DNA of 64,000 bases from Serratia marcescens (GTDB lineage: Bacteria > Pseudomonadota > Gammaproteobacteria > Enterobacterales > Enterobacteriaceae): assembly GCF_006715005.1 (NCBI RefSeq), contig NZ_VFMJ01000001.1, positions 2,480,001 to 2,544,000 on the forward strand. The letters are read 5' to 3'. The notes beneath the pieces were generated by a model that saw nothing but the letters and a program-made list of their open reading frames with translations, ran no database searches and was not told where the DNA came from. Each line of letters opens with the position of its first letter. Within the stretch, counting starts at the first letter, position 1. Positions 1 to 64,000 of this stretch are shown here, piece after piece. A program made the translations under genes and the position numbers.

Positions 1-305
1 GAGAGATCGTGACGATCGCCCACCACCCAGGCGCCGCGCGCCAAGGCCGGTTTAATCACGGTCTCCACCAGCTGCACGCGCGCGGCGTACAGCATCAGCA
101 CTTCGGCCTTGATGGTCGGCAATTCGCCGTCGATGCCGCGTTTGAACAGATCGCGCAGCTTCTCCGCCAGCGGCGTGCCGCCTGGTTCGCGGGTGAAGAC
201 GATGTCGTTGATGCCGTGTTCGCGCAGCACATTGACCACCGTATCACGCGCGGTGGTTTTACCCGCGCCTTCCAGCCCTTCGATAACAACGAATTTACTT
301 TTCAT
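1..305 (-). CDS. tmk: Thymidylate kinase (N-terminal part, runs off the window)
   Basis: Phosphorylates dTMP to dTDP with ATP, an essential cytoplasmic step of dTTP synthesis. The visible part is the first 101 residues. It begins [18 protein letters not shown], which contains the P-loop (GLEGAGKTT), and continues to the [15 protein letters not shown] substrate loop and a GDRHDLS segment (the DRY/DRH region) at the window edge. The ATG (305-303) overlaps the last codons of mltG by 11 bp, so the two genes are translationally coupled, as in E. coli. The C-terminal half lies outside the window. Confidence 0.95.
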
Positions 306-1323
306 TCTTTTCCTTTAACGCCTGACGGTACACGCGCACCGCCTGGTTATGGCTCGCCAGATTGGTGGTGAAGGTATGCCCACCCTTGCCGTCGGCGACA
401 AAATAGAGATAAGGCGTTTTGGCCGGATTGGCGGCCGCCTGCAACGAGGCCTCACCCGGCATGGCGATCGGCGTTGGCGGCAGGCCGGCGATCACATAGG
501 TGTTGTACGGCGTCGGCGTATCCAGATCCTTGCGCGTGATGTTGCCATTATAGCTTTCGCCCATGCCGTAGATCACCGTCGGATCGGTCTGCAGACGCAT
601 GCCGATGCGCAAACGGTTGACGAACACCGACGCCACCTTGCTACGCTCTTCCGGCACCGCGGTCTCTTTCTCGACGATCGAGGCCATGGTCAGCAGGTCT
701 TGCGGCGTTTTGTACGGCAGGCTGGTGTCGCGGCCGGTCCAGGCGGCCTGCAGCGCTTTGTTCATGCGCACATGTGCGCGTTTGAGCAGCGCGATATCGC
801 TCATGCCGGCGGTATACTGATAGGTATCCGGATACAGATGCCCTTCCGGTGTTTCTCCCGCAGGAATACCGAGCGCTGCGGCGATCTCCGCTTCGCTCTT
901 GCCCGCCAGAGTGTGTTTCAGGTATTTGGACTGCTGCAGCACTTGCTGCCAGTCACGCAGGCGTGAGCCTTCAATAAAGCGTGCAGTGAACTGCGCCTCT
1001 TTGCCACTGGCCAACAGTTTCAGCATCTGGCGCACCGTCATGCCCGGCGTGAACCGGTAGGTACCGGCTTTAAACTCCGCCAGCTCCGGCTCCATTTTCA
1101 GCAACCATTGGAACCAACGGCCGTTGCGCACCAGTTTATCGCGCACCAATAGCCCTTCCAGTGCCACCCGGCCGGTGCCGGCCGGCAGTTTGAAGATGGT
1201 TTCTTGTTGGATAGCCAGTGGCGTATCGGCAAAGCGTTCGATCTTCTGGTAGCCCCAAAACAGCAGCGCCAATACCAGAACAACAATAACAGACAGGACC
1301 TTCAGCTTTCTTTTCTTCATCAA
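295..1323 (-). CDS. mltG: Endolytic murein transglycosylase MltG
   Basis: Inner-membrane lytic transglycosylase that cleaves nascent peptidoglycan strands and helps set glycan length. 342 residues, the usual size. A short basic N-terminus is followed by one membrane segment at about residues 8-25, then a LysM-like region and the catalytic YceG domain. The glutamate-bearing motif SIVEKE and the following conserved [11 protein letters not shown] are present. It lies 10 bp downstream of pabC and overlaps tmk, so pabC-mltG-tmk reads as one transcript. Confidence 0.95.
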
Positions 1324-1333
1324 TCAGCCATGG

Positions 1334-2131
1334 TTAACAGTGTGGACGCAAAAAATCATACAGCTGGCGCGAAGCATAACGCCATGATTGCGCAGCGTTT
1401 ACCGGCAGCAGCGGCATCAGCGCATTGCTCACCAGCACTTCGTCGGCATCGGCCAGCGTCTCCAGCGGTTCACTGACGCAGTGCAGACGGTATTCCGAGC
1501 CCGCCAGCAGCGCGATCACCCGCCGCCGCATCAGGCCCGCGACGCCTGCCTGGCTCAGATCCGGGGTAAACACCGCTTTTCCCTTACGCCAGAACAAATT
1601 AGCCGCACAGCATTCCACCAGCATACCGGCAGTGTCAAGCACCAGCGCCTCGTCGGCGGCCGTCTGGTCAAGATGCGCGCGGATCAGCACCTGCTCCAGA
1701 CGATTCAAATGCTTCAACCCCGCCAGCAGCGGATTACGCGCCAGCGACACCGGGCTGAGCGCAAGCGTGATGCCCTGCTCGCGCCACTGCAAATAGTGCG
1801 CAGGGTAGCTGCTGCGGGCAACGATGCGCGTCGGGTTTTCGCATCCCGTCGGGCTGTAGCCCCGCCCGCCGCTGCCGCGCGTCAGTATCGCTTTGACCAC
1901 GCCGAGCGGAATTGATTCGGCCGCCAGCGCCATCTCCTGCTCGAAAGCCCGCCAATCGGTGGCAGGCAGCATCAGCCGCTGTGCTGCTTGCTGCAGCCGC
2001 TCCAGATGCCAGGGCAGCAGCTCGATTTTGCCATCGACAACCCGGGCGGTAGTAAAGCAGCCATCGCCGAACTGCAGGCCACGATCGCTCGGCGCCAGCG
2101 CATCGTGGCGTTGTCCGTTAATCCAGTACAT
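1334..2131 (-). CDS. pabC: Aminodeoxychorismate lyase
   Basis: PLP enzyme that converts 4-amino-4-deoxychorismate to p-aminobenzoate and pyruvate for folate synthesis. 265 residues, fold-type IV (branched-chain aminotransferase-like). Visible marks are the N-terminal MYWINGQ, the GDGCFTT segment, the LKHLNRLEQVL motif that holds the PLP lysine, and CCAANLFW near the cofactor phosphate site. It sits between fabF and mltG as in E. coli, downstream of a strong hairpin, so it may also have its own promoter in the 2132-2224 gap. Confidence 0.94.
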   Translation of the reverse strand: MYWINGQRHDALAPSDRGLQFGDGCFTTARVVDGKIELLPWHLERLQQAAQRLMLPATDWRAFEQEMALAAESIPLGVVKAILTRGSGGRGYSPTGCENPTRIVARSSYPAHYLQWREQGITLALSPVSLARNPLLAGLKHLNRLEQVLIRAHLDQTAADEALVLDTAGMLVECCAANLFWRKGKAVFTPDLSQAGVAGLMRRRVIALLAGSEYRLHCVSEPLETLADADEVLVSNALMPLLPVNAAQSWRYASRQLYDFLRPHC

Positions 2132-2224
2132 GCTTCCTCCTGTTGCCGGGTGATTTCATTACGCTCGCAGAATAACAGGCGACGAGGCAATACGCAGCCC
2201 TGTTGGGCCCCAAACGATAGGCGT

Positions 2225-2252
2225 AAAAAAGCCCGGTTAAAAACCGGGCTTT
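2225..2252 (-). terminator. Rho-independent terminator after fabF
   Basis: On the minus strand a perfect 9-bp stem AGCCCGGTT/AACCGGGCT (2242-2250 with 2230-2238, loop 2239-2241) is followed by a run of six T. It lies just past the fabF stop and ends the fab transcript before pabC. Confidence 0.85.
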
Positions 2253-2274
2253 CATCAGCGAACAACCGCGCGAG

Positions 2275-3516
2275 TTACACTCGGCGGAAGATCAGCGAGC
2301 CGTTGGTGCCGCCGAAGCCGAAGGAGTTACACAAGGTGTACTCCATATCGCTGACCTGGCGTGCTTCGTGAGGCACGAAGTCCAGATCGCAACCTTCATC
2401 CGGATTATCCAGGTTGATGGTTGGCGGTACCGCCTGATCGCGCAGCGCCAGCACGGTGAAGATAGACTCGATCGCGCCCGCCGCACCCAACAGGTGGCCG
2501 GTCATCGATTTGGTCGAGCTCACCAGCACGCGCTGGGCATCAGCGCCGAAGACGGATTTCACCGCCTGCGCTTCCGCCTGGTCGCCCGCCGGCGTAGACG
2601 TGCCGTGTGCGTTGATGTAACCGATTTGTGACGAGGTCACACCGGCATCAAGCAAGGCATTTTCCATCGCCAGCGCAGCGCCTGCGCCGTTTTCCGGTGG
2701 TGACGTCATGTGATAAGCGTCGCTGCTCATCCCAAAGCCAACCACTTCGGCATAGATTTTCGCGCCGCGTTTTTTCGCGTGTTCGTACTCTTCCAGCACC
2801 ATCATGCCGGCGCCATCGCCCAGCACGAAGCCGTCGCGGTCTTTATCCCACGGACGGCTCGCCGCCTGCGGGTTCTCATTACGGGTGGACAGGGCACGCG
2901 CTGCGCCAAAGCCACCGACGCCCAATGGGGTGCTGGCTTTCTCTGCCCCACCGGCCAGCATCACGTCAGCATCATTGTAAGCAATGATACGCGCCGCATG
3001 GCCGATGTTGTGCACACCTGAAGTACAGGCGGTGGCGATGGAAATGCTTGGGCCACGCATGCCGTACATGATTGTCAGGTGGCCTGCAATCATATTCACG
3101 ATGGTGGAGGGCACGAAGAACGGACTGATTTTCCGTGGGCCACCGTTAACCAGTGAACTGTGGTTTTCTTCGATCAAACCCAGGCCGCCGATGCCGGAAC
3201 CGATCGCGGCTCCAATACGGCTGGCGTTAGCCTCGGTGATGTCCAGACCTGCATCCTGCATGGCTTGCATGCCGGCAGCGATACCGTACTGGATAAAGGC
3301 ATCCATCTTGCGCGCATCTTTGCGAGAGATGAAATCCTCAGAATTAAAATTCTTTACCAGGCCAGCAAACTTGGTCGCATAGGCAGTGGTATCGAAATGG
3401 TCGATCAGGCTGATGCCACTCTGACCGGCAAGAAGAGCGTTCCACGTGGACTCTACCGTATTGCCGACAGGAGACAACATGCCCAGTCCGGTCACAACTA
3501 CTCGACGCTTAGACAC
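2275..3516 (-). CDS. fabF: Beta-ketoacyl-ACP synthase II
   Basis: Condenses malonyl-ACP with acyl-ACP in fatty-acid elongation and is needed for temperature control of cis-vaccenate. 413 residues, matching E. coli FabF. The thiolase-fold active site is complete: nucleophile Cys164 in ATACTSG, a first His in [12 protein letters not shown], a second His in [12 protein letters not shown], and the C-terminal [10 protein letters not shown] glycine loop. It is the last fab gene, separated from acpP by a partial terminator. Confidence 0.97.
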
Positions 3517-3554
3517 GTTTGTCCTCCAGGGAGGGAAAAATATGACACTAGGGA

Positions 3555-3587
3555 TAGAAAAAACTTAGGCGGTCGAACGACCGCCTA
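3555..3587 (-). terminator. Hairpin between acpP and fabF (partial terminator)
   Basis: A perfect 10-bp stem TAGGCGGTCG/CGACCGCCTA (3566-3575 with 3578-3587, 2-nt loop) is followed on the minus strand by AG and a run of six T. It sits in the 82-bp acpP-fabF gap. As in E. coli, such a signal would let acpP messages outnumber those reading into fabF; that role is inferred. Confidence 0.7.
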
Positions 3588-3598
3588 GATATGTTCTC

Positions 3599-3835
3599 TT
3601 ACTGCTGGCTAGCGTTGATGAAATCAATAGCTGCCTGAACAGTAGTGATCTTCTCAGCTTCTTCGTCTGGAATCTCGGTGTCGAATTCTTCTTCCAGTGC
3701 CATTACCAGCTCAACGGTGTCAAGAGAATCAGCGCCCAGATCTTCAACGAAAGAAGCGTTGTTCAAAACTTCTTCCTGTTTAACACCCAGTTGCTCAACA
3801 ATGATTTTCTTAACGCGTTCTTCGATAGTGCTCAT
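3599..3835 (-). CDS. acpP: Acyl carrier protein
   Basis: Carries growing acyl chains on 4'-phosphopantetheine during fatty-acid and lipid A synthesis. 78 residues, highly acidic and almost identical to E. coli AcpP. The modified serine is Ser37 in [10 protein letters not shown]. The ATG at 3835 gives [10 protein letters not shown]; an in-frame extension upstream lacks family similarity and is rejected. Codon use is typical of a very highly expressed gene. It lies between fabG (153 bp upstream) and fabF. Confidence 0.98.
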
Positions 3836-3989
3836 ACTCTTAAATTTCCTATCAAAACTCGCTTTCGCGATGGTTTTCGTAGTGTATAAAATGCTGAAAA
3901 AGATGCAACTAAATCCCGGCTGGTCAAACCACGATTTTACGCTATTTTGCGGTTTTTGCCTCAAATAACGCAAATGGTTTTCACATTTT

Positions 3990-4724
3990 TTAAATCATGT
4001 ACATGCCGCCATTGACATGTAACGTTTCACCGGTGATGTAGCCGGCCTCATCAGAGGCCAAAAATGCAACAGCGCTGGCGATTTCTTTAGCATCGCCCAG
4101 CCGGTTGGCTGGAACTGATGACAAAATGCCTGCGCGTTGATCATCTGTCAACGCCCGTGTCATGTCCGTCTCAATAAAGCCAGGTGCCACGACGTTGACC
4201 GTAATGCCACGTGAAGCAACTTCACGTGCCAAAGATTTGCTAAAACCAATCAGGCCGGCTTTAGCCGCCGCGTAGTTCGCCTGCCCTGCGTTCCCCATGG
4301 TGCCGACAACGGAACCGATGGTGATGATACGGCCAAACCGCTTTTTCATCATAGCGCGCATTACCGCTTTTGACAGGCGGAATACGGAAGTCAGGTTGGT
4401 GTCGAGGATATCCTCCCACTCGTCATCCTTCATACGCATCAGCAGGTTATCACGCGTGATGCCGGCATTATTCACTAAAATGTCGATTTCGCCAAATTCG
4501 GCGCGAATCGATGCCAGCACGCTGTCGATAGATTGCGCATCAACAACGTTCAACATAAACCCTTTGCCGTTTGCGCCCAGGTAGCTGCTGATCGCTTCAG
4601 CGCCGCTCTCGCTGGTCGCGGTACCGATCACTTTGGCGCCGCGTGCCACAAACGTTTCTGCAATAGCTCGGCCAATACCGCGGCTTGCGCCGGTGACCAG
4701 AACGATTTTACCTTCGAAGCTCAT
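3990..4724 (-). CDS. fabG: 3-oxoacyl-ACP reductase
   Basis: NADPH-dependent reduction of beta-ketoacyl-ACP, the first reductive step of the elongation cycle. 244 residues from the second ATG (4724, MSFEGK), which matches E. coli FabG; an ATG one codon earlier is also possible. The short-chain dehydrogenase marks are TGASRGIG at residues 11-18, NNAG at 86-89 and the catalytic Ser138, Tyr151, Lys155. It lies 11 bp after fabD. Confidence 0.97.
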
Positions 4725-4735
4725 CATTTTCCTCT

Positions 4736-5665
4736 TTATTGTTCAAGCGCCGCCGACAGGCTGGCGGTGTCGTTCACCGCCGCAGCCGTCAGGGTGTCAA
4801 CAATACGTTTAGTCAGACCGGTCAGCACTTTGCCCGGCCCCACTTCCAGCAGCGACGTCACGCCCTGTGCTGCGATAAACTCTACGCTTTCGGTCCAACG
4901 CACCGGGCTGTACAGCTGACGTACCAGCGCGCTGCGGATCGCTTCCGGATCGTTTTCGGTGCGCACGTCGACGTTGTTCACCACCGGTACCTGAGGCGCG
5001 TTGAAGGTGATGTCCTGCAGCGCCACGGCCAGCTTGTCGGCGGCCGGCTTCATCAGCGCGCAGTGCGAAGGCACGCTCACCGGCAGCGGCAAGGCACGTT
5101 TGGCGCCGGCGGCTTTACAGGCGGCGCCTGCGCGCTCAACCGCTTCTTTGTTGCCGGCGATGACCACCTGGCCCGGCGAGTTGAAGTTGACCGGAGAAAC
5201 CACCTGCCCTTGCGCAGACTCTTCACACGCCTTGGCGATCGCGTCGTTGTCCAGACCGATGATGGCGTACATCGCGCCGGTACCTTCCGGCACCGCTTCC
5301 TGCATCAGCTTGCCGCGCAGCTCGACCAGACGGATTGCCGCCTTGAAGTCCAGCACGCCGGCGCAGACCAGCGCCGAGTATTCGCCCAGGCTGTGACCCG
5401 CCATCAGCGCAGGCGCTTTACCGCCCTGCTGCTGCCAAACGCGGAAAATCGCCACCGAGGCAGCCAGCAGAGCCGGTTGGGTCTGCCAGGTTTTGTTCAG
5501 TTCTTCCGCCGGGCCTTGCTGCACCAGCTGCCACAGGTCGTAACCCAGGGCGGAAGAAGCCTCGCCGAAGGTTTCTTCGACGATCGGGAACTGTGCGGCC
5601 AACTCGGCCAGCATGCCAACGGTCTGCGACCCCTGGCCCGGGAAAACAAAAGCAAATTGCGTCAT
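4736..5665 (-). CDS. fabD: Malonyl-CoA:ACP transacylase
   Basis: Transfers malonyl from CoA to ACP to supply extender units. 309 residues, normal length. It starts MTQFAFVFPGQGSQ, with the oxyanion glutamine region, carries the nucleophile Ser92 in GHSLGE and the partner His in VPSHCALMKP near residue 201. It is sandwiched between fabH (18 bp upstream) and fabG in one operon. Confidence 0.97.
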   Translation of the reverse strand: MTQFAFVFPGQGSQTVGMLAELAAQFPIVEETFGEASSALGYDLWQLVQQGPAEELNKTWQTQPALLAASVAIFRVWQQQGGKAPALMAGHSLGEYSALVCAGVLDFKAAIRLVELRGKLMQEAVPEGTGAMYAIIGLDNDAIAKACEESAQGQVVSPVNFNSPGQVVIAGNKEAVERAGAACKAAGAKRALPLPVSVPSHCALMKPAADKLAVALQDITFNAPQVPVVNNVDVRTENDPEAIRSALVRQLYSPVRWTESVEFIAAQGVTSLLEVGPGKVLTGLTKRIVDTLTAAAVNDTASLSAALEQ

Positions 5666-5683
5666 TTTTTCTTCCTGTCCAAA

Positions 5684-6637
5684 TCAGAAACGAACCAGCG
5701 CCGAGCCCCAGGTAAAGCCGCCGCCAAAGGCTTCCAGCAGCACCAGTTGGCCACGCTGAATTCGCCCGTCACGCACTGCTTCGTCCAGTGCGGAAGGCAC
5801 CGAGGCGGCAGACGTGTTGCCGTGACGATCGAGCGTCACCACCACTTTGTCCATCCCCATGCCCAGTTTTTTCGCCGTTGCGCTGATGATGCGCAGGTTG
5901 GCCTGGTGCGGCACCAGCCAATCCAGCTCGCTGCGGTCCAGGTTGTTGGCCTGCAGCGTCTCGTCGACGATGCGCGCCAGTTCGGTGACCGCAACCTTGA
6001 AGACTTCGTTGCCCGCCATGGTGACATAGGCCGGCTTGTCCTGATTCTGACGATCCTTGTACGGCAACGTCAGCAGGTTGCCGTAGCTGCCGTCGGCGTG
6101 CAGATGGGTAGACAGAATGCCCGGCGCTTCAGAAGCCCCCAGCACCACCGCCCCTGCGCCATCGCCAAACAGAATGATGGTGCCGCGATCTTCAGGATCC
6201 AGCGTGCGCGACAAGACGTCCGCGCCGATAACCAGCGCATGTTTGACCGCGCCGTTTTTCACGTACTGATCGGCCACGCTGAGCGCGTAAGTGAAGCCGG
6301 CACAGGCCGCAGCCAGATCGAACGCCGCGCAGTCTTTGATGCCCAGCATTTGCTGCACCAGGCACGCTGCGCTCGGGAACGCGTGAGTGGTCGTGGTGGT
6401 CGCCACGACGATCAGCCCAATGTCTTCTTTAGCCACACCTGCCATTTCCAGCGCTTTCTCGGCGGCCTGGAAGCTCATCGTCGCAACGGTTTCATCCGCA
6501 GCGGCGATGCGACGTTCGCGGATACCGGTACGCGTGACGATCCACTCGTCAGAGGTATCCACCATTTTTTCCAAATCAGCATTGGTGCGCACTTGTACGG
6601 GCAAATAACTCCCCGTACCGAGAATCTTTGTATACAT
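5684..6637 (-). CDS. fabH: Beta-ketoacyl-ACP synthase III
   Basis: Starts fatty-acid synthesis by condensing acetyl-CoA with malonyl-ACP. 317 residues. The triad is visible: Cys112 in AAACAGF, His in VPHQANLRI and Asn in [10 protein letters not shown]. Its start lies 6 bp downstream of the plsX stop, so the two are read together. FabH and PlsX both act at the branch between initiation and acyl-phosphate supply. Confidence 0.97.
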
Positions 6638-6643
6638 GTACGA

Positions 6644-7678
6644 TCAGTCACTCTTAGGTAATACAGCCTCAAGGCGCGCAGCAATCCTTTCCGGGACTTG
6701 CCGCTGCACCGCCTGCACAGCCTGTTCGATTGCGACTGCAAACGCGTGAGGGTTCGCAGCGCCGTGGCTCTTGACTACGGTGCTGCGCAATCCTAACAGA
6801 CATGCGCCATTATACTGGTCGGGGTTCAGGTGGCCGAACCGCTTAACCACCCGTTTTTGCAACCAACGGCCCAACAATTTCAGCCACCACGCTTGCTTGT
6901 TTCCGTCGCCGGACGATTTCAGCAGCGATAAGAATACCCTGACCACCCCTTCCATGGTTTTCAGGGTGACGTTGCCCACGAAGCCATCGCAGACCAAAAC
7001 GTCGGTCTTGCCGGTGAGCAGTTCGTTTCCTTCCAGGTAACCAATATAGTTGATTGCCGGAGTATTTTTTAGCACAGCGGCCGCTTCGCGGATATTATCC
7101 AGGCCTTTGGTCTCTTCTTCGCCAATATTCAGCAGCGCCACCCGCGGTTGGGTAATGCCGATCACCTCTTCCGCCATCACTGCGCCCATCACGGCAAACT
7201 GCACCAGCATGGTGCTGTCGCACTCGACGTTGGCGCCCAGATCCAGCACCACGGTTTTACTGCGTTGCTGATTCGGGATCGCCGTCATCAGCGCCGGGCG
7301 CTCGATGCCGTCAAGCGGCTTGACCAACAGCTTCGCCAATCCCATCAGTGCACCGGTATTACCGGCGCTGACGCAGCCCTGCGCATTGCCGCTGCTGAGC
7401 TGTTCGAGCGCAATGCGCATCGACGTGCCGCGGCTGGCGCGTATCGCTTGTGAAGGTTTGGCGTCGCCGGCAATCACAGACTCGGCGGGCACGACTTGCA
7501 GACGCTCCAGAAGAACCGGATCGGCGTGGGCAAGCAAAGGGGAGATGACGTCGGGATTGCCGACCAGCAGGAGATGAAGCTGTAAATTAGAGGCCAGTGC
7601 CTGCAACGAAGCAGGCACTGTGACGCAGGGACCGAAGTCCCCGCCCATTGCATCTAACGCCAGGGTTAGACGAGTCAA
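6644..7678 (-). CDS. plsX: Phosphate acyltransferase PlsX
   Basis: Converts acyl-ACP to acyl-phosphate for phospholipid synthesis. 344 residues. The start is a TTG at 7678 ([17 protein letters not shown]), as in E. coli. The N-terminal DAMGGD and the [10 protein letters not shown] segment are family hallmarks. It follows rpmF by 11 bp, which places phospholipid synthesis behind a ribosomal protein gene in one growth-linked transcript. Confidence 0.96.
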
Positions 7679-7689
7679 GGTATCGCTAC

Positions 7690-7857
7690 TTAGCCGATAA
7701 CCTTGCGACCGCGGTAGAAACCGTCGGCAGTGATGTGGTGACGACGGTGAGTTTCACCGGATACTTTGTCTACAGACAGAGTAGTCGTGGTCAGAGCATC
7801 GTGAGAACGACGCATGCCACGCTTGGAACGGGTTGGTTTATTCTGTTGTACGGCCAT
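7690..7857 (-). CDS. rpmF: 50S ribosomal protein L32
   Basis: Small basic protein of the large ribosomal subunit. 55 residues, beginning [20 protein letters not shown] and ending [10 protein letters not shown], two residues shorter than E. coli L32 at the C-terminus. It lies 16 bp downstream of yceD. The yceD-rpmF-plsX order is the standard enterobacterial one. Confidence 0.96.
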
Positions 7858-7873
7858 GGACCTTACTCCTCAA

Positions 7874-8395
7874 TTACTTACGCTTTAAACTGGCTAATAC
7901 GGCAAACGGATTCGGTTTCTCCGCCTCAGGAGGCAGTTGGCCAAATACCATGTCCGCTTCGGACACTTCACAGTGTTCAGATTCATGTACCGGAACGACA
8001 GGCAGTGAAAGAATAATTTCATCTTCAATCATTGCCAACAGATCGACTTCGCCAAACTCGTCAACTTCGATCGGTTCGTACGCTTCCGGTAATGCCTCAG
8101 CCTGCTCATCATTGACGACCGGGCTAAAACAATATGTTGTGTGAACCTGATGTTCGAACGGGACTCCACAGCGTTGGCACATCAACGTTACCGTGACGTC
8201 CGCATGCCCTGTTATCACCGCGAGGCGCTGATTGTCGATATTAAACGACAACGACACCTCGACATCACTGTCCACACTGACCACGGAGTCGGCAACACGA
8301 GTAACCTGCTCAGGCGCATAGACACCAGCATAGTCCAGGCGTTTCTGAGCGGTACGTACCGCATCAATGGTCAAGGGTAATTTTACCTTTTGCAT
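7874..8395 (-). CDS. yceD: YceD family 23S rRNA accumulation protein
   Basis: Conserved cytoplasmic protein of the DUF177 family, linked in E. coli to 23S rRNA accumulation. 173 residues, acidic, with a [10 protein letters not shown] pair of cysteines near residues 93-96 that could bind metal. It starts [14 protein letters not shown] and heads the yceD-rpmF-plsX-fab transcript. The promoter should lie in 8396-8536, shared with divergent yceF. Confidence 0.93.
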
Positions 8396-8536
8396 AGGGC
8401 GCGCATATTAACTTTGTAACGACATAGAGTCAAAGAAAAAGGCCGTAAAACGGCTCCTTTCACCAATATTCGCTTCCACAGCGGCCGACAGTTTAAAATG
8501 CCGTACCCATTTACGCTACGGTTTGCGAAAAAAATT

Positions 8537-9118
8537 ATGCAGAGATTGCTTTTAGCCTCCACCTCCCCCTATCGAAAAATGCTGCTGGAGAAGCTGCAGC
8601 TGCCCTTCGACTGCGCCGCGCCGCAGGTGGATGAAACCCCACTGCCGGATGAAAGCGCCGAAGCGCTGGTGCTGCGCCTGGCGGCAGCGAAGGCTCAGGC
8701 GCTGGCCCTCGCCTATCCCGAGCATCTGATCATCGGTTCCGATCAGGTCTGCGTGATCGATGGCAGCATCACCGGCAAGCCCCATACCGAGGTGAACGCC
8801 CGGGCGCAGCTGCGCCAGGCCAGCGGCCAGGCCGTGACCTTCTATACCGGCCTGGCGCTGTACAACAGCCGCAGCAAGCAGCTGCAGGCCCTGTGCGAGC
8901 CGTTCCACGTGCATTTTCGCGCGCTGAGCGAAGCAGAGATCGCCGCCTATGTCCGTCTGGAGCAACCGCTGAACTGCGCAGGCAGTTTCAAGAGCGAGGG
9001 ATTGGGGATCGCGCTGTTCGACAGGCTGGAAGGCCGGGACCCGAACGCCCTGATCGGCCTGCCGTTGATCGCGCTGTTGGCGATGTTGCGGGCTGAAGGC
9101 ATCAACCCGCTGGTCTGA
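8537..9118 (+). CDS. yceF: 7-methyl-GTP pyrophosphatase (Maf-like)
   Basis: Maf-family house-cleaning nucleotide pyrophosphatase that hydrolyses m7GTP to m7GMP. 193 residues from the ATG at 8537 ([14 protein letters not shown]); an earlier in-frame ATG at 8498 would add 13 residues not seen in the family. Marks are the N-terminal LASTSPYRK nucleotide loop, VDET, the catalytic Asp69 in IIGSDQV, and ITGKP. It diverges from yceD and converges on rluC with 6 bp between stops. Confidence 0.95.
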
Positions 9119-9124
9119 CACGGA

Positions 9125-10084
9125 TTATTTGGTCGCCTGCCGGCGCAGCACCTGCAGGCAGTGACGCAGTTCTTCATCCATCGGCGCTTCGATACGCATC
9201 GTTTCGCCGGTGGCCGGATGCTCGAAGCGCAGCGCCGCGGCGTGCAGGAACAGCCGCTTCAGGCCGGTACCCGCCAGCTGACGATCGAACTCGCGGTCGC
9301 CATAGCGATCGTCAAAAGCGATCGGGTGCCCGGCATGCAGAGTGTGCACGCGGATCTGGTGAGTACGCCCGGTGATCGGGCTGGCCTTCACCAAGGTAGC
9401 GAATTCGTAACGCTCTTCCACCTTGAAGCGGGTTTCCGAGGGCTTGCCTTCGCTATTGACACGTACGATACGTTCGCCGCTTTGCAGAATGTTTTTCAAC
9501 AGCGGTGCCTGGACGGCCTTGCAGTGAGACTGCCACTGGCCGCGCACCAGCGCCAGATAATCCTTCTGCATGCCTTTCAGCCGCAGTTGCTCATGCAGCG
9601 AACGCAGCGCGGAACGCTTTTTGGCGACCAGCAGCACGCCGGAGGTGTCGCGATCCAGACGATGCACCAGTTCCAGGAAGCGGGCTTCCGGGCGCAGCGC
9701 GCGCAGCCCTTCAATCACGCCGAAGCTCAGACCGCTGCCGCCGTGCACCGCGGTGCCGGAGGGTTTGTTGAGGATCAGCAGGTGGTCGTCTTCATACAGA
9801 ATGCAGTCGGCCAGCGCGGCCACTTTATCCAGCTTCGCCGACACCGGCGCCTCTTCGCGCTCGGCTACGCGCACCGGCGGTACGCGCACCACGTCGCCGG
9901 CCGCCAATTTGTACTCGACCTTGATGCGCCCTTTATTTACCCGCACCTCGCCTTTACGCACGATGCGATAAATCATGCTCTTCGGCACGCCTTTCAGGCG
10001 AGCGAGCAGAAAGTTGTCGATTCTCTGACCGGCTTCGTCGTCGGAAATCGTGATGAATTGTACTGCTGGATTGTTCGTTTTCAT
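9125..10084 (-). CDS. rluC: 23S rRNA pseudouridine synthase (955/2504/2580)
   Basis: Makes pseudouridine at three sites of 23S rRNA. 319 residues from the ATG at 10084 ([13 protein letters not shown]). The N-terminal S4 RNA-binding domain covers about residues 20-80; the RluA-type catalytic domain follows, with catalytic Asp144 in [12 protein letters not shown]. The in-frame extension upstream to 10177 is not conserved. The gene diverges from rne, as in E. coli. Confidence 0.95.
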
Positions 10085-10636
10085 GGTGCGGGATTCTAAA
10101 TAGAGCGCGTGAATAGCGCCACATCTTTTTCTGTGCTTAACTGTCTCTCTGACGGCGGACGAAACCCCAGCGGACAATAAGGCAGCAAGCCGATTTGAAC
10201 GTTTGCGATTTCTTCCGCAGTTAAGGAAAAGTCACCTTGCTATAACGGCATCAGCAGTGGAATAATGCAGTTACTTTCCGCGTTGATTCTCGTTAAACAG
10301 GGAAAACGGTGGAATTATAAAATTTGTCTGATCGCGCAAAAACGCAGCAATGGCGTAAGACGTAATGCGAAATCAAACAATTAGCGGGCTGCGGGTTGCA
10401 GCTTGGCCGGCAAATGGAATCAGATCTGTCGACGTAAATCAGAGGCTATTCCCCTAGTAAAAGTGCTGTCTTTCACAAAGAAAAGCAGGCTTACCGAGAT
10501 AATGCGCCCCTATGCAGGCGACAACCGTGAGGTTGACGGCTTTGCGAGAAGACACGGGGCTTTCGGTTTAACTCCGGCCATGAGGTTATTTTGCCCGCAG
10601 CTTTGTCGATAATGTAAAAATAACGAGTAAGTTAAG
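10085..10636. promoter_or_regulatory. rluC-rne divergent region with the long rne leader
   Basis: 552 bp with no credible gene. In E. coli the rne transcript has a leader of about 360 nt whose hairpins let RNase E control its own message. The same layout is seen here: a TATAAA at 10316-10321 could be the -10 of an rne promoter, leaving about 310 nt of leader. Several short hairpins are visible, for example the AACC/GGTT stem in the segment around 10520-10545. A short open frame at 10403-10612 has no ribosome site and is not called. Self-control is inferred from E. coli. Confidence 0.55.
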
Positions 10637-13600
10637 ATGAAAAGAATGTTGATTAACGCAACTCAGCAGGAAGAGTTGCGTGTTGCCCTCGTAGATGGAC
10701 AGCGGCTGTATGATTTGGATATCGAAAGTCCGGGTCATGAGCAGAAAAAAGCGAATATTTACAAAGGCAAAATCACCCGCATTGAGCCAAGTCTTGAAGC
10801 AGCGTTCGTGGACTACGGCGCAGAACGACATGGTTTTCTCCCTCTTAAAGAAATCGCCCGCGAATACTTCCCTAGCAATTACTCTTCCCATGGCCGCCCG
10901 AACATCAAAGATGTGCTGCGCGAAGGCCAGGAAGTCATCGTTCAGGTAGACAAAGAAGAACGTGGCAACAAAGGCGCTGCCTTGACCACCTTCATCAGCC
11001 TGGCGGGCAGCTATCTGGTGCTGATGCCGAACAACCCACGCGCCGGCGGTATTTCTCGCCGCATCGAGGGTGACGATCGCACCGAGCTGAAAGAAGCGCT
11101 CTCTTCGCTGCAACTGCCGGACGGCATGGGCCTGATCGTTCGCACCGCGGGCGTAGGCAAATCCGCCGATGCGCTGCAGTGGGATCTCTCCTTCCGTCTG
11201 AAGCACTGGGAAGCGATTAAAAAAGCCGCCGAAGGCCGCCCTGCACCATTCCTGATCCACCAGGAAAGCAACGTTATCGTGCGCGCCTTCCGCGATTACC
11301 TGCGCCCGGACATCGGCGAAATCCTGATCGACAACCCGAAAATTCTCGATCTGGCCAAAGAGCACATCGCTGCGCTGGGCCGCCCGGATTTCAGCAGCAA
11401 AATCAAACTGTACAGCGGTGAAATTCCTCTGTTCAGCCACTACCAGATCGAATCGCAGATCGAATCCGCCTTCCAGCGCGAAGTGCGCCTGCCGTCCGGC
11501 GGCTCGATCGTCATCGACAGCACCGAAGCGCTGACCGCCATCGACATCAACTCCGCACGCGCAACCCGTGGTGGCGACATCGAAGAGACGGCGTTCAACA
11601 CCAACCTGGAAGCGGCGGACGAGATCGCTCGCCAGCTGCGCCTGCGCGACCTCGGCGGCCTGATCGTCATCGACTTCATCGACATGACGCCGGTACGCCA
11701 CCAGCGCGAAGTGGAAAACCGTCTGCGCGACGCCGTGCGCCAAGACCGCGCGCGTATCCAGATCGGCCGCATCTCCCGCTTCGGCCTGCTGGAAATGTCG
11801 CGTCAGCGCCTCAGCCCGTCGCTGGGCGAGTCCAGCCACCACGTTTGCCCGCGCTGTAACGGCACCGGCACCATCCGCGACAACGAATCGCTGGCGCTTT
11901 CCATCCTGCGCCTGATCGAAGAAGAAGCGCTGAAGGAAAACACCAAAGAAGTTCACGCAATCGTGCCGGTTCAGGTCGCTTCGTACCTGCTGAACGAAAA
12001 GCGCGAATCCGTCAGCGCGATCGAAAAACGTCAGGGCGGCGTGAAAGCCGTCATCGTGCCGAACGATGAAATGCAAACCCCTCACTACTCGGTGCTGCGC
12101 GTACGCAAGGGCGAGGAAACCTCTACCCTGAGCTACTTGCTGCCGAAACTGCACGAAGAAGACATGGAGCGCCCGCTGGAAGATGCGCCGATGGAACGCA
12201 AGCGTCCGGAGCAACCGGCCCTGGCTTCCTTCTCCCTGTCCGCCGATGCGCCGCCGCCGGCTGAAGAAGCTGTCGCCGTGGCCAAGCCTGCTGCTGCCGC
12301 CGCCAAGGTTCAAGCAGCAGCGCCGGTCGCCGCCAAGCCGGGCTTCCTGGGCCGCCTGTTCGGGGGTCTGAAGAGCCTGTTCGCCGGTGAAGAACAACCT
12401 GCCGTCGAAGAAGCCAAACCGGCCGAAACGCCGAAAGCGGAAGGTAACGGTGAAAACCGTCGTCAGGATCGTCGCGGTCAGCGCCGTCAAGGCACCGGCC
12501 GTAAAGAGCGCGGTGAGCGAGGCGATCGTCCGGAACGCGGCGAGCGTAAAGAGCGCGGTGAAGGCCGTGACAATCGCGAGCGCGACAACCGGGAACCACG
12601 TGAGAACCGCGAAGGCCGTGAATCGCGTGAATCCCGCGATGAGCAGCGCCGTAACCGCCGTAACCAGCAGCAGAACGCGCCGGTCGCGGAAGAAACCGCC
12701 TCGGAAGAAAGCGCTAAAGCGCCACGCGAAGATCAGCAGCAGCGTCGTGAGCAGCGTGCTGAACGCCAGCGTCGTCGTCAGGAAGAGAAACGTCAGGCTC
12801 AGCAGGAAGTGAAAGCGCTGGAAAGCGTTGAAGCGGTCGAGAGCACCGACGAAGAGCAGGAAGAACGCCAGCAGCAGAACATGCAGCGCCGCCAGCGCCG
12901 CCCTCTGTCGCAGAAAGTGCGTATCCTGTCTGCGGAAGAAGAACTGCAGCGTGCAGCGGAAGAGCTGTTGGCGCCGAAAGCGCCGGTAGCGAAAGCCGAA
13001 GACGCGCAGCCGACTACCGACGACAGCGTCAAGCTGCTGCCGGAAACCGTTGCCGCTCAGCCGGAAGACGATGCCCAGGGCGAAAACCGCGGCAATGGCG
13101 AAGGCATGCCGCGTCGCTCCCGTCGTTCACCGCGTCACCTGCGCGTCAGCGGCCAGCGCCGCCGTCGTTACCGTGATGAGCGTTACCCGCTGCAATCCCC
13201 AATGCCGCTGGCGGGCGCGTTCGCTTCGCCGGAAATGGCGTCAGGTAAAGTCTGGGTGAGCTACCCGGTTGCTCAGGTTGAAGAAGCCGAAGTGCAAACC
13301 GAAGCCGTAGAACAGGCACCGGTTGTCGCCGCAGCGGTTGAACAGCACAGCGTTGCCGTGGAAGATACTCAGACCACGGCCAACGTCAACGAGCCGGCAC
13401 CAGAAGCCACCGTTGAAACTGCAGCCGTCACCGTAACGGAAGAAGCTGTAGCCGTAGCGCCTGTCGTTGCTATCCCGGCAGAGGAAACCCCGGCACCTGC
13501 CGCAGTTGAAGAGCCGAAAGCGGAAGAGACTGCCCCGGCAGTGGAAGCCGAGCCGGTGGCTGAAACCGTAGCTGCAGAGCCAGTGGTTGAACCTGCACCA

Positions 13601-13981
13601 GCGGAAGACGAACCGGTGGTCGAAACTGCACCGGTAGAAGCCACGCCAGCGGAAGAAACGCCAGTGGTAGAAGCCGCACCTGCGGCAGCCGCCGTAGAAG
13701 CCGCTCCGGTCGAAAAAGCCCCAGCGCCAATCGCCGAACCTGCGCCTGTGGTAGCTCAGCAGCCGGCACCGGTGAAAGCCGTGCAGGACGTGCTGTACAA
13801 ACACATCGCCACTGCGCCGATGACCAAAGCGCCTGCGCCGGCCTACCAGCCGGAAGAGCGCAAACACAGCGACTGGCAACGCCCTTCCTTCAATTTTGAA
13901 GGCAAAGGCTCAGCCGGCGGCCATTCGGCGGTAAGCCAGGCCACCGCGCCGGCCACCAAGCCGCAGCCGGTTAACGAATAA
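10637..13981 (+). CDS. rne: Ribonuclease E
   Basis: Essential endoribonuclease and scaffold of the RNA degradosome on the inner membrane. 1114 residues. The catalytic half is standard: S1 domain about residues 39-119, catalytic Asp303 (TAIDINSAR) and Asp346 (VIDFIDM), and the zinc link Cys404/Cys407 in CPRCNGTG. The C-terminal half is disordered: a membrane-targeting amphipathic helix at about 573-592 ([14 protein letters not shown]), a long Arg/Glu region, a second basic stretch around 830-850, then a long Ala/Val/Pro/Glu-rich tract. The extreme C-terminus has the conserved polynucleotide phosphorylase-binding end (HSDWQRPSF). Confidence 0.97.
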
Positions 13982-13996
13982 GTTAATCTGTAACCC

Positions 13997-14026
13997 TAAA
14001 AAAACCCGCCATCGGCGGGTTTTTTC
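13997..14026 (+). terminator. Terminator after rne
   Basis: Stem ACCCGCC/GGCGGGT (14004-14010 with 14014-14020, loop ATC) followed by six T. It lies 16 bp after the rne stop and can also act on the converging gene at 14042. Confidence 0.9.
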
Positions 14027-14041
14027 TTGCCTGTAAAATGC

Positions 14042-14329
14042 TCAGGCGATCTTCTTCAGCTTTTTGATGTCCAGAACATCCAACTTGCCGTCAAGCCGGC
14101 TGACGAACTGCTGAAAATGCGCCGTCTCATTGTGCTTGTCCAGCGCCTCGCTGCTGGCCCAACGCTCAAAGAACACAAAAACGCCCGTTTTTTCCAGATC
14201 GCGATGCAAATCATATTGCAGGTTGCCCAGCTCCTGGCGGCTCGGCTCGATAATGTCGTGCACCGCTTCACTGACTGCGGCCTCAAATCCCGCTTTCGCT
14301 TGCAGGGTGGCGATAACGCGTACTTCCAT
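14042..14329 (-). CDS. Antibiotic-biosynthesis-monooxygenase (ABM) domain protein
   Basis: Small dimeric ferredoxin-fold protein of the ABM/YgiN-like family, whose members act as quinol monooxygenases or heme-degrading enzymes. 95 residues, starting MEVRVIATLQAKAG at the ATG at 14329, with a good AGGGAG ribosome site. The family core is readable as PSRQELGNLQYDLHRD and FFERWASSEALDKHNET, where the His-Glu segment lines the active pocket. The substrate is unknown. It diverges from pyrC. The same frame stays open far upstream through pyrC but that part is shadow. Confidence 0.85.
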   Translation of the reverse strand: MEVRVIATLQAKAGFEAAVSEAVHDIIEPSRQELGNLQYDLHRDLEKTGVFVFFERWASSEALDKHNETAHFQQFVSRLDGKLDVLDIKKLKKIA

Positions 14330-14542
14330 TGCTTTCTCCCTTTCCACTTGATGAAGGTCGACGGTATTGGCGTCGGCATCGTTGAAATCTCTGCCACTAT
14401 GCGCCCGCCGCCCTATTGATTTCAACTTGTCGCCAACAAACAGATGCATCTCAGGCACTTTCCGCTTATCCTTACACCCCGGCGTGAATAAACCCATTAT
14501 TCGCTTTTCATTAGACGTATTTGACCGCCGGAGCCTAGCTAG

Positions 14543-15589
14543 ATGACCGCACAACCTCAAGTTCTGAAAATCCGCCGCCCAGACGACTGGCATATCCACC
14601 TGCGTGACGACGAGATGCTGAAAACGGTGGTGCCCTATACCAGCCAGGTATTTGGCCGGGCGATCGTGATGCCGAACCTGGTTCCCCCCGTAACGACCGT
14701 GGCCGCCGCGCGCGCCTACCGCGATCGCATTCTGGCGGCGGTCCCGCAGGGCCACAACTTCACTCCGCTGATGACCTGTTACCTGACCAACTCTCTGGCG
14801 GCCAGCGAACTGGTCAGCGGTTTCGAGCAAGGGGTGTTTACCGCCGCCAAGCTGTATCCTGCCAACGCCACGACCAACTCCAGCCACGGCGTCAGCGACG
14901 TGACCGGCATTTATCCGCTGTTCGAGCAGATGCAAAAAATCGGCATGCCGCTGCTGATCCACGGCGAAGTGACCGATCCTGCCGTCGATATTTTCGACCG
15001 CGAGGCGCGCTTTATCGAGCAGGTCATGGAACCTATCCGCCGCCAGTTCCCAGAGCTGAAGATCGTCTTCGAGCACATCACCACCAAAGAAGCGGCGCAA
15101 TATGTGCAGGCAGGCAATCGTTTCCTCGGCGCCACCATCACGCCACAGCACCTGATGTTCAACCGCAACCACATGCTGGTCGGCGGCATTCGCCCACACT
15201 TGTTCTGCCTGCCGATCCTCAAGCGCAATGTCCACCAGGAAGCGCTGCGTCAGGCGGTCGCCAGCGGTTCGGATCGTTTCTTCCTCGGCACCGACTCCGC
15301 GCCGCATCTCAAGCACCGCAAAGAATCCAGCTGTGGCTGCGCCGGCTGCTTCAACGCGCCGAATGCCATCCCGGCTTACGCTGCCGTGTTCGAACAACTC
15401 GGCGCGTTGGAGCACTTTGAAGCCTTCTGCTCGCTCAACGGCCCACGCTTCTATGGCCTGCCGCTCAACGAAGACTTCATCGAGCTGCAGCGCGTGCCGA
15501 CCACCCAACCGGAAGAGATCGCCCTGGGCAATGAATCCGTGATCCCCTTCCTGGCCGGTGAAACCCTGAACTGGTCGCTGAAAGACTGA
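14543..15589 (+). CDS. pyrC: Dihydroorotase
   Basis: Zinc metalloenzyme that interconverts carbamoyl-aspartate and dihydroorotate in pyrimidine synthesis. 348 residues, class II. Metal ligands are visible as His17 and His19 in WHIHL, the carboxylated Lys103 in [10 protein letters not shown], further histidines in LLIHGEV and VFEHIT, and Asp in LGTDSAPH. The 213-bp upstream gap is shared with the divergent ABM gene. In E. coli pyrC is set by start-site choice and a leader hairpin plus PurR; I could not identify those elements with confidence here. Confidence 0.96.
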
Positions 15590-15627
15590 TATTTTTGCTT
15601 CGCCCTCTTGCCCCCGCGCTCGGTTAA

Positions 15628-15643
15628 CTGTATAAATAAACAG
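15628..15643 (+). promoter_or_regulatory. LexA box of dinI
   Basis: CTGTATAAATAAACAG fits the LexA consensus CTG-N10-CAG with an AT-rich centre and lies 22 bp before the dinI start, where it would cover the promoter. Confidence 0.9.
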
Positions 15644-15664
15644 TAAATCGCTTCGGGGGCAATT

Positions 15665-15904
15665 ATGCGTGTTGAAGTCACTATAGATAAAACCCGGCCA
15701 CTGCCGTCGGGCGCCATTGAGGCGCTGACCGGTGAACTGGGCAAACGGGTCAATCGCCAGTTTCCAGACGCCGTCGTGCACGTACGTTATGCCGGCGCCA
15801 ACGGGCTCTCCGTGCTGGGGGGCGCCAAAACCGACCGGGACCTGATCGAGGAAATCCTTCAGGAAACCTGGGAAAGCGCGGACGAATGGTTCAGCGCAGA
15901 ATAA
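15665..15904 (+). CDS. dinI: DNA damage-inducible protein I
   Basis: SOS protein that binds RecA filaments and tunes RecA coprotease activity on UmuD. 79 residues, starting MRVEVTIDKTRPLPSGAI and ending in the acidic ILQETWESADEWFSAE helix characteristic of DinI. The LexA box just upstream supports SOS control. It follows pyrC directly, as in E. coli. Confidence 0.95.
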   Translation: MRVEVTIDKTRPLPSGAIEALTGELGKRVNRQFPDAVVHVRYAGANGLSVLGGAKTDRDLIEEILQETWESADEWFSAE

Positions 15905-16034
15905 CACTGCAATGCTGTTTTTGCCGGGGGTCGCTCTCCGGCTTTTTTGTTTCTGGCGCCCTGTCCATTCATCGCTTACCCTTACTCTGGAACAAAATCC
16001 GCCTCAGCGCTGTATTTAACGCAAAGGAGTAAGC

Positions 16035-16316
16035 ATGGCCCCGGACAAGGTGAAATCCGAAGACGCGATGACGTTTGGCGAACTGCTGGCACTGATTGCC
16101 GATCAGAAAAGGCGCTTGAACGTATTGGAGGTGGCTTTCTCTTATCTGGCCTTCAGCCTGGATGACAAAGCCAACCAACGGCTGATCCACAGCCTGAAGC
16201 TGGAATCACACAGCCAGAACCGCGACGCCGAAACGCAGAAACATTTCGCCCATTTGGCCGAAGAGTTGGAAAAATGCCTGCACGGCTCGCCCCCTCCCAG
16301 CAGCGGCGCGGAATAA
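16035..16316 (+). CDS. Uncharacterised small helical protein
   Basis: 93 residues with an AGGAG ribosome site 7 bp before the ATG. The sequence is mostly amphipathic helix (MTFGELLALIADQKRRLNVL, then HFAHLAEELEKCL) with no membrane segment and a Pro/Ser-rich tail. I do not recognise a family. It sits between dinI and bssS, where K-12 has no gene that I know of. Good codon use and a clear ribosome site make it a credible gene. Confidence 0.7.
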   Translation: MAPDKVKSEDAMTFGELLALIADQKRRLNVLEVAFSYLAFSLDDKANQRLIHSLKLESHSQNRDAETQKHFAHLAEELEKCLHGSPPPSSGAE

Positions 16317-16437
16317 CGCCACTGCGCCTCACTCATCATCCTCATGCCCACACACAAATTTGTAGAATAATTGTTCAAATAAATATTTATTTTGCAAATT
16401 TAGGTGACAACCCCCTCCACCGATGGAGGCGGATGCG

Positions 16438-16467
16438 TATACTGTAATTGCTCATCATGATGATGAG
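16438..16467 (+). promoter_or_regulatory. Candidate -10 and inverted repeat before bssS
   Basis: TATACT at 16438-16443 is a good -10 for bssS, although no convincing -35 sits at the right distance. It is followed at 16451-16467 by an 8-bp inverted repeat CTCATCAT-G-ATGATGAG, which lies at or just after the expected transcription start. It could be an operator or a 5' hairpin; the binding protein is unknown. Confidence 0.4.
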
Positions 16468-16522
16468 CCGCATTGATCCTCGTTAGTCACTCACGGTAGT
16501 TACTACTCAATAAGGGGTCTTT

Positions 16523-16777
16523 ATGGACAGAAATGATGAAGTAATTCAGACGCACCCGCTTGTCGGTTGGGATATCAGTACTGTCGACGTTTACGACGCC
16601 ATGATGATACGCCTTCATTACCTGTCTTCACTAGACCAAACGCCAGAAGAAGCCCAAGTAGACCGAACGCTTTGGCTGACCACCGATGTCGCCCGTCAAT
16701 TAATCAATATCTTAGAGGCCGGCATCGCCAAAATTGAAGCTACGGATTACCAGGATCTTGATCGCAGAAAACATTGA
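16523..16777 (+). CDS. bssS: Biofilm regulator BssS
   Basis: Small cytoplasmic protein that affects biofilm formation and indole/AI-2 signalling in E. coli through an unclear mechanism. 84 residues, same length as E. coli BssS, with the diagnostic EVIQTHPLVGWDISTVD and TLWLTTDVARQ segments. It is a single gene with its own promoter and terminator. Confidence 0.95.
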   Translation: MDRNDEVIQTHPLVGWDISTVDVYDAMMIRLHYLSSLDQTPEEAQVDRTLWLTTDVARQLINILEAGIAKIEATDYQDLDRRKH

Positions 16778-16797
16778 TTCATCGTTCCCTACCCCCT

Positions 16798-16829
16798 AAG
16801 GCGCCGCGACCGTTCCCGGCGCCTTTTTC
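16798..16829 (+). terminator. Terminator after bssS
   Basis: Stem AAGGCGCC/GGCGCCTT (16798-16805 with 16818-16825) followed by T-rich sequence. Confidence 0.88.
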
Positions 16830-16917
16830 TTTGCCTTTCGCCGTTCAATCAGTGCATTGCACTCGCCAACCTTTTATCATGGAGCGATAAGAAATCGTTA
16901 TCAGAGAGGGTGGGCAC

Positions 16918-18033
16918 GTGGAATATGATTTGATTGTGGTGGGCAGCGGTTCCGTCGGCGCAGCGGCAGGGTATTACGCTACCCGGGCCGGCTTGAAAGT
17001 GCTGATGATCGACAGCGCCATTCCCCCGCACCGCAACGGCAGCCATCACGGCGATACCCGCATCATCCGTCACGCTTACGGCGAAGGTGAAAAGTACGTG
17101 CCGCTGGTGCTGCGCGCCCAGGCGTTGTGGAATGCGCTGATTCAACAATCCGGCGAAGAACTGTTCCAGTCGTGCGGCGTCCTCAATTTGGGGCCACAGC
17201 ACTCCGACTTCATTCGCAATGCTCAGCAGAGCGCGCAAAAATTCCGCCTGAACGCGCAAACCCTCAGTGCCGAACAGATCGCTCAACGCTGGCCGGAATT
17301 CCGGGCCCCGGAAGGTTATGTCGGCGTGTTCGAGCCCGACGCCGGCTTCCTGCGTGCCGAGCTGGCGATAGCCACTCTGATCAAGCTGGCGAAAGAGGCC
17401 GGCTGCAGCCAGTTGTTCAACTGCCCGGTCAGCGCGGTGAACCCCATCGAGGGCGGCGTTGAAGTCGTCACCGGCGAAGGGCGTTTCACGGCGCGAAAAG
17501 CGGTGGTCACCGCCGGCACCTGGGTGAAAGCGCTGTTGCCGCAGTTGCCGGTTGCACCATTGCGCAAAGTCTTCTCCTGGCATCAGGCAGACGGCCGCTA
17601 TAGCGTGAACAATCGCTTCCCGGCCTTTACCGTCGAGGCGCAAGACGGCACGCACTATTACGGCTTCCCGGCGGATAACGACGGCCTGAAAGTGGGCAAA
17701 CACGACGGCGGCCAGCCGATGGACGCCCCCGAGCAGCGTAAACCCTTCGGCAGCTACGCCAGCGACGGCACCGAAGTTTTCACCTTCCTGCGGCAGTTTT
17801 TGCCGGGTGTAGGCGTATGTTTACACGGCGAAGCTTGCAGTTATGACATGAGCCCCGACGAAGACTTTATTATCGATACCCTGCCGGGGTGCGATCGCCT
17901 GATGGTCATCAGCGGATTGAGCGGCCACGGCTTCAAGTTCGCCAGCGCGTTGGGTGAGATTGCCGCGCTGTTCGCGCAGGACAAAGCGCCGCCGGTCGAC
18001 GTCGCCAGCTTTGGTCTGAAACGATTTAGCTAA
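16918..18033 (+). CDS. solA: N-methyl-L-tryptophan oxidase
   Basis: Flavoprotein of the monomeric sarcosine oxidase family that demethylates N-methyl-L-tryptophan, releasing formaldehyde and hydrogen peroxide. 371 residues, beginning at a GTG (16918). The FAD-binding [10 protein letters not shown] is at residues 8-17, the [16 protein letters not shown] segment is conserved, and the cysteine that carries the covalent flavin is in [13 protein letters not shown]. It lies downstream of bssS as in E. coli. Confidence 0.94.
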
Positions 18034-18040
18034 GCGAAGG

Positions 18041-18082
18041 ATTTCGCTGTCCAGGTTGCCGTCGAGCCCTGGACAGCGAAAT
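18041..18082. repeat. 15-bp perfect inverted repeat after solA
   Basis: ATTTCGCTGTCCAGG at 18041-18055 is repeated inverted at 18068-18082 with a 12-nt loop. It begins 8 bp past the solA stop. There is no T-run, so it is not a standard terminator; it may protect the mRNA 3' end or stop transcription with other factors. Confidence 0.6.
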
Positions 18083-18249
18083 TTGGCGGTTACAATTTAT
18101 TAACCTGCTAACTCTTTTAAATACCAAGTAAAATTTCTGATAACGGAAATTTCTTGTATTCAGCATTTGAATTTCCGAATTGAACACTTGCAGTGTAAGT
18201 CCTATTTTACAGAAGATATGCTCCATCGGCTTTCAACAAGGACGTCACC

Positions 18250-18876
18250 ATGAAACTACTTGTCGTGGACGAATGCTGCTTCACCCGGGTCGGTATAGCC
18301 AGCTACTTTGCTGATAGTGGGATTACGACGATCAAGTGCTGCCACAGCATTGAGCACGCTACGCCGCTGTTGGCCAGCTTTCAGCCGAGCCATATTCTGG
18401 TGAACCTCAGCAACCAGTGCCGCTATAACGAAGCAGACGCGCAGCTGCTGGCATTTATGGAAGCCAGCCAGTCTGCCTCGCTGTTTATCTATCTCGATAC
18501 ACCTTACCCTTACAGCGAAACGCCGATGCGCATCGCCGATAACGCCTTTTTGTTCAATAAAAGCATTCTGCCGCTCACCTTGCGCACGCTGCGCGAAAAT
18601 CCGCTGGCGCTGGCCGATGACGGTGAAGAGCGTTCCCTGTTCAGCCCGCAGGAACTGACGGTGATGAAATATTGGATGGCGGAAATGCCCAACTACCGCA
18701 TCGCGAAAAAGCTGCAGATCAGCTCGCATACGGTGTATGTGCACAAGCGTCACATCACGGAGAAGATCAACGCGCGTAACCGGCTGGAGTTCTACTCGCT
18801 GTATAACGTGCTGCGTTATTTCTACCCGCCAAGCGCGCCAACGAATTCGACGCCGCTGGCGCTGCTGGCGGTGTAA
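18250..18876 (+). CDS. LuxR/FixJ-type regulator with a degenerate receiver
   Basis: DNA-binding regulator of 208 residues. Residues 1-120 look like a receiver domain (MKLLVVDECC, with Asp7-Glu8 and Lys104 in LFNKS), but the expected phospho-aspartate position is Asn52 (HILVNLSNQ), so it should not accept phosphate. Residues about 137-197 are a LuxR helix-turn-helix (LFSPQELTVMKYWM, YRIAKKLQISSHTVYVHKRH). This layout recalls RcsA-type auxiliary regulators. The target is unknown. The 165 bp upstream are AT-rich, unlike solA. Confidence 0.8.
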   Translation: MKLLVVDECCFTRVGIASYFADSGITTIKCCHSIEHATPLLASFQPSHILVNLSNQCRYNEADAQLLAFMEASQSASLFIYLDTPYPYSETPMRIADNAFLFNKSILPLTLRTLRENPLALADDGEERSLFSPQELTVMKYWMAEMPNYRIAKKLQISSHTVYVHKRHITEKINARNRLEFYSLYNVLRYFYPPSAPTNSTPLALLAV

Positions 18877-18880
18877 CATC

Positions 18881-18907
18881 AAGCCTGCGATAACGCAGGC
18901 TTTTTTA
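18881..18907 (+). terminator. Terminator after the LuxR-type regulator
   Basis: Stem AAGCCTGCG/CGCAGGCTT at 18881-18902 followed by a T-run. Confidence 0.88.
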
Positions 18908-18964
18908 TCGCCGCTCTTCCAGCGCTCACGCGCGCCCCGCTATAAAAGGTGCCGAGAAAAGGAC

Positions 18965-18970
18965 TATAAT
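18965..18970 (+). promoter_or_regulatory. -10 element for yceO
   Basis: A perfect TATAAT lies 28 bp before the yceO start. No good -35 hexamer is visible at 17 bp, so activation or an extended element may be needed. Confidence 0.4.
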
Positions 18971-18998
18971 CAAAGGTCTCTTTCTTCAGGCGGCTGAA

Positions 18999-19115
18999 AT
19001 GTTAAACCGAATACTGGCGGCTATCGTCAACAACGTGCGTGAGCACCTGGTGCTGTATCTTTGTCTGTGGCTGGTGCTGCTGGCGCTGGATGTCTATTTT
19101 TTCTTCGTGATGTAA
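18999..19115 (+). CDS. yceO: Small membrane protein YceO (DUF2770)
   Basis: 38 residues, MLNRILAAIVNNVREHLVLY followed by one membrane helix and a Phe-rich end. It matches E. coli YceO in size, in the NN(I/V)REHL motif and in position beside solA. Function is unknown; it should insert in the inner membrane. It ends 3 bp before the next gene and may be co-transcribed with it. Confidence 0.8.
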   Translation: MLNRILAAIVNNVREHLVLYLCLWLVLLALDVYFFFVM

Positions 19116-19118
19116 CCC

Positions 19119-20138
19119 ATGCCGTCGTCATTTCCCCGATTGAGCTTCAGCCGCTTCGGCGATCCCGCCCAGGTGCTGACGCTGCAGCAGACGAGCCGGC
19201 CGCCGCTGCGCCCCGGCCGGCGGCTACTGCAGATGCGCTATGCCCCGATCAACCCTTCCGACCTGATCCCGATTCACGGCCAATACGCGCACCGCATCGC
19301 CCTGCCGCAGGTGCCGGGCTATGAAGGCGTAGGCGTCATCGTCGATCTGCAAAGCGGACGCTCGACCGGCCGACGCGCGCTGGCGGTAGCGGATGACGGC
19401 AGCTGGCAAACCTTCGTCACGCTGCCTGAAGAACGGGTGGTCTGGGTACCGGACGACATCGACGATGCCAGCGCGGCGCAAATCTATATCAACCCGCTCA
19501 CCTGCTGGGTGCTGCTGACGCAATGGCTACCGCTCAACGCCGGCGACGTGCTGCTGCTCAACGGCGGTGGCTCCGCCGTTAGCCTGCTGCTGGCACAGAT
19601 GACGGCGCTGCGTGGTATTCGTCTGGCAGTGGTGGTGCGCAACGTCGCTCATCGCCCGGCGCTGCTGGCCGCCGGCGCCTGGCGCGTTATCGAAGCGCCT
19701 CAGCTGGCGCAAATGACCCACTTTGGCGCCCGCGCCGCTATCGACTGCATCGGCGGAGAAGACGGATTGCAGCTGGCACGAGCGGTCCGCACCGGCGGCG
19801 ATTTTGTGGCGCTGGGCCTGCTGAGCGGCTGCCAGGTAGACTGGCGGCGCGTGGTGGACGAATTGAAGCTGCGCGCTTCGCTGTTTCACCTACGTAAATG
19901 GAATGCGCAGGCGGCACCGGCGCAGTGGCAAACGGCGTTTTATCAGCTATTCCAGCTGCTGCGGCGCGGCCAGCTGGCGCTGCGCCCACCCGCCGCGATT
20001 TACCCTTTGCATCAGTACGCAGCGGCGCTGCAGCACGCCGCCCAGCCCGGCGTCAGCGGCAAAATATTCCTTACGCCGACGGCATCGGAGACGATTGCGG
20101 TGGAAGAGTCCTTATTCAACGGGGTCCCCAATAAATAA
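19119..20138 (+). CDS. Zinc-independent MDR oxidoreductase (enoyl/quinone reductase-like), 3' end altered
   Basis: Medium-chain dehydrogenase/reductase of 339 residues, like NADPH-dependent enoyl reductases and quinone oxidoreductases. The N-terminal GroES-like half contains YAPINPSDLIPIHG and PQVPGYEGVG; the Rossmann half contains LLNGGGSAVSLL. It lacks the zinc-ligand pattern of alcohol dehydrogenases. The last 20 residues after GKIFLTP differ from a second copy of this gene end at 21556-21633, which shows that the 1.5 kb insert at 20062-21567 replaced the original C-terminus. Substrate unknown. Confidence 0.82.
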   Translation: MPSSFPRLSFSRFGDPAQVLTLQQTSRPPLRPGRRLLQMRYAPINPSDLIPIHGQYAHRIALPQVPGYEGVGVIVDLQSGRSTGRRALAVADDGSWQTFVTLPEERVVWVPDDIDDASAAQIYINPLTCWVLLTQWLPLNAGDVLLLNGGGSAVSLLLAQMTALRGIRLAVVVRNVAHRPALLAAGAWRVIEAPQLAQMTHFGARAAIDCIGGEDGLQLARAVRTGGDFVALGLLSGCQVDWRRVVDELKLRASLFHLRKWNAQAAPAQWQTAFYQLFQLLRRGQLALRPPAAIYPLHQYAAALQHAAQPGVSGKIFLTPTASETIAVEESLFNGVPNK

Positions 20139-20227
20139 AATGCCATGGAGGAAAACGCGCCTTTTCCGTTAATGCAAACTTATTAGTGGTGAGATGCACT
20201 TTTGTTAGCACATCGCACATTCTGTAT

Positions 20228-20494
20228 TTATCTGAATTGTCTTAATGCCATCTTTACCAAACCGAATAGAACCAAAGCATAGAAAGCCACAGTGAATATC
20301 AGCGTACTGAATGTCAGTGGATCTGCGTCCATTTCATAGAAACCTGTTTGGTACCTGCCAAAGAGTTGTTGAGAGGTATCTATGATGAGTGACGTTAAGC
20401 TATACAGTGGCATCCCATAGCGTGAGAAACAGAAAGCAGTAATGAAACATGCAATATACAGTATTATATTCTTAACGAACGATGCATTTTTCAA
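20228..20494 (-). CDS. Small two-helix membrane protein, probable immunity protein
   Basis: 88 residues if started at the TTG at 20494, which follows GGGGAG by 8 bp and lies inside the end of the upstream effector gene; longer starts up to 20527 are possible. Two membrane segments are clear, FVKNIILYIACFITAFCF and TLIFTVAFYALVLFGLV. The 23-bp overlap with the Tlde1-like gene indicates translational coupling. Effector genes of this class sit with an immunity gene, so protection against the effector is the best guess; there is no sequence match behind it. Confidence 0.6.
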   Translation of the reverse strand: MKNASFVKNIILYIACFITAFCFSRYGMPLYSLTSLIIDTSQQLFGRYQTGFYEMDADPLTFSTLIFTVAFYALVLFGLVKMALRQFR

Positions 20495-21002
20495 ACTTGC
20501 TCTCCCCTTGCACATCAACAAAACCATAGGTCATCATAGTACTGCGTGACCCAGGAACTCTAATCAGCTTCATTCCCAGGATGAAGCGACGGACCTTGTA
20601 AAAATCCAGACGACTTACAAACGTAATGCACCCTTCACTATAACCGCGGCCATCTGGTCTGAGCGGATGCAATCTAAAACTACCACGTGCGATCTTATTT
20701 ACAAACATGCTGTCACTCATTGTTTGAGCACTGAACAGAGCTAACCAGTCGCTATGATCGTTTCCTGTGTACTGGTCAAGCACCCACGAACGAATTTGAT
20801 TGGCTAGACTACCTCTCGGCCTGTCAACCACCCAATAACGACCAACAGGTATTGCACTGTTCTCAATGTAGGTACAGTTGGGATCATTTGTGTACAGCTG
20901 CCTACCAGAAAACACGGGGAAAGTACCTAGCCCATAGACGTGGAGCTTCGCTTCTCCTCCGTTTTTTGAAAGATCGTTGTAACTCATCCTCATTATCAAC
21001 AT
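20472..21002 (-). CDS. Tlde1-like (DUF2778) L,D-transpeptidase-fold effector
   Basis: Resembles Tlde1, the type VI secretion effector that acts on peptidoglycan tetrapeptides as an L,D-carboxypeptidase/transpeptidase. 176 residues from the ATG at 21002, which has AAGGA 7 bp upstream; ATGs at 20993 and 20987 are alternatives. Family marks are KLHVYGLGTFPVFSG, IPVGRYWVVDRP, and the catalytic block FRLHPLRPDGRGYSEGCITF with His112, Ser122 and Cys125. No signal peptide is seen, as expected for an injected effector. It has no T6SS genes nearby, so it is an orphan cassette. Confidence 0.75.
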   Translation of the reverse strand: MLIMRMSYNDLSKNGGEAKLHVYGLGTFPVFSGRQLYTNDPNCTYIENSAIPVGRYWVVDRPRGSLANQIRSWVLDQYTGNDHSDWLALFSAQTMSDSMFVNKIARGSFRLHPLRPDGRGYSEGCITFVSRLDFYKVRRFILGMKLIRVPGSRSTMMTYGFVDVQGESKFEKCIVR

Positions 21003-21282
21003 GCGCATATCCTTATGCTTGGTACATTTATGTACTCTACCTCTTTTCTTAGTATGTATAGCAGTTCTCACTGTGCTCGCAAAAGTATTTCACTCGCTGT
21101 CTCACCCATAATTCCTGTCATTAATCACTACCGCACTATATATATTGAAAATAATATGGATAAAGATAAAATTTACGAATCCCTTGGATATCGCTAATTT
21201 ACCGAGGTGATATTACTGTTGTTACCCGTATAGTCTTCAGGAGTAAAATAGAAAACCTTTCTGAGCTTTAGGTACTCACAAA

Positions 21283-21459
21283 ATGAAGTGGTTGATTGAA
21301 TGGCTGGGTAACTCGTTCGCTTACCTAATCCCTATCGTACTCATTATTATCGGCGGGGTTATTTTCGTTTCAGTGTTCCCAAACTCTGGTTTTTATCTCA
21401 CTCTCATCTGGGCTATCGTTGTTTGTGTCGCCTATGTAAAGTGGTCTAAGTGGTTGTAG
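21283..21459 (+). CDS. 58-residue membrane protein in the insert
   Basis: MKWLIEWLGNSFAYLIPIVL begins two membrane helices joined by a short FPNSGFY loop, with a basic WSKWL end. It diverges from the effector gene. The AGGT upstream is a weak ribosome site. Similar tiny membrane proteins often belong to phage or effector islands, but no family is recognised. Confidence 0.5.
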   Translation: MKWLIEWLGNSFAYLIPIVLIIIGGVIFVSVFPNSGFYLTLIWAIVVCVAYVKWSKWL

Positions 21460-21510
21460 TTTTTTACTGATTAGCCAATGTTCCCAGTCTGCACTAACAG
21501 TTTAAACGTT

Positions 21511-21530
21511 AAGCCACCGTTGGGTGGCTT
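21511..21530. terminator. Hairpin at the right edge of the insert
   Basis: Perfect stem AAGCCACC/GGTGGCTT with a 4-nt loop, 51 bp past the 58-residue gene. There is no T-run, so termination would be weak. Confidence 0.45.
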
Positions 21531-21580
21531 ATTCAAAGCGTATTAACAACTCTGGGCTCAACGTGGCGGCAAAATCTTCC

Positions 21581-22639
21581 TCACTCCGGCGACGCCGGAG
21601 GCTGGCGCGGCGGGCGGCCGTCGCCCAGGATAACCGCCAGCCGATAGCCGCCTTCGGTGGTCTCCAGCGCGATGCGCGCCACGATCGTCAACGGCACCGA
21701 CAGCAGCATACCCACCGGGCCAAGCAGCCAGCCCCAGAAGATCAGCGACAGAAACACCACCAGCGTCGACAATCCCAGCCCGCGCCCCATCACCCGCGGT
21801 TCGAGGATATTGCCGATCACCATGTTGACAGCGATAAAGCCGCCCGCCACCACCAGCGCATCGCCCAATCCATTGAACAGCAGCGCCTGAATCAGCGGCG
21901 GAATGGCGGCCAACACCGAGCCGATGTTGGGAATATAGTTGAGCAGAAACGCCAGCAGCCCCCAGATAAAGGCGAAGCGCACGCCGACCGCCGCCAGGAA
22001 GATCCAGACGATCACCCCGGTGGCCAGGCTGATGATGGTTTTAATCACCAGATAGCGCGTCACACCGTCCAGCGCCCGCCGCATCGCGGCGAGCCCCTCG
22101 TTCGGCTTATCCAGCGCCTGCTGTAGCTTGTAAGGCAGCAACTGCACTTCGAACAGCATAAACACCACGGTCATCAGCAGCAGGAAGACGTTGGTCATGG
22201 CGCCAGACAGGTGCCCCAGCATGCGGGTGACCAGATTCATCGCCGCGCTGGGATCGACATACTGCAGCATCGCTTCGCTGGAGAGGCTGATATTGAAGCG
22301 ATCGGCGTAATGCTGAAGCTCGCGCAGTTTCTCGATCATCATGCCGCGGTACTGCGGCAGCGAGCGGGCGAACTCGTTTAGCGAAGCGCCCAGCATGCCG
22401 ATAAACAGCATCACGACCACGATCACCGCCGTCACCAGCAACGTCACCCCGACGATGCGTGGCACCCGGCGGCGTTCCAGCATCGCCACCAGCGGGTTCA
22501 GCACCATGGCGAGGAACACCGCCAGTAAAAACGGCACCACAATGTCGGCGGCGGCTTTTACCCCAGCCAGAATGATCACCAGCATCGCCAGCAGGACGGC
22601 CAAACGCAGGCTGTTGTCGGTTACACGGGTTCGGCCCAT
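21581..22639 (-). CDS. tqsA: AI-2E family transporter TqsA
   Basis: Polytopic inner-membrane protein proposed in E. coli to export the quorum signal AI-2. 352 residues with about seven to eight membrane segments and the family core LLAFLLNYIPNIGSVLAAIP, followed by GNILEPRVMGRGLGLSTLVV. The C-terminus PPRQPPASPE lies over the remnant of the reductase gene end. The gene is not here in E. coli, so this is a local rearrangement. Confidence 0.88.
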   Translation of the reverse strand: MGRTRVTDNSLRLAVLLAMLVIILAGVKAAADIVVPFLLAVFLAMVLNPLVAMLERRRVPRIVGVTLLVTAVIVVVMLFIGMLGASLNEFARSLPQYRGMMIEKLRELQHYADRFNISLSSEAMLQYVDPSAAMNLVTRMLGHLSGAMTNVFLLLMTVVFMLFEVQLLPYKLQQALDKPNEGLAAMRRALDGVTRYLVIKTIISLATGVIVWIFLAAVGVRFAFIWGLLAFLLNYIPNIGSVLAAIPPLIQALLFNGLGDALVVAGGFIAVNMVIGNILEPRVMGRGLGLSTLVVFLSLIFWGWLLGPVGMLLSVPLTIVARIALETTEGGYRLAVILGDGRPPRQPPASPE

Positions 22640-23081
22640 GACGTTTCCTTGTTATTTCACTGGGTTAACCGGCCACCAAGAGCCGACGTTTGGCGCTAAT
22701 GGTAGCAAAATCCACCGTCACGCCGCAGAGGATTTAGCGCAACCGTTCGAAAAAATTAATCTTTTCGCCCTGCTCTTTGCCGCAAGAAATAGGCATAACC
22801 TTTGCCATCAAATAATCCCACCGAGCAATTCATGGACAGTTTACGTAAAATGACAAAAGCTGACATTAATAGATAATAAGCCTAATTTTCAACAACTAGC
22901 ATAATTGTTATGTGAAGGAAATAATATCATCTTCAACGATTTATCTGATGAACCCCGAACATCTCAAACAAATTCACTGACTAATATTTCTAAGAAGTAA
23001 CATAGTTAAATTTATTATTGATTTTATGTTTCCTAAAGTTTAATTATTGCAACCAGCCAATCGGTAATCGAAGGAAACAGG
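22640..23081. other. Intergenic region tqsA-yceJ
   Basis: 442 bp, AT-rich, between divergent genes. It must hold the promoters for tqsA and yceJ. I see no open frame with a ribosome site and no clear operator. Confidence 0.4.
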
Positions 23082-23636
23082 ATGCTCTGGAAAAATACCG
23101 CCGATCGTTTCGGCCATGTGTCAGTGTTGATCCACTGGCTGGTGGCGCTAACGGTGTACGGCATGTTCGCGCTCGGTCTGTGGATGGTGACGCTGGGCTA
23201 TTACGACGTCTGGTACCACCAGGCGCCGGAAATCCACAAAAGTATCGGCGCACTGCTGTTCATCGTCATGGTGATCCGCGTGATCTGGCGCTTTGTCTCG
23301 CCGCCACCCAAGCCTCTGGCCAGCTATGGCCGCCTCACTCGCGTCAGCGCCATCCTCGCGCATCTGGCGTTATACGCCGTGCTGTTCGGCATTCTGATCA
23401 GCGGCTATCTGATCTCGACCGCCGACGGTCAACCGATCAGCGTGTTCGGCTGGTTCGACGTGCCCGCCACCGTGACCGGTATGGCGGAGCAAGCCGATAC
23501 CGCCGGTGCCATTCACCTTTACCTGGCCTGGGCCGTGGTAGTGCTCTCAGTACTGCATGGTTTGGCCGCGCTTAAACATCACTTTATCGATCGTGATGTC
23601 ACTTTGAAACGGATGCTGGGTAGCAGCGCCGATTAA
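23082..23636 (+). CDS. yceJ: Cytochrome b561 family protein YceJ
   Basis: Inner-membrane b-type cytochrome of 184 residues with four membrane helices and paired histidines for heme ([29 protein letters not shown], and [10 protein letters not shown] at the end). It probably passes electrons to or from the quinone pool; its role is unproven. The start has an AAGGAAACAGG ribosome site. It is followed by yceI 23 bp on, as in E. coli. Confidence 0.92.
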
Positions 23637-23659
23637 CCTTTGGATTTATGGAGATTGCT

Positions 23660-24238
23660 ATGTTGAAAAAGACCGTATTGGGCCTGACCGCAGGCGCCCT
23701 GCTGCTGAGCGCCGGTTCCGCACTGGCGGCGGACTACAAGATCGACAAACAGGGCCAGCACGCCTTTATCGAATTCCGCATCCAGCACCTGGGCTACAGC
23801 TGGCTATACGGCAGCTTTAAAGACTTCGACGGCGGCTTCACCTTCGACGAAAAAGATCCGTCCAAGGACAAGGTCAACGTGACCATCAATACCGCCAGCG
23901 TCGACACCAACCACGCCGAGCGCGACAAGCACCTGCGCAGCGCCGAGTTCCTGAATGTGGAAAAGAACAAACAGGCTAAGTTTGAATCCACCGAAGTGAA
24001 GAAAAGCGGCGACGGCTATGCGGTGGTCGGCAACCTGACGCTGAACGGCGTCACCAAGCCGGTCACGCTGGATGCCAAACTGATTGGCCAGGGCAACGAT
24101 CCGTGGGGCGGCTACCGCGCCGGCTTTGAGGCCAACGGCAAGATCAAGCTGAAAGATTTCGGTATCACTACCGATCTGGGCCCGGCCTCGCAAGACGTTG
24201 AGCTGATCATCTCCGTAGAAGGCGTGCGCGAGAAATAA
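23660..24238 (+). CDS. yceI: Periplasmic YceI family protein
   Basis: Lipocalin-fold protein that binds isoprenoid quinone-like lipids in homologues; base-induced in E. coli. 192 residues from the ATG at 23660, chosen because TATGGAG gives a good ribosome site and the signal peptide [20 protein letters not shown] then fits, cleaved after ALA. The mature part has the family strands [20 protein letters not shown] and [15 protein letters not shown]. Paired with yceJ. Confidence 0.94.
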
Positions 24239-24270
24239 AAAAAAAGCCCGGCTTTGGCGGCTGGGCTTCT
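24237..24270. terminator. Bidirectional terminator yceI/trhO
   Basis: Stem AAGCCC/GGGCTT (24244-24249 with 24263-24268) between converging genes. The nine-A run on the left gives a strong T-run on the minus strand for trhO. Confidence 0.8.
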
Positions 24271-24283
24271 TATTTCCTCAGGC

Positions 24284-25351
24284 TCAGCGGGCTGGGCCTT
24301 CTTCTTCCGGTGCCGGAATGTGCATCGTGGTCTGCAACAAGCCTTTCGATTTATTGAAAACCTTGACGCCGTTTTCGCGGCCGGCACGGCGCGCACGCTG
24401 CTCTTCGCGCGGCAGCTTCAGCTCTTCACGGCAAATCTCGCTGCAGCACCCTTCAAACTTGGCGGCGCAGCTCGGGCACTGAATGAACAACAGATGGCAG
24501 CCGTCGTTCTTGCAGTTGGTGTGGGTGTCGCACGGCGCGCCGCACTGGTGGCAGTTAGCGATCACATCGTCGGAGATGCGTTCGCCCATGCGCTCATCGA
24601 ACACGAAGTTTTTGCCGATAAACTTCAGCGGCAACCCCTGCGCTTTCGCTTTGCGGGCATATTCGATAATCCCGCCTTCCACGTGGTAGATGTTTTTAAA
24701 ACCGTTGTGCAGCATGTAGGCGCTGGCTTTTTCACAGCGAATGCCGCCGGTGCAGTACATGACGATATTCTTGTCTTTGCTGTCCTGCAGCATCTCCACG
24801 GCCATCGGCAGCTGATCGCGGAAGGTGTCCGACGGTACCTCGATGGCGTTTTCGAAGTGGCCGACTTCGTACTCATAGTGGTTGCGCATATCGACAAATA
24901 CCGTGTTCGGATCGTCGATCATCTGATTGACGCGATCGGCCTGCAGATATTCGCCCACCTGGCTTGGATCGAAGCTCTCGTCATCGATGCCGTCGGCCAC
25001 GATGCGCTCGCGCACCTTGAGGCGCAGCACCCAGAAGGATTTGCCGTCGTCTTCCAGCGCGATGTTCAGGCGAACCTGATCCAGCGCCGGGTGCGAGGCG
25101 AACAGCGCGGCTTTGAACGCGTCGAAGTGATGCTGCGGTACGCTGATCTGCGCGTTGATGCCCTCTTTGGCCACATAGATGCGGCCAAACACCTTCAGTT
25201 TCTCAAACTGAACGTACAGGCTGTCGCGAAACGCTTTAGGATCGTCGATAGAGAAGTATTTGTAAAAAGAAACTGTGGTGCGCGGCTCGGTTTCCGCCAG
25301 CATGCGCGCCTTCAGTTCCTCGTTAGAAATTCGGTTATGTAACACTGGCAT
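24284..25351 (-). CDS. trhO: tRNA uridine(34) hydroxylase TrhO (rhodanese family)
   Basis: Forms 5-hydroxyuridine at the wobble base of certain tRNAs using oxygen. 355 residues. An N-terminal acylphosphatase-like domain ([31 protein letters not shown]) precedes a rhodanese domain with the active cysteine in [14 protein letters not shown]-terminal cysteine cluster ([21 protein letters not shown]) probably binds metal. Same position beside lpxL as in E. coli (yceA). Confidence 0.94.
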
Positions 25352-25766
25352 GGTGTACTTTCCTGTTTTTCGGGAGGTGACTGATTACCGCGCGCTGCCA
25401 GCCGGCCCGCGCGCGGCGCACATCATACCCGAAAAACCGGCGCCGCGCAGCCCTGGCGCAAACGTCCCTAAACCCGTCCCCCCGCACTCATCCATGATGC
25501 CGGCGCATTAACCCCCTGCTAATTACCCGATCGTGATATCGTCATGATCTTTGGCGGGAGCATTGTGGAAAAATTCGGCAATTGATGCATATTCAATGGC
25601 CAAAAGGGGATTTTAATGCGTTGTGTTTTCCCGGATCGCGAGAAAAATGCCACAATAGTCGCAAACAAACGGCAGAAACGAACCTTGCGGCCGAGCCGAC
25701 CCGGCCGCCAGACCATGCTATGACTCTGTCATTACACTTAGACAACCGTATTCAAACAGAGAACCC
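25352..25766. other. Intergenic region trhO-lpxL
   Basis: 415 bp between divergent genes. It contains a 7-bp inverted repeat GCGGCCG/CGGCCGC at 25687-25708, 59 bp before lpxL, but no credible gene. Promoters for both neighbours should lie here. Confidence 0.4.
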
Positions 25767-26687
25767 ATGACTCAAGTTCCTACTTTCAATCGCTCATTAT
25801 TGCACCCGCGCTACTGGCTGACTTGGGTGGGTATCGGCTTACTGTATCTGCTGGTACTGTTGCCTTACCCCGTCATCTACTGGCTCGGCACCTCGATCGG
25901 GCGATTTTCCATGCGCTTTCTCAAACGGCGCGTCGTTATCGCCCAACGTAACCTCGAGCTCTGTTTTCCCGACATGCCGCAGGCCGAACGCGATGCGCTG
26001 GTGGTAAAGAATTTCGAATCGGTCGGCATGGGGTTGTTTGAAACCGGTATGGCGTGGTTCTGGCCGAACTGGCGCATCGAACGCTGGTTCAAGGTCAGCG
26101 GCCTGGAGCACATCCAAAAAGCGCGCGACAACCATCAGGGCGTGTTGCTGATTGGCCTGCACTTCTTGACGCTGGAACTGGGCGCGCGCATCTTCGGCAT
26201 TCACAACCCGGGCATCGGCGTTTACCGCCCACACGACAACAAGCTGATGGACTGGCTGCAAACCTGGGGCCGCATGCGTTCCAACAAGTCGATGCTGGAT
26301 CGTAAAGACGTCAAAGGCATGATCCGCGCCCTGAAACAGGGTGACATCATCTGGTATGCCCCGGATCACGACTACGGCCCGCGCAGCAGCGTTTTCGTGC
26401 CGCTGTTCGCGGTGGACAAAGCCGCCACCACCACCGGCAGCTACGTGCTGGTGCGGATGGGCAAACCGGCGATCATCCCGTTCACCCCGCGCCGCCTGCC
26501 GGACGGCAAAGGGTATGAGCTGATCATGCAACCGGCGGTGGAAAACTTCCCGCTGGATAACGAACTCGAGGCCGCCGCCTTTATGAATAAAGTGGTGGAA
26601 AAAGAGATCCTGATGGCGCCGGACCAATATATGTGGCTGCATCGCCGCTTCAAGACCCGCCCGGAAGGCGAGCCTTCGCTCTACTGA
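25767..26687 (+). CDS. lpxL: Lipid A lauroyl acyltransferase
   Basis: Adds the secondary lauroyl chain to Kdo2-lipid IVA at the inner face of the inner membrane. 306 residues. An N-terminal membrane anchor lies at about 20-42; the catalytic HX4E motif is His132-Glu137 (LHFLTLELG). The [17 protein letters not shown] segment is typical. The cold-shock paralogue LpxP is similar, but the position between trhO and mdtG points to LpxL. Confidence 0.93.
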
Positions 26688-26694
26688 TCAAGCC

Positions 26695-26718
26695 AACCCG
26701 CCACCGGCGGGTTTTTTA
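26695..26718 (+). terminator. Terminator after lpxL
   Basis: Stem AACCCGCC/GGCGGGTT with a 3-nt loop, followed by six T. Confidence 0.9.
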
Positions 26719-26788
26719 TTGCGCGCCTCTTGAGAATCGACGGCGAGGGTGGGATGGTAAAGCCTTTGTCGCCCACCCTGGAGCCGTT

Positions 26789-27073
26789 ATGTACATTGTC
26801 AGCCTGACCTACCATCGCCCAATCGCCGACGTAGACAGCCACCTTGAAGGCCACATCGCCTGGCTTAAGAAATATTTTCAGGACGGTACCTTCATCGCCT
26901 CCGGCCGTAAGAATCCCCGCACCGGCGGCGTGATCCTGGCCAAGGGCATTGACCGTGCGCAGTTAGACGCCATCCTGGCCGAAGATCCCTTCAACGCCGT
27001 AGCCCACTACGAGGTCACCGACTTTAGCGCCACCACCACCGCCGCCGGTTTCGAGGCGCTGGCCGGACTATAA
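26789..27073 (+). CDS. YciI family protein
   Basis: 94 residues from the ATG at 26789 (GGAG 6 bp upstream), ferredoxin-like fold of the YciI/YCII family. MYIVSLTYHRPIADVDSHLEGHIAWLKKYFQDG keeps the conserved histidine of the family pocket (near HIAWL) and the DGTFIASGRK turn. Some relatives act as small hydrolases or dehalogenases; the substrate is unknown. It lies between lpxL and mdtG, where K-12 has no such gene. Confidence 0.85.
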   Translation: MYIVSLTYHRPIADVDSHLEGHIAWLKKYFQDGTFIASGRKNPRTGGVILAKGIDRAQLDAILAEDPFNAVAHYEVTDFSATTTAAGFEALAGL

Positions 27074-27084
27074 AACGCTGTAAA

Positions 27085-27105
27085 TTCCGCGCGCTAAGCG
27101 CGGAA
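27085..27105. terminator. Hairpin after the YciI-like gene
   Basis: Perfect 8-bp stem TTCCGCGC/GCGCGGAA, 12 bp past the stop. The weak T content after it makes termination uncertain. Confidence 0.5.
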
Positions 27106-27272
27106 TAAGGTTTAAACGTCATTTTTAAAACTTTATTTCATTTTTCACCCAATCTTTGTCCCCTCGTTTGCCGTCGCCGCGCTTGCGGCGCATACTTACC
27201 AGGCTAACTTTCACGTTTTGCCCCTTTATCTTGCCGCCGGCAAAACGCGTCACCTTTCGGCAGTGGACATTT

Positions 27273-28508
27273 ATGGCTTCGGCAGCAGAACCCGTTAACT
27301 GGAAACGCAACCTTTTCGTCGCCTGGCTGGGATGTTTTCTCACCGGCGCCGCCTTCAGCCTGGTGATGCCATTTCTGCCGCTGTACGTAGAGACGCTGGG
27401 CGTTACCGGCCATCAGGCACTCAACATGTGGTCCGGTCTGCTGTTCAGCATCACCTTCCTGTTTTCCGCCATCGCCGCGCCGTTTTGGGGCGCCCTGGCC
27501 GATCGGCGCGGCCGTAAACTGATGCTGCTGCGTTCGGCGCTAGGCATGGCGATCGTCATGGCGCTGATGGGCATGGCGCAAACGGTCTGGCAGTTTCTTG
27601 CGCTGCGCGCAGTGCTGGGGCTGCTCGGCGGATTCATCCCCAACGCCAACGCGCTGATCGCCACCCAGGTGCCGCGCAACCGCAGCGGCTGGGCGCTCGG
27701 CACCCTGTCCACCGGCGGCGTCGGCGGTGCGCTGATAGGCCCATTGATCGGCGGTTTGTTGGCCGATCTGTACGGCCTGCGCCCGGTGTTTTATATCACC
27801 GCCGCAGTGTTATTCGTCTGCTTCGTGCTGACGCTGCTGTATGTCAAAGAACAATTTACCCCGGTGCAAAAACGCGACATGTTGCACGCAAAACAGGTGT
27901 TCGCCTCGCTGAAGAACCCGAAACTGGTGCTCAGCCTGTTTGTCACCACCATGATCATCCAGATCGCCACGGGCTCGATTGCGCCGATCCTGACGCTGTA
28001 TGTGCGCGATCTGGCCGGCGCCACCCACAATCTGGCGTTTATCAGCGGTCTGATCGCCTCGGTGCCCGGCGTCGCGGCATTGATGAGCGCCCCGCGGCTG
28101 GGCAAGCTGGGCGATCGCATTGGCCCGGAACGCATTCTGGTCTTTATGCTGATCGTCTCGGTGCTGTTGCTGATCCCGATGGCGTTCGTGCAGACGCCGT
28201 GGCAGCTCGGGGTACTGCGTTTTCTGCTGGGGGCGGCCGACGGCGCGCTGCTGCCGGCGGTACAGACACTGCTGATTTACAACTGCACCAATCAGGTGGC
28301 CGGCCGTATTTTCAGCTACAACCAGTCGTTCCGCGATGTTGGCAACGTCAGCGGCCCGCTGCTCGGCGCCGCAGTCTCCGCCGGCTACGGTTTTCGCGCG
28401 GTCTTCGCGGTCACCGCGCTGGTGGTGCTGTTCAACGCCGGGTATTCCTGGTGGTGTCTGCGGCGACGGCCGGGCTATATGCGGGAAGACACGCTGCAGG
28501 AAGAGTAA
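27273..28508 (+). CDS. mdtG: Multidrug efflux MFS transporter MdtG
   Basis: Proton-driven exporter linked in E. coli to fosfomycin and deoxycholate resistance. 411 residues from the ATG at 27273 ([13 protein letters not shown]), 12 membrane helices. MFS marks are [18 protein letters not shown] after helix 2 and [15 protein letters not shown] after helix 8. In E. coli it belongs to the MarA/SoxS/Rob regulon; a marbox was not identified here. Confidence 0.92.
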
Positions 28509-28984
28509 TAGCTGCATTTATCGCCACTTTCCGCCGTTGGTCAGATCAACGGCGCGTTTCCCCTACTTTTAATAATGCTTCCTTCAGGCCTGTGAACTTT
28601 CGCCTAACTCAGAACATTCTTATCTCAACATCTTGTTTATCAACAATTAATTAACTTTCAGCGCATAAAACCCGCTGTCAATCATATTCCAGCCATAACC
28701 AACAGAAAAACCAGAAAAGGAGATGCTTGTCGACTTTTCGTCTAAAAAATGGGATACAGGTACTAGACAAAACCAACGACCAGTTATCAAATGGTTAAAT
28801 AATATCACGCCAGATGTGAACCATCGGCCAAGTGAAAAAAGGTCAGCACGCTTTCCACGGTTTATCAGCGTTGCAGCCGCGGTTTTGTCGGGTAATCCGC
28901 ATTGGGCGGATCGCCTTCATTAAATACACATACATACCACAGTACGGGCTGCAGCCTTGCAGCGCCTTTTATTGGGAAATCGTT
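28509..28984. other. Intergenic region mdtG-POT transporter
   Basis: 476 bp. Open frames here (for example 28723-28923) lack ribosome sites and family features. The region should contain the transporter promoter; no operator is evident. Confidence 0.4.
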
Positions 28985-30538
28985 ATGCAATCCTCTGTCA
29001 ATAAGTCAGAAAGCCGGACCTTCTTCGGCCATCCCTATCCGCTGGGTTCTCTGTTCTTCACCGAAATGTGGGAGCGCTTCTCGTTCTACGGCATCCGTCC
29101 GCTGCTGATCCTGTTTATGGCTGCCACCGTGTACGACGGCGGCCTGGGTTTGGCGCGTGAGAACGCGTCGGCAATCGTCGGCATCTTCGCCGGCAGCATG
29201 TACCTGGCGGCGCTGCCGGGCGGCTGGCTGGCGGATAACTGGCTCGGCCAACGCAAGGCCGTCTGGTACGGTTCTATCCTGATCGCGCTCGGCCACCTGT
29301 CGATCGCCCTGTCCGCGGTGATCGGCACCAACCTGTTCTTCATCGGCCTGATGTTCATCGTACTCGGTTCCGGCTTGTTCAAGACCTGTATCTCGGTAAT
29401 GGTCGGTACGTTGTACAAGAAAGGCGATGCGCGCCGTGACGGCGGTTTCTCGCTGTTCTACATGGGCATCAACATCGGCTCGTTCATTGCCCCGCTGATC
29501 TCCGGCTGGCTGATCAAGTCACACGGCTGGCACTGGGGCTTCGGCATCGGCGGTATCGGGATGCTGGTGGCGCTGGTGATCTTCCGGGTATTCGCCGTAC
29601 CGGCGATGAAACGCTATGACCGCGAAGTGGGCCTGGATTCCACCTGGAACAGCCCGGTCGCGAAGAAGAAAGGCGTCGGCGCCTGGCTGCTGGCATTGGC
29701 GGTAGTCCTGGCTGCGGTCATCGTGCTGATCGCTCAGGGCACCATCGTCATCAACCCGGTTGAGGTAGCCAGCGTGCTGGTGTACGTCATCGCCGCGTCG
29801 GTCACCTTGTATTTCATCTACCTGTTCGCCTTTGCCGGCCTGAGCCGCAAAGAGCGCGCACGCCTGCTGGTGTGCTTCATCCTGCTGATCTCCGCCGCGT
29901 TCTTCTGGTCGGCATTTGAACAGAAGCCAACCTCGTTCAACCTGTTCGCCAACGATTACACCAATCGCATGGTCGGCGGCTTCGAGATCCCGGCGGTGTG
30001 GTTCCAGTCGATCAACGCCCTGTTCATCATCTTGCTGGCACCGGTCTTCAGCTGGGCCTGGCCTGCGCTGGCGCGCAATAACGTGCGTCCGAGCAGCATC
30101 ACCAAGTTCGTGATCGGTATCCTGTGCGCCGCCGGCGGTTTCGGCCTGATGATGTTGGCCGCGCAGAATGTGCTGAGCAACGGCGGCGCCGGCGTATCGC
30201 CGATGTGGCTGGTGGGCAGTATCCTGATGCTGACGCTGGGTGAGCTGTGTCTGAGCCCGATCGGGCTGGCCACCATGACGCTGCTGGCGCCGGAGAGAAT
30301 GCGCGGGCAAATGATGGGGCTGTGGTTCTGCGCCAGTGCGCTGGGCAACCTGGCGGCCGGTCTTATCGGCGGTCACGTCAAGGCAGACCAACTGGATATG
30401 CTGCCGGATCTGTTCGCTCGCTGCTCAGTCGCGCTGCTGATCTGCGCCGCCGTGCTGATCGTGCTGATCGTGCCGATTCGCCGCATGCTGGAAAATACCC
30501 AGTCCAAGAGCGCGCAAAAACCGGCGACCAACGCCTGA
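28985..30538 (+). CDS. POT family proton-dependent oligopeptide transporter
   Basis: Imports di- and tripeptides with protons across the inner membrane. 517 residues from the ATG at 28985, about 14 membrane helices. The helix-1 ExxER motif is present (FTEMWERFSFYGIRPLL), as is the family segment GLFKTCISVMVGTLY and FSLFYMGINIGSFIAP. It is not the closest relative of E. coli DtpA-D, so no gene name is given. Confidence 0.88.
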   Translation: MQSSVNKSESRTFFGHPYPLGSLFFTEMWERFSFYGIRPLLILFMAATVYDGGLGLARENASAIVGIFAGSMYLAALPGGWLADNWLGQRKAVWYGSILIALGHLSIALSAVIGTNLFFIGLMFIVLGSGLFKTCISVMVGTLYKKGDARRDGGFSLFYMGINIGSFIAPLISGWLIKSHGWHWGFGIGGIGMLVALVIFRVFAVPAMKRYDREVGLDSTWNSPVAKKKGVGAWLLALAVVLAAVIVLIAQGTIVINPVEVASVLVYVIAASVTLYFIYLFAFAGLSRKERARLLVCFILLISAAFFWSAFEQKPTSFNLFANDYTNRMVGGFEIPAVWFQSINALFIILLAPVFSWAWPALARNNVRPSSITKFVIGILCAAGGFGLMMLAAQNVLSNGGAGVSPMWLVGSILMLTLGELCLSPIGLATMTLLAPERMRGQMMGLWFCASALGNLAAGLIGGHVKADQLDMLPDLFARCSVALLICAAVLIVLIVPIRRMLENTQSKSAQKPATNA

Positions 30539-30560
30539 CAGATAACCCGTTTTATCTCGC

Positions 30561-30590
30561 AAACCGGCGCTCGATGCGCCGGTTTTTTTA
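30561..30590. terminator. Bidirectional terminator after the POT gene
   Basis: 10-bp stem AAACCGGCGC/GCGCCGGTTT with a 5-nt loop, then seven T; serves the POT gene and possibly the converging VOC gene, whose stop overlaps it. Confidence 0.88.
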
Positions 30591-30986
30591 TGCTTGCCAG
30601 GCCTGATGTTGCAAGACCACCCGGTAGCCATCAGGGTCTTCAAAGGTTTGCCCCGCCCGATCCCAATAGGGATTATAGGCGGTAACCGCCAAGAATCCCG
30701 CCGCCCGCATCCGCTCACACGCGGCTCGCCATTCGTTCTCATCCGGCAGATAAAACACCAGCAGATGATCCTGCGTCGGCGCCTGTCCAACCTGCACTCC
30801 GCGATGCTGCGTGAACTCCAAATGGTAGGCATGCTGCGGATGCCCGATCATAATGCCGTCAAATCCCTGATGATCGACAAACTCGCCCAGCCTTTCAAAC
30901 CCCAACCCGCGGCAATACAGCGTGGCAATCTCTTGCAACCGATCGGTCGGGCGCGCAATGCGCAGCACCGCCTTGGCTATCGACAT
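30588..30986 (-). CDS. VOC (glyoxalase/dioxygenase fold) protein
   Basis: 132 residues, ATG at 30986. Two beta-alpha-beta modules of the vicinal-oxygen-chelate fold: AVLRIARPTDRLQEIATLYC, YHLEFTQH, LLVFYLPDENEW and the closing EDPDGYRVVLQ. Metal ligands would be the His in YHLEF and the Glu in TFEDPDGY. The reaction is unknown. Its start overlaps the end of the sulfur-permease subunit by 10 bp, so it is the last gene of that operon. Confidence 0.85.
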   Translation of the reverse strand: MSIAKAVLRIARPTDRLQEIATLYCRGLGFERLGEFVDHQGFDGIMIGHPQHAYHLEFTQHRGVQVGQAPTQDHLLVFYLPDENEWRAACERMRAAGFLAVTAYNPYWDRAGQTFEDPDGYRVVLQHQAWQA

Positions 30987-31405
30987 GAACGCCTCCACCT
31001 CATGATAATCTCGTACAGCGCCATGCCCGCCAGCATCGCCAGCAGGAACGGCCATACCCGTTGTATCTCCGCCCCCGCCAACACCCAGGCGGGGCCAGGG
31101 CAAATGCCCGCAATGCCCCAACCGATGCCGAACAGCGCGCTGCCCACCAGCAAACGGCGATCCACACGCCCGGCGGCCGGGATCTGCAGCGCTTCCCCCA
31201 ACAGGCTCCGCTCGCGTCGGCGCGCCCACATAAAGGCCGGTGCCGCCACCGCAATCGCTCCAACCATCACCAACGCCAGCGAAGGATCCCACTGGCCGGT
31301 AATATCGAGAAACGCCAGTACCTTAGCCGGATTGGCCATGCCGGCGATAATTAACCCCAGACCGAAAATCACGCCGCTCAGCAGCGCCAACAGAAACTTA
31401 AGCAT
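30977..31405 (-). CDS. YeeE/YedE-type sulfur permease subunit (C-terminal half, DUF6691)
   Basis: 142 residues, about four membrane helices. Its LSGVIFGLGLIIAGMANPAK repeats the fold of YeeE, the thiosulfate channel, and IAGICPGPAWV carries the conserved cysteine. With the next gene upstream it forms the split version of YeeE (PmpA/PmpB-like). The two starts and stops are 2 bp apart. Probable substrate: thiosulfate or another sulfane sulfur compound. Confidence 0.82.
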   Translation of the reverse strand: MLKFLLALLSGVIFGLGLIIAGMANPAKVLAFLDITGQWDPSLALVMVGAIAVAAPAFMWARRRERSLLGEALQIPAAGRVDRRLLVGSALFGIGWGIAGICPGPAWVLAGAEIQRVWPFLLAMLAGMALYEIIMRWRRSCR

Positions 31406-31407
31406 CT

Positions 31408-31842
31408 TCACCCTCCCAGCAGATGGCGCATCAGCCACACGGTCGTAAAGCCCAGCAGCATAAACACCGCCGTGGCGGCCAACGATCGCGGCGCCAGCCG
31501 CGCGACGCCGCACACGCCGTGCCCGCTGGTGCAGCCGCTGCCCAATCGGGTACCCACCCCCACCAATAGCCCCGCGATCGCCAGCCAGCCGCTGCCGACC
31601 GCGATCTCACCAGGAGGCAAAGCCGCCGCAGCAGCATACAGCCAAGGAGAAATCAGCAACCCGCCAAGAAATGCGGCGCGCCAGCCCCGCTCTCGGCCGC
31701 CCGCGCTCAATAAGCCGCCGGTAATGCCGCTGATGCCGGCGATGCGGCCGTTGAACAGCAGCAGCAGCGCTACCGCACCGCCGATAATGGCCCCGCCCGC
31801 CAGCGCGGAATAAGGCGTGAAGTGTTGCCAGTCAATGGTCAT
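31408..31842 (-). CDS. YeeE/YedE-type sulfur permease subunit (N-terminal half)
   Basis: 144 residues, about four membrane helices. It carries FNGRIAGISGITGGLLS and the diagnostic LGSGCTSGHGVCGVARL, whose cysteines pass thiosulfate through YeeE by hydrogen bonds. Its start overlaps the end of the ArsR-type gene by 11 bp, so regulator and permease halves form one operon. Confidence 0.85.
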   Translation of the reverse strand: MTIDWQHFTPYSALAGGAIIGGAVALLLLFNGRIAGISGITGGLLSAGGRERGWRAAFLGGLLISPWLYAAAAALPPGEIAVGSGWLAIAGLLVGVGTRLGSGCTSGHGVCGVARLAPRSLAATAVFMLLGFTTVWLMRHLLGG

Positions 31843-32149
31843 CGCGGTTCTCCGGCTGTGGGCAATACAGTTGATACAGGGTCGTTAGCAGCGCCAGCGC
31901 TTTGGCATCGGCCACCGCATAGTAAATCTGCTTGCCGGCGCGTCGGGTGGAGACCAACCCTTCCTCGCGCAGCACGCCAAGCTGTTGGGACAACGTCGGC
32001 TGGCGGATATCCAGCGCCTGCGCCAGCTCGCTCACCGCCATCTCGCCCTGACTGAGCCGGCACAGCAGCAGCAGCCGATCTTCGTTGCCCAGGGTGCGCA
32101 GCATCGCGCCAGCCTGCGCCGCCGCCTTGCGCATCACGTCAATATCCAT
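31832..32149 (-). CDS. ArsR-family repressor, BigR/SqrR/YgaV-like
   Basis: 105 residues from the ATG at 32149 (a GTG one codon earlier is possible). Winged helix with recognition region LDIRQPTLSQQLGVLREEGLV and wing RRAGKQIYYAV. It has just two cysteines, Cys30 (LLLCRLS) and Cys96 (LYQLYCPQ), the arrangement by which BigR and SqrR sense persulfides through a disulfide or polysulfide bridge. It heads the permease operon behind a long palindrome, so it should repress its own operon until sulfane sulfur appears. Confidence 0.85.
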   Translation of the reverse strand: MDIDVMRKAAAQAGAMLRTLGNEDRLLLLCRLSQGEMAVSELAQALDIRQPTLSQQLGVLREEGLVSTRRAGKQIYYAVADAKALALLTTLYQLYCPQPENRDDH

Positions 32150-32160
32150 CACCCTTCCAT

Positions 32161-32199
32161 ATAGTTTATAAAATTATATAATATCATTTTATAAACTAT
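32161..32199. promoter_or_regulatory. Palindromic operator of the sulfur-permease operon
   Basis: ATAGTTTATAAAA at 32161-32173 recurs as a perfect inverted copy at 32187-32199, with a 13-bp AT-only-plus-one-C spacer. It lies 11 bp before the repressor ATG. AT-rich palindromes at this place are typical of BigR-type repressors; binding is inferred. Confidence 0.75.
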
Positions 32200-32286
32200 T
32201 TATCTGCCGCGTGCCACAGGCTGGTGTGAAACCGCGCCGCATGGCATGCTGTCTTCCCCCCTTTTGCCGCACGGAGGCCGCTAACG

Positions 32287-33081
32287 ATGCTGTTGTTTCA
32301 TGACGTTCTGCCGGTCGATCAGCCCATCCGGCCGTTGGCCAAGGATTATCGCCACGGCGACAGCGAGCCGGATCACTACCATAACTGCGCGCAGCTGATT
32401 CACAGCCTGAGCGGCGTAGTGCAGGTCACGACCCGGCTCGGCAGTTGGGTGGTGCCACCCGGCCGTGGCGTCTGGGTACCGGCGAAAATGGTGCACAGCC
32501 TGCGCATCACCGGCCAGGTGGCGGCCAGGACGCTGTTTGTCGATCCGTTGGCGCGTGCCGATCTGCCGGCCCAATGCCAGGTGGTGCAGATTTCGCCGCT
32601 GCTGCGCGAGTTGATTATCTGTGCGATGGAGATTGCGCCCGGCTATCCCAGCGGCGGGCGCGATGAGCGCGTGATGGAACTGATCCTGGATGAGTTGCGA
32701 ATGCTGCCGAGTCTGCCGCTGCACTTGCCCGAACCGCGTGAGGCCTCACTGCTTGCCCTGTGCCGCCATATTCAGGCCACGCTGGCGCAGCCCTGGACGC
32801 TGGAACAGGCGGCCGCTCAGCTCAGCGTCAGTGGACGCACCCTGTCGCGACGCTTCCAGCGAGAAACCGGGCTGCATTTTAGTGATTGGGTGCGACGCGC
32901 CCGTTTGTTGGCGGCGTTGAACGCGCTGGCGACAGGCCGCTCGGTGTTGGAAGTGGCGCTGGATCTCGGCTATGACAGCCCCAGCGCGTTCAGCGCCATG
33001 TTCCGCCGGTTATTGGGGGTCGCGCCCAGCGACTATTTCAGCCGAGCCGTGCCGACGACAGATAGCGCCCGGCAACGTTGA
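32287..33081 (+). CDS. AraC-family regulator with N-terminal cupin
   Basis: 264 residues. A cupin sensor domain ([34 protein letters not shown]) precedes a two-helix-turn-helix AraC domain ([20 protein letters not shown] and [20 protein letters not shown]). The layout resembles E. coli NimR. Its 3' end overlaps that of the leuA-like gene by 44 bp, tail to tail. It may control that gene through the repeats at 34792-34821, or a target elsewhere. Confidence 0.85.
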
Positions 33082-34720
33082 ACAGCGCCTGCAGCGAGGC
33101 GCTGGCGGAGTCAACGTCGATGCCAACGCCGTAGGTCGCCTCACCTTGCGGCAGCGCACAGCGGATATAGGCCACCGCTCGGCTATCACTCTGATGCCCC
33201 AACGTGTGCTCGTGGTAATCCTCGATCGCCAGCGGCAAGCCGAAGCGCTGACGCAGCGCATCCACCGCGCTGGAAAGCAAACCGTTGCCGGTGCCCTGCA
33301 GGCGCAGTGGCTCTCCCTCGCAGGCAACTCGCGCGTTGAAGCTGTAGGCCTCTACCCCGTGACTTTCCGTCTGGTAGCTCAACAGTTGCAAGCGCGGCTG
33401 CTCCACCAGGCCATAGGTGTCGCGGAATAAGCGCCACAGCTGTGCGCCGCTCATTTCCTTCCCGCTGCCGTCGGTCGCACGCTGCACTACCTGGCTGAAG
33501 TCAATCTGCAAACCGCGCGGCAACGCCAACCCATGATTTTGTTCCAATAACCAGGCAGCCCCGCTTTTACCGGACTGGCTGTTGACCCGGATCACCGCCT
33601 CATAGCTGCAGCCGACATCGGCGGGATCGAGCGGCAGGTAAGGCACCTGCCACCAGCCATCTTGTCGCTGGCGTTGCGCGGCGAAACCTTTCTTGATCGC
33701 ATCCTGATGCGAACCGGAGAAGGCGGTAAACACCAACTCACCGGCATAAGGATGGCGAGGATGTACCGGCAACTGATTGCACTGCTCCACCACCTCCACC
33801 ACCTGTTTCAGGCGGCTGAAGTCCAGGCCCGGCGCCACGCCCTGGGTATAGAGATTCAACACCAGCGTGACCAGATCGACGTTGCCGGTACGCTCTCCGT
33901 TGCCGAACAGGCAGCCTTCGACCCGATCGGCGCCGGCCAACAGCGCCAGCTCCGCGCAGGCCACGCCGGTGCCGCGATCGTTATGCGGATGCACGCTGAT
34001 CGCCACATCGGCGCGACGGCTGAAATGACGACAGAACCATTCAATCTGATCGGCATACACGTTGGGCGTACTCACTTCCACCGTCGCCGGCAGGTTGATG
34101 ATCATCGGCCGCTGCGGCCCCGGTTGCCACACCTCCGCCACCGCCTCGCAGATCTCCAGCGCGAACTCTAATTCAGTAAAACAGAAGGTTTCCGGCGAAT
34201 ACTCGAAGCACCAGGCAGTATCGGGCTGAGCCTCGCAATGCCGGCGAATGCGCCGCGCGCCGTTCACCGCCAGCGCCACGGTTGCGGCCTTATCCTGACG
34301 GAACACGATGTCGCGAAACATCGGCGCCGTGGCGTTGTACAGATGCACGATAGCCCGCGGCGCACCCTGCAGCGCCTCGAAGGTGCGATCGATCAGATCG
34401 TCTCGCGACTGCGTCAGCACCTGAATCGTGACGTCGTGCGGGATCAGTTGCTCGTCGATCAGCGTGCGCACAAAATCGAAATCCGTTTGCGACGCCGAAG
34501 GGAAAGCCACCTCAATCTCTTTGAAACCGCACTGCAACAACAATTGATAGAATTCGCGCTTGCGCGCGTTATCCATCGGTTCCGCCAGCGCCTGGTTGCC
34601 GTCGCGCAGATCGCTGGAGCACCAGCGCGGCGCCTGCCGCAGCGTGCGCGCAGGCCACTGGCGGTCTGGTAACGCCACGGGCGGGAACGGTCGGTATTTG
34701 CTTGACGGGTCGATTAACAT
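33038..34720 (-). CDS. leuA: 2-isopropylmalate synthase, LeuA2 type
   Basis: Condenses acetyl-CoA with 2-oxoisovalerate, the first step of leucine synthesis. 560 residues of the long type found in pseudomonads and actinobacteria, not the LeuA of the enterobacterial leuABCD operon. Marks are [15 protein letters not shown] at the active site, metal-binding HPHNDRGTG, and [18 protein letters not shown]; the C-terminal 120 residues are the leucine-sensing domain. It stands alone with no other leu genes, so it is probably a second, separately regulated enzyme or serves a related acid. Confidence 0.88.
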
Positions 34721-34791
34721 GGGCTTCTCCTGATGCCTGAGTGAACGATAACGCCATTATTTCCCGCCATCGCTTCCTCTTCTCCCGCTTT

Positions 34792-34821
34792 GCGGACAAC
34801 CGTCGTCGCAAAGCGGACAAC
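34792..34821. promoter_or_regulatory. Direct repeat before the leuA-like gene
   Basis: GCGGACAAC occurs at 34792-34800 and again at 34813-34821, exactly 21 bp apart start to start, 72-101 bp before the leuA-like start. Two half-sites on one helix face, two turns apart, is the usual footprint of an AraC-type dimer; the nearby AraC gene is the obvious candidate. Confidence 0.5.
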
Positions 34822-34929
34822 AAAAAAATTTGCATCCTGCGCCAGTGAGACAACAATTAGTTTTGACGTTTCTCCCACCGCACCGGCAGTACGCCGGGCG
34901 CTCTACTCTCATTGTCAACGGAGGCGAAC

Positions 34930-35307
34930 ATGAGCCTGTATGCAACTCTGGAAGAAGCCATCGAGGCCGCACGCGAAGAGTTTATCGACACCGCCGAAGG
35001 CAGCAGCGGCGATGAACCGCCGGTGCCGCAGCAGTTCAATCTGCAAAAGTATGTGATGCAGGATGGCGACACGATGTGGCAAGCGGAGTTCTTCGAAGAA
35101 GAGGGCGAAGCGGTGGAATGCCTGACGCTGCGCAGCGGTGCGGCGGCGCAGGCGATATTCGACGGTGACTACGACGAAGTGGAAATTACCGCCGAGTGGA
35201 TAGACGAAAATACCCTGTACGAATGGGAAGAAGGCGACTTCCAGCTCGAGCCGCCGCTGGATACCGAAGAAGGCCAGGCCGCCGCCGATGAGTGGGATGA
35301 ACGTTAA
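34930..35307 (+). CDS. msyB: Acidic protein MsyB
   Basis: 125 residues, extremely acidic. MSLYATLEEAIEAAREEF, QKYVMQDGD and the ending LEPPLDTEEG...ADEWDER match E. coli MsyB, a multicopy suppressor of secretion mutants. The ATG at 34930 follows ACGGAGGCGAAC, a strong ribosome site; the in-frame ATG at 34912 is too early. Its cellular role is not settled. It lies near lpxL-mdtG-opg as in E. coli. Confidence 0.93.
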   Translation: MSLYATLEEAIEAAREEFIDTAEGSSGDEPPVPQQFNLQKYVMQDGDTMWQAEFFEEEGEAVECLTLRSGAAAQAIFDGDYDEVEITAEWIDENTLYEWEEGDFQLEPPLDTEEGQAAADEWDER

Positions 35308-35340
35308 CCCGCCCCCTACTTTCACCGCCAAGGAGGCACC

Positions 35341-35886
35341 ATGAACATTCGCCAGGCCCGCCCCACCGACTACCCTGCCATTTTGCAGCTGCAGGGCGAA
35401 AACGTGCCTGAAGCGCTCGACGAGCGCCAAAAACGGCAGGGATTTATCGTATCACGCATGAATGAGGCGCAGCTGGCGGCGATCAACCGCAGCATCGGCA
35501 TACTAGTGGCCGAGCAGGAGAACCAACTGGCAGGGTTCGTTTGCCTGATGCCCGCCGACGTGCAACCGCGGCCGCCGGTGGTGGATGCGATGCTGGCGAC
35601 GCTCGCCACGCAGTCGTTCGCCGGGCGGGCGCTGAGTGAGCAGAGGGGGTTTCTCTACGGCCCGGTCTGCCTCGCCGCCGCCTGGCGCGGCAAGGGGGTG
35701 CTGAAACGCCTCTACGCCGCGGTCAAAGCGCATACCTGTCATGATTACGACGTGGGCGCGCTGTTTATCGACGACGACAATCCGCATTCGCTAGCCGCAC
35801 ACGTGCAAGGGCTGGGGATGACGGCGCTGGCGTCTTTCCAGTGCGGGCAGAAAGGCTATCAGCTGGTGGTGTTCGCCACCCGCTGA
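35341..35886 (+). CDS. GNAT family N-acetyltransferase
   Basis: 181 residues with the GNAT fold. MNIRQARPTDYPAILQLQGEN begins motif C/D, and the acetyl-CoA pyrophosphate loop is AAWRGKGVLKRLY, followed by ALFIDDDNPHSL. The acceptor is unknown. It starts 33 bp after msyB with AAGGAGG upstream and is probably co-transcribed. Confidence 0.87.
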   Translation: MNIRQARPTDYPAILQLQGENVPEALDERQKRQGFIVSRMNEAQLAAINRSIGILVAEQENQLAGFVCLMPADVQPRPPVVDAMLATLATQSFAGRALSEQRGFLYGPVCLAAAWRGKGVLKRLYAAVKAHTCHDYDVGALFIDDDNPHSLAAHVQGLGMTALASFQCGQKGYQLVVFATR

Positions 35887-35892
35887 GCAGGT

Positions 35893-36138
35893 TTATTCAT
35901 AGGGGCCGTGCTGCGCATCGAACGGCAGCATAAAGGTGTCCACCACCATCGACAGCGGCACGTCTATCACCGTGACATAACGCCAGGGCGTATCGCGCAA
36001 ATCCCACTGCACGCCGGGATAGTACTGGTGGCCATGTCCCGCGCCGGGCACGGTGCGGCTGATGATGCTGCCGCAACCGGTTAAGACCATCACGCCGGCC
36101 GCCACGCAGGCTAGCCGAAGGTAGGAAGAGAGCTTCAC
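35893..36138 (-). CDS. yceK: YceK family lipoprotein
   Basis: 81 residues from a GTG at 36138 with a lipoprotein signal ending LTGC (lipidated Cys22), then GSIISRTVPG and HQYYPGVQWDLRD, as in E. coli YceK (DUF1375), ending HGPYE. Ser after Gly at +2/+3 suggests outer-membrane sorting. The role is unknown. The ribosome site for the GTG is weak, so the start is uncertain by a few codons. Confidence 0.88.
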   Translation of the reverse strand: MKLSSYLRLACVAAGVMVLTGCGSIISRTVPGAGHGHQYYPGVQWDLRDTPWRYVTVIDVPLSMVVDTFMLPFDAQHGPYE

Positions 36139-36245
36139 GACATTGACTCTGAGCAAAGGGTTGTTTCGCGAGTGAACAACGCATCGGCCGCAGTCTACCA
36201 CAGTTCCCTTTCTCCACCGGTACCGGCGCGCGTAAGCAAAAGGTA

Positions 36246-36281
36246 AAAAAAACGGGGAATGCGCCATGCGCATTCCCCGTC
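36246..36281 (-). terminator. Terminator after opgGH
   Basis: A perfect 13-bp stem ACGGGGAATGCGC/GCGCATTCCCCGT (36252-36264 with 36268-36280) and an eight-T run on the minus strand. Confidence 0.93.
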
Positions 36282-36301
36282 TGAGCGTTACCGTTCAGCG
36301 A

Positions 36302-38860
36302 TTAACGTCGGCCCGTTGGGTGCGCCAGCGGGTTGTGCGGCAACTGCTGATAGTGCTCACGCCAGGCAGCGCCTTCCGGCAACAGCCAGACGCGCTGGTG
36401 CAGACGAGCCAGCGTGACCGGATCGCTCAGCAGCTCCAGACGTTTGCCCTTCACCAGTTTCTCCGGCCCCAGCTGCAGCGCTTCGTTCACCCGCTCCTCG
36501 CGGTTGCGATCGAGGGTAGCGCGCAAATGGTGACGCGCCGTCGCCAACGCCGTCGCCAGCGCGTTGAAGGATGGGTTGACCACCGCATGAATAAAGCCGT
36601 TGGTCAGCGCGCGGTTGCGGTTGAGATGCAGGTACTCTTCCGTCGCCAGCAACTCGCGCGGCGGGTTGTACTCTTCCGGGATCAGGAACAGCTTGGCGCG
36701 TTTGCTCTTCATGCCCAGCGTCGCGCGGCTCGACAGCACCGACACGAACGGCGACAGGATCAGCGAGAACACGATCGGCGCCAACCACCACAGGAAGCGC
36801 AGATCCAGCCACGCCATGCCGCCGGCCCACACCAGGCCCAACAACATCTGCGAACCATGGCGGCGGAACGCTTCGCCCCAAGGCGTATCGTCATCGTCAC
36901 GCTGCGGCGAATTCCACACCACTTCCCAACCGAGGAAGGCGCTCACCACGAACACGGTATGGAACAGCATGCGCACCGGCGCCAGCAGCACCGAGAACAG
37001 CATTTCCATCAGCATCGAAATGAACAGACGGAACGCCCCGCCGTACTCTTTCGCACCCTTGGCCCAGATCAGCACGATGCTGAGCAGCTTCGGCAGGAAC
37101 AGCAGCACCAGCGTGGTGGAGAACAGCGCTATCGCCAGCTCGGGCCGCCACTGCGGCCAAACCGGGAACAGCTGCCGCGGCTGCAGGAAGTATTGCGGTT
37201 CCATCAGGGTATGCACCACCTGCAATGCGGTGGAGAGCGCCAGGAACATGAACCACAGCGGCGCCGACAGGTAGGACATCACGCCGGTCAGGAACACCGC
37301 ACGGTGCACCGGGTGCATGCCTTTCACCAGGAACAGGCGGAAGTTCATCAGGTTGCCGTGGCACCAGCGGCGGTCGCGTTTCAGCTCGTCCAGCAGGTTT
37401 GGCGGCAGCTCTTCATAACTGCCCGGCAGATCGTAAGCGATCCACACGCCCCAGCCGGCGCGGCGCATCAGCGCCGCTTCAACGAAGTCGTGCGACAAGA
37501 TTGAACCAGCGAAGGAGCCCTCGCCCGGCAACGGCGCCAGCGCACAGTGCTCGATAAACGGCTTCACGCGGATGATGGCGTTATGGCCCCAGTAGTGCGA
37601 CTCGCCCAGTTGCCAGAAATGCAGGCCGGCGGTAAACAGCGGCCCGTAAACCCGGGTAGCGAACTGCTGCACGCGCGCATACAGGGTATCCATGCCGGAC
37701 GCCTTCGGCGCGGACTGGATGATGCCGGCGTTCGGGTTGACTTCCATCAGACGCACCAGCCCGGTGAGGCATTCGCCGCTCATCACGCTGTCGGCGTCCA
37801 GGATCACCATGTAGCTGTACTCGCCGCCCCAACGACGGCAGAAGTCGTCGATGTTGCCGCTTTTGCGTTTTACGCGACGGCGGCGGCGGCGATAGAAGAT
37901 GCGGCCGTGGCCGTCGACATCGCGGCACAGCTCCATCCACGCCTTTTGCTCCGCCACGCAGATGTCCGGATCGTAGCTGTCGCTCAGCACGTAGATATCG
38001 AAGTGCTCCAGCTGACCGGTGGCGGCGACGGACTCATAGGTCGCACGCAGGCCGGCGAACACACGTTCGACGTCTTCGTTACAGATCGGCATGATCAGCG
38101 CGGTACGGTGCGCCGGGTTGATCGGCTCATCGCCCTTGATGGTGGAGGAAATACTGTATTTGTCTTTGCCGATCAGCAGCTGCAGGAAGCCCATCAGCGC
38201 GGTCCAGAAACCGGCCGAGACCCAGCAGAACAGTACGGCGAACAGGATCAGAATGCCGGTTTGCAGCACATACGGCAGCAGTTGCAGCACCGACTGCATC
38301 AGATCCTGATCCAGCATGGCGATAGGATCGATCAGCGCCCAGCCCTGATAAGGCAAGATGGTTTTCATATACCAGGTGGCGATGCCGGTCTGCACCAGCA
38401 TCAGCACCAGCAGCACATAGCGGCGCATGGAGCCGACAACGCGCCAGCGGTTCTCGGCCTCGGCCTCCTCTTTGGTGGCGTGCCGATTGTGCGGCGAACG
38501 CCCCAGCAGAGAATCCCAGAAGCGCGCCACCGGGTTGGTACGCCAGGCTTCCGGGAACATGGTGGTTCGTTTGATCGGCGGCGTCGCCTTCAGAATGGCG
38601 CGCCCTTCGGCGTCGGTATCGAAGTCGTCATCGCTGACCGCATCCGGCCAGGCGCTTTCGATGCGCGGTTTGACCGAGGCCAACGCCACGTCATCCGCCG
38701 ACAGGCTGTTGACGTTGGCGTCGGCGGCGCCCATCTGCCGATGAAGCGCCTCCAGTGCCTGAGCGTCATCCGCCGTGTGAGGGTTGAGCGCCTCCGACCG
38801 CTCGGCGGTCAGAGGCAGCGCCGCAAGATAATCCTGGGCGGGTTGAGTAGGCTTATTCAT
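36302..38860 (-). CDS. opgH: Glucans biosynthesis glucosyltransferase H
   Basis: Inner-membrane glycosyltransferase that makes the beta-1,2-glucan backbone of osmoregulated periplasmic glucans; in E. coli it also restrains FtsZ in rich growth. 852 residues from the ATG at 38860, which overlaps the opgG stop by 8 bp. About eight membrane helices flank a family-2 catalytic domain with DADSVMSGE and the RDRRWCHGN motif (Q/RxxRW). Confidence 0.96.
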
Positions 38861-40421
38861 TGGCAGGTAGCTGATAGCTCCAGGTTTCCGACAGAGTCTT
38901 ATCGCCATTGACCAGCGCCGCGCGCATTTCTACCGGCTTCTTGTCGTCTTTCACTTTCAGACGCACCGTCAGGCGCCAGCCTTTGGTCACTGGGTTATAG
39001 CGGACGTTGTTTTCTACCATTTCACCGTTGTCGCCGATGCTGATCTGAGAAGCGACCGGGGTGTTGGCGTCCAGCCCTTTCAGCACCGGGCCGACGAAGT
39101 CGACCAGGAAGGCCACGCTGCCGTCAGGCTCGCGAATCAGGTTGGACTGCTTCACGTCACCGGTCGAACGCATGGTCCGCGCCACATAGGCGATGTCTTG
39201 CGAATGCAGTTTGTCTTCATCGCGGGTGAAGTTCAGACGGTAGCTCAGCGTCAGCGGCTTTTTGGCTTCCGGCAGCGTATCCGGCGTCCAGAACGCGACG
39301 ATGTTGTCGTTGGTTTCATCCGCCGTCGGGATCTCCACCAGCTCGACCTTGCCTTTGCCCCAGTCGCCCTTCGGTTCGATCCAGGCGCTCGGACGCAGAT
39401 CGTAACGATCGTCCAGATCTTCATATTCTTTGAAGTTGCGACCGCGCTGCAGCAGACCGAAGCCTTTAGGATTCTCAACGGTATAGGTGCTGACGGACAG
39501 GTGTTTAGGATTGTTCAGCGGGCGCCAGATCCACTCGCCGTTGCCGGCATGGATAGACAGACCGTTGGAATCGTGCAACGCCGGGCGGTAGTTCAGCGTC
39601 GGCGACGGCTGGTTCGGCCCGAACAGGTACATGCTGGTCAGCGGCGCCAGGCCCAGTTTGCCCACCTTGTCGCGCAGGAATACCTTGGACTCGACGTCCA
39701 CGGTGGTGTCGCGGCCCGGGATCACCGTGAAGCGGTAAGCACCGGTGGCGCGCGGGGAATCCAGCAGCGCATAAATCACCAGGTGTTTGTCGCCCTGCTT
39801 CGGACGCTCAACCCAGAATTCGCGGAAACGCGGGAACTCTTCGCCGGACGGCAAAGCGGTATCGATAGCCAGGCCGCGAGCGGACAGCCCGTAAACCTGC
39901 CCTTTACCCACCACGCGGAAATAGCTCGCGCCCAGCAGGCTCATGATCTCATCGTTTTTGTCGGCGCTGTTGATCGGGTAAAGCACCTTAAAGCCGGCAA
40001 AACCGAGATTTTTCACCGATTCAGGGTCGTGTTTGACCGAACCGAAGTTGAAGTAATCCGGGCTGTACTTGATCTGTTTTACGCTGGTGGAGGTGACTTC
40101 GTTGATTTTCACCGGCGTGTCGAAGTACATCCCCTGATGATAAAACTCAAGCTTGAAAGGGGTTTTCAGCTTGCTCCAATAGGCTTTATCGTGATTGAAC
40201 TGAATCTGCTGATAGTCTGCGAACTTCATCTCGCGGAACTGAGAAGGAAGGTTGCTCTTCGGGGCTTCGAAACCTTTCGCGGCCAGATCCTGCGCCTGCT
40301 TGGCCACGTCATCAATAGAAAAGGCCCATGCCGGCGAACTGAACAGCGTGAACAATACGGTAGCACCTAACCAACGAACGCTCGCGGCGCGTGGTTGTCC
40401 GGATAATATATTAACTAGCAC
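38853..40421 (-). CDS. opgG: Glucans biosynthesis protein G
   Basis: Periplasmic protein needed to branch and release osmoregulated glucans. The mature part [21 protein letters not shown] to SYQLPANE follows E. coli OpgG closely. I choose the GTG at 40421, preceded by seven G, giving 522 residues and a signal peptide cleaved after SPAWA; the ATG at 40460 has no ribosome site and would make an unusually long signal. opgGH form one operon, divergent from opgC. Confidence 0.93.
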
Positions 40422-40680
40422 ATCCCCCCCTATTCGTGTGCTCAAATCATTTAAATCCATATTAATGGATTACTCAGCTTTCCGACAACATGATAAATGG
40501 ATGGTTCATGTTTACGGCTCATTGTTTAAGCAGCTGATGGAACACCAGCGTAGCAAGCCGCGCAACAAGACGCTATGGAAAAATGCGGGGGGCTATAGTA
40601 GGGTTTCGGATAACAATTTAACGTTTGACGACTTATTAAGCGTGTTAATGAGCACCCGATTAAATCACCAGCGGTAATCT

Positions 40681-41811
40681 ATGACTAAAGGCAGCAAACA
40701 GCGTGAGTTTTTCCTCGATTCGATCCGGGCCTATTTGATGTTGCTCGGGATTCCGTTTCACCTCTCCCTGATTTATTCCAGCCATGCCTGGGCGGTGAAC
40801 AGCGCGTCCCCCTCCTTCTCGCTCACGGTGCTGAACGACTTCATCCACGCTTTCCGCATGCAGGTGTTCTTCGTGATATCCGGCTACTTCTCCTACATGC
40901 TTTACGAGCGCTACGAGCGCCACCAGTGGCTGAAGGTCAGGCTGGAGCGGGTGGCGATCCCGCTGTTAAGCTCCATCCCGCTAATTACGGTGCCGCAGTT
41001 TTTCATGCTGAAATATTTCACCGATAAATTAAACGGCTGGGATGAATTTTCTCTCTATCAGAAAATAAATGTAACAGTTTGGGAATTGGTTTCTCATCTG
41101 TGGTTCTTATTGACACTGTCATTGTTAACCTGCGCCTGTTTTTATCTGTTCCGTAAAATCAAGCGTCAAACCCGCGATCATATTCCAGAGTTAATAAACC
41201 GAATGCGTGGATTAGGAAACATCTCACTGTGTTTCTTTATTTATGCGGTATTCTATTCGGCCGCGCACCGTATTATTTTAATGTTCGCGCCACAGCTATT
41301 ATCCAACGGCCTGTTCAATTTCGTGGTGATGGAGACGATGTTCTACCTGCCGTTCTTCATCCTCGGCGCTTATGCGTTTAAGTACGTGTGGCTTAAGGAG
41401 ATTTTTCTGCGTCGCTCGCCGCTGGCGCTGCTCGGCTCGCTGCTGCTGTTTATCGCATATATGCTGAATCAAAAGCTGTTGGCGCACAGCAGCTATATGT
41501 TCGAGCTGGAAGTGGTGATCAAAACCCTAATGGGGATCCTCATGACCAACGTGGTGTTCTCTTTTGGGCATAACCTGCTGAATTATCACTCGCCGCGCAT
41601 CACCTATCTGGTCAACGCCTCGCTGTTTATATATCTGGTGCACCACCCGTTGACCCTGATATATGGCGCTTTCGTGACGCCTTATATCGGCAACAACCTG
41701 TTGGGATTCTTGCTGGGCCTGCTGTTTGTGTTCTCGCTGGCCTTCGCTTTATATGAACTGCACAAGCGTATTCCGGTGCTGCGTTTCTTGTTCTCCGGCA
41801 AGCCGCAATAA
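40681..41811 (+). CDS. opgC: Glucans biosynthesis protein C (succinyltransferase)
   Basis: Membrane acyltransferase (acyltransferase-3 family) that adds succinyl groups to periplasmic glucans. 376 residues, about ten membrane helices. It begins TKGSKQREFFLDSIRAYLML, with the family RxxxxDxxRA-like start, followed by IPFHLSLIYSSHAW. It is divergent from opgGH, as in E. coli. Confidence 0.94.
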   Translation: MTKGSKQREFFLDSIRAYLMLLGIPFHLSLIYSSHAWAVNSASPSFSLTVLNDFIHAFRMQVFFVISGYFSYMLYERYERHQWLKVRLERVAIPLLSSIPLITVPQFFMLKYFTDKLNGWDEFSLYQKINVTVWELVSHLWFLLTLSLLTCACFYLFRKIKRQTRDHIPELINRMRGLGNISLCFFIYAVFYSAAHRIILMFAPQLLSNGLFNFVVMETMFYLPFFILGAYAFKYVWLKEIFLRRSPLALLGSLLLFIAYMLNQKLLAHSSYMFELEVVIKTLMGILMTNVVFSFGHNLLNYHSPRITYLVNASLFIYLVHHPLTLIYGAFVTPYIGNNLLGFLLGLLFVFSLAFALYELHKRIPVLRFLFSGKPQ

Positions 41812-42115
41812 CCTTCCGCCCCTGTAAACCCGATCGTTTGCAGGGATTTCCTGTCATCTTGCCGTCGTGCAAAAAGCCTATACTGGTGGTTTGCATGCAA
41901 AGCACACATTGCTCAGCCTGGCGCCGTCCGTTAGGGCAAAGTGATACGGCTGAATACATACCCTAATCGTTATAACTGCGATGCATAAGTAGAAATCCGG
42001 ATCCCTGCCTTACGGTAGTGATTGGGCTCAACACCCCCGAAGGGCTGCGCGATCGTTTAATTCATTCGATGGCGTTAGCTGCATCTCCCTTCCGTCACGA
42101 CAGAGAGGATTTTGA
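41812..42115 (+). other. Intergenic region opgC-42116
   Basis: 304 bp. It contains an imperfect inverted repeat CCTGTAAAC/GTTTGCAGG at about 41821-41844 just after opgC, a perfect 12-bp palindrome TTTGCATGCAAA at 41890-41901, and the promoter region of the next gene. No gene is seen. Confidence 0.4.
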
Positions 42116-42340
42116 ATGACCGATAAGAACACCCCGGCTCAAGAAGCCGAAGTGGAAAACGCCACCCTGCTGAAGATCCTCGGCAGACTGCTGTCCGCGC
42201 TGGACGCCTCAATCAGCGGCAAAGAACGCAGCGTTTTGGTCACTGAACTCGCCAACTTCAATCTCGACGGCATTTCCGAAACGGAAAGCAAGTTGGCCAG
42301 CGAGCTGATCAAACGGGCGCTGGAATCGCTCGACCACTAA
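42116..42340 (+). CDS. Small acidic helical protein
   Basis: 74 residues with GAGAGGA 5-6 bp before the ATG. Two predicted amphipathic helices, NATLLKILGRLLSALDAS and SKLASELIKRALESL, and no membrane segment. It recalls the YmgB/AriR group of small biofilm and acid-stress proteins in size and helix pattern, but the match is too weak to name it. Own promoter region and strong terminator. Confidence 0.7.
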   Translation: MTDKNTPAQEAEVENATLLKILGRLLSALDASISGKERSVLVTELANFNLDGISETESKLASELIKRALESLDH

Positions 42341-42355
42341 CCCTACCGCGCCTGC

Positions 42356-42393
42356 AAACCATTAAGCCTGCCTGCGCGGGCTTAATGGTTTTT
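42356..42393 (+). terminator. Terminator after 42116-42340
   Basis: 13-bp stem AAACCATTAAGCC/GGCTTAATGGTTT (42356-42368 with 42379-42391) running into T. Confidence 0.88.
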
Positions 42394-42626
42394 CCCTCAG
42401 CCACGATCGGCCATTGTTGCCAAAACCGAAATACAGCAGTCTGATAATGTTGGATAAAAGACAGGATTCTCCCTCTTCTCCTCACTTTCTTCGGTTAATC
42501 GCACCAAAGGGCAATAATTGATCGGTTGTTTTCGCAATCAGCCTTGGCGTTTTACCCACTAAACACGCTATCATCGACACACACGCAGTGCCCCCCTAAC
42601 CCCCCCAGCCTCAGGAGAACGATATT

Positions 42627-44348
42627 TTGGATGCCAGCACCATTAACAGTTTGTTCGTCATCGGTGCCGTGCTGGTGGGGGCAAGCATTCTGCTCAGCTC
42701 ATTTTCTTCCCGGCTCGGTATTCCGATCCTGGTGATCTTCCTGGCGATCGGCATGCTGGCCGGCGTCGACGGCCCCGGCGGCATCGTCTTCAGCAATTAT
42801 CCGGTCGCTTATCTGGTCAGCAACCTCGCGTTGGCGGTGATCCTGCTCGACGGTGGCATGCGTACCCGGGTCAGCTCTTTCCGCGTCGCCCTGTGGCCGG
42901 CACTGTCTCTCGCCACCGTCGGTGTGGTGATCACCGCCGGCCTGACCGGTATGGCCGCCGCCTGGCTGTTCAATCTCGATCTGTTGCAGGGGCTGCTGAT
43001 CGGCGCCATTATCGGTTCCACCGACGCCGCCGCGGTCTTCTCGTTACTGGGGGGCAAGGGCTTGAACGAACGCGTCAGCGCCACGCTGGAAATCGAGTCC
43101 GGCAGCAACGATCCGATGGCGGTATTCCTCACCATCACGCTGATTGCGATGATCGCCGCCGGGGAAACCGCGCTGAGCTGGACCTTCCCGCTGCATCTGA
43201 TGCAGCAGTTCGGCATGGGCATCGTCTTCGGCCTGGGCGGCGGCTGGCTGCTGCTGACGCTGATCAACCATATCAAACTGGCGGACGGCCTCTATCCGCT
43301 GCTGGCGGTGAGCGGCGGCATTCTTATTTTCGCGCTGACCACCGCGTTGGACGGCAGCGGCATTCTGGCGGTGTACCTGTGCGGCCTGCTGCTGGGCAAT
43401 CGGCCAATCCGCAACCGCCACGGCATCGTACAAACCTTCGACGGACTGGCCTGGCTCAGCCAGATCGGCATGTTCCTGGTGCTCGGCCTGCTGCTCAACC
43501 CGCACGAGCTGCTGCCGATCGCCATCCCTGCCCTGCTGCTGTCGCTGTGGATGATCCTGTTCGCCCGCCCGCTGTCGGTGTTTATCGGCCTGCTGCCGTT
43601 CCGCAGCTTTACCCTGCGCGAACGCGGCTTTATTTCCTGGGTCGGCCTGCGCGGCGCGGTGCCGGTGATCCTGGCGGTGTTCCCGATGATGGCCGGGCTG
43701 CCCAACGCCCAGCTGTTCTTCAACGTGGCGTTCTTCGTGGTGCTGGTCTCCCTGCTGCTGCAAGGCACCACGCTGTCGTTTGCCGCCAAAAAAGCCAAGG
43801 TGATCGTGCCGCCGGCGCTGACGCCGATCTCCCGCGTTGGGTTGGACGTGCACCCGGAGAACCAGTGGGAACAGTTCGTTTATCAGCTTTCGGCGGAAAA
43901 CTGGTGCGTCGGCGCGGCGCTGCGTGAGCTGAGAATGCCGCCCAACACTCGCATCGCCGCCCTGTTCCGCGGCAAAGAGCTGCTGCACCCCAGCGGCAGT
44001 ACCCGCCTGCGGGAAAACGATATTCTGTGCGTTATCGGCCATGAGCACGACCTGCCCATCCTCGGCAAACTGTTCAGCCAGGCGCCGGCCGTGACACTCG
44101 ACGAGCGCTTCTTCGGCGACTTTATCCTGCAGTCCGATGCCCGTTTAAGCGACATCTCGCAGCTTTATGGCCTCAATCTGCAAGACGACGTGGACGAGCA
44201 GCAGACGCTTGGCCAGTTCGTCATTCAGCTGATTGGCGGCGAACCGGTGATCGGCGACCAGGTGGAATGGGACGGCCTGACCTGGACCATCGCCGAAATG
44301 GACGGCAATCAAGTCAGCAAGATAGGCGTGCGAATCGTAACCGACTGA
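42627..44348 (+). CDS. cvrA: K+/H+ antiporter CvrA (NhaP2)
   Basis: Cation/proton antiporter of the CPA1 family that exports potassium or sodium for volume and pH control. 573 residues starting at a TTG (42627), with AGGAG 9 bp upstream. Twelve to thirteen membrane helices with [14 protein letters not shown] and [13 protein letters not shown], then a cytoplasmic RCK-C domain (about 400-485: [20 protein letters not shown]). Closely similar to E. coli CvrA. Confidence 0.95.
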
Positions 44349-44500
44349 CGCTGCCGCACCGGCTGCGTTATCAGACGAGGGAACTTCTGGCCTTAAGAAC
44401 GTTCTTAATCACTATCATGTTGCATGAAGTACGGCGTCGCTGAATTATATCCGTTTGATATAAAAACAGTTTAGCAGCGGCGCCTACAGGGATTAGGGAT

Positions 44501-44608
44501 GTGAACGGCAAGACTCGATTTCTTTCGGTGATGATGATCATGGCGCTGGGCGTAGCGGCGCTCGATCTCAGCATCGCCGGTTTGGTCCATAGACTTTTAA
44601 TTGGATAA
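44501..44608 (+). CDS. 35-residue hydrophobic peptide
   Basis: GTG start preceded by TTAGGGAT; MNGKTRFLSVMMIMALGVAA followed by LDLSIAGLVHRLLIG, a single hydrophobic helix. No family is recognised. It runs into the next small gene, whose TTG/GTG start overlaps or follows by 7 bp, so the two could be translated together. Coding status is uncertain. Confidence 0.4.
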   Translation: MNGKTRFLSVMMIMALGVAALDLSIAGLVHRLLIG

Positions 44609-44615
44609 TTTCAAC

Positions 44616-44729
44616 GTGACGCAGCAGGAACAAGAAAAAGACATTCTGGGGAAAATACTGGTGACGGTGTCCGCGCTTTGCCTGATTCTGGTGGCGGCGT
44701 TCCTCATCTGGGGATTCGTGCTGGACTGA
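44616..44729 (+). CDS. 37-residue membrane protein
   Basis: GTG start at 44616 (a TTG at 44601 is in frame). Charged head TQQEQEKDILGK, then one membrane helix ILVTVSALCLILVAAFLIWG and a short tail. A strong terminator follows at once. Its helix and charge pattern look like a real small membrane protein, but no function is known. Confidence 0.5.
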   Translation: MTQQEQEKDILGKILVTVSALCLILVAAFLIWGFVLD

Positions 44730-44749
44730 TGCCGCGCGATGCTCAGACA

Positions 44750-44780
44750 TAAAAAAAACCGCCGCGGCGGTTTTTTTTAT
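44750..44780. terminator. Bidirectional terminator
   Basis: AAACCGCC-GC-GGCGGTTT with eight A on one side and eight T on the other, between converging small genes. Confidence 0.9.
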
Positions 44781-44791
44781 GGGTCAGGCGA

Positions 44792-44923
44792 TCAGATCTT
44801 GCAACCTTCGCAGTCCGCTTCGTCTTCGAGGAACTCAGGGACCTCTTTTACCTTCTGCGCCGCTTTTTCTTCGGCTTTCGCCAGTTCGGCATCGATATCA
44901 AAATCGAAAATATCATCACTCAT
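44792..44923 (-). CDS. 43-residue acidic protein with CEGC tail
   Basis: MSDDIFDFDIDAELAKAEEK begins a strongly acidic protein whose last residues are DEADCEGCKI. GAGGA lies 7 bp before the ATG, so translation is likely. The C-x-x-C pair at the end could bind metal or react with thiols. I do not recognise a family. It lies 69 bp after the ylaC-like gene and may be in its transcript. Confidence 0.65.
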   Translation of the reverse strand: MSDDIFDFDIDAELAKAEEKAAQKVKEVPEFLEDEADCEGCKI

Positions 44924-44992
44924 CGCTTGGTCCTCATTCTGCTTGGCATTCAAACGCTGAGTATAATCGACAAGCCGCCGGCCGGAAACCTT

Positions 44993-45496
44993 TCAGTTTG
45001 CCGCCGCCAACTGCGGTGGCTCATCCTGCGGCTTTTTCCCGTAGGCCATGTCGTACACGTCGTAGAAGTCGATTTCGCCCTTGTTGCCGATGATTACCCG
45101 CATCTTCTGTTTCAGCGCGGCGCCGATGGATGGCTCATCCAGCAGTTGCTGCACCGCATAAGGCGACAGCGCGCGGGTGAAGTACCATTCGCCGTTGTAG
45201 CAAACCCGCAGATCCAGCACCCCGATGTCCTCGAAACGGTACACCGGCCGGATCTCTATCAGCAGCATGGCGAACATGAACAGTACGAAGGCGGTGAACC
45301 CCAGGAAGGCATATATCCCCATGTACGGCACCTGATACATTACGGCGATCACCGCGAAATAGCCGGCGAACATAGCAAGGCACAGATAGCGGTGAGTGCG
45401 GGCGAATTCGCTGTTGAAGCGCGGCTTGCCGTCACGCCCTTCGCGCCGATTGATCTGTTCAATCTCTTTAACCAAGATGCTTTTAATCGCGTCCAT
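44993..45496 (-). CDS. ylaC: YlaC family inner-membrane protein
   Basis: 167 residues. N-terminal EIEQINRREGRDGKPRFN, two membrane helices at about 38-80, then a cytoplasmic part with RFEDIGVLDLRVCYNGEWY and KGEIDFYDVYDMA, all of which align with E. coli YlaC. Function is unknown. Confidence 0.85.
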   Translation of the reverse strand: MDAIKSILVKEIEQINRREGRDGKPRFNSEFARTHRYLCLAMFAGYFAVIAVMYQVPYMGIYAFLGFTAFVLFMFAMLLIEIRPVYRFEDIGVLDLRVCYNGEWYFTRALSPYAVQQLLDEPSIGAALKQKMRVIIGNKGEIDFYDVYDMAYGKKPQDEPPQLAAAN

Positions 45497-45619
45497 CGTT
45501 ACAACCTTATGCTGGAAACAGCATTGCCATCAAATCTCACCGCTAAAAGTAACACAAGTACAGTTTCCCCGGGTAGATCAGTTAGCCAACTTAATGGCGG
45601 CAACTGTTATAGTTCGGAT

Positions 45620-45919
45620 TCAGCGTGGCTGAGCGGCCTTGCCTTGCGCAAACATGAACATGCGCTGGGCCACGTCGTCGGCCTGTTTGATCTTCTGTTT
45701 TTGCGGTTCGTTGCTGCGATGAATGGCGCGGGCATAGGCGATTTCATGGGCCTGATCGATCATCGCGATGATCCGGTCACGCTCGGTCTTCTCCATATTG
45801 CCCAACATGGTGGTGATAATCGCCTGATAAGCGTTGGACGCGGCGGTCAGCGCTTTCTCTCTCGCCTCGAGGGCGGTGACGCGTTGCAAGAGTTCCTGCA
45901 GTTGCTCGGAGTGAGACAT
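45620..45919 (-). CDS. iraP: IraP-like RssB anti-adapter
   Basis: 99 residues. An N-terminal coiled coil (LQELLQRVTALEAREKAL) leads to AIITTMLGNMEKTERDRIIA, which resembles the IIVTAMLRNM core of E. coli IraP, the phosphate-starvation anti-adapter that blocks RssB and so spares RpoS from ClpXP. Size and helix order fit; the C-terminal 30 residues diverge. Strong GGAGG ribosome site. The name is a likely assignment, not a certain one. Confidence 0.55.
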   Translation of the reverse strand: MSHSEQLQELLQRVTALEAREKALTAASNAYQAIITTMLGNMEKTERDRIIAMIDQAHEIAYARAIHRSNEPQKQKIKQADDVAQRMFMFAQGKAAQPR

Positions 45920-46004
45920 ATCGACCTCCTGTTGCCGGGCAGCAAGCCTGCCTGATTACAGTTTAGCAAAGGATCGAAAGAGAAAGAGGAAGGAAAGCCA
46001 GCGG

Positions 46005-46078
46005 TTACGGTAAAGCACACCCGAAAATCCCAACGAGGAGCCGATAGTGCAAATCAACCCGGGTGCGCTTTACGGTAA
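46005..46078. repeat. 19-nt inverted repeat between iraP-like gene and tRNA-like gene
   Basis: TTACGGTAAAGCACACCCG at 46005-46023 is matched 17 of 19 by the inverted copy at 46060-46078, with a 36-nt loop. There is no T-run. It could be a processing signal for the tRNA-like transcript, an operator for the iraP-like gene, or a small mobile repeat. Confidence 0.55.
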
Positions 46079-46104
46079 GCGCGGTGAGATGAAGGGAAGA
46101 AAGC

Positions 46105-46201
46105 TGGCGCGCTATGCAGGACTCGAACCCGCGTCTATCAATTTTCAAGCCAAAACAAGCCATTATAAAACCAATCACTCTGCCAACTGAGTTAATAGCG
46201 C
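46105..46201 (-). tRNA. tRNA-like gene with stretched anticodon arm (isotype undetermined)
   Basis: 97 nt including encoded CCA. Acceptor stem GCGCTAT/ATAGCGC is perfect; the D arm ACTC-AGTTGGCA-GAGT and T arm GCGGG-TTCGAGT-CCTGC are canonical. The part between them is 43 nt after base 26, about 20 more than a class I tRNA, and no ordinary 5-bp anticodon stem with 7-nt loop forms. The best fold is a 9-bp stem ATTGGTTTT/AAAATTGAT (three G-U pairs) with a 21-nt loop, then a 4-nt variable region AGAC. A near-repeat GGCTTGTTTT/GGCTTGAAAA lies in it. A strong promoter suggests it is expressed. Confidence 0.7.
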
Positions 46202-46222
46202 GTTCCTTCGCTTCGGGGCGCC

Positions 46223-46250
46223 ATTATCCATAACAACATTATGGACTCAA
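46223..46250 (-). promoter_or_regulatory. Stable-RNA-type promoter of the tRNA-like gene
   Basis: On the minus strand TTGAGT (46250-46245), a 16-bp spacer, GATAAT (46228-46223), then a GC-rich discriminator GGCGCCCC and an A/T block upstream. This is the look of stringently controlled tRNA promoters. The start would be about 14 nt before the tRNA-like 5' end. Confidence 0.7.
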
Positions 46251-46313
46251 GCTTTTTTAGCATAATGCCCTGAATTTACAGATAAGTCTTAGGTTATCGA
46301 TAGCGCTCTGGCC

Positions 46314-47162
46314 TTACGGCAGCTCAATAATCCGGTAATCGCCGGCGATGAGCGGCTTACACAAAATCTTGTAGCCATCGCTGTCAAAGTGGCTGGCCGC
46401 GTTCTGCAGCCGCTGCGCCTGCGCCAGGCTGCTGACCGAGCCCAGATAAAACCAATTGTGAATCACATGGTACTGACGCAGGGTCTCGCCCTGTTCTTCC
46501 AACGCCACTCGCCCGGCGAACGGCCAACAGGCGATGCGTAGCTGTTCCAGCGCCGCGCCGAGCCGCCGCGCATGTTCCTGCGCCGGCTCCACGCCGCAGC
46601 AGGCGCCGGCGCACTTGCGCAGGCTGTAGCGGAAGCAGGCGCGCCCGGCGGGCAGCTTGTCGATCCCCAGCTTGCCGTAACATAAACGATGCTCGTCGGC
46701 GATGGCGCGCAGCTTTTCCAGCGCGGCATGGCGATTGGCAAACAACCCATAAAGGTGGGGCGTGACGGCGAAATCGATCTCTTTGGCGTGGGCAATCGTC
46801 ACCGTGTCCGCCTGCAGACGCAGCGCGCACAGCTGTTTCGAGCGCCGCAGGCGTTTGTTGAACAGCGGCTGTTGTTGCTTGATCAACTGCGCCTCCAGCA
46901 ACAATGCCCCCAATTCGCCTGCGGTCTCGATAAAGCTGATGCGCCGGGTTTGCCGCAGCATTTTTGCCTCATCCTGCGCACGGAAATGCGCCATGACCCG
47001 GCTGCGTACGTTGACGCTTTTACCGATGTAAAGCGGCAGGCTTTCGCTTTCGCCGTGAAACACATAGACGCCCGGCCCTTTGGGCAACGGCGCCAGGCAG
47101 GCGCGCAGGTGCTCCGGGTATTGGTAAATGTCGAGTTCCGGCTCGAGGCGGTTTGGCATCAT
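46314..47162 (-). CDS. cho: Excinuclease Cho (UvrC homologue)
   Basis: SOS-induced endonuclease that makes the 3' incision at bulky lesions loaded by UvrAB. 282 residues from the ATG at 47162 (a second ATG follows at 47159). The GIY-YIG domain is residues about 25-110 (GPGVYVFHGES, LPLYIGKSVNVRSRV, and LLLEAQLIK with the catalytic Glu). It lacks the second nuclease and HhH domains of UvrC, as expected. A LexA box lies upstream. Confidence 0.92.
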   Translation of the reverse strand: MMPNRLEPELDIYQYPEHLRACLAPLPKGPGVYVFHGESESLPLYIGKSVNVRSRVMAHFRAQDEAKMLRQTRRISFIETAGELGALLLEAQLIKQQQPLFNKRLRRSKQLCALRLQADTVTIAHAKEIDFAVTPHLYGLFANRHAALEKLRAIADEHRLCYGKLGIDKLPAGRACFRYSLRKCAGACCGVEPAQEHARRLGAALEQLRIACWPFAGRVALEEQGETLRQYHVIHNWFYLGSVSSLAQAQRLQNAASHFDSDGYKILCKPLIAGDYRIIELP

Positions 47163-47192
47163 GACGGCGGCGTTATCCTGCTGATGAATGAA

Positions 47193-47212
47193 TACTGGTT
47201 TTTTAGCCAGTA
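47193..47212. promoter_or_regulatory. LexA box of cho
   Basis: TACTGGTTTTTTAGCCAGTA: CTG-N10-CAG with an AT-rich core, 31 bp before the cho start. cho is a known SOS gene in E. coli. Confidence 0.88.
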
Positions 47213-47393
47213 TAGCGTGCCGTGCAGCCGGTTGCACACCCGGCGGATAATAACTCGCCGTGATCTTTAGCGCGAAAGCCTTTACTATCCCCTTTCCAGC
47301 GGGAAAGCGCCTCACGTTTAGCGCCAGTTCAAGCTGGCGCTGCCATGATGGCAGACTGGAACCGCCGCTTTTATCGTTATGGAAAACCTGGGT

Positions 47394-48584
47394 ATGTCAT
47401 CACTAAAACTCCCCTCCCGCCGTCTGGCGTTGATCGCCGCCATCGTTTTCATCGCCGTCGCTGTCGCGCTGGCAATCTATTGGCAACGCCCGCCGCAGCA
47501 GGATTACGTTACCGCGCCGGCCCGCCTGGGCGATATCGAAAACGCCGTGCTGGCCACCGGGCGGCTGGATGCCGTCGAACGCGTTAACGTCGGCGCGCGG
47601 GTCTCCGGCGAAGTCAAATCGCTGAAGGTCAAACTGGGCGATCGCGTCACCAAGGGGCAACCGATCGCCGACATCGACGATCTGCAACAACGCAACGATC
47701 TGCGCAACGCCGAAGCGGCGCTGAACGTAGTCAAAGCCAATATGTTAGCCAAACAGGCCTTGCTGAAACAGGCAGAGTCGCGTTTTAAACGCCAGCGCCG
47801 CATGCTGAACGACGAGGCCAGTTCGCGGGAAGACTTCGAGACCGCCGAAGCCTCGCTCGCCACCACTCGCGCCGATCTGCAGGCACTCAATGCGCAGTTG
47901 GTGCAATCGCAGATCGAAGTCGAGAAGAAAAAAATCGATCTGGGCTATACCCGCGTGGTCGCGCCGATGGACGGCATTGTTATCGCCGTGGTCACGCAGC
48001 AGGGACAAACGGTCAACTCCAGCCAAAGCGCGCCGACCATCGTCAAGCTGGCGCGGCTGGATACGATGACCATAAAGGCGCAGATCTCCGAAGCCGACAT
48101 CACCCGCATTTCACCGGGGCAAAAGGCGTACTTCACTATTTTTTCCGATCCGGATAAACGTTACGACGCCACGCTGCGCACCATCGAGCTGGCACCGGAA
48201 TCGGTGATGAAAGACGACTCGCTCGCCGGCACCAGTTCCGCTTCCGGCTCCGGCACCTCGAACGCCTCGGTCTATTACAACGCGCTGCTGGACGTGCCCA
48301 ACCCGGAAAACCGCCTGCGCATCGCCATGACCGCGCAGGTTTCCTTACTGCTCGGCGACGCGAAGAATGCCCTGCTGGTGCCGATCCAGGCGGTGCATAA
48401 AACCGAAGGAAAAGGGCAACAGGTACAGGTGCTGACTCAGGATCAACAGTTGGAAACGCGCGAAGTGACCACCGGCATCACCAACAACGTCGACATTCAG
48501 ATCCTCAGCGGCCTGAAAGCCGGTGAAACCGTGGTGCTGTCACAGCCCGCCGCCAAGTCGGCTGAGGATGGCATTTTCCTGTGA
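47394..48584 (+). CDS. MacA-like periplasmic adaptor
   Basis: Membrane-fusion protein of a tripartite ABC exporter. 396 residues from the ATG at 47394; an ATG at 47379 is possible. An N-terminal membrane anchor (about 8-25) is followed by lipoyl, coiled-coil hairpin (about 100-170) and beta-barrel domains, with GRLDAVERVNVGARVSGEV and VVAPMDGIVIAVVTQQGQTV typical of MacA. Its stop overlaps the GTG of the ABC gene by 4 bp. Confidence 0.87.
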   Translation: MSSLKLPSRRLALIAAIVFIAVAVALAIYWQRPPQQDYVTAPARLGDIENAVLATGRLDAVERVNVGARVSGEVKSLKVKLGDRVTKGQPIADIDDLQQRNDLRNAEAALNVVKANMLAKQALLKQAESRFKRQRRMLNDEASSREDFETAEASLATTRADLQALNAQLVQSQIEVEKKKIDLGYTRVVAPMDGIVIAVVTQQGQTVNSSQSAPTIVKLARLDTMTIKAQISEADITRISPGQKAYFTIFSDPDKRYDATLRTIELAPESVMKDDSLAGTSSASGSGTSNASVYYNALLDVPNPENRLRIAMTAQVSLLLGDAKNALLVPIQAVHKTEGKGQQVQVLTQDQQLETREVTTGITNNVDIQILSGLKAGETVVLSQPAAKSAEDGIFL

Positions 48585-50518
48585 ACGCGATCATCGAGCT
48601 AAAAGGCATCAGCCGAACCTACACCAACGGCGGTCAGGCGCTGACGGTGTTGAAAGACATCGATTTGACCATCGCCGCCGGCGAGCTGGTGGCGATCATC
48701 GGCGCCTCCGGCTCCGGCAAATCGACGCTGATGAACATCATGGGCTGTCTCGACGTACCGGATCGCGGCGACTACTACATCAGCGGCCAGAACGCCGCCC
48801 ACCTGTCGCCGGACGAACTGGCCCGCCTGCGCCGCGAGCATATCGGCTTTATCTTCCAGCGTTATCACCTGATGCCCGATCTCAGCGCGCTGGGCAACGT
48901 CGAAATTCCGGCCATCTACGCTAACGCCCGGCGCGATCAGCGGCGGCAGCGAGCGGCACAGCTGCTCGCGCGGTTGGGCCTGGAGGGACGCGAGGATCAC
49001 AAGCCCGGCCAGCTTTCCGGCGGCCAGCAGCAGCGCGTCAGCATCGCCCGTTCGCTGATCAACGGCGGCGAAATTATCCTGGCGGACGAGCCGACCGGCG
49101 CACTGGACACCCAATCCGGCCAGGAAGTGCTGGCGATCCTGAGCGAACTGAATCAGCGCGGCCACACCGTGGTGATCGTCACCCACGATATGAACGTGGC
49201 GCAACATGCCCACCGCGTCATCGAACTGCGAGACGGCGAGATCATCGCGGACAGCGGCCGCAAGTCGGTGCCCGCCGTCGCGCTGCCACCGCCGAACCGC
49301 AGCCGGCAAAGCGGCTGGCAAAGCCTGATTGACCGCACCCGCGAATCGCTGCACATGGCGCTGAAGGCGATGAACGCCCATCGCCTGCGCACCGCGCTGA
49401 CCATGACCGGCATCATCTTCGGCATCGCCGCCGTGGTCACGGTAGTCGCGCTGGGCGAAGGCGCCAAGCAGCGCACGCTGGAAAACCTCAAAGATCTCGG
49501 CACTAACGTGGTAAGCATCTATCCGGGGCGTGACTTCTTCGACGACGCCATCGACAGCATCCGCACCCTGGTACCGGCCGATGCCGACGCGCTGGCGCAG
49601 CAAAGCTTCGTCGACAGCGTCAGCCCGGAGGTAGACGCTTCCGACAGCATCCGTTTTCGCAGCAAATCCGCCACCGCCTCGATCACCGGCGTCGGGCGCG
49701 ACTATTTCCGCGTTAACGGCGTCGAGCTGTTACAAGGCGTGACTTTCCGCGACGATCGTAATGCGCTGCAGGAAGTGATCATCGACGACAATGCACGCCA
49801 GGCGCTGTTCGGCGATTTCGGCGTCGAGCCGCTCGGCCAGATCGTATTTCTCGGCTCGGTGCCGGCCCGGGTGATCGGTGTGGCTAAAAGCAATCGCAAC
49901 TACGCGCCCAATCGCATCACTGTCTGGATGCCCTACAGCACGGTGATGTATCGCATGGTAGGCAAACCGACGCTCAGCGGCATCACCGTTCGGCTAAAGG
50001 ACAATGTCGCCAGCGAATCGGCCGTCACCGCTATCACACAGCTGTTGACCCAACGCCACGGCGTAAAAGATTTCCGTTTGTACAACTTCGATAAAATTCG
50101 AAAGTCCATCGAACGCACGTCAATGACTTTTAGCCTGCTGATCCTGATGGTGGCATCAATCGCGCTGGTGATCGGCAGCCTGGGCGTGATGAACATCATG
50201 CTGGTGTCGGTCACTGAACGCACCCACGAAATCGGCGTGCGCATGGCGGTCGGCGCAAGGCGCGGCGACATCATGCAACAGTTCATGATCGAGGCGGTGC
50301 TGGTCTGCCTGATCGGCGGCGCATTGGGCATCGCGCTGTCGTTCGCCGCCGGGTCGCTGTTCACCTCGCTGGCGGGCGGCATGTTCACCGCCATCTATTC
50401 CTGGCAAGCCGCCGCGACGGCGTTTTTCTGTTCAACCTTAATCGGCATGATCTTCGGTTATCTCCCCGCCCGTAAAGCGGCAAGGATGGATCCGGTCGTT
50501 TCATTGGCCAGCGAGTAA
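48581..50518 (+). CDS. MacB-like ABC transporter (ATPase fused to permease)
   Basis: 645 residues. Residues 1-230 are the ATPase: Walker [10 protein letters not shown], signature LSGGQQQR, Walker [14 protein letters not shown] and H-loop VTHD. A membrane helix near 275 precedes a large periplasmic domain, and three more helices close the protein ([20 protein letters not shown]). MacB mechanotransmission exporters push macrolides, peptides or siderophores from the periplasm through an outer-membrane duct. Confidence 0.9.
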
Positions 50519-50521
50519 CCC

Positions 50522-51889
50522 ATGAAAATTTTATCTCCCCTGGCGTTAAGCCTCGCCGCCCTGCTCACCGCCGGCTGCGGCAACGCCCTGAAAAGCGACT
50601 ACCGGGCGCCACAGATCAACTACCCGGCGAGTTGGCAGCACGCCGCCGAGAACGCCACGCCGACGCCGTTCGACTGGCGCGATTTCCACGATCCCGAGCT
50701 CGATCGCTGGCTGCAACAGGTGATGGCCAGCAACAACGATCTGGCCGTCGCCGTGCTGCGCGTCTACCGCGCGCGCCTCGAAGCGGAACGCGTCGGCATC
50801 AGCACCGCGCCCGACGTCAGCGCCTCATTAGGCAGCGGCATCAATCGCCCGCTGTCAGAGTCCTCCGCCTGGAATAAAACCAGCAACGCGTCTCTCACCA
50901 CCCGCTATGAAGTCGATCTGTGGGGCAAGCTGGCGCGCCAGCGCGATGCCGCCGAGTGGGCCAGCCAGGCTTCCGAGCAGGATCTGCAGACGGCGCGCCT
51001 GACGCTGCTGGCCAACGCCGCCACGAATTACTGGCGCATCGGTTTTCTCAATCAACAAATCAGCGTCAGCCAGGCGAGCATCGCCTATGCCAAAACGACG
51101 CTGCGGCTGGCCAACGCCCGTTATCAGGCCGGCAGCATCTCGGCGCTGGACGTGGTGAACGCGGAACAAAACGTGCTGACGCAGGAACGCAGCCTGCTGT
51201 CGTTACAACACGATCGTCAACAGGCGCTGAACGAGCAGGCGGTGCTGCTGGGCGCGCCATCAGGCCAGGCCACCATCGCGCCCGCGCGCCTGCCGACGAC
51301 GACGATGCCGCAGATCAACACCGGCATTCCCGCCGGCGTCCTGAGCCGTCGTCCAGATCTAAGCGCTCAAGAGCTGCGGTTGCGCGCCGCCTTGGCCAAC
51401 GTCGACGAAAAACGTCTGCAATACTACCCTGCGTTCAGCCTGACTGGTTCACTGGGCGCCAGCAGCAGCGCGCTGCTGGAATTTCTGCGCAACCCGACCG
51501 GCAGCCTCGGCGCCAGCCTGACGCTGCCGTTCCTGCAGTGGCGGCAAATGGGCGTGGAGATTAAGATCGCCCGCAACGACTATGAACAGCAAGTGCTGGC
51601 CTTCAAGCAGGCGCTGTACAAGGCGATGGGCGATGTGAACAACGCGCTGTCACTGCGCACGCAGCTGCTGGCGCAGGAGGCGCAGCTGCGCGCCTCATTG
51701 GCGCTGGCGCGCAAATCGGAGCGGCTGAACGAGGTGCGTTACCGGCAGGGCGCCGTCACCATTACCGACTGGCTGAACGCGCAGGAACAACGCCGTCAGG
51801 CGGAGCTGGCGGTGGATGAAAACCGCTTCGCGCAGTACCAGAATCTGGCGAAAATCTATCTCGAATTCGGCGGTTCGTCGGTCCCTTAA
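50522..51889 (+). CDS. Outer-membrane efflux lipoprotein (NodT/OpmQ type)
   Basis: 455 residues, TolC-fold duct. Lipoprotein signal ends LTAGC; then two repeats of the outer-membrane efflux domain with SLTTRYEVDLWGKLARQRDAA and SRRPDLSAQELRLRAA. It begins 4 bp after the MacB-like gene, so the exporter carries its own duct instead of sharing TolC, as in Pseudomonas PvdRT-OpmQ. The cargo is unknown. Confidence 0.88.
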   Translation: MKILSPLALSLAALLTAGCGNALKSDYRAPQINYPASWQHAAENATPTPFDWRDFHDPELDRWLQQVMASNNDLAVAVLRVYRARLEAERVGISTAPDVSASLGSGINRPLSESSAWNKTSNASLTTRYEVDLWGKLARQRDAAEWASQASEQDLQTARLTLLANAATNYWRIGFLNQQISVSQASIAYAKTTLRLANARYQAGSISALDVVNAEQNVLTQERSLLSLQHDRQQALNEQAVLLGAPSGQATIAPARLPTTTMPQINTGIPAGVLSRRPDLSAQELRLRAALANVDEKRLQYYPAFSLTGSLGASSSALLEFLRNPTGSLGASLTLPFLQWRQMGVEIKIARNDYEQQVLAFKQALYKAMGDVNNALSLRTQLLAQEAQLRASLALARKSERLNEVRYRQGAVTITDWLNAQEQRRQAELAVDENRFAQYQNLAKIYLEFGGSSVP

Positions 51890-52304
51890 TCCAAACTGCC
51901 TGGCCAGTGGGTCAGGCGTTTTTTTTGACGGCAAACACATCAATTTTTCCTGTTTTATCTCCCGTACTCTGTATACTTAAAACATCACCAATTAGACGAA
52001 AAATCGTCAAATCGCACATTTATTAGACCATTCTCGCACCAAATCGGTGCAAACACTTAAGTTAAACTGCTGAATTTGATCGTAGCAAGATATAACGTTA
52101 AGCTATAGATGCAAAATAATTAGTCACCTAAATGACATAACCTTGGCATAAATGACGATATTTTGTGATCCACATCCCAACTTAAATGTGGATAATGAAT
52201 CGTCTTGAACCGCGATTCTATTAGCCTATTTGATAACTCGAAAACAATAGTGAACGGAGATTACGCTTTCACGAACAACGAATAATTCATTAAGGGATGA
52301 TTAT
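51890..52304 (+). promoter_or_regulatory. proP upstream region
   Basis: 415 bp, AT-rich, no gene beyond the terminator at its start. A possible CRP site, TGTGA-TCCACA-TCCCA at 52164-52179, fits the left half well and the right half poorly. GACGA-AAAA-TCGTC at 51995-52008 is a small inverted repeat. E. coli proP has a CRP-repressed P1 and a Fis/RpoS P2; the matching here is inferred. Confidence 0.4.
51898..51927 (+). terminator. Terminator after the exporter operon
   Basis: Stem GCCTG/CAGGC, extended by further pairs in the loop, followed by eight T. Confidence 0.8.
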
Positions 52305-53807
52305 ATGAAGTTAAGAAAAAAACGACATAAACCGATGCACATCAGCGACATCACCATCATCGATGACAGCAAACTCAAGAAGGCGATCACCGCAGCGGCC
52401 CTGGGCAACGCGATGGAGTGGTTCGACTTCGGCGTATACGGCTTTGTCGCCTACGCACTTGGCCAGGTCTTCTTCCCCGGCGCCTCGCCCGGCGTACAAA
52501 TGATCGCCGCGCTGGCGACCTTCTCCGTGCCCTTCCTGGTGCGTCCGCTCGGCGGCCTGTTCTTCGGCGCCATGGGCGATAAGTTCGGTCGCCAGAAGGT
52601 GCTCTCGGTCACCATTATCATCATGGCGGTCAGCACCTTCTGTATCGGCCTGATCCCGTCCTATGCATCGATCGGCATCTGGGCTCCGATCCTGCTGCTG
52701 CTGGCCAAGCTGGCGCAAGGCTTCTCCGTCGGCGGTGAATATTCCGGTGCGGCAATTTTCGTCGCCGAATACTCACCGGACCGCAAGCGCGGCTTTATGG
52801 GCAGCTGGCTGGACTTCGGCTCCATCGCCGGCTTTGTGATGGGCGCAGGCGTAGTAGTGCTGATCTCCAGCATCGTCGGCGAAGCCAACTTCCTCGACTG
52901 GGGCTGGCGTATTCCGTTCTTCATCGCCGCGCCGCTGGGCCTGATCGGTCTCTATCTGCGCCATGCGCTGGAAGAAACCCCGGCGTTCCAGCAACACGTG
53001 GACAAGATGGAGAAAGAGGATCGCAACGCCATCGAAAATCCGCCGAAAACCTCGTTCAAAGAGATCGCGGCCAAACACTGGAAAAGTTTGCTAGTGTGTG
53101 TCGGTATCGTGATCTCCACCAACGTGACCTATTACATGTTGTTGACCTACATGCCGAGCTACCTGTCGCATAACCTGCACTACTCGGAGGATCACGGCGT
53201 TCTGATTATCATCGCCATCATGATCGGCATGCTGTTCGTGCAGCCGGTGATCGGCCTGACCAGCGACCGCATCGGCCGTAAGCCGTTCATCATCGGCGGC
53301 AGCATCGGCCTGTTGGCGCTGGCGATCCCGTGCTTCATTTTGATCAACAGCAACGTCATTGGCCTGATTTTCGTCGGTCTGCTGGTGCTGGCGGTTCTGC
53401 TCAACTCCTTCACCGGGGTGATGGCCTCCATCCTGCCGGCGATGTTCCCCACGCACATTCGCTACAGCGCACTGGCGATTTCGTTCAACATTTCGGTGCT
53501 GATCGCCGGTGCGACACCGACCGCCGCCGCCTGGTTGGTAGAGGCGACCGGCAACCTGTACATGCCGGCCTACTACCTGATGGTCGTGGCGGTGATCGGT
53601 CTTATCACCGGTCTGTACATGAAAGAAACCGCCAACAAGCCGCTGCGCGGCGCGACGCCGGCGGCGTCTGACCGCTCAGAGGCGAAAGAGCTGCTGCAGG
53701 AGACCTACGACAACATCGAACAGAAAGTCGAGGACATCAACGCGCAGATCGCCGAATTGGAAAAGAAAAAGCAGATCCTGATCGACCAGCATCCCAAACT
53801 GGATTGA
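52305..53807 (+). CDS. proP: Osmosensory proline/betaine transporter ProP
   Basis: Proton symporter of the major facilitator family that takes up proline, glycine betaine and ectoine when osmolality rises. 500 residues, 12 helices, with AALGNAMEWFDFGVYGFVAY and FSVGGEYSGAAIFVAEYSPD as in E. coli. The C-terminal 45 residues (TYDNIEQKVEDINAQIAELE) form the coiled coil that sets the activation threshold. GGGATG precedes the start. Confidence 0.95.
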   Translation: MKLRKKRHKPMHISDITIIDDSKLKKAITAAALGNAMEWFDFGVYGFVAYALGQVFFPGASPGVQMIAALATFSVPFLVRPLGGLFFGAMGDKFGRQKVLSVTIIIMAVSTFCIGLIPSYASIGIWAPILLLLAKLAQGFSVGGEYSGAAIFVAEYSPDRKRGFMGSWLDFGSIAGFVMGAGVVVLISSIVGEANFLDWGWRIPFFIAAPLGLIGLYLRHALEETPAFQQHVDKMEKEDRNAIENPPKTSFKEIAAKHWKSLLVCVGIVISTNVTYYMLLTYMPSYLSHNLHYSEDHGVLIIIAIMIGMLFVQPVIGLTSDRIGRKPFIIGGSIGLLALAIPCFILINSNVIGLIFVGLLVLAVLLNSFTGVMASILPAMFPTHIRYSALAISFNISVLIAGATPTAAAWLVEATGNLYMPAYYLMVVAVIGLITGLYMKETANKPLRGATPAASDRSEAKELLQETYDNIEQKVEDINAQIAELEKKKQILIDQHPKLD

Positions 53808-53822
53808 TTCGCTCTGACAAAC

Positions 53823-53851
53823 AAAAACCACCCGCTCGGGTGGTTTTTTTT
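53823..53851. terminator. Terminator after proP
   Basis: Stem AAACCACCCG/CGGGTGGTTT with a 2-nt loop and a T-run. Confidence 0.92.
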
Positions 53852-53905
53852 GCCTGACGCGCAGTGAGTGATAATTTGACCATGCGGGTGACGAAGGAGA
53901 GATGA

Positions 53906-54832
53906 ATGAATCAGTTTCAGGAGATGGCGACCTATATCGCCGTGGTTGAGGCCGCCAACATCAGCGCCGCGGCCCGTCGCTTGGGTACCACCAAGTCGGT
54001 GGTGAGCAGACGCATCCAGCAGTTGGAGACGCGCCTCGGGATTGTGCTGTTCGAACGCGGAAAAAGGCTTGGGCTGACCGACGCCGGACACCTGTTCTAT
54101 CAGCGCGCCGTGCGCATATTAAGCGAAGTGAGCGATGCCGAAGAGACGGTGCGAACACTGCATAGCCAACTGCAGGGTCAACTGCGGTTAACGGCGCCGA
54201 TGGCCTTCAGCATCCGCTATCTGGCGCCGCTGTTATCCACCTTTATGGCACAATATCCAAACCTGAACCTGGACGTGGAGTATAGCGATCGTCTGGCCAA
54301 TCTGAATCAGGAAAATTTCGATGTCGCCATCCGTATCGGCCCCTTGGCGGATTCCGACCTGATCGCGCAGCGCATCTGCGCCAACCGTCATTTGATTTGC
54401 GCCAGCCCGGCCTATCTTGCCCAGCAAGGCACGCCGACACACCCGCAACACCTGCAACAGCACCAGGGGTTGTTGTATATTCAGCGCGAACCGACCGGCA
54501 TGCTGCAGCTCCCCATCGAGGGCGAAATCCGATCGTTTCGTATCGGTAAACGGCTGCGCACCGATAACGCTTTTCACCTGTTGGCGGCGGCTAAAGCCGG
54601 TTTGGGCCTCGCTATCCTGCCCGCATTTATCGCCGCCGACGCGATACGCGCGGGCGAACTGCGCATTGTTCTGGCCGCCTATTCACCCGACGGCGGCGAC
54701 ATTTCCGCCGTCTACCGCCGTTCAAAACGGGCATCCCCCAAGATCCAGGCGCTGGTGAACTTCCTGAGTGAGAACATTGGCCGCACGCCCCGTTGGGAAA
54801 CCGAACTCTCCCCTTTCCTGACGTCAGCCTGA
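53906..54832 (+). CDS. LysR-family regulator
   Basis: 308 residues. The N-terminal winged helix reads TYIAVVEAANISAAARRLGT then TKSVVSRRIQQLETRLGIVL, and the C-terminal ligand domain has LRLTAPMAFSIRYLAPLL. It lies just upstream of the GMC dehydrogenase in the same direction; unlike most LysR pairs it is not divergent. A fitting operator is seen between the two. Confidence 0.87.
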   Translation: MNQFQEMATYIAVVEAANISAAARRLGTTKSVVSRRIQQLETRLGIVLFERGKRLGLTDAGHLFYQRAVRILSEVSDAEETVRTLHSQLQGQLRLTAPMAFSIRYLAPLLSTFMAQYPNLNLDVEYSDRLANLNQENFDVAIRIGPLADSDLIAQRICANRHLICASPAYLAQQGTPTHPQHLQQHQGLLYIQREPTGMLQLPIEGEIRSFRIGKRLRTDNAFHLLAAAKAGLGLAILPAFIAADAIRAGELRIVLAAYSPDGGDISAVYRRSKRASPKIQALVNFLSENIGRTPRWETELSPFLTSA

Positions 54833-54834
54833 AA

Positions 54835-54864
54835 GGTTCGCAAAACGCGAACCCGAGGTTCGAA
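54835..54864 (+). promoter_or_regulatory. Candidate LysR operator before the GMC gene
   Basis: GGTTCGC-AAAAC-GCGAACC (54835-54853) is a perfect 7-bp inverted repeat containing a T-N11-A core, followed at 54857 by a further half-site GGTTCGAA. It starts 2 bp after the LysR stop and 90-108 bp before the dehydrogenase. Confidence 0.6.
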
Positions 54865-54942
54865 TTTCGATCACTTGTTGCTTGTGCCTCAGGGTTTTAG
54901 TCTGCAGAACACACACTTTCTGCCCGCTCTGGAGACTCTGCC

Positions 54943-56571
54943 ATGAAAGACTTATCACGCCGCCAGCTGATATCAAAAACGCTGGTCGCTTCAGCCGCCG
55001 CCACGCTCGGCGCTTCCACATCGATTTCCGCATTATCGGCGCAAGCACAACCGGCCCAACGGACCAGAGAGACATCCCCTGTTTTCGACGTAGTCATCGT
55101 CGGCGGCGGCTCCGCCGGCGCGGTGATGGCGGCTCGCCTCAGCGAAAACCCTGCGCGCCGGGTTCTGCTGTTAGAAGCCGGGCACAGTTATGCGCCCTAC
55201 GATTATCCGCGCCTTATCGCGGACAGCGACGTCCTCGGCGCCAATGGCAACCCGGAGTTCGAATGGGGATACCGGACAGAACCCGGCTATGTCAGCCACG
55301 CGATCGGCGCTATCCGCGGTAAAGTCCTGGGTGGCAGTTCAGGGGTCAACGGTGCCGTGGCGATCCGCGCCCGTCCGGAAGATTTCAACCGCTGGGATCT
55401 GCCGGGATGGGGCTATCAGGACCTGTTGCCCGCCTTCAAAAAACTGGAGACTCGTCATGGCCTGCACGACCGCGCAATCCATGGCGATAGCGGCCCCTTT
55501 CCTGTCGTGCAACTCACATTGGATGACATCACGCCAATGCAACGCGCTTTCGTCGCCGCCACGCGCGCCAACGGCTACGACGCGATTGACGATTTTGACG
55601 GCCCTTCAGCCAATGGCGTCGGCCCCTACCCGATGAATATCATCAACGGCGTGCGCGTTAACACCGGCATGGCCTATCTGGATGAGAAAACCCGTGCCAG
55701 AGACAATCTCACCCTGCGTGCCGATACGCTGGTAGACCGCGTAATATTTGACGGGCAGCACGCGATCGGCGTGCGCCTGGCCAGCGGCGAAGTGATCCTT
55801 GCCGCTGAAGTGATTCTGAGCGCGGGCACCTACGGCAGCGCCGCCATTTTGATGCGATCCGGCATCGCGCCTGCGCAACAGTCGAAGCGTCTGGGGATCC
55901 CCGTCGTCGCCGATCTCCCCGTCGGTGAAAACCTGGTCGATCACCCCTTTTATTACAATGCCTACGCCGCCCGCCCCGATGTCATCGGCAGCCAATCGCC
56001 GGTTATCGGCGCCAAGCTGTGGACCCACAGCAGCCAGGCGGAACCGGGAGAGCTCGATCTGCACATTACCGCGACGCATCTGTTTCCACATGACCAAAGC
56101 CCCACCGGCGTCGGTTTTGTTCTGGCGGTGGCGCTGACTCGGCCACAATCCACCGGACGAGTCTGGCTGGAAAGCCGCGATCCAGCGGCAGCCCCTCACA
56201 TTGATCTTAACTTCCTGGCGCAAGAGAGTGACCGCGTCCGCTTGTTGGAAGGGGTCAAACTGGCGCGTAAAATAGGGCAAACCGCGCCGCTGTCTACGCT
56301 GATCCACAGCGAGCTTGCGCCCGCTGCAGACAGCGACGAGGCCATTCTTGCCTCGATGGCGGCGACGTTGGATACCTATCATCATCCGACCTCGTCCGCA
56401 CCGATGGGGAAGGCCGACGATCCGAAGGCGGTCGTCGACCTTCAGGGCCGCGTGCACGGCGTACACGGGCTTAGGGTCGTCGACGCTTCCATCTTCCCCG
56501 ACGTTCCCTCCGTCGCCACTAATGTGACGACGATCGCCACCGCCGAGCATATCGCCCGACACTACGCCTGA
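54943..56571 (+). CDS. Tat-exported GMC oxidoreductase
   Basis: FAD alcohol dehydrogenase of the glucose-methanol-choline family, 542 residues. The N-terminus MKDLSRRQLISKTLVASAAA is a twin-arginine signal cleaved near residue 35, so the folded flavoprotein works in the periplasm. FAD site VIVGGGSAGAVMAARL; GMC signatures GKVLGGSSGVNGAVAIRARP and GTYGSAAILMRSGI; active His in YHHPTSSAPMG with Asn in TNVTTIAT. Choline-dehydrogenase-like but the exported location points to another alcohol. Confidence 0.88.
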   Translation: MKDLSRRQLISKTLVASAAATLGASTSISALSAQAQPAQRTRETSPVFDVVIVGGGSAGAVMAARLSENPARRVLLLEAGHSYAPYDYPRLIADSDVLGANGNPEFEWGYRTEPGYVSHAIGAIRGKVLGGSSGVNGAVAIRARPEDFNRWDLPGWGYQDLLPAFKKLETRHGLHDRAIHGDSGPFPVVQLTLDDITPMQRAFVAATRANGYDAIDDFDGPSANGVGPYPMNIINGVRVNTGMAYLDEKTRARDNLTLRADTLVDRVIFDGQHAIGVRLASGEVILAAEVILSAGTYGSAAILMRSGIAPAQQSKRLGIPVVADLPVGENLVDHPFYYNAYAARPDVIGSQSPVIGAKLWTHSSQAEPGELDLHITATHLFPHDQSPTGVGFVLAVALTRPQSTGRVWLESRDPAAAPHIDLNFLAQESDRVRLLEGVKLARKIGQTAPLSTLIHSELAPAADSDEAILASMAATLDTYHHPTSSAPMGKADDPKAVVDLQGRVHGVHGLRVVDASIFPDVPSVATNVTTIATAEHIARHYA

Positions 56572-56745
56572 AGCCGTTTTAGCTCCCCGCTTGGCGGCAA
56601 AATAGACTGTTGAAACCAGACCGGTCATCCTGATGGCCGGCCTCCCGCATTCCGCAACAGCACACTCGAAATAACGGCTCACATTTTATCCTGCCTGGAA
56701 ATGGTGTTACCCTGTAGACCACCGTCACCTCAGCAGAACATTCTC

Positions 56746-56883
56746 ATGGGCAAAAGGGATCTTCCCATCATCATCGGCATTCTGGCTATGCTGACCCTGT
56801 GGCTCTGCGCGCTTTTCAACATCGGCGATATCACCTTCACGATTTCTCGTCTGTTCCACTGGATCGAAAGCCAGCGCGGATAA
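56746..56883 (+). CDS. 45-residue membrane protein
   Basis: MGKRDLPIIIGILAMLTLWL continues as one or two hydrophobic segments and ends FHWIESQRG. The basic start and single main helix fit a small inner-membrane protein. The ribosome site is weak. No family recognised. Confidence 0.5.
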   Translation: MGKRDLPIIIGILAMLTLWLCALFNIGDITFTISRLFHWIESQRG

Positions 56884-56972
56884 CCCACACAGGCGATAGA
56901 AAACATCGGCTATGATTGAAAGACGTTACGTCATTTTCCGAGACTGTCGCTCGCGATAAAGAGGACCGCATC

Positions 56973-57242
56973 ATGACCGACTATGTATTTTACAACCAGA
57001 TTCTGACCCGACTGGCCGCCAATCACCCCGGGACGCTGGATGAAAAAACCTACGAACTGTGGAAACAAGACGCCACCAGCCCGCATGCGTTCGCCGATCC
57101 CTTCGCCTATCTTAAAACCAAGGGCCTGATACAGGCCTATGTGATGAGCGACATCGACGAGAACAACTATGATATCGACCCGCATCAAACGCGGATCACC
57201 GCCGCCGGTCTCGAATTCATTCGCAACGGCGGGTTCAAATAA
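56973..57242 (+). CDS. Uncharacterised 89-residue protein
   Basis: ATG at 56973 preceded by GAGGA. MTDYVFYNQILTRLAANHPG, FAYLKTKGLIQAYVMSDID and TRITAAGLEFIRNGGF read like a winged-helix fold of small YjcQ-type proteins, where a helix bundle is followed by a wing (ITxxG...). No partner is known. It ends with a strong terminator. Confidence 0.65.
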   Translation: MTDYVFYNQILTRLAANHPGTLDEKTYELWKQDATSPHAFADPFAYLKTKGLIQAYVMSDIDENNYDIDPHQTRITAAGLEFIRNGGFK

Positions 57243-57259
57243 GGGCGACACGCGCCAAC

Positions 57260-57288
57260 AAAAAACCGCCAGACGGCGGTTTTTTTTA
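57260..57288. terminator. Bidirectional terminator
   Basis: Stem AAACCGCC/GGCGGTTT with loop AGAC, A-run left and T-run right, between converging genes. Confidence 0.9.
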
Positions 57289-57310
57289 CTCTAAAAGCAT
57301 CCGGGCCGGT

Positions 57311-57862
57311 TTAGGCGGGGAAAGGCCGATAAAAGATGCGCAGCACTTCGTTGTCGCCCTGGCGTAAAAAGCCGCCTTCAGGCTGCCAGCGCAGATCGCG
57401 CGCCAGATTGAGATTTTCCCAGCCGACCGCGCCCCCCACGCCGATGCAAAGATTTTTATTGCCTGCGGCAAATCCCGCACCGGTACCGATCATGGCATGC
57501 AGCAAACGGGGCGCCGCCGCGTCACGCAGGGAGAATATGCCGATAAAACATCCCTGCGGCGCGCGCAGCATATCGGCCATCGTGCGGATCTCGGTATCGT
57601 CCGGGCTAACGAAATGTTTGTATTGCTTATCGAACACCGTCTGCCACAGCTGCTTGTATTTCGCCTTGCTGAGTGCGCCTGAACGGTGGGCACACAGCAC
57701 CACCGCATCCCAGCACATCTCCCCGCTCAACGAAAGATACTCTTCCGTATCGGTTTGCGGCTTATCGGCGTAATGCCGTGCAAATTCAGCCGCATTCAAA
57801 TGCGGCGGCACGGCCTGTCTGGCGACGTCACTCTTGTAGCGCTTGAAATTCAACCAATGCAT
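57311..57862 (-). CDS. Papain-like protein of unknown function
   Basis: 183 residues from the ATG at 57862. The segment SLSGEMCWDAVVLCAHRSG places a cysteine (Cys50) before Trp at the start of a helix, as in papain-fold enzymes, and RLLHAMIGTGAGFAAGNKN places His122 on a following strand with Asn after it. This is an inferred catalytic pair, not a family match. Its start overlaps the upstream gene by 35 bp, so the two are made together. It has no signal peptide. It could be a toxin, an effector or a housekeeping peptidase. Confidence 0.6.
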   Translation of the reverse strand: MHWLNFKRYKSDVARQAVPPHLNAAEFARHYADKPQTDTEEYLSLSGEMCWDAVVLCAHRSGALSKAKYKQLWQTVFDKQYKHFVSPDDTEIRTMADMLRAPQGCFIGIFSLRDAAAPRLLHAMIGTGAGFAAGNKNLCIGVGGAVGWENLNLARDLRWQPEGGFLRQGDNEVLRIFYRPFPA

Positions 57863-58109
57863 GGGAAGCCTCCTCTTCATTCGGTAGATGAACAAACCGG
57901 CAGTCATGGATGAGACGCGCGATCAAATCCAGGGCATCGTCGGCAGCGGCGACTTCGTCGTCATTCAGCCCCTGCTCCACCGATCGCTCAATGGCGCTCA
58001 TCACCGCCGGCGCACTGGTTTCTTCCCCTTGCGCTACCACGTCCAATACGGCTCTGCCGATCGCCAAACAAAGCTCATGATCAAACCCAACCTCTTTATA
58101 CGGCTGCAT
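57828..58109 (-). CDS. Small acidic partner of the papain-like gene
   Basis: 93 residues from the ATG at 58109 (GGGGTG 6 bp upstream; a GTG at 58115 is possible). Mostly helical and acidic: YKEVGFDHELCLAIGRAVLD, EQGLNDDEVAAADDALDLIA. It is the first gene of a two-gene unit, and its tail overlaps the next gene. An immunity or antitoxin role is a guess from order and charge. Confidence 0.6.
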   Translation of the reverse strand: MQPYKEVGFDHELCLAIGRAVLDVVAQGEETSAPAVMSAIERSVEQGLNDDEVAAADDALDLIARLIHDCRFVHLPNEEEASHALVEFQALQE

Positions 58110-58249
58110 AATCACCCCGATAAATTTTTACCCAAGAATACTAGACCACAATGACGCATCGCGCCTGCCGTCGTATCACGGCCCTGTATGCAACCGAAGA
58201 GAAATGCGGCAGGCCCCGGGTTGATAGCCCGAAGCCCGATAAAGGCAGG

Positions 58250-58702
58250 TTATTGCGGGGCTTGATCGGTAGGACGAATGATAAAACACGTGGCGGTTGC
58301 CGAGGCCAGTAGCTTCCCTTCCGCCGTTTTGAGCGTGCCTTCGGCAAAAGCGACATTTTTCGACGCATAGACCAGACGCCCCTCGGCGATCAGGTCAGTT
58401 TCCTTTGGCACAGGACGCAACATTTTAACCTGCAGATCGACCGTACCATAACCAACCCCCGCGCCCAGCGCACTGTGCACCGCACAACCGGTCACCGAGT
58501 CCAAAACCGTGGCGGCAAAGCCGCCATGAACGCCTCCCAACGGATTCAGGTGGCGTTCGTCAGCCCGCGCCACAATGCGGATATACCCCTCTTCAACCGC
58601 GTCCGGTTTCATGGGCACCGTTTCAGCGATTGAAGCCGGTGGAATTTTGCCGGCCATCGCAGCCTGTAATAACGCCAACCCCGTCATTTTTGTCGGATCC
58701 AT
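58250..58702 (-). CDS. PaaI family hotdog thioesterase
   Basis: 150 residues, hotdog fold, probably hydrolysing aryl- or acyl-CoA. The family motif is clear: HLNPLGGVHGGFAATVLDSV, with the Asn/Gly/Asp of the active site, then VDLQVKMLRPVP and VAFAEGTLKTAEGKLL. Single gene divergent from dcuB; substrate unknown. Confidence 0.87.
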   Translation of the reverse strand: MDPTKMTGLALLQAAMAGKIPPASIAETVPMKPDAVEEGYIRIVARADERHLNPLGGVHGGFAATVLDSVTGCAVHSALGAGVGYGTVDLQVKMLRPVPKETDLIAEGRLVYASKNVAFAEGTLKTAEGKLLASATATCFIIRPTDQAPQ

Positions 58703-58805
58703 TGCTCTCTCCTCTGGTGGTGAACCGGTTATATAGGAGAGGTCTGACCTCTTGACTTGCTTTTTCGTGCTGATGTCGTCAGCCGCCTACTCTTCAGATT
58801 CTCTG

Positions 58806-58852
58806 AATGTGACCGTCATCACTCTTCAGAGTTAATAACCACAATTTATTAA
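58806..58852 (+). promoter_or_regulatory. CRP site and palindrome before dcuB
   Basis: TGTGA-CCGTCA-TCACT (58808-58823) matches the CRP consensus at nine of ten core bases. Just downstream TTAATAA-N7-TTATTAA (58832-58852) is a perfect 7-bp inverted repeat that could bind DcuR or another regulator. E. coli dcuB needs CRP, FNR and DcuR. No clean FNR box was seen. Confidence 0.55.
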
Positions 58853-58939
58853 TGCCTTTAGATTTAAAACAACTTTCTGCGGCCAACACGGCCGGAAACT
58901 GAGCGCAGTTAAGTTCAACATTATTAAGGCGTATTTATC

Positions 58940-60280
58940 ATGGATTTCTTTCTGCAATTAGCGGTGATATTGGCATGCCTGCTGTATGGGGCACGTAAGG
59001 GCGGCATTGCGCTGGGGTTGCTGGGTGGGATCGGGTTGATGATCCTGGTATTCGGTTTTCACCTGCAGCCCGGCAAGCCACCGGTGGACGTGATGTTGGT
59101 AATCATCGCGGTGGTGGCGGCCTCCGCCACCCTGCAGGCCTCAGGCGGGTTGGACGTCATGCTGCAGATCGCCGAGCGGATGCTGCGGCGCAACCCGCGC
59201 TATGTCTCGATCATCGCCCCCTTCGTGACCTGCATTCTCACGATCCTGTGCGGCACCGGCCATGTGGTCTACACCATCTTGCCAATCATCTATGACGTAG
59301 CGATAAAAAATAACATCCGCCCAGAACGGCCGATGGCGGCCAGCTCGATCGGCGCGCAGATGGGCATTATCGCCAGCCCAGTCTCAGTGGCGGTCGTTTC
59401 ACTGGTGGCGATGCTCAGCAGCTACACCTTCAATGGCCGCCATCTGGAATTCCTCGACCTGCTGTCTATCACCATCCCTTCTACCCTGTGCGGCATTCTG
59501 GCGATCGGCATCTTCAGCTGGTTCCGCGGCAAAGACCTGGACAAAGACCCGGAATTCCAAAAATTCATCTCGGTGCCGGAAAACCATCGCTACGTCTATG
59601 GCGACGCCGCCACCCTGCTGGACCGGGTATTGCCGCGCAGCAACTGGATCGCCATGTGGATTTTCCTCGCCACCATCGCACTGGTGGCGGTGCTGGGGGC
59701 CTTTTCCGACCTGCGGCCCAGCTTCGGCGGCAAGCCGCTTTCGATGGTCCTGGTGATCCAGATGTGCATGCTGATGGCCGGGGCGCTGATCGTCATCATT
59801 ACCCGCACCAACCCGGCGTCTATCTCTAAAAACGAAGTGTTCCGCTCCGGCATGATCGCCATCGTGGCGGTGTATGGCGTCGCCTGGATGGCGGAAACCA
59901 TGTTCGGCGCGCATCTGACGCAGATAGAAGCCACGCTGGGCGTGCTGGTGAAAGAATACCCCTGGGCCTATGCGCTGATCCTGTTGCTGGTGTCGAAATT
60001 CGTCAACTCGCAGGCCGCCGCGCTGGCGGCACTGGTGCCGGTGGCGCTGGCAATCGGCGTCAACCCGGCCTATATCGTCGCATCGGCACCGGCCTGTTAC
60101 GGCTATTACATTCTGCCGACCTACCCCAGCGATCTGGCGGCAATCCAGTTCGACCGCTCCGGCACCACCCGCATTGGCCGCTTCGTGATCAACCACAGCT
60201 TTATTCTGCCCGGCCTGATCGGCGTCAGCGTCTCCTGCGTCTTCGGCTGGATCCTTGCCGCAGCGTTCGGTTTCTTATGA
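58940..60280 (+). CDS. dcuB: Anaerobic C4-dicarboxylate transporter DcuB
   Basis: Fumarate/succinate antiporter for fumarate respiration; in E. coli also a co-sensor with DcuS. 446 residues, same length as E. coli DcuB and near-identical across [34 protein letters not shown] and [20 protein letters not shown]. About twelve membrane segments. It stands without fumB, which is next to it in E. coli. Confidence 0.96.
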
Positions 60281-60290
60281 GTTGTACTTC

Positions 60291-60308
60291 GGAGCCCTGC
60301 GGGGCTCC
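60291..60308 (+). terminator. Hairpin after dcuB
   Basis: GGAGCCC-TGCG-GGGCTCC, 11 bp past the stop, without a T-run; a weak or factor-assisted end. Confidence 0.5.
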
Positions 60309-60385
60309 CTGCAGACAGGCTGGCAATCCAAGAGGATGGGTATGACAAGAAAGGAAAAATGCAGGTGTAATACGAATTTCAAGCA

Positions 60386-60410
60386 CAAAAAAACCGCCTC
60401 TCGGCGGTCT
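60386..60410 (-). terminator. Terminator of the cysT-leuZ transcript
   Basis: On the minus strand stem ACCGCC/GGCGGT with loop GAGA and a T-run, 47 bp after leuZ. Confidence 0.8.
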
Positions 60411-60456
60411 ACGACATTACTACTTATTGCTTTGATTATTCGGTATTTTTATTCCC

Positions 60457-60542
60457 TGGTACCCGGGGCGGGACTTGAACCCGCACAGCCATAAGCCGAG
60501 GGATTTTAAATCCCTTGTGTCTACCGATTTCACCACCCGGGC
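60457..60542 (-). tRNA. leuZ: tRNA-Leu (TAA)
   Basis: 86 nt with encoded CCA. Acceptor GCCCGGG, D arm GTGAAATCGGTAGACAC, anticodon arm GGGATTTAAAATCCC with anticodon TAA, a long class II variable arm, T loop TTCAAGT. Almost identical to E. coli leuZ. Confidence 0.97.
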
Positions 60543-60552
60543 TCGGGAAAGT

Positions 60553-60626
60553 TGGAGGCGCGTTCCGGAGTCGAACCGGACTGGACGGATTTGCAATCCG
60601 CTACATAACCGCTTTGTTAACGCGCC
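60553..60626 (-). tRNA. cysT: tRNA-Cys (GCA)
   Basis: 74 nt with CCA. Acceptor GGCGCGT, anticodon arm CGGATTGCAAATCCG with anticodon GCA, T loop TTCGACT. It is 10 bp before leuZ and shares its transcript. Confidence 0.97.
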
Positions 60627-60987
60627 TTTATTCTGTTTGCCTTTTCAGGCCAAAGCCGGTGATTCACCCACTTCGTTTTGTTCTTTTGGTTGGCGATGTT
60701 GAAATCGCTTATCCTAATCATCTGATTCTTAAGTAATTTATTTCGTTACTGCCGAATCGATGGACTGCATTATGGACTAAACCCCCCACCTTGGCAACCC
60801 CCCGAAATAGCAAAAAGTTCTCTAACGCTTTCAACTGCTTATTTTGTGGGCGCACTGTTCACAATGCCAACGCAAAGGCAAGCGGAATGTTGATTTTATA
60901 TGCATCGGTTCAGTAATTCACGGGCAAATCGGTTCTTTTTTCTCGGCAGGAATCGCTTACCCGCGCCCTCTCCGGCTTTTCATTTGC
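60627..60987 (-). other. Region between cysT and the inserted membrane-protein gene
   Basis: 361 bp, AT-rich, no credible gene. It should contain any private promoter for cysT-leuZ; the best -10 is GATAAG near 60703 with a poor -35. It also holds ATGGACT-GCATT-ATGGACT (60759-60777), a short direct repeat, part of a 14-mer that recurs before the tRNA-like gene at 46237-46250 with one mismatch. Confidence 0.4.
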
Positions 60988-61440
60988 TTATGGCGATGGG
61001 GTACCGCGTAAAACATCCTCATGGGGGGCATCGCGCAATCTCCGGCGCCACCATAAAAACCCAGCGAGCATACCCGGCAAAACCGCAATCGTACCAAAAA
61101 TACGCTGATCGGCATTCAGCAAACCAGGAGCAATGGCGGATAGTATCGCGCATAACAGCAGAAACCACCGCAATCGACGAATGCCGGGATGGGCGATACC
61201 CGCGATGGCCCCCACCAAACAGGCCGGCAAAAAACCAATCGCGTAAGAAAAAGTCCCGATAAACCCCACCATGCCCAGCATATCGCCGGCTTCGAGACGG
61301 CCAATTTCCACCAGCTCACCGCTGCCGAACGTCATCAGCAGAAACATGATTACGCCCCCCACCGGCGGTGCGACCAGGCCGAAGAACAGCATACATCCAG
61401 CCGCCGTCCTTATCAGATGCTTTATAGCACCAGACTCCAT
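60988..61440 (-). CDS. Four-helix membrane protein inside the tRNA operon
   Basis: 150 residues from the ATG at 61440 (GGAG 6-7 bp upstream). Four membrane segments: the first in CMLFFGLVAPPVGGVIMFLL, then MLGMVGFIGTFSYAIGFLPA, WFLLLCAILSAIAPGLL and IAVLPGMLAGFLWW. No family is recognised. It lies between glyW and cysT on the same strand, where E. coli has only a short spacer, so it was inserted into the tRNA operon. Confidence 0.65.
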   Translation of the reverse strand: MESGAIKHLIRTAAGCMLFFGLVAPPVGGVIMFLLMTFGSGELVEIGRLEAGDMLGMVGFIGTFSYAIGFLPACLVGAIAGIAHPGIRRLRWFLLLCAILSAIAPGLLNADQRIFGTIAVLPGMLAGFLWWRRRLRDAPHEDVLRGTPSP

Positions 61441-61812
61441 ACATTCTCCTATGCCCGGCGCCAAGATACCAACCTACCGCTTCGCTTTGCCGATAACCCA
61501 GCGATTTGGCGCGGCGACATCGCGGCATGGCTGTGCCTGAGTACTCGAATGGTGTCATAAGCCGCGTTATTTTCTTCCGGCATGGCGAACCGCGCGACGT
61601 ATCCAAATACTCTGCCGGACATTCTTTCACCGTTCAACGGGTGCATCCAGCAGTATAAGAACGACAGGAAAGATAACGTGAGGAGGGCCAATAATTGATA
61701 GGGGAAGATGAAGAAAGGTTTCGCCGGATGGCTCAGGAGCAGAAAACGAAAAAGGGGCAGCAGCCCCTTTTCGCTTACCTACCGAATCACAGGGATTCGA
61801 CAGGCTAATGTT
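61441..61812 (-). other. Region between the inserted gene and glyW
   Basis: 372 bp. It contains the glyW terminator (61748-61772). An open frame at 61449-61691 begins only with TTG and has no ribosome site, so it is not called. No operator seen. Confidence 0.4.
61748..61772 (-). terminator. Terminator after glyW
   Basis: AAAGGGGC/GCCCCTTT with a 4-nt loop and a T-run on the minus strand, 41 bp downstream of glyW. It would separate glyW from the inserted gene and cysT. Confidence 0.85.
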
Positions 61813-61888
61813 TGGAGCGGGAAACGAGGCTCGAACTCGCGACCTCAACCTTGGCAAGGTTGCGCTCTACCAACTGAGCTATTCCCGC
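61813..61888 (-). tRNA. glyW: tRNA-Gly (GCC)
   Basis: 76 nt with CCA. Acceptor GCGGGAA, D arm AGCTCAGTTGGTAGAGC, anticodon arm AACCTTGCCAAGGTT with anticodon GCC, T loop TTCGAGC. Lies between pgsA and the inserted gene. Confidence 0.97.
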
Positions 61889-61954
61889 ATTACCAGAACT
61901 GACTGATTTCTTTGCTATCTTTCGGCAATTCATCGTTGTCGTCTGATGCGATGC

Positions 61955-61982
61955 ATTCTACTTACCTGACGTGATGAGTCAA
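61955..61982 (-). promoter_or_regulatory. Promoter of glyW
   Basis: Minus strand TTGACT (61982-61977), 16-bp spacer, TAGAAT (61960-61955), GC-containing discriminator. It lies 67 bp before glyW and 50 bp after pgsA. Confidence 0.75.
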
Positions 61983-62032
61983 TAAAATTGTTGGCTCACC
62001 ACGATCGTTTGCCGATTTTTGCAGCGTATCGA

Positions 62033-62581
62033 TCACGGTTCCAGCAGATCGTTGCGTGCCGCGTTCAAATATTGGAACATCGACCAGAAAGTCAGCACCG
62101 CCGCGATATACAACAAGCCAATCGCCACATACTCTACGGAGCGATCCGGCCGCCACAGCAAGCCCACCAGCGACATCATCTGTGCCATGGTTTTCACTTT
62201 GCCGATCCAGGACACCGCCACGCTGCTGCGTTTGCCAATTTCCGCCATCCACTCACGCAGCGACGAAATGATGATTTCACGGGCGATCATGGTGGCCGCC
62301 GGCAGCGTGATCCACCAGCTGTGGTAGTGCTCCGCCACCAACACCAGCGCCACCGCCACCATCACTTTGTCCGCGACCGGATCCAAAAACGCCCCGAAGC
62401 GCGTCGTTTGTTTCCAGCGGCGTGCCAGGAAGCCGTCAAACCAGTCGGTGACGGCGGCAAACACAAAGATAACGGCGCAAACCATCGGAGCCCAGTTGAA
62501 CGGCAGATAAAACGCCAGCACAAAGAATGGGATCAGAACTACGCGAAACAGGGTAAGCCAAGTCGGTATATTCAATTGCAT
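62033..62581 (-). CDS. pgsA: CDP-diacylglycerol-glycerol-3-phosphate 3-phosphatidyltransferase
   Basis: Makes phosphatidylglycerophosphate, the committed step to phosphatidylglycerol and cardiolipin. 182 residues, six membrane helices. The CDP-alcohol phosphotransferase signature D-x2-DG-x2-AR-x8-G-x3-D-x3-D is complete as [10 protein letters not shown]...[11 protein letters not shown]. It starts 58 bp after uvrC, the usual neighbour. Confidence 0.96.
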
Positions 62582-62639
62582 AATGCTACGGTAACTATCT
62601 GGCTAGAGTGGAAATTAAGAGTATGTTGCTACATTGCCC

Positions 62640-64000
62640 TCAGTGTTTCAATGCATTGTAGATCTTTTCTGCCAATGCTTGTGAAATACCCGGCACTTTT
62701 GCAATTTCCTCCACGCTGGCGTTCAACAAAGGTTGCAGTCCGCCCATATACTTCAACAGCACCTGACGCCGCTTTGGCCCTACGCCCTCAATCAGCTCCA
62801 GCGCGCTGGTATTTCTGACTTTCGCCCTTCTCTGCCGGTGGCCGGTAATCGCGTGATTGTGCGAGTCATCGCGAATATGCTGGATCACATGCAGCGCCGG
62901 CGAATCCGGCGGCAGCGAAATGCCCTCACCTTCCGGCACGAAGAACAACGTTTCTAACCCGGCCTTGCGGTCGGCGCCTTTGGCGATGCCGATAAGCAGC
63001 GGTTTACTCTTATCCCAAGTGACATTCAGCGATTTGAACACCTCGATCGCCATGCCGAGCTGCCCTTTGCCGCCATCGATAAAGATGACGTCCGGGATTT
63101 TTTTCTCTTCCAGCGCCTTGCCGTAGCGGCGCTTCAGCACCTGCGTCATCGCCGCGTAATCATCGCCGGGGGTGATGCCGCTGATATTATAGCGCCGATA
63201 CTCCGAGCGCACCGGGCCATTACCGTCGAACACCACGCACGAAGCCACGGTCTGCTCGCCCATGGTGTGGCTGATATCGAAGCACTCCATGCGGTTGATT
63301 TCCGTCAGGTTCAACACCTTGGTCAATTCCGCCAGCCGTTGATGGATAGTCGACTGTTGCGACAGCTTGGTGGTCAGCGCCGTTGCAGCGTTGGTGCGCG
63401 CCAGCTTCAGATAACGGGCGCGATCGCCGCGCGGTTTGCTTTGGATCTGAATCTTGCGCCCCGCCAGCTCGGAGAGTGACTCGGCAAGCAGCTCTTTTTC
63501 CGGCAGGTTGAAATCCAGCAGGATCTCACCGGGCAGGGTGCGTGCCTGGCTGCCCTGCAGATAAAACTGGCCGACGAAGGTCTGCACCACTTCGCTCATA
63601 TCCGTGCCGCCCGGCACTTTCGGGAAATAGCTGCGGCTGCCCAGCACCTTGCCCTGACGGATGAACAGCACGTGCAGACACGCCATACCGGCGTCGAAGG
63701 CCACGCCGATCACGTCCAGATCGTCACTGTCGCCCGAGACAAACTGGCGTTCGGTGACGCGGCGCACGGCCTGAATTTGATCGCGAATGCGCGCCGCTTC
63801 CTCGAAATTCAGCAGTTTGCTGGCTTCTTCCATACGAGCAATCAGCTGGTGCAACACCTGCTGATCTTTACCGGACAGGAACAGCCGCACATAGTCCACC
63901 TGCTGCTGGTATTCCTCTTCGCTCACCAGGCCGGCGACGCAAGGCCCCAGACAACGGCCGATCTGATATTGCAGACACGGACGTGAGCGGTTGCGATACA
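62640..64000 (-). CDS. uvrC: UvrABC excinuclease subunit C (C-terminal part)
   Basis: Makes both incisions in nucleotide excision repair. The N-terminal GIY-YIG nuclease is off the window; about 453 residues remain, open through the window edge. Visible: the [13 protein letters not shown] cysteine region, the UVR motif that binds UvrB ([20 protein letters not shown]), the RNase-H-like nuclease that cuts 5' ([32 protein letters not shown]), and the tandem helix-hairpin-helix end ([19 protein letters not shown]). Confidence 0.96.

Follow-up and report, generated by a model that had tools for sequence, protein, structure and literature searches.

A conserved tRNA-like RNA gene of Serratia in which a long arm replaces the anticodon arm

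Positions 46105-46201 on the minus strand of the window (by which we mean the whole stretch of 64,000 nucleotides of Serratia marcescens DNA that was analysed) are a real, conserved gene for a tRNA-like RNA, which we call TLR. An earlier note, made from the letters of this DNA, had drawn attention to it, and that observation is confirmed; the strongest evidence for the reality of TLR is its conservation. Our preferred reading, to which we attach about as much belief as doubt, is that TLR is a dedicated non-coding RNA gene, and that a tRNA was turned into a non-decoding tRNA mimic in an ancestor of Serratia. A near-invariant tRNA body, the lack of an anticodon arm of 5 bp and 7 nt, a promoter-like site at a fixed distance and a structured RNA that follows all point to this reading. 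The parts of the locus are the following.

46105..46201, minus strand: TLR, a tRNA-like RNA of 97 nt with acceptor, D and T arms and encoded CCA, known from tRNA finders and from orthologues
46137..46175, minus strand: long arm of 39 nt replacing the anticodon arm; its strands pair in 13 of 13 haplotypes
46167-46175, minus strand: arm strand ATTGGTTTT, 9 nt
46137-46145, minus strand: arm strand AAAATTGAT, 9 nt
46146-46166, minus strand: loop of the long arm, 21 nt
46223..46250, minus strand: promoter-like site of the sigma-70 type, TTGAGT-16-GATAAT; the 21 nt between it and the TLR 5' end are rich in GC
46004..46079, minus strand: companion structured RNA, without an Rfam match; two small hairpins are predicted inside a long stem of at most 22 pairs
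45960..45969, minus strand: TTGCTAAACT, probably a -10 region belonging to the IraP-like gene itself, conserved as TTGCTARACT before the ATG
45620..45919, minus strand: IraP-like sigma-S anti-adaptor gene, the downstream neighbour (Pfam PF10796)
46314..47315, minus strand: excinuclease Cho gene, the upstream neighbour (NCBIfam NF007833)

The earlier note had described a perfect acceptor stem, canonical D and T arms, an encoded CCA and a gap of 43 nt without a standard anticodon stem, and all of this is found in the sequence. The acceptor stem has 7 bp (GCGCTAT/ATAGCGC), the D stem 4 bp and the T stem 5 bp including one G-U; the T loop is TTCGAGT, the D-loop GG is present and the discriminator is G. 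By eye, the positions that would correspond to U8-A14 and G15-C48 in tRNA numbering are intact. From base 26 to the T stem there are 43 nt, made up of ATTGGTTTT, a loop of 21 nt, AAAATTGAT and the variable region of 4 nt. The pairing of the two strands into an alternative 9-bp stem with a 21-nt loop, as had been proposed, is borne out, three of the nine positions being G-U or U-G. A stem of at least nine pairs at exactly this position arises in about 0.2% of shuffled sequences (0.18% of single-base and 0.21% of dinucleotide shuffles, 20,000 of each type). Given its composition, TLR as a whole folds with no exceptional stability (z from -0.24 to -1.34 in 10 haplotypes). Each of the 13 haplotypes forms all 16 acceptor, D and T pairs; the mean pair probability of the 9-bp arm is at least 0.5 in seven of these, and in six it is 0.01-0.31 although the remaining arms were fixed.

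Programs that search for tRNAs accept TLR. The Rfam tRNA model (RF00005) gives it 44.6 bits against a cut-off of 29, yet the match has to bridge the anticodon loop, where cmscan sets 4 model positions against 26 unaligned bases. ARAGORN labels it 'tRNA-Tyr(ata)' in the window and labels its orthologue in two relatives 'tRNA-Lys(ttt)'. Since orthologues receive such different names, these anticodon calls are meaningless. As ARAGORN files it as an ordinary Tyr or Lys tRNA, TLR is likely to be overlooked; given the inconsistent identities, Serratia annotations may list a spurious tRNA at this place. A search of open-licence PMC papers showed no description of TLR.

To compare segments of the locus, 23 loci were used; six other TLR loci were left out, five of them belonging to the group of the window and one being split by an island. 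The TLR body (58 positions) is 98.3-100% identical to the window sequence across the 23 loci. The constraint relaxed relative to its flanks that marks a tRNA pseudogene is not seen: identity drops to as little as 30% in the spacer that leads to the companion RNA, and to 61% in the one behind it. Upstream, identity goes down to 62% in the 40 nt before TLR and to 43% in the stretch from -70 to -41. The earlier note had named absence from relatives and a freely decaying arm as signs against a functional gene. Neither is observed: TLR is present in 26 of the 30 genomes from the same genus (Serratia) and in two further lineages, and the arm strands hardly change. We considered whether TLR could be a decaying pseudogene, and its presence in those 26 genomes, together with the identity of the body beside diverged spacers, rules this out.

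Across 13 haplotypes the two arm strands, 9 nt each, are nearly invariant, and the loop between them has 19-21 nt of variable sequence. Changes in the arm are limited to A27 to G, which turns A-U into G-U, and to one U-A to U-G beside a loop deletion. Every cell (100%) of the arm pairing stays paired, and two of the nine pairs vary, one-sidedly, via G-U. The note had proposed a search for compensatory changes in the long arm; over the 13 haplotypes the search found two-sided change in 0 of 9 pairs. Pairing of the strands in all 13 haplotypes while the loop varies argues for selection on the fold rather than on a read-out of the loop. Since both the tRNA body and the arm strands stay near-constant while loop and spacers diverge, selection acts on these and not on a readable anticodon. 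Directly after ATTGGTTTT the loop starts with ATA, TTA, CTA, ATC, AAA, ACC or AAC, and hence no anticodon is kept. TLR is under about the constraint expected of a real tRNA, yet has no anticodon. Two observations on the arm speak against the mimic reading: it lacks two-sided covariation, and it is strongly predicted in no more than 7 of the 13 haplotypes.

What else could preserve such an arm? It might open so that its loop or its strands can base-pair with some other RNA, such as an mRNA, TLR then being an antisense regulator. The conservation of ATTGGTTTT, AAAATTGAT and the loop motif TTGGCTA/TTGGCTT would fit this, as would the weakness of the stem and the poor support for the 9-bp arm in 6 of 13 haplotypes. 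Much of the loop, however, differs in length and sequence between species, and antisense pairing alone does not demand invariant acceptor, D and T arms. We consider such a regulator unlikely.

With regard to the origin of TLR, the earlier note had also offered a tRNA disrupted by a small duplication, based on the repeat GGCTTG...GGCTTG. In exact form the repeat is confined to the haplotype that the window shares with its nearest relatives (loci L001-L012); other long-arm species have GGCTTG or GCTT, then GGCTA, in its place. The duplication itself does not survive the comparison, for relatives carry the long arm without the exact repeat, and no own tRNA is close enough to be a parent. The closest one shares 40 of 54 body positions with TLR, and the best in a partial comparison (35 sequences, TLR included) shares 39. 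Hence TLR has no recent parent among them, and we rejected the idea that a known tRNA had recently acquired a duplication or an insertion. A small open reading frame starting from an ATG in the loop was rejected too, as its frame, length and stop differ between species (by eye).

TLR shares with elongator tRNAs the acceptor, D and T arms, the 4-nt variable region, the CCA, a promoter of the stable-RNA type and use as an integration site. It is unlike them in that none of the 13 haplotypes provides a 5-bp anticodon stem, a 7-nt loop and a constant anticodon. It might nevertheless decode, if the arm were shortened by splicing or if codons were read through the large loop. Acceptance by tRNA finders is in line with this; against it, a spliced arm would be a 5-bp stem with three adjacent wobbles, and no anticodon is conserved. 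Nor does decoding seem to need TLR: in the genome of the window, the stretches with tRNA-model matches yield 51 distinct sequences, to which ARAGORN gives 40 anticodon labels; setting aside the spurious 'ata' of TLR leaves 39. Among the 86 tRNA-model matches listed for that genome, TLR has the lowest score. Four reduced Serratia genomes give no TLR match, so TLR is not essential for translation there. On these sequence comparisons a decoding function appears unlikely, and we regard decoding through splicing or the large loop as very improbable. The suggestion in the note that the RNA does not decode in the usual way thus gains support from a conserved, promoter-bearing tRNA shape without a constant anticodon.

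A perfect acceptor and an encoded CCA would also suit an aminoacylated donor, where charged TLR supplies its amino acid to a non-ribosomal reaction. Most synthetases require the anticodon. Those that do not rely on other marks: G3-U70 for Ala, a long variable arm for Ser and Leu, and an extra G-1 for His. TLR has none of these, and its discriminator G has become A in one lineage. Such a donor therefore looks improbable to us.

The note had further claimed a promoter of the strong, stable-RNA kind with a GC-rich discriminator. The promoter-like site TTGAGT-16-GATAAT is present, with a GC-rich stretch after it, and matches the consensus at 9 of 12 positions; shuffled sequences contain 0.4 such sites on average. 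An equivalent, TTGnnn-16-GATAAT, is found at 29 of 29 TLR loci, at a distance of 21 nt from the TLR 5' end in 28 of them and of 20 nt in the remaining one. Read along the minus strand, the genes are arranged as cho, TLR, companion RNA, IraP-like gene, ylaC. The Cho product scores 457.5 bits with NCBIfam NF007833 (cut-off 367). The IraP-like product passes Pfam PF10796 (25.7 bits, cut-off 23.2) and stays under the NCBIfam equivalog cut-off (26.8 against 78).

The IraP-like gene seems to be transcribed on its own. At 28 of the 29 TLR loci TTGCTARACT lies 40-41 nt 5' of its ATG, the 29th locus being split by an island; by eye, -10-like elements resembling this motif precede four of the eight IraP-like genes of other genera, and neither TLR nor the companion RNA was found at these eight loci. 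As the IraP-like gene has a probable -10 of its own, TLR and the companion look like a separate unit. To judge from these arrangements, they look like a unit that came to lie between cho and the iraP promoter in the ancestor of Serratia.

The companion RNA starts 25 nt past the TLR CCA in the window. Its identity across the 23 loci is 82-100%, and an interior of 32 nt is conserved. Over 20 haplotypes 92.0% of the cells of its structure pair, compared with 50.2% in the best slid version; pair columns 6-71 are unpaired in 17 of the 20. Two-sided changes occur in 3 pairs (shuffles 1.4), a weak measure since 40 of 500 shuffles attain three. Counted by cells there are 7 two-sided changes, where shuffles have 1.9, none of 500 reaches seven and slid versions have at most 4; the structure was derived from the same sequences, and kinship alone can beat such shuffles without any structure. 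The overlapping stretch 46010-46085 folds with z = -3.18. Rfam has no match for the companion at E<=1. In our view the companion is itself a candidate for a new non-coding RNA. A reading frame on the opposite strand was rejected, as it is lost where the spacer changes length (by eye). By eye, too, the companion's interior, CTATCGGCTCCTCGTTG, is similar to what one obtains by reverse-complementing the ribosome-binding site of the IraP-like gene (45917-45934, minus strand). In the window about 15 interrupted pairs could form; the side of the ribosome-binding site changes in several species and the interior is constant. This pairing is only a lead.

If the companion is the effector, TLR may be there to serve it, by letting RNase P and the tRNA 3' enzymes cut and stabilise the transcript and so free the companion. 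Such a processing module is the chief rival to the mimic reading. Several observations agree with it: the 4 of 149 family genomes in which TLR was found are also those with the companion, at 28 of 29 loci the companion follows the CCA at a distance of 17-33 nt, no terminator-like site was found in 45850-46350, and the companion has two-sided pair changes as well as the conserved interior. Moreover, a role that needs nothing beyond processing of the tRNA type could keep the same invariance, which counts against a mimic. What processing does not need is a unique long arm with near-invariant strands, and in genome G006 an island parts TLR from the companion, so that TLR stands alone. On the whole we think it unlikely, yet the first of the alternatives to consider.

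Returning to the tRNA mimic, the following course of events can be suggested. RNA polymerase would make a short precursor holding TLR and the companion. RNase P and 3' processing would then free an RNA of some 97 nt that is L-shaped and ends in CCA. Its extended arm is weak (9 bp, three wobbles and a short inner pairing) and may exclude TLR from the decoding site. The RNA could then occupy a protein that reads the elbow and acceptor of tRNAs, acting as a decoy, a tether or a regulator. Candidate classes of partner are a nuclease, a modification enzyme, a synthetase, an elongation factor or an exonuclease. A more specific suggestion is a module of two RNAs, in which a CCA-ended mimic is co-transcribed with a structured RNA beside a sigma-S anti-adaptor gene and is tied to stress physiology. 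TLR might, for example, be a decoy that shields tRNAs from a nuclease, or a tether that redirects a tRNA-processing enzyme. We put this forward tentatively and give it distinctly less credence than the mimic reading as such.

The island in G006 deserves separate mention. A tyrosine integrase gene (PF00589, PF22022, PF13356) begins about 156 nt past the TLR CCA. At a distance of about 38.6 kb the TLR 3' end recurs as a partial copy, and behind this copy come the companion RNA and the IraP-like gene. This distant copy beyond the integrase element indicates that TLR serves as an attachment site. The TLR beside the integrase is complete, as is commonly seen when an element has inserted into a tRNA gene. 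The element behind TLR also has a phage-type helicase, phrog_62; the coordinates for element and 3'-end copy are L079 3980-6980 and L027 1501-1525. It could be argued from the integrase and the 3'-end copy that TLR is a relic tRNA gene kept solely as an integration site for mobile elements. We strongly disfavour this explanation: just one of 29 loci is interrupted between TLR and the companion, the conserved promoter and 5' half would be left unexplained, and nothing is decaying.

The distribution of TLR is narrow, being Serratia only in the samples taken, and this also weighs against the mimic reading. The four Serratia genomes without a match are reduced (1.5-3.6 Mb) and 95-100% complete. 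The two further lineages are GTDB genera with Serratia-named members, S. rubidaea and 'Serratia sp. AKBS12'; in G045, a relative of S. rubidaea, cho was not found within the stretch examined. A covariance model built from the 13 haplotypes gives nine of 392 family genomes, from three Serratia-named genera, 116-120 bits, and all other matches among those listed have at most 57 bits and the length of a tRNA (76 nt); the scan scored at most 10 candidates per genome under strict filters, which a diverged TLR elsewhere could escape. By blastn, 4 of 149 family genomes match and nothing outside Serratia-named genera does; among 274 class genomes the own genome is the sole match, and among 40 relatives of the S. 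rubidaea genome matches are confined to two of its own genus. E. coli genomes and plasmids gave nothing, and phages only weak matches, in 5 records, to the 3' part of a tRNA-Arg. Exact patterns, a search that would miss diverged copies, found neither TLR nor the companion in viral contigs. IraP-like matches exist in 17 other genera, and no TLR was found beside the gene at the 8 loci of other genera inspected or beside ylaC at 24 loci; a short match near one such locus was rejected, as it falls within an unrelated open reading frame.

In three of the reduced genomes (G025, G026 and G027; loci L157, L158 and L159) the iraP-like match has internal stops, and TLR and the companion were not found; in the fourth an iraP-like match was not found either. 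The joint loss of TLR, the companion and an intact iraP-like gene is suggestive, but it is also expected under general genome reduction.

We know other RNAs that borrow the shape of tRNA. Passages of PMC8394870 describe YrlA, a bacterial Y RNA, as a non-coding RNA of about 90-150 nt with arms resembling the D, T and acceptor arms of a tRNA; they add that the tRNA-like domain of YrlA binds PNPase and undergoes modification by tRNA enzymes. In Salmonella its gene sits in the rsr operon (parts of PMC8394870 and PMC7790460), and a passage of the latter proposes a decoy role against an anticodon nuclease. YrlA is the nearest precedent for the proposed action of TLR. The two differ at their ends: the stem closing the 5' and 3' ends of YrlA, in these passages, binds Rsr, whereas TLR ends in a 7-bp acceptor with a free CCA. 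We rejected TLR as a Y RNA. It has the tRNA-like D, T and acceptor arms and lacks the Ro60-binding end stem, and no Ro60/Rsr was found, the TROVE/Ro60 domain (PF05731) being detected in 0 of 30 same-genus genomes by a search whose control was positive in 1 of 14 named genomes. tmRNA (SsrA), like TLR, combines a tRNA-like acceptor and T arm with something else where the anticodon arm would be. Unlike tmRNA, TLR is 95-97 nt long, has a complete D arm and is without an mRNA-like domain or a conserved tag frame; ARAGORN reported no tmRNA in the window. If the mimic reading is correct, TLR would give a second bacterial kind of tRNA mimic beside the Y RNAs, minus their protein partner, and a clean test of what tRNA-binding proteins recognise once decoding is removed. 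Elsewhere in the window, 10274-10612 on the plus strand is the RNase E 5' UTR element rne5 (338 bits), which is ordinary.
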